From a virus, in IMG/VR virus record IMGVR_UViG_3300032278_000104, positions 1 through 25,774 of that record: a DNA stretch of 25,774 bases, one strand, 5' to 3'. Position numbers and translations under genes: made by a program. The notes beneath the pieces are model-generated. The model was given only the letters and a program-made list of their open reading frames with translations, had not been told where the DNA came from and ran no database searches. This document shows positions 1 through 25,774 of this stretch, piece after piece. Numbering within the stretch: the first letter of the stretch is position 1; every line of letters starts with the position of its first letter.

Positions 1-152
1 ACGTATTTAACTACTTCTTCAAGCTCGTCTAAAGTTTCATTAATCAGCGTTATTTCGTCTGCAAAGCCTCTGTTATTCTTATCTCTACAGTCACGCTGAG
101 CTTTCTTTACAAATCTTTTGATGTATTTTACACCTTTTGATAAATCAGCCAT
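1..152 (-). CDS. Small hypothetical protein, 3' end cut by window edge
   Basis: An open frame reads leftward from an ATG at 152 to the window edge without a stop, giving about 50 residues. It begins MADLSKGVKYIKRF and is rich in Lys, Asp and Glu, with no membrane segment. A GAAAGG ribosome-binding site lies 8 nt upstream of the start (161-166 on the plus strand), resembling the one before the 132-aa gene further right. It is the most downstream visible gene of the leftward cluster, separated from the kinase-like gene by about 100 nt that hold a hairpin. I do not recognise a family. Confidence 0.6.
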   Translation of the reverse strand, partial: MADLSKGVKYIKRFVKKAQRDCRDKNNRGFADEITLINETLDELEEVVKY

Positions 153-179
153 GTTACTATCCTTTCATAAAACGATACA

Positions 180-219
180 ACAGACAGTGACATAGATCAC
201 ATCTACATCACTTGTCTGT
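180..219. repeat. Intergenic stem-loop
   Basis: ACAGACA (180-186) pairs with TGTCTGT (213-219) and GTGA (187-190) with TCAC (208-211), with one bulged T at 212. After a 2x2 mismatch, TAGAT (193-197) pairs with ATCTA (201-205) around a CAC loop. About 16 pairs form in total. There is no U-tract on either side, so it is not a standard intrinsic terminator. RNA processing, an operator or attenuation are possible. It sits between two leftward genes, immediately after the stop of a 10-codon reading frame. Confidence 0.6.
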
Positions 220-251
220 CACATCTTGGATTTAGTCATTAAGCCATTCAT
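219..251 (-). CDS. Possible 10-residue leader peptide
   Basis: Directly after the stop of the kinase-like gene, the minus strand reads TAGGAGGACATG: a near-perfect Shine-Dalgarno sequence in front of an ATG at 251. This frame encodes MNGLMTKSKM and stops at 219. The hairpin at 180-219 follows immediately and the next leftward gene starts at 152. The arrangement (strong SD, short peptide, stem-loop, gene) resembles a translated leader. A 10-codon frame can easily arise by chance, so this is a weak call. Confidence 0.2.
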   Translation of the reverse strand: MNGLMTKSKM

Positions 252-257
252 GTCCTC

Positions 258-761
258 CTATGAAATGTACTTCTGCCACCAATCCGACTCAATTGGTAAC
301 AATTCTACGTTAAAATCTTCATACATCCTGTCAATTGTTGATCCTGGTACATCATGAATATCAGATGAACCATGACGATTCTCGACAATTAATGAATGAA
401 CATTATAACAGTAGTTACTAGCCATATTGTAATAGGGCGCAAGTTCCCAGGCTTTTACAAATGTATTGTGAACAACAATAACTGGTACATCACGTAACAT
501 TGCACCTTTTACTTCATTTTGGCACTCTGCATGGCAGTCTGCAACACGATGTGGTAGGTAATTGTAATTACCTATTTCATCAACCATACCATCATCTGCG
601 CAAATTGTTAGAATGTTAGTACCCATACTAGAACCTGCAATTAATTGAGATACTGTAGTTTTACCTGCACCTGGAAGACCACGCAATAGAAATAGATTCG
701 AATCATGAGGTTTGAATACCTCTTGGGCAAGTGCCTTCTTACCATTTTCGTATCTTATCAC
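258..761 (-). CDS. P-loop polynucleotide-kinase-like protein (N4BP2/AAA_33-type)
   Basis: A 167-aa P-loop kinase candidate. The Walker A motif GLPGAGKTT lies at residues 28-36. Next come ICADDGM (about 54-59, the acidic pair typical of this group), HAEC (77-80) and the hydrophobic strand and helix VIVVHNTFVKAWE (94-106), followed by a PYYNMA segment. This order matches small NTP-binding proteins related to the N4BP2 and polynucleotide 5'-kinase families, which phosphorylate nucleic-acid ends or small molecules. The substrate cannot be read from the sequence. The start is GTG at 761, preceded by AAGGAGG with a 7-nt spacer, and overlaps the stop of the upstream 54-aa gene by GTGA, implying translational coupling. 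Nucleic-acid repair or nucleotide metabolism is the likely role. Confidence 0.8.
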   Translation of the reverse strand: MIRYENGKKALAQEVFKPHDSNLFLLRGLPGAGKTTVSQLIAGSSMGTNILTICADDGMVDEIGNYNYLPHRVADCHAECQNEVKGAMLRDVPVIVVHNTFVKAWELAPYYNMASNYCYNVHSLIVENRHGSSDIHDVPGSTIDRMYEDFNVELLPIESDWWQKYIS

Positions 762-922
762 GAGTTAGCCTCCTTGTAGTGCTTATAACAAAGCTTAGGA
801 AGAACCTTTTTAATGTGTATAAGTTTCTTCTTTATCCTTGTTATGCAACCATCAATAGAGCACACTATAGAAGATAGTTCTTTATAATCATGCTTAGATG
901 GTGTCATTCCCTTTGTATGCAT
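758..922 (-). CDS. Small basic hypothetical protein (54 aa), coupled to kinase-like gene
   Basis: An ATG at 922 opens a 54-codon frame beginning MHTKGMTPSKHDYKE and ending KHYKEANS. An AGGAAAAGG purine-rich site lies upstream. It is Lys-rich with a predicted central helix and has three Cys. The stop overlaps the GTG of the kinase-like gene in GTGA, and that gene's AAGGAGG site is encoded in its last codons, a typical operon arrangement that supports its reality. No family recognised. The plus strand inside this gene contains ACACTATAGAAGA, which matches the SP6 RNA polymerase promoter core. Confidence 0.6.
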   Translation of the reverse strand: MHTKGMTPSKHDYKELSSIVCSIDGCITRIKKKLIHIKKVLPKLCYKHYKEANS

Positions 923-1057
923 TAGTAGCCTTTTCCTTTCTATACACTCTAGAGAAGAGTGATTAATTAAGCGGGTTTACTATGTTAGCTAAGGAAGGAT
1001 CGAAAGTACCACAGGAATACACCCATAGTACTTTCAATCGTTCAAAGGTAAGAACTA
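923..1057. promoter_or_regulatory. Leader region between leftward genes, with two stem-loops
   Basis: A gene-free stretch. CACTCT (945-950) pairs with AGAGTG (956-961) around AGAGA. A longer stem pairs 998-1009 with 1028-1039: 12 pairs with one mismatch, core GAAAGTAC/GTACTTTC, 18-nt loop. TTAGCTAA (985-992) and CCCATAGT (1022-1029) both recur in the next leader (1472-1479 and 1503-1510), suggesting shared control of the leftward genes. No convincing sigma70 promoter or U-tract terminator was found. Confidence 0.45.
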
Positions 1058-1456
1058 TTATGAGGTAACAGATCCTACAAGAGCAGAGACCAGGCTGGCA
1101 CCAGAGATACCGTTGCGCATGTACTTACTCAAACCAACTTTATACTGCAACTTACCATTGTATGTCTTAGGTTGTTCGTCATAATAGACGTTACCTTCCC
1201 AAGCATCCAGTTGATCATGATTCACAAAGACATCCTTGAGTTCCTCAAGTGCTACCTTACAGTTCTCACGTTCAACTAGGGTATCAACAAACAATGATAC
1301 ACCTGTGGCACTAGAACATGCTTCGATTATCTCAGCATCTGTTGCACCATCGACTAGTTGGACGTTGTCATATGTAATAGCACCACCTTTCGGATCTATT
1401 GTGCCTATTGCAAAGACCATTGACTTCATACAGTTCGTTAGTATGTCATATTTCAT
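1058..1456 (-). CDS. Hypothetical protein (132 aa)
   Basis: A 132-aa leftward frame with ATG at 1456, preceded by GAAAGGAT at a normal spacing. The protein is soluble and mixed alpha/beta, without a signal peptide or membrane segment. Features include an acidic helix near residues 40-75 and a C-terminal Gly/Ser-rich tail ending GSVTS. I recognise no family or catalytic motif. It is the first gene of the leftward cluster, immediately beside the divergent control region, a position where many phages keep early or accessory genes. The opposite-strand frame over the same DNA lacks a plausible ribosome-binding site and is treated as a shadow. Confidence 0.65.
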   Translation of the reverse strand: MKYDILTNCMKSMVFAIGTIDPKGGAITYDNVQLVDGATDAEIIEACSSATGVSLFVDTLVERENCKVALEELKDVFVNHDQLDAWEGNVYYDEQPKTYNGKLQYKVGLSKYMRNGISGASLVSALVGSVTS

Positions 1457-1687
1457 TATAACATCCTTTCGTTAGCTAACTGATTATCTATGAGATTCGT
1501 TTCCCATAGTGGTTAGCAGGGGTACGACGAATAGTATGTTCCGAATCACCTCGAAATTCAACCAAATAAGAGATTCGGAACGTACTATTGGGCGGGGTGG
1601 GTGAGTGATATATCACGTACATGCATTCGTGATAAATTTTTAAGAATTTATCTTTCTCTGTAGTCTATTTTTAGTGTAATTTGCATT
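1457..1687. promoter_or_regulatory. Divergent control region with several inverted repeats
   Basis: This gene-free segment separates leftward from rightward genes and is the natural place for promoters of both. It holds the palindrome GTTAGCTAAC (1471-1480), an 18-bp-arm inverted repeat (1530-1547/1572-1589), the perfect palindrome GTGATATATCAC (1605-1616), a TATCACG/CGTGATA pair (1611-1617/1628-1634) and GATAAATT/AATTTATC (1631-1638/1645-1652). The part after 1610 is strongly AT-rich. No confident -35/-10 pair was found. Operators, promoters or a replication origin are all possible. Confidence 0.55.
1530..1589 (+). repeat. Long inverted repeat (18-bp arms, 24-nt loop)
   Basis: The left arm 1530-1547 (AATAGTATGTTCCGAATC) is complementary to the right arm 1572-1589 except for one position, T1537 against G1582. 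That position is a U-G wobble in a plus-strand RNA but an A-C mismatch in a minus-strand RNA, so any RNA function fits rightward transcription better. No U-tract follows; the next bases are GGCGGGGTGGG. Confidence 0.75.
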
Positions 1688-1858
1688 ATGTCTAGACGAC
1701 ATCCTAATGACATTGAACAAAAGTGGGGTAAACGCGTTTATAGAGTCATCAGGACAGAGAAGAAAGACAAGATGTTAATTGCAGTATGGATTATAGCTAT
1801 TTCAATGGCAGTGAATACGTGTTTCAATGTCTATTATGCTGTTATCTGCAATTTATAA
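1688..1858 (+). CDS. Small single-pass membrane protein (56 aa)
   Basis: An ATG at 1688 opens 56 codons. The N-terminal half is hydrophilic and basic (MSRRHPNDIEQKWGKR...). The C-terminal half, about residues 29-54, is a hydrophobic membrane segment containing LIAVWIIAISMAV. Positive charges before the segment suggest a cytoplasmic N-terminus. No clear Shine-Dalgarno sequence precedes the ATG, which weakens the start call. It is the first rightward gene after the divergent region and no better frame covers this DNA. A lysis- or exclusion-related role is conceivable, but the function is unknown. Confidence 0.5.
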   Translation: MSRRHPNDIEQKWGKRVYRVIRTEKKDKMLIAVWIIAISMAVNTCFNVYYAVICNL

Positions 1859-1859
1859 T

Positions 1860-1949
1860 ATGATCTGCATAGATTTAGGATGGATTCTAATAGGGTCAGC
1901 GTCTGTTTTAATTGCGATAGCGTACTACTTGGCTTTAATCGGAGAGTGA
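1860..1949 (+). CDS. Possible 29-aa membrane peptide
   Basis: One base after the stop of the 56-aa gene, an ATG at 1860 opens a 29-codon frame. Almost all of it is one hydrophobic segment (WILIGSASVLIAIAYYLALIG). It overlaps the start of the 130-aa frame in another register. There is no ribosome-binding site, so translation would rely on reinitiation after the upstream stop. The hydrophobicity is suggestive, but the frame is short. Confidence 0.3.
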   Translation: MICIDLGWILIGSASVLIAIAYYLALIGE

Positions 1950-2272
1950 CTAATAGTACTACTATAGGAGGACTTATAAGGAGAGTACTCCTTAACTTAT
2001 TCTTCTTTAGGAAGAATAAGACTAGTGTTAGTAGTACTGGTAGTAGTACTAGTATAGAGGAAACATGGCGTGAGCCAATTATATTTAAAAAGAGTGGTGA
2101 TATCGGTCACCGTTTCTTCAGTCAGGATATTGCAGAGGTTAGTAGAGAGTATGATGATAATGCCTTTTATGATGATCTTGACAAACTTGATACGATCGAT
2201 ATACCGCCTGATTATGAACTTGTAGAGGTTGAATGGACATCCTTAGAAGAAAGCACCTCAGAAACAGATTAA
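1880..2272 (+). CDS. Hypothetical acidic protein (130 aa), start uncertain
   Basis: A 130-codon frame with a basic and hydrophobic N-terminal part (LIRRVLLNLFFFRKN, about residues 32-46), a Ser/Thr-rich linker (about 48-60) and an acidic C-terminal half (many Asp/Glu, from about 88 to the end). The C-terminal half looks like real protein. The ATG at 1880 lacks a properly spaced ribosome-binding site, and no ATG, GTG or TTG occurs in frame after the GTG at 1946. The N-terminal half overlaps the 29-aa membrane ORF, two T7-like promoter sequences and strong hairpins. The start may be wrong, or the frame may be entered by frameshift from the membrane ORF. No family recognised. Confidence 0.45.
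   Translation: MDSNRVSVCFNCDSVLLGFNRRVTNSTTIGGLIRRVLLNLFFFRKNKTSVSSTGSSTSIEETWREPIIFKKSGDIGHRFFSQDIAEVSREYDDNAFYDDLDKLDTIDIPPDYELVEVEWTSLEESTSETD
1951..1972 (+). promoter_or_regulatory. T7-type RNA polymerase promoter-like sequence
   Basis: TAATAGTACTACTATAGGAG at 1951-1970 resembles the T7 class III promoter TAATACGACTCACTATAGGG. TAATA, the ACT and the ACTATAGG core match if one base is gapped. The predicted start would be G1967, giving an RNA that begins GGAGGA and runs into two hairpins. It lies inside a predicted coding frame rich in AGT/ACT codons, so chance or codon bias could produce it. A related copy lies 90 bp downstream. Confidence 0.3.
1977..2020 (+). repeat. Two tandem perfect RNA hairpins
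   Basis: TAAGGAG (1977-1983) pairs with CTCCTTA (1988-1994) around an AGTA loop. One base later CTTATTCTTC (1996-2005) pairs perfectly over 10 bp with GAAGAATAAG (2011-2020) around TTTAG. Neither is followed by a U-tract. Back-to-back stems of this kind fit RNase III-type processing or 5'-end stabilisation better than termination. The first stem also buries an AAGGAG Shine-Dalgarno-like sequence. Confidence 0.6.
2041..2062 (+). promoter_or_regulatory. Second T7-type promoter-like sequence
   Basis: TAGTAGTACTAGTATAGAGG at 2041-2060 differs from the 1951 copy at only a few positions and keeps the TAGTACTA-TATAG spacing. It lies exactly 90 bp (30 codons) downstream, so it could instead be a repeated Ser/Thr coding motif. 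A GAGGAAACATG follows, but that ATG frame stops after two codons. Confidence 0.2.
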
Positions 2273-3012
2273 CCAAAGGATCGAAGAGGGAGTATTATGA
2301 GCGAGAATACAAAGTCTACAGAAGAGAAGAAGCCGTCGAAAGCGGTGTTCAGTTCGTCGATTGGCGTAAAGTGGACAAAGGTGGGTGGGGACTCACAGAC
2401 GACGGATGGGTCGCAGAATGCACCAAAAGAAGATTCTACAAGAAGAAAACCAACCTAGTATTCTCTTTTGGACAGGCTTGGTATAACCCAAAGACAGGGA
2501 ATGGGAAGTGTGAGTACGAACCGCATCGTCTTACTGGTTCATATACCATGGTTTCACCTAAAACACCGTGGGAAACAAAAAAGGGTAAGAAGAAGTATAA
2601 AGACTTTGTAAAGGTATATGTTGCGCAGTATTTACAGGGCAATGTTGATTACAAGATACTTGGTCAAGTCTTCGGTGATAGTCAGAATCACGAGATAAAA
2701 GCCAGGTTACTGCTAAAAAAGGGGTATGTGAAAGAAATGATCGATGAAGAATTAAAGAAAGTATTTGATGAGAAGGGTATAACTGAAGGTACTGTCATAG
2801 AAATGATACAAAATGCACACGATGTAGCAGCGGATAAGAAAGATCCCAGCAATATGTTGCGTGCAGCAGAGAATTTTGTGAAGATTTTTGGGATGGACAC
2901 TAAAAAGGCAGTGCCAGAGGCTATGGATTCGGATTTTGTAGCATTGGAGAGTATACAATCTGCCATTTTGTTAGATGAACCCCCTAAAAAGTTGGAAAAA
3001 CCCAAAAAATGA
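2233..3012 (+). CDS. Putative terminase small subunit
   Basis: A 259-aa protein directly upstream of the large terminase, the usual place for the small subunit that recognises phage DNA at the start of packaging. The N-terminal third is strongly basic. A GGWGLTDDGWVAEC segment (about residues 50-63) resembles a GDW-TDDG-VAEC pattern I recall from phage small-terminase-like proteins. The C-terminal half (about 130-225) is helical and charged, and the end is Lys/Pro-rich. The ATG at 2233 follows AGAGGTTGA and overlaps the upstream frame by 40 nt. A different frame at 2297-2458 has a good start signal inside this gene. The assignment rests mainly on position and composition; a separate DNA-binding protein is the alternative. 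Confidence 0.6.
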   Translation: MDILRRKHLRNRLTKGSKREYYEREYKVYRREEAVESGVQFVDWRKVDKGGWGLTDDGWVAECTKRRFYKKKTNLVFSFGQAWYNPKTGNGKCEYEPHRLTGSYTMVSPKTPWETKKGKKKYKDFVKVYVAQYLQGNVDYKILGQVFGDSQNHEIKARLLLKKGYVKEMIDEELKKVFDEKGITEGTVIEMIQNAHDVAADKKDPSNMLRAAENFVKIFGMDTKKAVPEAMDSDFVALESIQSAILLDEPPKKLEKPKK

Positions 3013-3182
3013 CTAAAGAAGAGTTAGAACAGCGTATAATTAACCTTGAAGCCAAGTTTATGGGACAGATAGCTGGTTTAAAGGGAGATGTCAAGGATAA
3101 GAACCTTTTAGTGAACGATAGGATCACTGAAGCTTTCTTTATTATTGAAGAAATGGCGAAAAAGTGTGACTGCTGTAGATAA
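3009..3182 (+). CDS. Small coiled-coil protein (57 aa) between terminase subunits
   Basis: An ATG at 3009 overlaps the upstream TGA in ATGA, so translation is probably coupled. The 57 residues begin MTKEELEQRIINLEAKF, a heptad-like amphipathic helix. They end with a cysteine cluster, CDCCR, which could bind metal or form disulfides. The last 38 nt overlap the start of the large terminase in another frame. No upstream SD is seen apart from the coupling. The role is unknown; a packaging cofactor is a guess from position. Confidence 0.5.
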   Translation: MTKEELEQRIINLEAKFMGQIAGLKGDVKDKNLLVNDRITEAFFIIEEMAKKCDCCR

Positions 3183-4671
3183 TCCCTTAAGAAACAGTAT
3201 TCTTAGTACTTTAAAGACGGATGTACTGAAATTCGGTAAAGTTACTATGCCAAATATGTTCACTGCGCCATCTCCTGATTTCCACAAGGAGTTAGCTGAG
3301 GTATATTTAGATAAGAATGTAAGGAGAATGAATGTTATAGCCCCTCGTGGGCATGCGAAGTCTTCCATAGGGGCTTGTGTCATGCCATTGCATCACATAC
3401 TCTTCGACGAGGGGCAAAAATTCGTTGTATTGTCATCAAAGACACAAGGGCACGCCATTGATTTATTACAGACGATCAAAGATGTCCTGGACTATTCTAT
3501 GGAGTTCAGATCAATCTTTGGTTATTGGGGTCAGCACTCTGCGAAGGGTTGGACAAAGGATAGAGTAATATTGAAGGATAATACCATCATACTCTGTAAG
3601 GGCACTGGTCAGCAGGTCCGTGGCTTGAAACACGGTAACCAGCGCCCAACCTTTTTTGTTTTAGATGATCCAGAGGATGAAAACAACACAAAAACCAAGG
3701 AATCAATGGAATGGAACCTTCGTTGGATGTTACAGGGTTGTGATCCATCATTAGATGCTAAAAGAGGACGAATACTGGTTATTGGGACTCCGCAGCATGA
3801 GAATTGTATGATCGAGACGCTCTCGGATATGAAGGGGTGGAGTACATTACGTTACAAAGCATTGAATGATGACGGCACCAGGGCACTATGGCCTGAGTTA
3901 TGGGATGTAGAAGCTTTAAAAACTAAAAAGGAAGAATTGGAGTCAATTAATAGATTATCTGTTTTTTACAGGGAATACCAGTGTGAAGTGGTAGGCGATG
4001 AGGATCAATTGTTCAAAGACGAATATATCCAATACTATGATGGTTTCGTAGAAACTCAGTATGATGATGAGATCGCTATTTTAAATATGACCGAGTTAAA
4101 TGGCGTTAAGTACGAAGAACCAAAGCAAATACCCGTATATATCTTTATGGGCGTTGATCCCGCCTCATCTACTAAGCAGACAGCTGATTATTCAACAATT
4201 GTTCCAATAGCAGTAGATCACAAGGATAATAGGTATGTATTACCATATTATCGTAAGCACTCCAAGCCTATGGAGTTGGCACAGGCTATTTTAGATTACC
4301 ATAAGAAATATAACCCAAGAAGGACACATATTGAGTCAGTTGGGTATCAGGAGATGCTTAGAGATTATTTACGTAACCAGGATAGGTATATACCAGGTTT
4401 AGAGAAGAAGATAAACCCTCGGACACAGAAAAGCTACAGATTAGAGACTATGGAGCCTTATTTCTATAAAAGGAAGGTTCATATCACAAAACGCATGGAT
4501 TCTATGCGCGGTGAGCTGCTGATGTATCCTAGAGGCAAACATGATGATTTACTCGATGGAGTATATTATGCTATGTTAAATCTCTATAAGCCATACGTAG
4601 AGACTTTCGAAATAGATAAGGAGCAGAGTAAGCGTCACACCTCGAGGGATTATGATTGGAAAATCTTATGA
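3145..4671 (+). CDS. terL: Terminase large subunit (ATPase-nuclease)
   Basis: A 508-aa packaging motor that pumps DNA into the prohead through the portal and cuts genome-length units. ATPase domain: Walker A APRGHAKSS (66-74), Walker B FFVLDDPED (170-178) and the coupling motif IGTP (213-216). RNase H-like nuclease domain: GVDPAS with Asp338 (336-341), D348, HIESVG with Glu397 (395-400) and KHDDLLDG (465-472). These are the expected acidic metal ligands in the expected order, and the length is normal. The first in-frame start is TTG at 3145, with GTG at 3166 as an alternative; neither has a clear SD, and both lie inside the overlapping 57-aa gene, suggesting coupled initiation. An ATG only appears at residue 35. 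Confidence 0.93.
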   Translation: MKKWRKSVTAVDNPLRNSILSTLKTDVLKFGKVTMPNMFTAPSPDFHKELAEVYLDKNVRRMNVIAPRGHAKSSIGACVMPLHHILFDEGQKFVVLSSKTQGHAIDLLQTIKDVLDYSMEFRSIFGYWGQHSAKGWTKDRVILKDNTIILCKGTGQQVRGLKHGNQRPTFFVLDDPEDENNTKTKESMEWNLRWMLQGCDPSLDAKRGRILVIGTPQHENCMIETLSDMKGWSTLRYKALNDDGTRALWPELWDVEALKTKKEELESINRLSVFYREYQCEVVGDEDQLFKDEYIQYYDGFVETQYDDEIAILNMTELNGVKYEEPKQIPVYIFMGVDPASSTKQTADYSTIVPIAVDHKDNRYVLPYYRKHSKPMELAQAILDYHKKYNPRRTHIESVGYQEMLRDYLRNQDRYIPGLEKKINPRTQKSYRLETMEPYFYKRKVHITKRMDSMRGELLMYPRGKHDDLLDGVYYAMLNLYKPYVETFEIDKEQSKRHTSRDYDWKIL

Positions 4672-4813
4672 GAAGAAATTAACTGCACTTTTAGTAAAAA
4701 TTAAAGAATTAATGGATCAAGATGAATCCTGTGAAATTAGGATACGTTTAGTAAAAGGGAACTTATCAAGCAAGATAGACGTTGTAAATACTAGTTTTAT
4801 TGATGTAACTTAG
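4652..4813 (+). CDS. Small hypothetical protein (53 aa)
   Basis: An ATG at 4652, preceded by GAGGGATT, opens a 53-codon frame that overlaps the terminase end by 20 nt. It starts MIGKSYEKKLTALLVKIKEL, a likely amphipathic helix, followed by a short beta-like segment (CEIRIRLVKGN). There is no membrane segment. The good start signal and the typical operon overlap support a real gene. Function unknown. Its TAG is followed directly by the tandem repeat at 4814. Confidence 0.55.
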   Translation: MIGKSYEKKLTALLVKIKELMDQDESCEIRIRLVKGNLSSKIDVVNTSFIDVT

Positions 4814-4904
4814 TAATAGCGAGACCACCTCCTAGAGAGACGCTTGCTGAATAAATAACTAATAGGGGACCACCTCTAAATGAGACGCCTCATGAGAGAA
4901 TAAC
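4814..4904 (+). repeat. Diverged tandem ~46-nt direct repeat
   Basis: Copy 1 spans 4814-4859 and copy 2 4860-4904, with no gap. Both begin TAATAG, share GACCACCTC, a central TA and GAGACGC, and end AATAAC. By eye the identity is about 70% with three single-base gaps. The block is non-coding and lies between the 53-aa gene and the portal. The end of copy 2 forms the left part of the terminator that follows. Confidence 0.7.
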
Positions 4905-4923
4905 TTTCGTGGGGCTTTTTTTT
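4887..4923 (+). terminator. Intrinsic terminator abutting the portal start codon
   Basis: GCCTCATGAGAG (4887-4898) pairs along its full 12 nt with CTTTCGTGGGGC (4904-4915), including three G-U pairs, around an AATAA loop. Eight T residues follow at 4916-4923. This is a textbook rho-independent structure. The next base is the A of the portal ATG at 4924, and the right arm contains the only SD-like sequence (GGGG, 4911-4914). Termination and portal translation are therefore physically linked, either as an attenuator or as a boundary between packaging and head transcripts. Confidence 0.8.
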
Positions 4924-7170
4924 ATGCCAGAGAGCGAGTATCAGAACAAGCAGTCAATCCTAATGTCTGGGAAGATGAAGGAGTCGCTTGGATATAAGAA
5001 TTCTAGTCCTGCCAGTAAAAAGGTTCATAAGGAGGTTCTGAAGAGTTTTGAGCTTTTAGAGCATTATATGACCATGAGGGAAGAGTGGGCAACGAAGTTT
5101 AGAGAAGCTGAGCAGTTCAGGAATGGCGTTCAGTGGAATAAGCAACAGATGACTGAACTACAGCGACGTGGTCAATCTCCAATCGTAGTAAATCGTATAC
5201 ATCCTGCTATTGAAACAGCAAAAGCGATGCTTACATCACGTAAACCTGAATTCAGGGCTACAGCTCGTGAAGATAGTGACCGTAGGGTAGCAGGGGTCTT
5301 TTCTGATATATTTCAGTGGATATGGGATAAGTCTGCTGGTGACGTAGAATTGAAGAGAGCTATCGATGATTACTATGTAGGCGGTATGGGCGTATTACAA
5401 ACCTATCAAGACCCGCATGCAGACATGGGTAATGGCGAAGTATTCATAAAGGCAGTATATCCATTAGATGTATATATTGACCCAAATGCTAGAGATCCTT
5501 TCTGTAGGGATGCTGCTTCTATAATTATTGCAAGATTAATGACAGATGAGGAAGCTAAGGCACAATATCCAGATTATGCTTCTGTAATCGAACAGGCAGA
5601 GATATCTGATTATGTTAGGTATCCTAAGACAAATCTGGAACCACAGGATTCTCAGATATTTGCTGGTGACCTCGATCAGCAAGATAATGCTCATCACAAA
5701 AAACGTGAGTATATCGAGCGTTATACGCGCATAAAAGAGAAATACTGGAAAGTTTATGATACTACCAGTAAGTATCAAGCTCTTTACTCCGATGAAGAGT
5801 ATGAGAAGTATCAACGTGAACCAGCAGTACAGCTAGTGCCAACCGAAGGTGAAGCTCAGTATTCTACTGATCTTGATGAAGTACAGGCATATATGGAAAC
5901 AGCTGTTGAAGGTAATGGTTATATGCATATGGTTCAAGATCCGATGACAGGTGAACCAACTATGCAGCCAGGGATGGAATCACAAGGTGCTATACCTGGA
6001 AGTACTGTACAGATTGAAATGATGACGAAAGGCGAATTGATCGGAGAAGATATTATAATGGCAAATAAGATAGAGCAGGGTAGAGTTAAGATGTTTGTAT
6101 CAGTTGGCTCAAAACTGATGTATCAGAGAGTATTGCCATTAAATGACTACCCAATTGTTACTATGATGAATGTACACAATAGGAATCCGTATCCTGAAAG
6201 TGATGTACGTATTTATAGACCTCTTCAGGAGTACATAAATAAAATTAGGTCACTTATTATTGCGCATGCCTCTACGAGTACCAATGTCAAATTACTGATC
6301 CCGAGAGGCTCCGTTAATAAGAAGGAAGTGGAGCAAGAATGGGGTCGCGCTGGAACTGCTGTCATAGAATTTGACGGAGAACTGGGAGCACCTGTAGTTG
6401 CGGGCCCTGTTCCCCTTCCGAATGAGTTATACAAGAATGAAGCTGAAGCAAAACATGATCTTGAATATGGATTCGGTGTATTTGAGATGATGCAGGGTGG
6501 AGCTCAAGGCGCTCCAAGTACTTATAGAGGTACAGTAGCGATAGATGAATATGGTCAAAGAAGAATTAAATCAAGACAGGATGATATTGAGTCAGCTATG
6601 AATCAGCTGGCTACATGTGTTATACCAATGATTCAACAGATTTATACAGAGGAAAAAATAATAAGACTAGTACAACCCTCGGGTCTCATAAAAGAGACCC
6701 GTTTTAATTACGAAGGTCAGGATATTAGTGGGAAGATGATGGACGTTACAGTAGGCAGTTATGATGTTATAGTTGCTAGTGGATCAACCTTACCATCTAA
6801 TAGATGGGCACAGCATGAATACTATATGCAGATGTTCCAGGCTGGATTAATAGATCAGATAGAGATGCTAAAGAAAACAGAAGTAGTGGATGTAGAGGGT
6901 GTACTTGATAGAATGAATACTATAAAATTATTACAACAACAAATTCAACAGCAGGAAGAGGAAATCAAAGGCTTAAAAGGTGACCTACAGACTGCAGATA
7001 GAGAGTCAGTTCACGCAAAGAAAAGACTCGAAGTCGAGAAATTCAAGTCAGACTTATCAGATCAAGCAAGTAAAGGACAGGCTGCAGTTAGTCTATTCGA
7101 TGCTCGTTTGAAAGATACGTTGGCTGATGTGAGACAATCGGTTAAACCAGAAAAAGGAGATCGTAAATGA
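4924..7170 (+). CDS. Portal protein (P22-like)
   Basis: A protein of about 748 residues that would form the dodecameric ring at the capsid vertex through which DNA enters and leaves. Its length and N-terminal half fit the long P22-type portal family: a helical start, the segment HPAIETAKAMLTSRKPEFRA, GGMGVLQTYQDPH and VYPLDVYIDPNARDP. The C-terminal 100 residues are a Gln/Glu/Lys-rich coiled coil, comparable with the portal barrel helix. An in-frame GTG at 4909 would add five residues, but it lies inside the terminator stem, so I prefer the ATG at 4924. It ends with an ATGA overlap to the scaffold-like gene. A perfect hairpin is encoded at 6680-6701. Confidence 0.88.
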   Translation: MPESEYQNKQSILMSGKMKESLGYKNSSPASKKVHKEVLKSFELLEHYMTMREEWATKFREAEQFRNGVQWNKQQMTELQRRGQSPIVVNRIHPAIETAKAMLTSRKPEFRATAREDSDRRVAGVFSDIFQWIWDKSAGDVELKRAIDDYYVGGMGVLQTYQDPHADMGNGEVFIKAVYPLDVYIDPNARDPFCRDAASIIIARLMTDEEAKAQYPDYASVIEQAEISDYVRYPKTNLEPQDSQIFAGDLDQQDNAHHKKREYIERYTRIKEKYWKVYDTTSKYQALYSDEEYEKYQREPAVQLVPTEGEAQYSTDLDEVQAYMETAVEGNGYMHMVQDPMTGEPTMQPGMESQGAIPGSTVQIEMMTKGELIGEDIIMANKIEQGRVKMFVSVGSKLMYQRVLPLNDYPIVTMMNVHNRNPYPESDVRIYRPLQEYINKIRSLIIAHASTSTNVKLLIPRGSVNKKEVEQEWGRAGTAVIEFDGELGAPVVAGPVPLPNELYKNEAEAKHDLEYGFGVFEMMQGGAQGAPSTYRGTVAIDEYGQRRIKSRQDDIESAMNQLATCVIPMIQQIYTEEKIIRLVQPSGLIKETRFNYEGQDISGKMMDVTVGSYDVIVASGSTLPSNRWAQHEYYMQMFQAGLIDQIEMLKKTEVVDVEGVLDRMNTIKLLQQQIQQQEEEIKGLKGDLQTADRESVHAKKRLEVEKFKSDLSDQASKGQAAVSLFDARLKDTLADVRQSVKPEKGDRK
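6680..6705 (+). terminator. Terminator-like hairpin inside portal gene
   Basis: CGGGTCTC (6680-6687) pairs perfectly with GAGACCCG (6694-6701) around ATAAAA, and TTTT AATT follows. The stem is GC-rich and the U-run short (4). It is encoded within the reading frame. It may cause partial termination or pausing, or be a processing site; a chance coding hairpin is also possible. Confidence 0.4.
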
Positions 7171-8219
7171 GCGAACAAGAACAACAGAGTCAGGAACAGT
7201 CAGAAGCACAACCGCAAGTAGAGCAGAGCGATGAGGAAAAGGCCTATTCGTCTTTTCCAGATATCGAGGCTTTAACGCAGAATACTTCTCAATCTGATCC
7301 TTTCGCTGAATTACTTCAAGAAGTAGAGGAAACGCCAGAGGGCGCGCATCCACAAGAAGCTGCGCCTAGCGTTGAGCCTCAAGCAGAAGTACCCAAAGAG
7401 ACTGTAGGTGAATTTCCTCAGTCTAGGGAAAATCCAGAACAATATCAATATTGGCAAAGTCAGGCAGATAAGCGGACTAAGGAACTTACCGATGTGCTAG
7501 GTACATTTGGAGTAGAATCAGTCGATGAACTTCAAACGAAGTACGCAGATATGGGTGAAATAGCCCCTATAGCAAGATACATAAAATCTAACCCAGGTGT
7601 GTTAGACACGGTACAGAATTCTCTTTCCAATGGACAAGCTCAAGGTCAACCCCAAGAACAGGGAGATCCAGAGCCTTCGTTGAAGCAACCCGAAAAACCT
7701 ACAAAACCAAATAGCTATGACGCACTCGACGCTTATTCTGATCCGAGTAGTGAGTCTTTTCAGTATCGTGAATCTGTAGATGCTTATCGAGATGATATGC
7801 TCGATTATTCAAATGCAGAGAATCAATCCTTAAGACAATCTATAGAGCAGGAACGCGCAGTACAGAAGCAGAAGGAAACAGATCGAACTTTGAAACAGCA
7901 GCTTGTGTCTCAGTATGAGATGAAAAGCGAAGAAGTGGATAAGTTTGTTCAATACATGTCTTCACCAGAGAGCATGACTTTAGGAAATTTAGTTACTCTT
8001 TGGAATGCTCAGCAGGGCGTAGTTACAGCGGATAATCCGCCAGTAGCTCCAGCCTTACCTGATCCGAAAATAGGAGAGATGCAACGGCAGCGTGAAAAAC
8101 TTGCCATTCCTCAACCTGTATCAGTGGTTCCAGGCAGTGGAGAAACAGCAGATAGGTCAGCCGAGGATTCCGTCATGGATGATATGATTAGTGATCATAA
8201 TAGAGCAAACCCATGGTAA
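7167..8219 (+). CDS. Scaffold-like head assembly protein
   Basis: A 350-aa protein between portal and major capsid, the canonical scaffold position. It is very rich in Gln, Glu, Ser and Pro, has a disordered acidic N-terminus (about 1-90), a helical middle (about 90-140) and a charged coiled-coil segment (about 205-250), with no Cys or membrane segment. Such composition fits phage scaffolding proteins, which line the inside of the prohead, guide capsid protein assembly and leave before packaging. The C-terminal tail (DDMISDHNRANPW) could contact the capsid protein. The start overlaps the portal stop in ATGA. The call rests on position and composition rather than a recognised motif. Confidence 0.7.
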   Translation: MSEQEQQSQEQSEAQPQVEQSDEEKAYSSFPDIEALTQNTSQSDPFAELLQEVEETPEGAHPQEAAPSVEPQAEVPKETVGEFPQSRENPEQYQYWQSQADKRTKELTDVLGTFGVESVDELQTKYADMGEIAPIARYIKSNPGVLDTVQNSLSNGQAQGQPQEQGDPEPSLKQPEKPTKPNSYDALDAYSDPSSESFQYRESVDAYRDDMLDYSNAENQSLRQSIEQERAVQKQKETDRTLKQQLVSQYEMKSEEVDKFVQYMSSPESMTLGNLVTLWNAQQGVVTADNPPVAPALPDPKIGEMQRQREKLAIPQPVSVVPGSGETADRSAEDSVMDDMISDHNRANPW

Positions 8220-8232
8220 AGGAGAATAAAAC

Positions 8233-9594
8233 ATGGCTACATATTCAGTAACGCCAGGTGTAAGTCCTACCGCAGGAGTCTCGATTGATGATAATCGTAG
8301 GTTATTTGATTTCGGGGAACGAGTTGCGGAGTTAGCACCTGAGCAATCACCCTTCTTTGTTTACCTCTCGAAGGTAGCAAAGAAACCAACCCCTGACCCT
8401 GTCTTTAAGTTTTTAGAGCAGCGTCACCAATGGCAGAGACGTAATTTTGATTTAATCGATGCCGTTAATTCAGCTGATCCAGAAAGTGCACCTACTGCTA
8501 TAACAGTAGATTGTTCTTACGATCAGTACGGTAAATCCGTAGATACACCCGTCGCACCAAATTATTTTGTTGCAGACGGTTCCCAGGTTATTAGTCTAGC
8601 GATGACTGATGACAATGATTCAGACGCAGCAGTTGCTGTAACAATGCGCGTAACTGGTGTTTCAGTTGCAGGCGCAGTTGCAACTTTAAGTGTAAGTGTA
8701 ATTGCCGTAGATGGTAACACTACTCCTGGCGAATGGACTTCTGCTGTATCAGCAGCTACGAATGCTAAAGGTCAAGTAATTGGCACTGCATTCCAAGAAG
8801 GAACTGGGGCTCCATTAGGTTGGAGAGATGAACTCTCTGATCGTGAAGGATATTGTCAAATATTCAAAACAGCAATTGATCTGTTCAGTGGAACATCATT
8901 ATCTACATCATATCGCGGTTATTCCGACGAGTATCGTCGTGTATGGCGTGAGAAGTTGATGGAGCATAAGATGGATATCGAACACGCAATGCTGTTTGGT
9001 GTTGGCAAATCCGATGAATCTGGTGCTGGGCCGAGAAGGTACAGTCATGGTATAGTTCCTTATATTAAAGCTAATGGCGGAAAATATTCGGAATTCCAGG
9101 CTGCTAATGGCGCAGGTCAGTCAACTTACGATACCTTCATCGATTACATGGAAGACTATTTTGCTCCTGAAAAGGGCAATAGTGGTGACAAGCTTGTCTT
9201 GGCATCTCGTCCAGTAATCGCGTGGATGAATAAGTTGGGTACAGACTCATTCTGGAATAATACAGGCGGATCGTCTTCTTATTCATTAGACATCGCTAGT
9301 ATTCCAGGATCATTTGGACATAATGTAACGAGGATAAATACCGCTTTTGGTAATCTTCATATTGTCCAAGAACCATTATTCAGGGGCGCATATAGCGGCC
9401 ATATGGTATTGGTTGATCTAAAGAATGTGGCTTATCGTCCATTATCTGGTAATGGCAAGAATCGTGATACTCATATCATGACGAATGTCCAGGCTAATGA
9501 TATAGACGGAAGAAAGGATATGATCTTAACCGAAGCTGGTTTAGAGGTTAGCCTTCCTGAGACCCACGGTATCATCAACTTTACGGATTTATAG
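8233..9594 (+). CDS. Major capsid protein (SU10-type, HK97 fold)
   Basis: A 453-aa shell protein. The N-terminal segment LFDFGERVAELAPEQSPFF (24-42), then VFKFLEQRHQWQRRNF (57-72), is characteristic of the SU10-like branch of HK97-fold capsid proteins. Residues about 95-185 form a Val/Ala/Thr-rich beta insertion, likely a surface domain. The conserved YCQIFKT segment (207-213) and the helix leading to HAMLFGVG follow, then the P-domain-like C-terminus. It starts with ATG after GGAGAATAAAAC, a good SD. A GC-rich hairpin lies 22 nt after the stop, consistent with protecting or delimiting an abundant transcript. Confidence 0.85.
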   Translation: MATYSVTPGVSPTAGVSIDDNRRLFDFGERVAELAPEQSPFFVYLSKVAKKPTPDPVFKFLEQRHQWQRRNFDLIDAVNSADPESAPTAITVDCSYDQYGKSVDTPVAPNYFVADGSQVISLAMTDDNDSDAAVAVTMRVTGVSVAGAVATLSVSVIAVDGNTTPGEWTSAVSAATNAKGQVIGTAFQEGTGAPLGWRDELSDREGYCQIFKTAIDLFSGTSLSTSYRGYSDEYRRVWREKLMEHKMDIEHAMLFGVGKSDESGAGPRRYSHGIVPYIKANGGKYSEFQAANGAGQSTYDTFIDYMEDYFAPEKGNSGDKLVLASRPVIAWMNKLGTDSFWNNTGGSSSYSLDIASIPGSFGHNVTRINTAFGNLHIVQEPLFRGAYSGHMVLVDLKNVAYRPLSGNGKNRDTHIMTNVQANDIDGRKDMILTEAGLEVSLPETHGIINFTDL

Positions 9595-9616
9595 GTTAGG
9601 TCTGTAAATTAGTAAT

Positions 9617-9636
9617 GGCGGGGCTTCGGCCCCGCC
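9617..9636 (+). repeat. UUCG-capped GC hairpin after capsid gene
   Basis: GGCGGGGC (9617-9624), TTCG, GCCCCGCC (9629-9636): a perfect 8-bp stem closed by a stable UUCG tetraloop. The following TAGCTAGGGG is not a U-tract, so efficient intrinsic termination is unlikely. mRNA 3'-end stabilisation, partial termination or processing are more likely. It is far more GC-rich than its surroundings. Confidence 0.75.
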
Positions 9637-9651
9637 TAGCTAGGGGAAAAT

Positions 9652-11379
9652 ATGGCAGATAGAAATGTAGAGTCAATGGTAGAAGACCTAATAGGTCCTT
9701 TAGTTGATGTTTCTGAAGATCCAGTAGCAGAGAATGTAACAGCAGTTACCGAATGGGCATCTGATATTGCTCGTGAGGTTATAAATGTATTACCAACAGA
9801 GATGTTATGGAGCGTAGGGGCAGAGATAGACGAGCCTGGATCAGGCGCTACTGTAACAACAGCAAAATTTTTACATGCCCATAAGAGTGGGTATAAAGCT
9901 ATAGAAATAGATGCAGCAGATAAAGCAAGAGCGACTGATAGTGGCTCTATCTTATATGCTACATCTAAAAGTCCAGTGTATTATAGGGAGAACGGAAAGG
10001 TACATGTCAAACCAGACGGTGGAACAGTAGTGGCGGTAAACTATCCAACTATAAATCACGATGACGCAACAATAACAGGAGTACCAGATGACGTTAAGCA
10101 CTTGGTAATAATGGGTACAGCAGTAAAGGGCAGGTTGTTTCAATTAGACGCACTCAGGCGCTCTTTAGATTTACTAGAGGCCCCTGACTACAATACAGCA
10201 AATGCAAACTTAGTTCTCGTGCCTGTACCCAGTATTACTGATCTATCTCTGGTTTCAGCTCCTTCTGATATGATAGATCCAATATTTTCTGACGGCTCAG
10301 TTGAAAGTTCAGATGTCAGTTTTGAAGAAGATCGACCAGTGTTTAATAAACCAGTGTTTTCTCCGCCTGGATTTCCTACTATAAATGATTTGGATTTGAG
10401 TTCTATAAGTGGTGATCTACCCGATGCAAGTGGCATTGTAATACAAAACTATGAGGTAGGATCTTTACCTGCTAGTCCGCCAAATTATAGTAAAACTACT
10501 GCACCAACGCAAACATATGATATAGCGCAGTTTGAGACTTTCTTAGAAACTGAGGAAGACTCCGAATTGGCAGATAGTCAAATGAGAAGGTTAAATCATG
10601 AGGTGTCTGTATATCAGGCTGATCTTCAAAAATATGCGAATGATATTCAGGAAGAATTGAATGAGTTCAATAAAGAGAACGTAGAGTATCAGGCGGAATT
10701 GCAAAAAGTAATAATGGACGCCCAGGCTAAACAACCTGAAGATGCAGCGAAATTACAAAAACTGCAGGCTGAACTAGGAAGATATCAAGCACTGGTGCAG
10801 AATGAGGTTGCTGAATATCAGAACAATGAATTGCAGAATAAATATCAAAGATGGGTTACTGAGTATACAAATGGCTTACAAGAATATGGGGCTAATATTC
10901 AGAATGAATCACAAAAATTTAATGAAGCAAATAATGAGTATCAGGCAAATCTGCAGATCGCTATACGTGATGCAGAAGCCAAATCTAGGGAATATTTACA
11001 AGAAGGTAACAATAAACTACAAAGTGAAGTACAGGAATATTCTAATAAATTGCAGAATCATGGAGCAGCCTTACAAAGATATGCTGCAGAAGTAAATTCC
11101 CAATTGCAAGAATATGGCGTGAACGAGATTCAAAAAGAGATTGGATTATGGCAAGCAGAGAATACTCAGAAATTGCAAAAGTATGGCGCAGATTTACAAA
11201 AAGAAACTGCACGCCATGGTAGTGATATGCAAAAGTATCAGATAGATATACAGAATATCTTTCAAAAACATCAAACAATGACACAAGAATTACAAGTATT
11301 GGATGCTCAATATACAAGAGGACTACAGACTTTCGTAGCTTCTTATAAAGAACCAATGCAAAATGCTAAAGGAGTATAA
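9652..11379 (+). CDS. Structural protein: adaptor-like N-terminus with long coiled-coil repeats
   Basis: 575 residues with three parts. Residues 1-180 are mixed alpha/beta with the order seen in head-tail adaptor-like proteins: helix AVTEWASDIAREVINVLP (31-48), strand SPVYYRENGKVHVKPDGG (107-124) and helix DDVKHLVIMGTAVKGRL (146-162). Residues about 185-290 form a Pro/Ser/Asp-rich linker. Residues about 310-555 form a long Gln/Glu/Asn-rich helix with recurring LQ-Y-N-L/IQ units spaced about 11 residues apart, suggesting a hendecad coiled coil. The SD is AGGGGAAAAT before ATG. Lying just after the capsid gene, it probably belongs to the head, neck or a head fibre, but the exact role is unknown. 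Confidence 0.7.
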   Translation: MADRNVESMVEDLIGPLVDVSEDPVAENVTAVTEWASDIAREVINVLPTEMLWSVGAEIDEPGSGATVTTAKFLHAHKSGYKAIEIDAADKARATDSGSILYATSKSPVYYRENGKVHVKPDGGTVVAVNYPTINHDDATITGVPDDVKHLVIMGTAVKGRLFQLDALRRSLDLLEAPDYNTANANLVLVPVPSITDLSLVSAPSDMIDPIFSDGSVESSDVSFEEDRPVFNKPVFSPPGFPTINDLDLSSISGDLPDASGIVIQNYEVGSLPASPPNYSKTTAPTQTYDIAQFETFLETEEDSELADSQMRRLNHEVSVYQADLQKYANDIQEELNEFNKENVEYQAELQKVIMDAQAKQPEDAAKLQKLQAELGRYQALVQNEVAEYQNNELQNKYQRWVTEYTNGLQEYGANIQNESQKFNEANNEYQANLQIAIRDAEAKSREYLQEGNNKLQSEVQEYSNKLQNHGAALQRYAAEVNSQLQEYGVNEIQKEIGLWQAENTQKLQKYGADLQKETARHGSDMQKYQIDIQNIFQKHQTMTQELQVLDAQYTRGLQTFVASYKEPMQNAKGV

Positions 11380-11381
11380 AT

Positions 11382-11897
11382 ATGGCAAGTAGAGTAGAAT
11401 ATGCGGTGAGTTTAACACCCATAAGAACAGTAGCGGCATCTGGGGATTACGCTGCCCATGATGTGATGGCTACTGATATAAACGGATCATTAGGAGCTTC
11501 TTCTAGTGTAAGCACCACAGCGCCAGATCATACTACTGTAGGATATGCGTCAGGTGCAGTCGCATACAAGAATGCTATAGCTAATGGTGGCGTAAAGGTA
11601 AATTTAGGAGATGTTACAGCAAATTCGGCTGATGGGGATGATTATAAGATGGTTTTTATAAAGCATACAGGATATGAGTTTGGTGACGCAACAACTTTAG
11701 GAGCAACAGCTAATACTGCGCAAGATTTGATAGTTTATTTAGAAACATCCGCTGATTTGGCTACTTCTGCTAAGTTTACATTACCAGCAAATGCTGCAGT
11801 ATGTATTCCGAATCTTGAACAAGCTGCTAGTTGCGGTATATGGTGTGAATCTTCTGGAGCAAATACGATAGCTGTGGAGTACGCGCTTATATCATGA
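11382..11897 (+). CDS. Small beta-rich structural protein (171 aa)
   Basis: A 171-aa protein rich in Ala, Thr, Val, Ser and Gly, with alternating hydrophobic residues that suggest a beta sandwich. There is no signal peptide, membrane segment or catalytic motif. It starts three bases after the coiled-coil protein, with an AAAGGAGTATAAAT ribosome-binding site, and overlaps the next gene in ATGA. Its place between capsid and adaptor fits a head-decoration, neck or tail-completion protein. I do not recognise the family. Confidence 0.6.
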   Translation: MASRVEYAVSLTPIRTVAASGDYAAHDVMATDINGSLGASSSVSTTAPDHTTVGYASGAVAYKNAIANGGVKVNLGDVTANSADGDDYKMVFIKHTGYEFGDATTLGATANTAQDLIVYLETSADLATSAKFTLPANAAVCIPNLEQAASCGIWCESSGANTIAVEYALIS

Positions 11898-12202
11898 CCC
11901 AGCAGGAGATTATAGAACAAATTCAACAAGTACATCCTGAGATAGGAGAAACTCAGTTACGTCTTATGCTGAATACTGCGCTTGATGAGTTTGCTCATAG
12001 AGCTAGATTAAATGAGAAACTCGGTGCTGTTACAGTAGTTGCTGATCAAAGATATTACGATTTTAGTGATTTTGATAGTGTAACGCTTGATGATGATGTT
12101 CTGGAAGTGTTACAAGTGACTTATGGTAATTCAACGGATGGGGAATTTATTATGAATCACTTTCTTGGTGAAGTAGAGCCTATAGATATGGATGAGGCTT
12201 AA
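11894..12202 (+). CDS. Head-tail adaptor-like protein, N-terminal half (split gene)
   Basis: 102 residues beginning with a helical bundle (EIIEQIQQVHPEIGETQLRL, then LNTALDEFAHRARL), followed by the strand segment TVVADQRYYDFSDFD and a hydrophobic beta stretch. This is the order of the first half of phage adaptor proteins, which bridge the portal ring to the tail: helix, LN-AL-EFA-R, TV-Y-YDL. The frame stops at TAA 12200-12202. The expected remainder, beginning with the WFV/LGIG strands, continues in the next frame. The start overlaps the upstream stop in ATGA. It is either a two-chain adaptor or a gene interrupted by a frameshift. Confidence 0.65.
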   Translation: MTQQEIIEQIQQVHPEIGETQLRLMLNTALDEFAHRARLNEKLGAVTVVADQRYYDFSDFDSVTLDDDVLEVLQVTYGNSTDGEFIMNHFLGEVEPIDMDEA

Positions 12203-12203
12203 T

Positions 12204-12578
12204 ATGGGTGCTCCTCAAAAAGAAAAGATTTGGTTTGTCAAGTTAAATAAACTTGGCATTGGCATATATGATCGTAGCAATAAGAAGACTGCATCATTTG
12301 CTAGTAGCGATATAGATGCTGGTGATAAAATAAGAATATTATATAGAAGTAAACCTGAAAAATTAACAAGTACTCTTAGCGCTTCGCCTGACATACCTAG
12401 TCAGTTTCATAAAGGTATAATGTATCGCGTTATGGAACAGATTAGTGCAAGAAAGGGCGATTATAAGGGTGCACAGTATTATCAAATAGAATATGAAAAG
12501 TGTGTAAAAATGGCAAAAGAATATGCAAATAAAGGAAGGGATAGTACTTCTTATAGAGTTGTCCCATATGATTTCTAA
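12204..12578 (+). CDS. Head-tail adaptor-like protein, C-terminal half (split gene)
   Basis: 124 residues from ATG 12204. It begins with the strand pair KIWFVKLNKLGIGIYDR, then an IRILYRSKPEKLTS strand, then the helix DIPSQFHKGIMYRVMEQISARKGD and a long helix ending YEKCVKMAKEYANKGRD...VVPYDF. This matches my recollection of the second half of phage adaptor proteins. GGATGAGG gives a good SD 6 nt before this ATG, encoded at the end of the N-terminal half. An earlier in-frame ATG at 12192 would overlap the first half by 11 nt. A +1 shift near GAG-GCT-TAA would fuse both halves into one chain of about 228 residues. Confidence 0.65.
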   Translation: MGAPQKEKIWFVKLNKLGIGIYDRSNKKTASFASSDIDAGDKIRILYRSKPEKLTSTLSASPDIPSQFHKGIMYRVMEQISARKGDYKGAQYYQIEYEKCVKMAKEYANKGRDSTSYRVVPYDF

Positions 12579-12922
12579 TGGCTGCTGGTGTACATAATAT
12601 AGAAATAACAAAAGGTACAGATTTTTCATTGACTATGACTTTGAAGGATGCTGGCGGTGCTGCATTGAATGTAACAAACTATACATTCAAATCTCAGATT
12701 CGCAGAAAGCAAAGTACAGGAACGGCTGCGGAATTCACTATAACAAAGACTAATGCTGCTGGAGGTCAAATAAAGCTTGCGCTTGCAAAATCAGTCACAG
12801 CTGGGTTGCCTAATGGTAAATTATTATATGATCTGGTAGCTGATGATAGCTCTGAGGTAAGGCAATATGTAAAAGGAAAGGTTACAGTAATAGATACGGT
12901 AACTGATACTAGCGGAATGTGA
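12578..12922 (+). CDS. Small Ig-like/beta-sandwich phage structural protein
   Basis: 114 residues with the pattern IEITKGTDFSLTMTLKDAGG, NVTNYTFKSQIRRK, a TITKTNA strand, IKLALAKSVTAGLP, GKLLYDLVAD and VKGKVTVIDTVT. This order of strands resembles small phage proteins with an Ig-like or baseplate-upper-protein N-terminal-like fold. Such proteins often sit near connector and fibre genes and may mediate attachment. The ATG overlaps the upstream TAA by one base (TAATG). Recognition is by pattern only. Confidence 0.55.
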   Translation: MAAGVHNIEITKGTDFSLTMTLKDAGGAALNVTNYTFKSQIRRKQSTGTAAEFTITKTNAAGGQIKLALAKSVTAGLPNGKLLYDLVADDSSEVRQYVKGKVTVIDTVTDTSGM

Positions 12923-12929
12923 GGATACT

Positions 12930-13241
12930 ATGTCTGATGTAAATATAACTGTAGAAACTGGAGATTCTTTCACTGTGGAAGTTTCATCGGCTGTTAGTGC
13001 AGCTTCAACTATTTATGATCCTTCTGGTAGTGATTTAAGTGCAACTGATCTACAGACAGTAATAGATGAGTTGGCTAATGAAAAATTTGCACAGACTACT
13101 GCTCCTACGGTTGGAGTTACTGAAGGCGATTTATGGTATGATACTGACGATGATGAATTAAAAGTAAGAAGGGATAGTGCATGGGTAGAAATCGTGCAAG
13201 AAGATCTTAGCGGTGATTTAGACGGAGGATCATATATTTAA
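12930..13241 (+). CDS. Small virion-associated protein (103 aa)
   Basis: 103 residues with a GAGGATACT ribosome-binding site. The N-terminal third is Val/Ser/Thr-rich. It then has ATDLQTVIDELAN and the motif TAPTVGVTEGDLWYDTDDDE followed by LKVRRDSAWVEI. The EGDLWYDTD-ELKVR-WV motif is common at the attachment ends of phage tail fibres and small tail-associated proteins. Directly upstream of the fibre genes, it is probably a fibre-attachment or tail accessory protein. Confidence 0.6.
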   Translation: MSDVNITVETGDSFTVEVSSAVSAASTIYDPSGSDLSATDLQTVIDELANEKFAQTTAPTVGVTEGDLWYDTDDDELKVRRDSAWVEIVQEDLSGDLDGGSYI

Positions 13242-13264
13242 CAATATAAGGCAAGGACAAAACA

Positions 13265-14182
13265 ATGGCTAATACAATTAAAATCAAACGACCAAGCGCT
13301 TATGATTCAGGTTCTGATCCTGGAAGTCTTGTTTATGGGGAACTCGCCTGGGCGAACGGCAATAGTAAGTTCTTTGTTGGTAAACAGACTGATAATGGGG
13401 GTACAGTAGCTGTATATCATTTGCCTAGCTTGAGGGACTTAACCGCAGGAGATGGCTTAGATGCTACATCACCATCTAATGGGAACGGTGCCATAACTTT
13501 ATCACTTGATCTAAAATCAAGTGGTGGATTAAAAATAGACTCTACTGAAGTTGCAGTGGAACCAGCAGATATAGCTGGTTCTGGTTTAGAAGACGACGGT
13601 AGTGATAATTTAAGAATTGCAGCGGCAGCTGCGGGAACAGGGTTGTCTGGTGGAGCAGGCTCAGCACTTTCGGTAGACTATGGGTCTTCTGCGGGTGATG
13701 CAGTACAAGGAAATGTTACTGTTTCTGTAACAGGAACAGCTAATGAAGTGGATATTACTGGTACTACAGCTCAAGCACTTGGAGGAGGTCCTGCTTATAC
13801 AATAGGATTACCAAGTGATGTTACAATAGGAAATGATCTTACCGTAACTGGTGATTTAATCGTTAATGGATCTACTGTTACTGTTAATTCGAGTGTGGTT
13901 ACAATTGATGATCCTATTTTTACTCTTGGTGGTGATTCAGCTCCTGGTAGTGAAGACGGCAAAGATAGGGGTATTGAATTCAGACATTATTCTGGAAGTG
14001 CCAAAATTGGTTTCTTTGGCATGGATGATGACGATAGTAAGTTTAAGTATATACCTGATGCTACCAATTCTTCAGAAGAATTTTCAGGCGCTGTTGGAAG
14101 CAGTGAGTGGAATGATTTGGAAGCCGCTACTCTGACTAGTGCTACTTTAGGATCTTGTACGATTGACTGTGGCACTTATTAA
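13265..14182 (+). CDS. Tail fibre protein (305 aa)
   Basis: The N-terminus MANTIKIKRPSAYDSGSDPG, then LVYGELAWANGNSKFFVGK, is the IKI-R...YGELA...L/FF-G pattern of phage receptor-binding protein N-terminal domains. The middle is Gly/Ala/Ser-rich and beta-like. From about residue 195, LTVTGDLIVNGSTVTVNSS followed by TIDDPIFTLGGD is a domain common in aquatic phage fibres. The C-terminus has repeated TLTSATL-like strands. RBS AAGGCAAGGA. The last A of its TAA is the A of the next fibre's ATG, so the two are translated together. Probably a homotrimer at the tail tip. Confidence 0.75.
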   Translation: MANTIKIKRPSAYDSGSDPGSLVYGELAWANGNSKFFVGKQTDNGGTVAVYHLPSLRDLTAGDGLDATSPSNGNGAITLSLDLKSSGGLKIDSTEVAVEPADIAGSGLEDDGSDNLRIAAAAAGTGLSGGAGSALSVDYGSSAGDAVQGNVTVSVTGTANEVDITGTTAQALGGGPAYTIGLPSDVTIGNDLTVTGDLIVNGSTVTVNSSVVTIDDPIFTLGGDSAPGSEDGKDRGIEFRHYSGSAKIGFFGMDDDDSKFKYIPDATNSSEEFSGAVGSSEWNDLEAATLTSATLGSCTIDCGTY

Positions 14183-17100
14183 TGGCTAATACCTTCCAGA
14201 TAAAGAGGGGAACTGATCTTAGTAACGCTGGCACGCCAGCGGCTGGAGAACCTGTATGGAATAGTTCTACAAGCAAACTATACATAGGTGATGGTTCTAC
14301 TGCTGCTAGTTCTCTCTCGCAAGTAGGCTCAGAGTTTCTACCTCTAGCTGGTGGGACTCTTACAGGAGCCCTGTCTGGTACTACAGGTTCTTTTTCGAGT
14401 ACTGTAACCGCCTCTGGGCTCACAATAGGTTCTGCGGCAATAACAGAAGCAGAGCTTGAAATATTGGATGGAGCCTCGGTAACGACAGCCGAGTTGAACA
14501 TTCTAGATGGTGTGACCTCTACAGCGTCGGAACTCAATATATTAGATGGGGTAACCTCTACAGCCGCTGAATTGAATATCTTAGACGGAGTTACCTCTAC
14601 AGCGGCAGAACTGAATATCTTGGATGGAGTTACTTCGACAGCCACAGAAATAAATCTACTTGATGGAATTACTACTCTCTCTGGGAGCAATACAGGGGAT
14701 CAAACCTTACCAACTGACTTTGTATCAAAGGCAAGTGGTGGGACATTTACAGGGGTAACAAAGGTTGCAACTACTACTCGTCCTCAATTTTTGGTTTCCT
14801 ACGGAGGAACTACTGGTTTATTTATTAGGGATGCCACTTCAGGTGGGAGAGGTTGGCAAATATCAACATCAGAGTTTACCGCCCACAATATTGAGTTTAC
14901 ACCATCAACCGCAGATGATGGTACTACATTTACGACACCAGCAATGGTTATAAACGGAACAACTGGCAGGGTCGGTATCGGGACAAATGCTCCAGATACA
15001 GCTTTACATATCAAAACAACAGCAGTAGATAATGTTCTGCAAATAGAAAATTATGATAACTCTGGAGATAGATTTGCTGAAATGCAGTATCATGTATATG
15101 GGACTATGAGAGGCTCGATAAGAGTTGGTTATTCTTCCGCTACTGATAATTGGCATAACGCATACGGTGGAACAATGCATATTTTTGCTGCTTCTGACCA
15201 TAGTGCTGAGAAAATGAGGATAGACGCTTCAGGTCGTGTAGGTATAGGTGTTGTACCAGAGACATGGAGTTCTAACCAAGATGCATTACAAATAGGTGAT
15301 ACTGGGGCTGTTTGGCATCTGACATCTGGAGGGATTGAATCAACATATATCGGGAATAATGTTTATTATAATTCGGGTTGGAAAGCAATAACGACTGGTC
15401 CAGCATCAAAGTTTCAGTTAAAAGACGATACAATGTGGTTTCAAAATGCTGTATCAGCCGATGCTGATGCCACTCTATCTTTTTATGACAGGATGTGTAT
15501 ATTGGCTGATGGCAATGTCGGCATCGGGACAACTAGTCCAAATTTTCCATTGGATGTTAATGGTGGTATAGGTCTAGCTCAAGGTGAAGTGATTTCTTGG
15601 CATGATGGTTCTGCGTCTGAGGCTGGTTCTATTTATTTTGATAGTTCTGATAATTTTCATCTACGAACTACATCAAATTCAACTGAAAGATTCACTATTT
15701 TAGCGGCAGGCAAAGTCGGCATCGGGACAACCGCTCCAGAAGGTGGTCTAAATGTTCATGGTACATATACTATACCATCAACTGGAATAGGCAATTCAGC
15801 AATTTTTGCTTCGTCTTCTGATGGATTAGTAGCAGATAAAGGTGGTGTAATCCAATTTGGGGGTATTTATAATTCTAGTAATGCTATTACTCAATGGGCT
15901 GGCATTGCTGGATTAAGAGATAATGCTACTGATGGTAATTATGCTGGTTATATGGCTTTTTATACACGGGCTCAGGGGGCGGCACCTGTGGAAAGAATGA
16001 GAATTAACTCGGGTGGTAATGTCGGGATCGGGACAACGAATCCTTCGTCTGGAGCAGGGTGGACACCACTTTTAAATATTCAACACGCTACAGACCCTGC
16101 TATAATAATTAAAGATACAACTACTGCACAAGAAAGTTCAATGGGTACAGCTGGTGCAGGTTTATTCATAGATGTTTCAGGACATGCAACTGCTACAAAT
16201 AATAAGATATATTTTAGAACTGGCCCAACGAATAGTAATTTTGGGACAAATACGAGAATGACCATAGACAGTGCAGGCAATGTTGGAATTGGGACAACTA
16301 GTCCACGAACAACTTTGAATGTCAGGCACGATACTGCGTATCCTTTAGGGCCTGCTGCTAATCAAACATTAATATTACATGGACAAGCAGCGACTAGCAA
16401 AGGTGGGTCAATAGGGTTTGACTATCACGATTCTGCAAATACTAATGTTCCTGCTTCAATAGGTTATTCAATTGAAGATACTGGTGCTAATACAAAAGGT
16501 TCATTGATATTTGCAACAAGAAGCGGAACTACTGATGCTGCACCAACTACCAGAATGACGATTATGTCATCAGGCAATGTAGGGATTGGGACAACCACTG
16601 ACCTTATGTCGGGAGTATATACAACATCAACTAAATTATCAGTATATGGTACAGAAAGGTCTATTCTTGAATTAGGTTCTTCAAAAACTGGTAATGGTGA
16701 GCCAATGGGAGCAATACAGTTTATTAATAATGATAATGCTGATGCTACTAATTTTGATGCTGATGCAAAGGTAATAGCAATTGTACAAGCTGAAACTGCA
16801 ACGAGTGATTCTAATGCTGGTGATGATTCTGGTGGTGAATTGTGGTTCTATACAAAACCTGAGGCTGATACTATAGCTGCTAATATGGTTATTATGTCAG
16901 ATGGCAAAGTCGGCATTGGTCGTACAGACCCATCCGAAAAACTTCATGTACAAGCTGGTAGCGTTATGGTAACATCAACTGCCTATGGTGAAGGTAGATT
17001 AATTATGATGGGTAGAACTGGACATCAATACGAATGGTATATAGATGACCCGTCCTCCACTCAAATGAGTTTGTATAATAGAGGTAGGGGTGGATATGAT

Positions 17101-19074
17101 TTAACTTTTGCAGGAGGTGATGCACACTTTTATAACAGCGTTCAGGTTGATGATGGTCTCTCAGTTGGTGTTGACCTTACAGTTACTGGGAAAATAGATG
17201 TTAATGGCTCAGGTCTTTCTACATTTAAAGAGGTGCGGATAGGCTCAGACTCTGCTGATGCTCAATTAGCAGTCACATCTAATACATCAGGTGAACCTGC
17301 CGTTTGGATAAAAGCAGGTGGGGCAAGTGATTGTATGCACTTTGTGGCAGGAAACAATTCTGCAAATTATATAATTAAGGCCATGGATGAGAACAGTAGC
17401 AATGTTGTTTGGTCAGTGAAAAAACGAGATGATGCAGAGACATCAGAAAATTTCGATATGGTACTGAAAGGCAACGCCACATTTGCTGGGAGTGTAAAAA
17501 TTGACCATGTACAACCTAATTTCTATATAAATGAATCAGACCAATCTACTGATAACAAATTATGGGGAATGAGTGCCGAAGATGGAAATTTATATTTTTC
17601 GGCAATAAATGATGGTCTTAGTGCAAGTACTAACTGGTTGTTAGTAGAGAGAACAGGCACAACAATAGATGGTATTTATTTTCAAGATATGGTTGGAATA
17701 GGTAACACAACAGACAAAGTAGGTACTACTGGATTAGTACTTGGCGTTAATGACCAAAGAATAGAATTAATTTGCTCAACATATTTAGCTGGCTATGGAT
17801 GGCAATTAGAAAATGTGGATAATACTGGTGGTTCACATGAATTAAATTTCAATTATAGGTCTAATTCTACTTCTTGGACTAATTCGCTAAAATTGAAAAA
17901 TGATGGTACAGCCACATTTGCTGGGAGTATAACTGCAAATGCTGAAGCACATTATTTTAATAATACAGGGGGCAATTCTAATGTATATATAAAGGCATCT
18001 AATAGCGGTCAATCAAGACTCTATTTTGGTGATGTAGCTGATGGTGGTGTAGGATTTATTGATTATGACCACGGTACGGATATGAGGATTGGTACTGGTG
18101 GAGCAACAAGAATGACTATTTTAGAGTCTAATGGCAATGTCGGAATTGGAGTTTCTGCTCCTGCTCATAAACTTCATGTTGATGGTAATCTTGTTATTAA
18201 AGATGATGGTTACATTGGGGTACAAAATGATGCTAATACAGACTACGGCTACGCTTTTCAACTTGAATATGGTGGTCACCTGATTATTAATCCAGCTCTA
18301 CATTATTATCATACAGTAATTCCAACTGGGTGGGTCGGCATCGGGATAACTGCAGCTACAGCACCGTCTGCCAAATTACAAATTTATGATGCTAACGGAG
18401 GAGACAACACAGGAATCAGAATAGAAGATGACCTTTCAAATTTTCGAATATATAATGATACCAGTAATGTAACTATTCTTACTAAGGGGTCTAGTGGGGG
18501 AAATTATCAAAAGATAAAGTTTGATGGTGTTTATGTTGGTATTAATGATGACCCTGGTTCTTATGCTTTAAAGACTAGCGGTGATGTATATATGTCAGGT
18601 AATAATGCATATATATACACAACAGGTGTTCATATGAATGGCACTTTAAATGTAACAGGTACAAAAAACTTTAGGATTCCACATCCATTACCATCTAAAA
18701 AAGATACACACGATTTAGTTCATACATCAGTTGAAGCACCAAAAGCAGATTTAATTTATAGAGGCGAGGTTCAGTTAGAAGATGGTTCTGCTACTATTAA
18801 TATCGATACACACGCAGGGATGACATCAGGGACTTTTGTTTTATTATGTGATGATGTCCAATGTTTTACTACCAATGAATCTGATTGGGGTGCAGTAAAA
18901 GGTTCAGTATCAGATAATGTTTTAACAATAGAATGTGAAGACTCATCTTCAACTGCTTCTGTATCATGGATGGTCATTGGAGACAGAAAGGATGAATCAA
19001 TTATAAATTCACCTTTTACAGATGAAAATGGTAAACCAATTATTGAGCCTGAACAAGTTTTTGTTCCAGAGTAA
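14182..19074 (+). CDS. Long repetitive tail fibre protein (1630 aa)
   Basis: The largest gene in the window. The N-terminus MANTFQIKRGTDLSNAGTPA and EPVWNSSTSKLYIGDG parallels the preceding fibre and probably anchors it to the tail. Residues 90-167 hold six 13-residue AELNILDGVTSTA units. From about 263 to 1320 a shaft carries about ten GNVGIGTT(S/A)P motifs, each followed by a short L-V/I strand, typical of trimeric beta-helical fibres. From about 1494 a C-terminal domain starts with KNFRIPHPLPSKKDTHDLVH and ends near SWMVIGDRKDE; I recall similar domains in environmental phage fibres. There is no obvious S74-type self-cleaving chaperone. The role would be host-surface recognition. GC-poor segments alternate with the conserved VGIG repeats. 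Confidence 0.85.
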   Translation: MANTFQIKRGTDLSNAGTPAAGEPVWNSSTSKLYIGDGSTAASSLSQVGSEFLPLAGGTLTGALSGTTGSFSSTVTASGLTIGSAAITEAELEILDGASVTTAELNILDGVTSTASELNILDGVTSTAAELNILDGVTSTAAELNILDGVTSTATEINLLDGITTLSGSNTGDQTLPTDFVSKASGGTFTGVTKVATTTRPQFLVSYGGTTGLFIRDATSGGRGWQISTSEFTAHNIEFTPSTADDGTTFTTPAMVINGTTGRVGIGTNAPDTALHIKTTAVDNVLQIENYDNSGDRFAEMQYHVYGTMRGSIRVGYSSATDNWHNAYGGTMHIFAASDHSAEKMRIDASGRVGIGVVPETWSSNQDALQIGDTGAVWHLTSGGIESTYIGNNVYYNSGWKAITTGPASKFQLKDDTMWFQNAVSADADATLSFYDRMCILADGNVGIGTTSPNFPLDVNGGIGLAQGEVISWHDGSASEAGSIYFDSSDNFHLRTTSNSTERFTILAAGKVGIGTTAPEGGLNVHGTYTIPSTGIGNSAIFASSSDGLVADKGGVIQFGGIYNSSNAITQWAGIAGLRDNATDGNYAGYMAFYTRAQGAAPVERMRINSGGNVGIGTTNPSSGAGWTPLLNIQHATDPAIIIKDTTTAQESSMGTAGAGLFIDVSGHATATNNKIYFRTGPTNSNFGTNTRMTIDSAGNVGIGTTSPRTTLNVRHDTAYPLGPAANQTLILHGQAATSKGGSIGFDYHDSANTNVPASIGYSIEDTGANTKGSLIFATRSGTTDAAPTTRMTIMSSGNVGIGTTTDLMSGVYTTSTKLSVYGTERSILELGSSKTGNGEPMGAIQFINNDNADATNFDADAKVIAIVQAETATSDSNAGDDSGGELWFYTKPEADTIAANMVIMSDGKVGIGRTDPSEKLHVQAGSVMVTSTAYGEGRLIMMGRTGHQYEWYIDDPSSTQMSLYNRGRGGYDLTFAGGDAHFYNSVQVDDGLSVGVDLTVTGKIDVNGSGLSTFKEVRIGSDSADAQLAVTSNTSGEPAVWIKAGGASDCMHFVAGNNSANYIIKAMDENSSNVVWSVKKRDDAETSENFDMVLKGNATFAGSVKIDHVQPNFYINESDQSTDNKLWGMSAEDGNLYFSAINDGLSASTNWLLVERTGTTIDGIYFQDMVGIGNTTDKVGTTGLVLGVNDQRIELICSTYLAGYGWQLENVDNTGGSHELNFNYRSNSTSWTNSLKLKNDGTATFAGSITANAEAHYFNNTGGNSNVYIKASNSGQSRLYFGDVADGGVGFIDYDHGTDMRIGTGGATRMTILESNGNVGIGVSAPAHKLHVDGNLVIKDDGYIGVQNDANTDYGYAFQLEYGGHLIINPALHYYHTVIPTGWVGIGITAATAPSAKLQIYDANGGDNTGIRIEDDLSNFRIYNDTSNVTILTKGSSGGNYQKIKFDGVYVGINDDPGSYALKTSGDVYMSGNNAYIYTTGVHMNGTLNVTGTKNFRIPHPLPSKKDTHDLVHTSVEAPKADLIYRGEVQLEDGSATINIDTHAGMTSGTFVLLCDDVQCFTTNESDWGAVKGSVSDNVLTIECEDSSSTASVSWMVIGDRKDESIINSPFTDENGKPIIEPEQVFVPE
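14449..14682 (+). repeat. Six tandem 39-bp coding repeats
   Basis: Six consecutive 13-codon units encode (A/S/T)E(L/I)(N/E)(I/L)LDG(V/A/I)(T/S)(S/V/T)T(A/T) at residues 90-167 of the long fibre. The four central units are nearly identical at protein level but differ at synonymous positions, so the repeat is old and selected as protein. LDG repeats of this type occur in phage fibre shafts. Confidence 0.85.
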
Positions 19075-19125
19075 GAATCTGAAGCATAATGAAAATTTTA
19101 TTAACAATAAACAATAGGAGAAATC

Positions 19126-19353
19126 ATGGCTGATAAATACACAAAAAAGGCTGTTGAATCCTCACCAGCACCTGATTGGAAACAGGTTTCGGTAGAGAAA
19201 GAACACCAGCCAGCTAAACAGAAGTCGATGGTGACTTATGCTCAGTTGGAAAGTCAGAAAGCCTCTCTAGAAGCACAGAAATCTGCTTACGATGACCGCA
19301 TTGCAGATATCGTTGCTGAGATGGCTAAAGTCAAAGCTGCAGTAGAAGCTTAA
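19126..19353 (+). CDS. Small coiled-coil protein (75 aa)
   Basis: 75 residues with an excellent ATAGGAGAAATC ribosome-binding site. The N-terminal part is Lys/Pro-rich and probably disordered. Residues about 38-75 form a coiled coil (YAQLESQKASLEAQKSAYDD then IADIVAEMAKVKAA). It follows the long fibre by about 50 nt and precedes the lysis-type genes. It may be a fibre chaperone or assembly factor, or part of the lysis block. No family recognised. Confidence 0.6.
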   Translation: MADKYTKKAVESSPAPDWKQVSVEKEHQPAKQKSMVTYAQLESQKASLEAQKSAYDDRIADIVAEMAKVKAAVEA

Positions 19354-19355
19354 CA

Positions 19356-19538
19356 TTGGGAGAGTTAATTAAATACACTTCTAATTTCACTCTCCTAAAG
19401 GACGGTAACAATTATGAGAGAGATTTTAGGCGTATTTTACGGCAGTTTTCTACTGCTAATTTGTCGTCAGAGGCTGCCGTAAGATGGATTGCTAAATCTA
19501 TGTATGATGAAGTGGCTAGAGATGCCAGTAACATATAA
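19356..19538 (+). CDS. Small hypothetical protein (60 aa), TTG start
   Basis: A 60-codon frame read from TTG 19356, two bases after the previous stop. The product is helical and charged (NYERDFRRILRQFSTANLSS, then EAAVRWIAKSMYDEVARD), with no membrane segment. The usual ATG and SD are absent; ATT at 19368 lies near GGGAGAG but would be an unusual start. GGAGAGT (19359-19365) can pair with ACTCTCC (19389-19395), which would fold the start region. The amino-acid pattern looks genuine, the start less so. An overlapping frame with a better SD encodes a 22-aa hydrophobic peptide. Confidence 0.5.
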   Translation: MGELIKYTSNFTLLKDGNNYERDFRRILRQFSTANLSSEAAVRWIAKSMYDEVARDASNI

Positions 19539-19557
19539 AGACCTTGGAGAATGAATA

Positions 19558-19806
19558 ATGTTAGAAGCTTATGCGGAATATGGGGCAATAGGGGTTATAA
19601 TACTTCTATTCGCTGCGCAAATACTGTTTTTGCAAAAAACTTTAATGAAAAAATTGCACGAGATAGAAGATATGACTATAAAGCTCATAGATCGTTGGAA
19701 TCGTTCAGATGAAGCTCGAGATAGAAGACATGAAGATCTTCTAAAAGAGATGAATGATATTAGCGATGACATGAACTTTATGAAGGGCAGGATAAACGGA
19801 AAGTGA
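19558..19806 (+). CDS. Membrane-anchored coiled-coil protein, holin candidate (82 aa)
   Basis: A TTGGAGAATGAATA ribosome-binding site precedes ATG 19558. Residues about 8-27 form a membrane segment (YGAIGVIILLFAAQILFL). The rest is a highly charged helix with DRWNRSDEARDRRHEDLL and EMNDISDDMNF. One N-terminal membrane segment plus a cytoplasmic charged helix resembles BhlA-type holin-like proteins. Its neighbours (other membrane peptides, then a lysozyme-like enzyme) support a role in lysis. The stop overlaps the next GTG in GTGA. The assignment is by topology and context. Confidence 0.55.
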   Translation: MLEAYAEYGAIGVIILLFAAQILFLQKTLMKKLHEIEDMTIKLIDRWNRSDEARDRRHEDLLKEMNDISDDMNFMKGRINGK

Positions 19807-19892
19807 AGAAAAAACCTAACCGAAAGCCGAAGAGACATGGTAAGAAGTCTAATAAACAAAAAAGGACAAAGTATCGTGGTCAGGGAAGGTAA
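19803..19892 (+). CDS. Tiny strongly basic peptide (29 aa)
   Basis: A GTG at 19803 overlaps the upstream TGA in GTGA and opens 29 codons: MKKKPNRKPKRHGKKSNKQK followed by RTKYRGQGR. About half the residues are Lys or Arg and there are no acidic residues. I recall C-terminal YRGQGR endings in other small basic phage proteins. Translational coupling and extreme composition support a real peptide. It may bind nucleic acid or membranes; the function is unknown. Confidence 0.5.
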   Translation: MKKKPNRKPKRHGKKSNKQKRTKYRGQGR

Positions 19893-19934
19893 AGATTTGG
19901 ATTGCAGGAGGCCTAAAAGAAAGGCACAATAAAC

Positions 19935-20132
19935 ATGGACCTAAAACAAAACCTGGAGACGCTTGTGTCTCAGTATAAGGAAGTAGCAGAGCAAGCAGCT
20001 CAAGCCATGACCTTAAAGACCAAATTGGAAGGAGCTATTGAGTACACTCAAGGGCTCATAGCCGAAGAGGAAAAAGCTGAGGAAGAAGCATCTTCTAAGG
20101 ACAAAGGAAAATCATCGAAAAATGGCAAATAA
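19935..20132 (+). CDS. Small coiled-coil protein (65 aa)
   Basis: 65 residues: a heptad-like helix (LKQNLETLVSQYKEVAEQAA, then LKTKLEGAIEYTQGLIAEEE) followed by a Glu/Lys/Ser-rich tail ending SSKNGK. No membrane segment. The start ATG follows an AGAAAGGCACAATAAAC leader. Its last 11 nt overlap the next gene. Similar small helical proteins accompany phage lysis or fibre genes, but I cannot name a family. Confidence 0.55.
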   Translation: MDLKQNLETLVSQYKEVAEQAAQAMTLKTKLEGAIEYTQGLIAEEEKAEEEASSKDKGKSSKNGK

Positions 20133-20361
20133 AGTAACTGTGTATGAACAGCGAGAAAGAATGATAGCTATGCTATCTGAGTTACGGACAGCTAATAAGA
20201 CTGTCTTTAAAAAACTAGATTCTATTGAAACGCATCTTGGTGCGCAGAATGGTAGAATAAGAGATTTAGAGAAGTCGCATTCCTTAATAAAAGGAGTTGG
20301 CTTGACTATAACTACAGTTCTTGCTGCTTTCATTGCGTTACTGAAAGGAGATTTCAAATGA
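20122..20361 (+). CDS. Coiled-coil/C-terminal membrane protein, XhlA-like lysis candidate
   Basis: 79 residues. Residues about 8-52 form a charged coiled coil (VFKKLDSIETHLGAQNGRIR, then DLEKSHS). About 57-74 form a membrane segment (GVGLTITTVLAAFIALL) followed by a short KGDFK tail. This topology and length match the XhlA/haemolysin-like family, phage membrane proteins that work with holins and endolysin. It overlaps the upstream gene by 11 nt and the downstream one in ATGA. Function is inferred from topology and neighbours. Confidence 0.55.
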   Translation: MANKVTVYEQRERMIAMLSELRTANKTVFKKLDSIETHLGAQNGRIRDLEKSHSLIKGVGLTITTVLAAFIALLKGDFK

Positions 20362-20594
20362 GTGAATGGCTTACTTGGAGTAATGCAGCTTATGCAGCTG
20401 CAGTTATAGTAGGTGCTTCATTGACATTTGCTGCTGCAAGATACAGATCGCTTCTAAAGGAAATAAAAGAAGCATTGAATACGTATCATGAAGCTGCAAA
20501 GGACGGAAACATCTCACCTAAAGAGCGAGAACGTATAGTAAAAGAAGTCCTAGATATAGCTCAAGCAGGAGTAAAGATATTCTGGAAATTCTAA
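20358..20594 (+). CDS. Small membrane protein, holin candidate (78 aa)
   Basis: AAAGGAGATTTCAA gives a strong ribosome-binding site. Residues about 9-27 form an Ala-rich membrane segment (NAAYAAAVIVGASLTFAAA). A charged helix follows and then DGNISPKERERIVKEVLDIA, a pattern seen in small phage membrane proteins near lysis genes. The gene directly precedes the lysozyme-like enzyme by one base. With the two preceding membrane proteins it makes three candidate membrane lysis factors; which one forms the pore cannot be decided from sequence. Confidence 0.6.
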   Translation: MSEWLTWSNAAYAAAVIVGASLTFAAARYRSLLKEIKEALNTYHEAAKDGNISPKERERIVKEVLDIAQAGVKIFWKF

Positions 20595-20595
20595 A

Positions 20596-21093
20596 ATGAT
20601 TAACATAGACCAGATGAGAGCGCATATAAGCCAGACATTGCTTCATTTAGGCGGTAAATACGCCTCTGAAGCCGCTGTAGACCTATTATTGGCTACAGGT
20701 ATAGCAGAGTCTGGATACCGCTATATAAGGCAAATTAGCGGGCCTGCGCGTGGTTTCTGGCAAGTGGAACCTGCTACAGCTAAAGATAACGTAGATAGTT
20801 ATCTTAAGTATAGAATTCCGCTTATGGAAAAATGCGCAGAAGCTTCACATGTTCCATTAAAAGAGTGGCAATTTGCCGATCAAGCTGTCTGGGAAGACAT
20901 CCTTGAGACCAATATTGCTTCTGGAATAATACATGCTAGATTAAAGTATTGGAGAGTTCCTAAAAAACTATCCCATACTACTGATGGTATGGCTTCATAT
21001 TGGAAGAAATATTACAATACTGAAGAAGGAGCGGGAACTGAAGCGCATTTTAAGGATGGTGTAATGAAACATTTAACACATTATGAAGATTAA
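20596..21093 (+). CDS. Lysozyme/transglycosylase-like peptidoglycan hydrolase
   Basis: 165 residues with the lysozyme-like fold signature LLATGIAESGYRYIRQISGP (Glu38-Ser39, the usual catalytic Glu-Ser pair) followed by ARGFWQVEPATA (51-62), the GxxQ/GFWQ motif of lytic transglycosylases. It would cleave glycan strands, as an endolysin or as a virion enzyme for genome entry. The placement after membrane lysis candidates favours endolysin. No signal peptide or membrane segment, so release would need a holin. The 3' end overlaps the next gene by 11 nt. Confidence 0.72.
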   Translation: MINIDQMRAHISQTLLHLGGKYASEAAVDLLLATGIAESGYRYIRQISGPARGFWQVEPATAKDNVDSYLKYRIPLMEKCAEASHVPLKEWQFADQAVWEDILETNIASGIIHARLKYWRVPKKLSHTTDGMASYWKKYYNTEEGAGTEAHFKDGVMKHLTHYED

Positions 21094-21853
21094 ACAACGT
21101 GCGATTGTCATTCCAGATCAACATTTTCCGTATCATAGCGAGGTTGCGCTTAATGTCATAATAAAGGCAATGGCTTTGGTAAAACCGCAGATTCTGGTGA
21201 ATCTCGGTGATGTCGGTGAGTGGTCTAGCGTTTCACCCTGGCAATATAAAGGGAACAGGAAAAGACCGCCACTCGAATTTGTCCTACCTGAGGTAGACAA
21301 AGAAATAGAGGCAGTGAATGCTGGATTGGACAAGATAGATGAGGCAGCTAAGAAAGCTGGCGTTAAAAAGAAGTACATGTGTACTGGGAATCATGATATA
21401 TGGTTAGACAATTTTGTAGAACGATATCCATATTTAAAAGAATATGGTTTTAATAACGCATGCAAGCTGAAGGAACGTAAATACATTGTATACAAATACA
21501 ATCAACCATTAACAATAGGAAAGATTACATTTATACATGGAGCTTATCATACAGTGTATCATGCAAAGCGTCATCTTGATGCTTATGGTTCATCTTTGAT
21601 ATATGGACATACACATGATGTGCAATCTCATTCTCTCACTAAACTTGGCGGTACTATCAGTGCCCATGCTCTTGGATGCATAAAAGATATGAGTGCTGAC
21701 AAAAACGAATGGTTAAGAGGCAGACTGCATAACTGGTCGCATGCTTTTGGTATAGTTGATTGGTTCACCAATAGAGATTTTAGAATAGAGGTAGTAGAGA
21801 TCCATAATGGCGTAACATCTGTATGGGGAAAACTAATAGACGGTAATGCCTAA
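21083..21853 (+). CDS. Calcineurin-like metallophosphoesterase
   Basis: 256 residues with the full metal-binding set of the family: PDQH (Asp12, His14), LGD (Asp43), GNHD (102-105), IHG (His152) and GHTH (175-178). All catalytic ligands are present, so an active di-metal phosphoesterase is expected. Substrates in this superfamily range from phosphoproteins to nucleic acids and cyclic nucleotides; the sequence does not say which. Overlaps of 11 and 8 nt with its neighbours place it in the late operon, although it is not a typical structural or lysis gene. It could process nucleic acid or counter a host nucleotide signal (speculative). Confidence 0.85.
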   Translation: MKIKQRAIVIPDQHFPYHSEVALNVIIKAMALVKPQILVNLGDVGEWSSVSPWQYKGNRKRPPLEFVLPEVDKEIEAVNAGLDKIDEAAKKAGVKKKYMCTGNHDIWLDNFVERYPYLKEYGFNNACKLKERKYIVYKYNQPLTIGKITFIHGAYHTVYHAKRHLDAYGSSLIYGHTHDVQSHSLTKLGGTISAHALGCIKDMSADKNEWLRGRLHNWSHAFGIVDWFTNRDFRIEVVEIHNGVTSVWGKLIDGNA

Positions 21854-24599
21854 AAAAGTATATGAGATCAATCCATTCCATGGCGGTATCAATACAAAAG
21901 ATGACCCCAGGGATATACTCGATCATCAGCTTGTAGATGTATTAGGAGCTTCTGTTGATTCTAAGGGTGTATTAAAGGTAATTGGTAATGCTGAAGACCT
22001 GGATATAACTATACCTGAAGCGTATCGTAGTGATAATAATGCATCTGGTTATGGATTCTTTCGTTTTAGCGCTGATACTGACGCTTCTGGTAATTCAGGC
22101 ACTGATGCAGATAATACTGATTATCTTCTTTTCTGGAGTGAAGATACTGAAAAATGCTATTGGTATAATGCTGACGACGATGCATGGACTGAAGCATTAG
22201 ATCTAGTTACACCATGGTCTGCAGCTGCGACTGATGGTAAGAGGAAGCCTATCTTTTCATTTGCTAATGGTGCTCTTCGAATAGCTGATTCTAATTTTAA
22301 TAATACAACGAATGAGACCTATTGGAAAGGCATTCTTGATAAGACGATTTTTAAAGGAGCGTCGAATCAAAGGGCTGATTCTGGTTGGTATACTCAATTA
22401 GCTTCAGTCGCGAAGCCTTCTGCAGCGCAAATTAAATCAGCTCTAATACTTGACGATGATCATACCCAAGTAGAAGATATAACTTGGAGTATATTTTCTG
22501 CAAGAGATTCTACTATTGATGTCTGGCGCGGTATGGATGATGAGGACGATTGGACTCTTGATGATGATTCTGGGGAAGTACTTGATTGGATAGATAGGCG
22601 ATATGGAGGAGGGCCATATGGATTACAGTGGTATCAGGAAGTTGGATGGCAATCGAACGATTGGGATGGCTCAAATGACTCTGCGCAAACTCATGGTTAT
22701 AAAATACACAAAGATGAAGCTACAGGATCAGCTGGCCTACGATGGTCTGGTTTTACAATAGACCCAGAAAAAAGTTTATATTTATCTTTACAATTAGAAT
22801 CTCAGGATCAGTTTGACGCTTGGGGTGCGGGATGGGCTAAGAATGCCGCTACTACAGTACAGTATGCCAATCTTACATTTGAATTATGGTTTGAAGAAGA
22901 TAATAGTAAAACTATAAGATGGAATATCAATTCAGCAGATTTACTGAAAAATGGTATTGATTGGTTCACTCTTGAACTTCCATATAGCGATGCTTTCGCT
23001 AATACGCTTGGAACTGATTATGATATAGAAACCATAAGGATAACATTAGATTCTAATGTTGTTAGATCAGAGTCTCATGACTATGAGAATATTATAAATT
23101 GGAATGCTATAAATATGGCAGATTTGAGACAAGGTGAACCAGATTTATTAGGTAAGGATTTATTAGGTATACGAGAAGTAGCGTATTCATTTGCATATGA
23201 TGATAAACGCACTGAAAGTACATTGCGAAGTTTGGGAAAAGTAGATTTTGGTTCTAGTATTTATGATTTTGGACATTCTATCCAATTTGGTGCGGAGAGT
23301 TTTACGAATAAGCGTATAAGAGGTGGAACTTTATATGTTTATGATAATGATATACCATATATGTTAGCGGAAGCAGACCTAGTTTATGGATTGCGTGGTA
23401 GTTGGGAATCTGATTGGCCAGGAGACGATACATCTACTGATCAATGGACACAATCTGATAATGGTTCTTCTGAATTACAAGAAAATGGATGTAGTTCCAA
23501 TGTTATATCATCTAATACTGTTCCATTGATAGAAACCTTTCAAGCTAGAAATGGGTTTAGCCATAAAGAAGATACTACTGACGCAAGGTACAAGTCTCTA
23601 GTGATAACTAATAATAGAGCCTATGCTGGAAATGTTTATATAGATGGTAAACATTATCCTGATAAGATGATAAAATCACAAGTATTTGATTATGACGTGT
23701 TTCCATTGGAAGGAAGATCTATTGATGTAGTGCAGGAGGATGGTGATAGCATCACAACAATGGCTACTTATGCAGATCGTATTTTTCAATTCAAGCGCAA
23801 AAAGTTATATATAATAAATATCAGTGAGACTGAGTTTCTCGAAGATGCTCATATTGGTTATGGTGTAGATCAACCACAGTGGGTCACTGAAGCAGATAAG
23901 GGAATAGCTTGGTTTAATAGAAATGGTGCTTATTTCTTCGATGGTAAGCAGATAAATAATCTTACCGATGGACTAATTGATCCTGATATATGGAGAGATT
24001 TTGTGGACGATGGTGGTAGTACAGGTCAGATATTTTATTTACCATTACAATCAAAAATACAGATTATAGGAGGTTATGTATTTCAAGGTATCCCTTGGTA
24101 CAATTATGAGTTTTCGCTTATAACTGGTGGTTGGTCTAGAGGAAAACGAAGATATATTCCAGGGGTAAGCGCTGATGCAACAAATCCAATCTTGGATATA
24201 GACAATGATGTAAAGGTTATTGCTCCAGATACTGGTAAGGTTTATAAATGGTCAGATACTGCTACCGATGCTATTGGTATAGCTGCTACATATTACATAG
24301 AAACTGGTGATAAAGTATTTGACTCTTCAGCTATTCGAAAAAAGATTTATCGTGTGCACATAACTCATAAGGGAGTTGGTGGTGCTACTGTGCAAGTCCA
24401 CGGAAGACCTGATAGAGGCACATATGTACTGTTAGGAGCATTAACTGATTATGATAATTTTACTGTTGAGGAATTCGATGTCTCTGGAATGAGCAATGCT
24501 AAGAGTTTTCAATTAAAAATAACTCAAACTGGATCACTTCCTGCTGATTTTGAGATTAATGATATAAATATAATATACAGAAGTAAGAATGTTAGGTAG
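21846..24599 (+). CDS. Large tail/nozzle-like structural protein (917 aa)
   Basis: 917 residues. The N-terminus YEINPFHGGINTKDDPRDIL then QLVDVLGASVDSKGVLKVIG is the NPF-GGINT-DP-I...L-N-GSV-L pattern of large podovirus tail proteins. Near residues 640-720, TMATYADRIFQFKRKKLYII and PQWVTEADKGIAWFNRNGAY with YFFDGKQINNLTDGL resemble the beta-propeller-like body of P22 gp10/nozzle-type proteins. It has many aromatic and acidic residues and no membrane segment. In podoviruses such proteins extend the tail below the adaptor and plug the channel. Its distance from the adaptor genes is unusual. Confidence is moderate, by pattern. Confidence 0.6.
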   Translation: MPKKVYEINPFHGGINTKDDPRDILDHQLVDVLGASVDSKGVLKVIGNAEDLDITIPEAYRSDNNASGYGFFRFSADTDASGNSGTDADNTDYLLFWSEDTEKCYWYNADDDAWTEALDLVTPWSAAATDGKRKPIFSFANGALRIADSNFNNTTNETYWKGILDKTIFKGASNQRADSGWYTQLASVAKPSAAQIKSALILDDDHTQVEDITWSIFSARDSTIDVWRGMDDEDDWTLDDDSGEVLDWIDRRYGGGPYGLQWYQEVGWQSNDWDGSNDSAQTHGYKIHKDEATGSAGLRWSGFTIDPEKSLYLSLQLESQDQFDAWGAGWAKNAATTVQYANLTFELWFEEDNSKTIRWNINSADLLKNGIDWFTLELPYSDAFANTLGTDYDIETIRITLDSNVVRSESHDYENIINWNAINMADLRQGEPDLLGKDLLGIREVAYSFAYDDKRTESTLRSLGKVDFGSSIYDFGHSIQFGAESFTNKRIRGGTLYVYDNDIPYMLAEADLVYGLRGSWESDWPGDDTSTDQWTQSDNGSSELQENGCSSNVISSNTVPLIETFQARNGFSHKEDTTDARYKSLVITNNRAYAGNVYIDGKHYPDKMIKSQVFDYDVFPLEGRSIDVVQEDGDSITTMATYADRIFQFKRKKLYIINISETEFLEDAHIGYGVDQPQWVTEADKGIAWFNRNGAYFFDGKQINNLTDGLIDPDIWRDFVDDGGSTGQIFYLPLQSKIQIIGGYVFQGIPWYNYEFSLITGGWSRGKRRYIPGVSADATNPILDIDNDVKVIAPDTGKVYKWSDTATDAIGIAATYYIETGDKVFDSSAIRKKIYRVHITHKGVGGATVQVHGRPDRGTYVLLGALTDYDNFTVEEFDVSGMSNAKSFQLKITQTGSLPADFEINDINIIYRSKNVR

Positions 24600-24601
24600 T
24601 T

Positions 24602-25774
24602 ATGCCATTAGATAGACAGTCAAGAATAAATAGGCATATAAAAGCTAGTAGACCACAGGTTAGTAATGGAGCGCCTGGAATATCTGAAGGTGTTAATGGC
24701 GATGTTACATACAGACAGGTTGGCGGTAGTTTATCTCAATATGTAAAAAAAGATAATAAATGGCATGAGATTTCTGGAGGTGCTACTGAAACTCAGATAA
24801 TTACTGTAGCTGGAGGAGGAACGACAACAGCGGCAGGGGGTGGTGTTAGCGATCACGATGAATTAAATAATCTTACTTCAGGTGATGACCATACACAGTA
24901 TGTACATAATACTACGGCTAGAACGATTACAGCGCAACATAACTTTACTAATGCAACAGTTCCATTTAGTGTTACAAGTACTAATAAGGTTACAAATCTA
25001 AACGCTGAACGGATTAATAGTAAAAGCTCTACAGATCTAGTACTAGTAGATGGCTCTCAGGCCTTATCAGCCAATTGGGATGCTGGAGCTTATCAGATAA
25101 GAGCTTTAACATTTCAATCTGATGTATCAGGATCACCACCATTCGTAGTAGCTTCTTCTAATAAGGTAGTAAATCTAAACGCAGACCAGTTAGATGGGAA
25201 TGATGAGTCCGCTTTTTTTAAGTTAGCAGATAGTGAAACAGTCACTGGTATTCCAGCTTTTAATGGAGGCACTTCAGGTGCCTCAGCGCCTTTTACTGTA
25301 GATTCTACTGATAAGGTAGCTAATCTAAATGCAGATTTGTTGGACGGATTTGATGAAAGCGCTTTCTTTAAACTTGCTGACAATGAAACTGTAACTGGAG
25401 TACCAGCCTTTAATGGCGGAACTTCAGGTTCTAGTTCTCCATTCTCAGTTGATTCTACTTATAAAGTTAGCAACCTCAATGCTGATCTATTAGATGGATA
25501 TGATGAAACTGCGTTCTTTCTATTAGCAGACGATGAAACTGTTACAGGACAACCTTCTTTCAATGGTGGTGATGGTTCTAGCCCACCATTCTATGTTGAT
25601 TCTGGCTATGTGGTTGCTGACTTAAATGCAGATAAGGCAGATGGATACCACTTTGATCAAGATGTAAGAACTACAGCTAGTCCTGCATTCGTAGGTTTAA
25701 CAGTAGGCGCTGGTAATATAGATTTAAATAGCAGTATGACTATCACTGGCGACATAACGGGAGATTCAGGCAAT
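24602..25774 (+). CDS. Tail fibre protein, cut by window edge (at least 391 aa)
   Basis: An ATG at 24602, two bases after the nozzle-like gene, opens a frame with no stop to the window end. It begins MPLDRQSRINRHIKASRP. After a Gly-rich linker it has DHDELNNLTSGDDHTQYV, a motif common in phage fibres. Five repeats of about 50 residues follow, with cores NLNAD-LDG-DE-AFF and ETVTG-PAFNGG-SG-S-PF-VDS. The final part (TTASPAFVGLTVGAGNID) is also fibre-like. Its C-terminal receptor domain lies outside. It is a third fibre-type gene, distinct from the two upstream. Confidence 0.8.
   Translation, partial: MPLDRQSRINRHIKASRPQVSNGAPGISEGVNGDVTYRQVGGSLSQYVKKDNKWHEISGGATETQIITVAGGGTTTAAGGGVSDHDELNNLTSGDDHTQYVHNTTARTITAQHNFTNATVPFSVTSTNKVTNLNAERINSKSSTDLVLVDGSQALSANWDAGAYQIRALTFQSDVSGSPPFVVASSNKVVNLNADQLDGNDESAFFKLADSETVTGIPAFNGGTSGASAPFTVDSTDKVANLNADLLDGFDESAFFKLADNETVTGVPAFNGGTSGSSSPFSVDSTYKVSNLNADLLDGYDETAFFLLADDETVTGQPSFNGGDGSSPPFYVDSGYVVADLNADKADGYHFDQDVRTTASPAFVGLTVGAGNIDLNSSMTITGDITGDSGN
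24995..25630 (+). repeat. Five ~150-bp coding repeats in fibre gene
   Basis: The cores N/DLNA(D/E) start at nt 24995, 25172, 25322, 25472 and 25619. The spacing is 177, 150, 150 and 147 nt (59, 50, 50, 49 residues). The three central units are the most alike, sharing FNGG and the ETVTG-P segment. The spacing always keeps the frame, as expected for a repeated fibre-shaft domain. Confidence 0.8.

Follow-up and report, generated by a model that had tools for sequence, protein, structure and literature searches.

Adaptor rings are core neck parts of tailed phages, and those that we found described are composed of single chains. In SU10, the adaptor gp11 (PF24175; PDB 7z47) is a single polypeptide combining a helix bundle, a dock domain and a C-terminal embracing loop; there is one adaptor ring, and the embracing loop grips the portal (PMC9509320). 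In crAss001, several paralogous rings are present, represented by the ring proteins R1-R4 (7qoj), and the authors state that other podoviruses had shown one only (PMC10172136). Microcystis phage Mel-JY34 and Vibrio phage VS-ABTNL-3 encode ordinary single-chain adaptors of 217 and 205 aa, both matching PF24175 at 46 bits.

Here we analyzed a window of 25,774 nucleotides, which represents one single IMG/VR virus record (IMGVR_UViG_3300032278_000104). The window phage and SU10 resemble each other in their genes for portal, adaptor and capsid: a P22-type portal protein (4909-7170, plus strand; PF16510 P22_portal, 180.9 bits) and an SU10-type major capsid protein (8233-9594, plus strand; PF17236 SU10_MCP, 103.4 bits) were identified, together with a terminase. 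SU10 has one single-chain adaptor; in the window phage, the adaptor is divided over two chains and accompanied by a further adaptor-like protein. By the same split, the window phage differs from Mel-JY34 and VS-ABTNL-3, which are distant relatives by capsid protein. More than one adaptor-fold ring protein, as in crAss001, is predicted for the window phage, where only two adaptor-like proteins were found, and a split ring protein, which the window phage has, was not found described in PMC10172136. We likewise found no published account of a split adaptor in the open-access literature. Searches of named phages by tblastn with the N-terminal half, the C-terminal half or the single chain of relative L011 gave no match, and a scan of bacterial genomes revealed no relative, hence no host.

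Two reading frames matching one adaptor family

The N-terminal half of the putative split adaptor (11894-12202, plus strand) encodes 102 aa and the C-terminal half (12204-12578, plus strand) 124 aa, in agreement with the earlier note. At the junction (12190-12206, plus strand), the N-half terminates with TAA at 12200-12202 and the C-half starts with ATG at 12204-12206, placing it in the +1 frame after a 1-nt gap. The frames had also been described as overlapping, which holds only if translation starts at the alternative in-frame ATG at 12192, yielding the longest second ORF (128 aa) with an 11-nt overlap; it does not hold with ATG 12204. The Shine-Dalgarno-like motif GGATGAGG at 12190-12197, noted before, indeed precedes ATG 12204 with a 6-nt spacer. 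Many stops interrupt the N-half frame past 12202, and the C-half frame upstream of the junction.

Profile searches supported the proposal that the two products together have the order and extent of one adaptor. Against Pfam SU10_adaptor (PF24175; profile length 194, curated cut-off 27 bits), the N-half alone scored 20.5 bits over profile positions 19-75 and the C-half alone 20.3 bits over 114-182, both below the cut-off, with the two matches ordered along the profile and non-overlapping. Joined in natural order, the halves produced one collinear stretch (21-182) at 41.4 bits (E = 2.9e-10), so that the joined chain passes the family cut-off that neither half passes alone. The joined score in itself is weak evidence, because a control with the halves in reversed order also summed to 37.1 bits, distributed over two stretches; for this sequence match it is the single collinear stretch, rather than the joined bit score, that counts. 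The joined pair of L048 likewise gave one PF24175 stretch, at 50.4 bits. The SU10-like single polypeptide with helix bundle, dock domain and C-terminal embracing loop is absent from the window, where two ORFs are found instead, and we file the protein as a candidate two-chain variant of SU10_adaptor.

Two helices are predicted in the N-half region (residues 3-13 and 19-36), followed by the first strands; these helices correspond to the confident part of an AlphaFold2 (AF2) model of the L011 single chain, which as a whole reached pLDDT 58 from badly aligned input and gave no fold match. A phmmer match of the joined chain to the PDB entry 'Far1' (E = 0.002) was rejected, as a profile search returned no Far1 match. 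Directly after the C-half lies an LtfC-like/phrog_1084 protein (12578-12922), whose TAATG overlap start resembles the split junctions of relatives.

A second adaptor-like protein upstream

The gene next after the major capsid gene (9652-11379, plus strand) encodes a second, unsplit adaptor-like protein of 575 aa. Its N-terminal domain (residues 1-213) was modeled by AF2 with pLDDT 83 in an adaptor fold, and the best Foldseek matches were SU10 7z47, cyanophage A4 9k09 and crAss001 7qoj, with E-values down to 2.6e-4 at modest TM-scores of 0.4-0.5. A Pfam profile search revealed no PF24175 match in the window protein itself; its compact homologue in L072 (199 aa) passes the PF24175 cut-off at 27.3 bits. 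The remainder of the protein is probably a long coiled-coil extension, repetitive in sequence (..LQKYGADLQ..), and the lengths of the homologues, 178 to 1148 aa, show that it expands and contracts within the lineage. Since this unsplit gene sits upstream, the split protein is one of two predicted ring proteins, rather than the phage's only adaptor.

Comparison of the two adaptor-like families with hhalign gave a weak alignment (P = 0.0015, probability 17%) that runs collinearly through the break; taken at face value, it places the break in the loop leading into the third strand (around residues 96-108) of the upstream model. Neither the split-family nor the upstream-family profile directly detected the outgroup phage adaptors, so the link of both families to those adaptors runs through PF24175.

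The split among relatives

Relatives were gathered by scans starting from the capsid protein and the N-half, followed by a search of all ORFs with profiles of each half. This yielded 109 distinct split pairs (the window included, the rest being IMG/VR relatives) and four distinct single chains, where distinct means different DNA; an 80% identity cut leaves 60 members, including the 4 single chains. The earlier note had proposed looking for the split in relatives, and its presence in 109 distinct sequences, with variable spacings and with intervening genes in six, bears out the real split that the note had favored. The nearest relatives, L002 and L003 (approximately 60% identity), share the split, their junctions reading ATGA and TAATG. 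Across the 109 pairs, the spacing was -1 nt in 83, +2 in nine, -4 in eight and -8 in two, in addition to the window's own; in the remaining six, one or two other genes separate the halves by 448-1311 nt. Overlapping stop and start codons (-1 or -4 nt) thus occur at 91 of the 109 split junctions, compared with 33% of 805 other same-strand junctions from the same loci, a difference that indicates a tendency rather than a test because the loci are related. A Shine-Dalgarno-like motif precedes the C-half in 77 of 103 adjacent cases, counted without a chance control. Judged from these junction sequences, coupled reinitiation of the C-half is plausible, although coupling is not essential in the six relatives, since genes intervene there between the halves.

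In four of these six (L038, L043, L060 and L079), the intervening ORF is about 150 aa and resembles, as judged by eye, the 171-aa protein encoded upstream of the N-half in the window (11382-11897, plus strand). L025 carries one ORF between the halves (9784-10467) and L021 two (9782-11094), of 200-236 aa and different from the 171-aa type; the intervening proteins of L021 and L025 are related to each other. In L040 (9459-10040) and L049 (8899-9480), the N-halves are 193 aa long and carry a C-terminal Ig/fn3-like domain, below the Pfam cut-off, exactly at the break. From such sequences, the break point may accommodate added domains.

In the 109-pair set, neither half is missing from any split locus whose sequence is complete. 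Nei-Gojobori dN/dS over disjoint close pairs was 0.111 for the N-half (30 pairs) and 0.115 for the C-half (22 pairs), and both halves are under purifying selection, with dN/dS about 0.11. Collectively, the sequences show that the split is a stable natural design of an uncultured tailed-phage lineage. Among the C-half ORFs of the set, one measures only 61 aa, and in the adaptor tree L171 lies on an outlying branch; another copy that is broken or frameshifted may be present here.

A homologue spanning both halves, which had also been sought, exists as the single chain of four relatives (227-233 aa): L011 (227 aa), L112, L114 and L115 (233 aa). These chains continue across the break, where they carry an additional linker-like stretch rich in Ser/Thr/Gly/Ala, and the natural single chains of L112 and L115 match PF24175 end to end at 29.2 and 27.6 bits. 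In the adaptor tree (midpoint rooting), the four formed one clade (83/90) within the split lineage, and a capsid tree, with its root on four named phages, placed L115 and L114 next to split phages at two points (100/100 and 98/88). Because the trees put them inside the split lineage, the single chains are probably re-fusions. One re-fusion combined with gene exchange would be the simplest reading of the trees, with the long outgroup branches leaving some doubt. Such re-fusions suggest that the halves act as one unit.

Proposed assembly of the neck

We consider it likely that the two adjacent genes are translated independently and supply the two chains of one SU10-type ring subunit. Most likely, a single message would give rise to both chains and these would co-fold, the N-half giving the N-terminal helices and first strands of the subunit and the C-half its other strands along with the long C-terminal helix and the tail, with the chains presumably associating without a covalent link. 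The family's C-terminal tail sits in the C-half. By analogy with SU10, in copy number as in neck position, the neck would hold two adaptor-type rings between portal and nozzle, one built from twelve such pairs and the other from the unsplit 9652-11379 protein.

The alternative of greatest weight is that the halves have diverged into two separate proteins, one of them, for instance, a decoration or assembly factor, with the 9652-11379 protein having taken the adaptor role. A homologue of that protein accompanies all 92 split loci testable for it (those with enough upstream sequence), and other genes can stand between the halves, both as divergence would allow; however, complete split loci always keep both halves, selection on the two is similar, single chains recur inside the split lineage and the two halves, once joined, align as a single adaptor, which makes divergence unlikely. 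Programmed ribosomal frameshifting, fusing the two frames into one adaptor, was suggested by their close adjoining in the window, where a programmed +1 shift had been among the options raised, yet the halves of L002 and L003, the nearest relatives, stand in another frame relation than the +1 of the window, and the varied spacings and the genes separating the halves in six relatives render it untenable and highly improbable. That one gene was disabled by a recent mutation, or only looks broken through an error of sequencing or assembly, an option for which only the shape of the junction speaks, is effectively excluded by the varied spacings and intervening genes, by the 109 distinct sequences from many assemblies that share the split, and by purifying selection on both halves.

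Returning to two chains of one subunit, a broader reading, which we favor with some reserve, is that the neck of this large lineage contains a ring whose subunits are obligately two-chain, beside a second, single-chain ring, that the break tolerates an added domain or added genes, and that the halves were re-fused at least once. A natural split throughout a lineage would demonstrate that the ring tolerates a chain break, and the break would offer a ready-made spot for tags or added domains in laboratory phages. The paired adaptor-like genes suggest that multi-ring necks may extend beyond crassviruses. For annotation, the locus is a warning that adaptors encoded as two short ORFs, each under family cut-offs, will be missed.

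Two further genes of the window may concern the tail. A 917-aa protein without a family match (21846-24599) could, as a guess from its size and place, be the nozzle protein, and a 1630-aa protein (14182-19074) contains repeated ELNILDGVTSTA and VGIGT.. motifs, resembling a tail-fibre or tail-spike protein.
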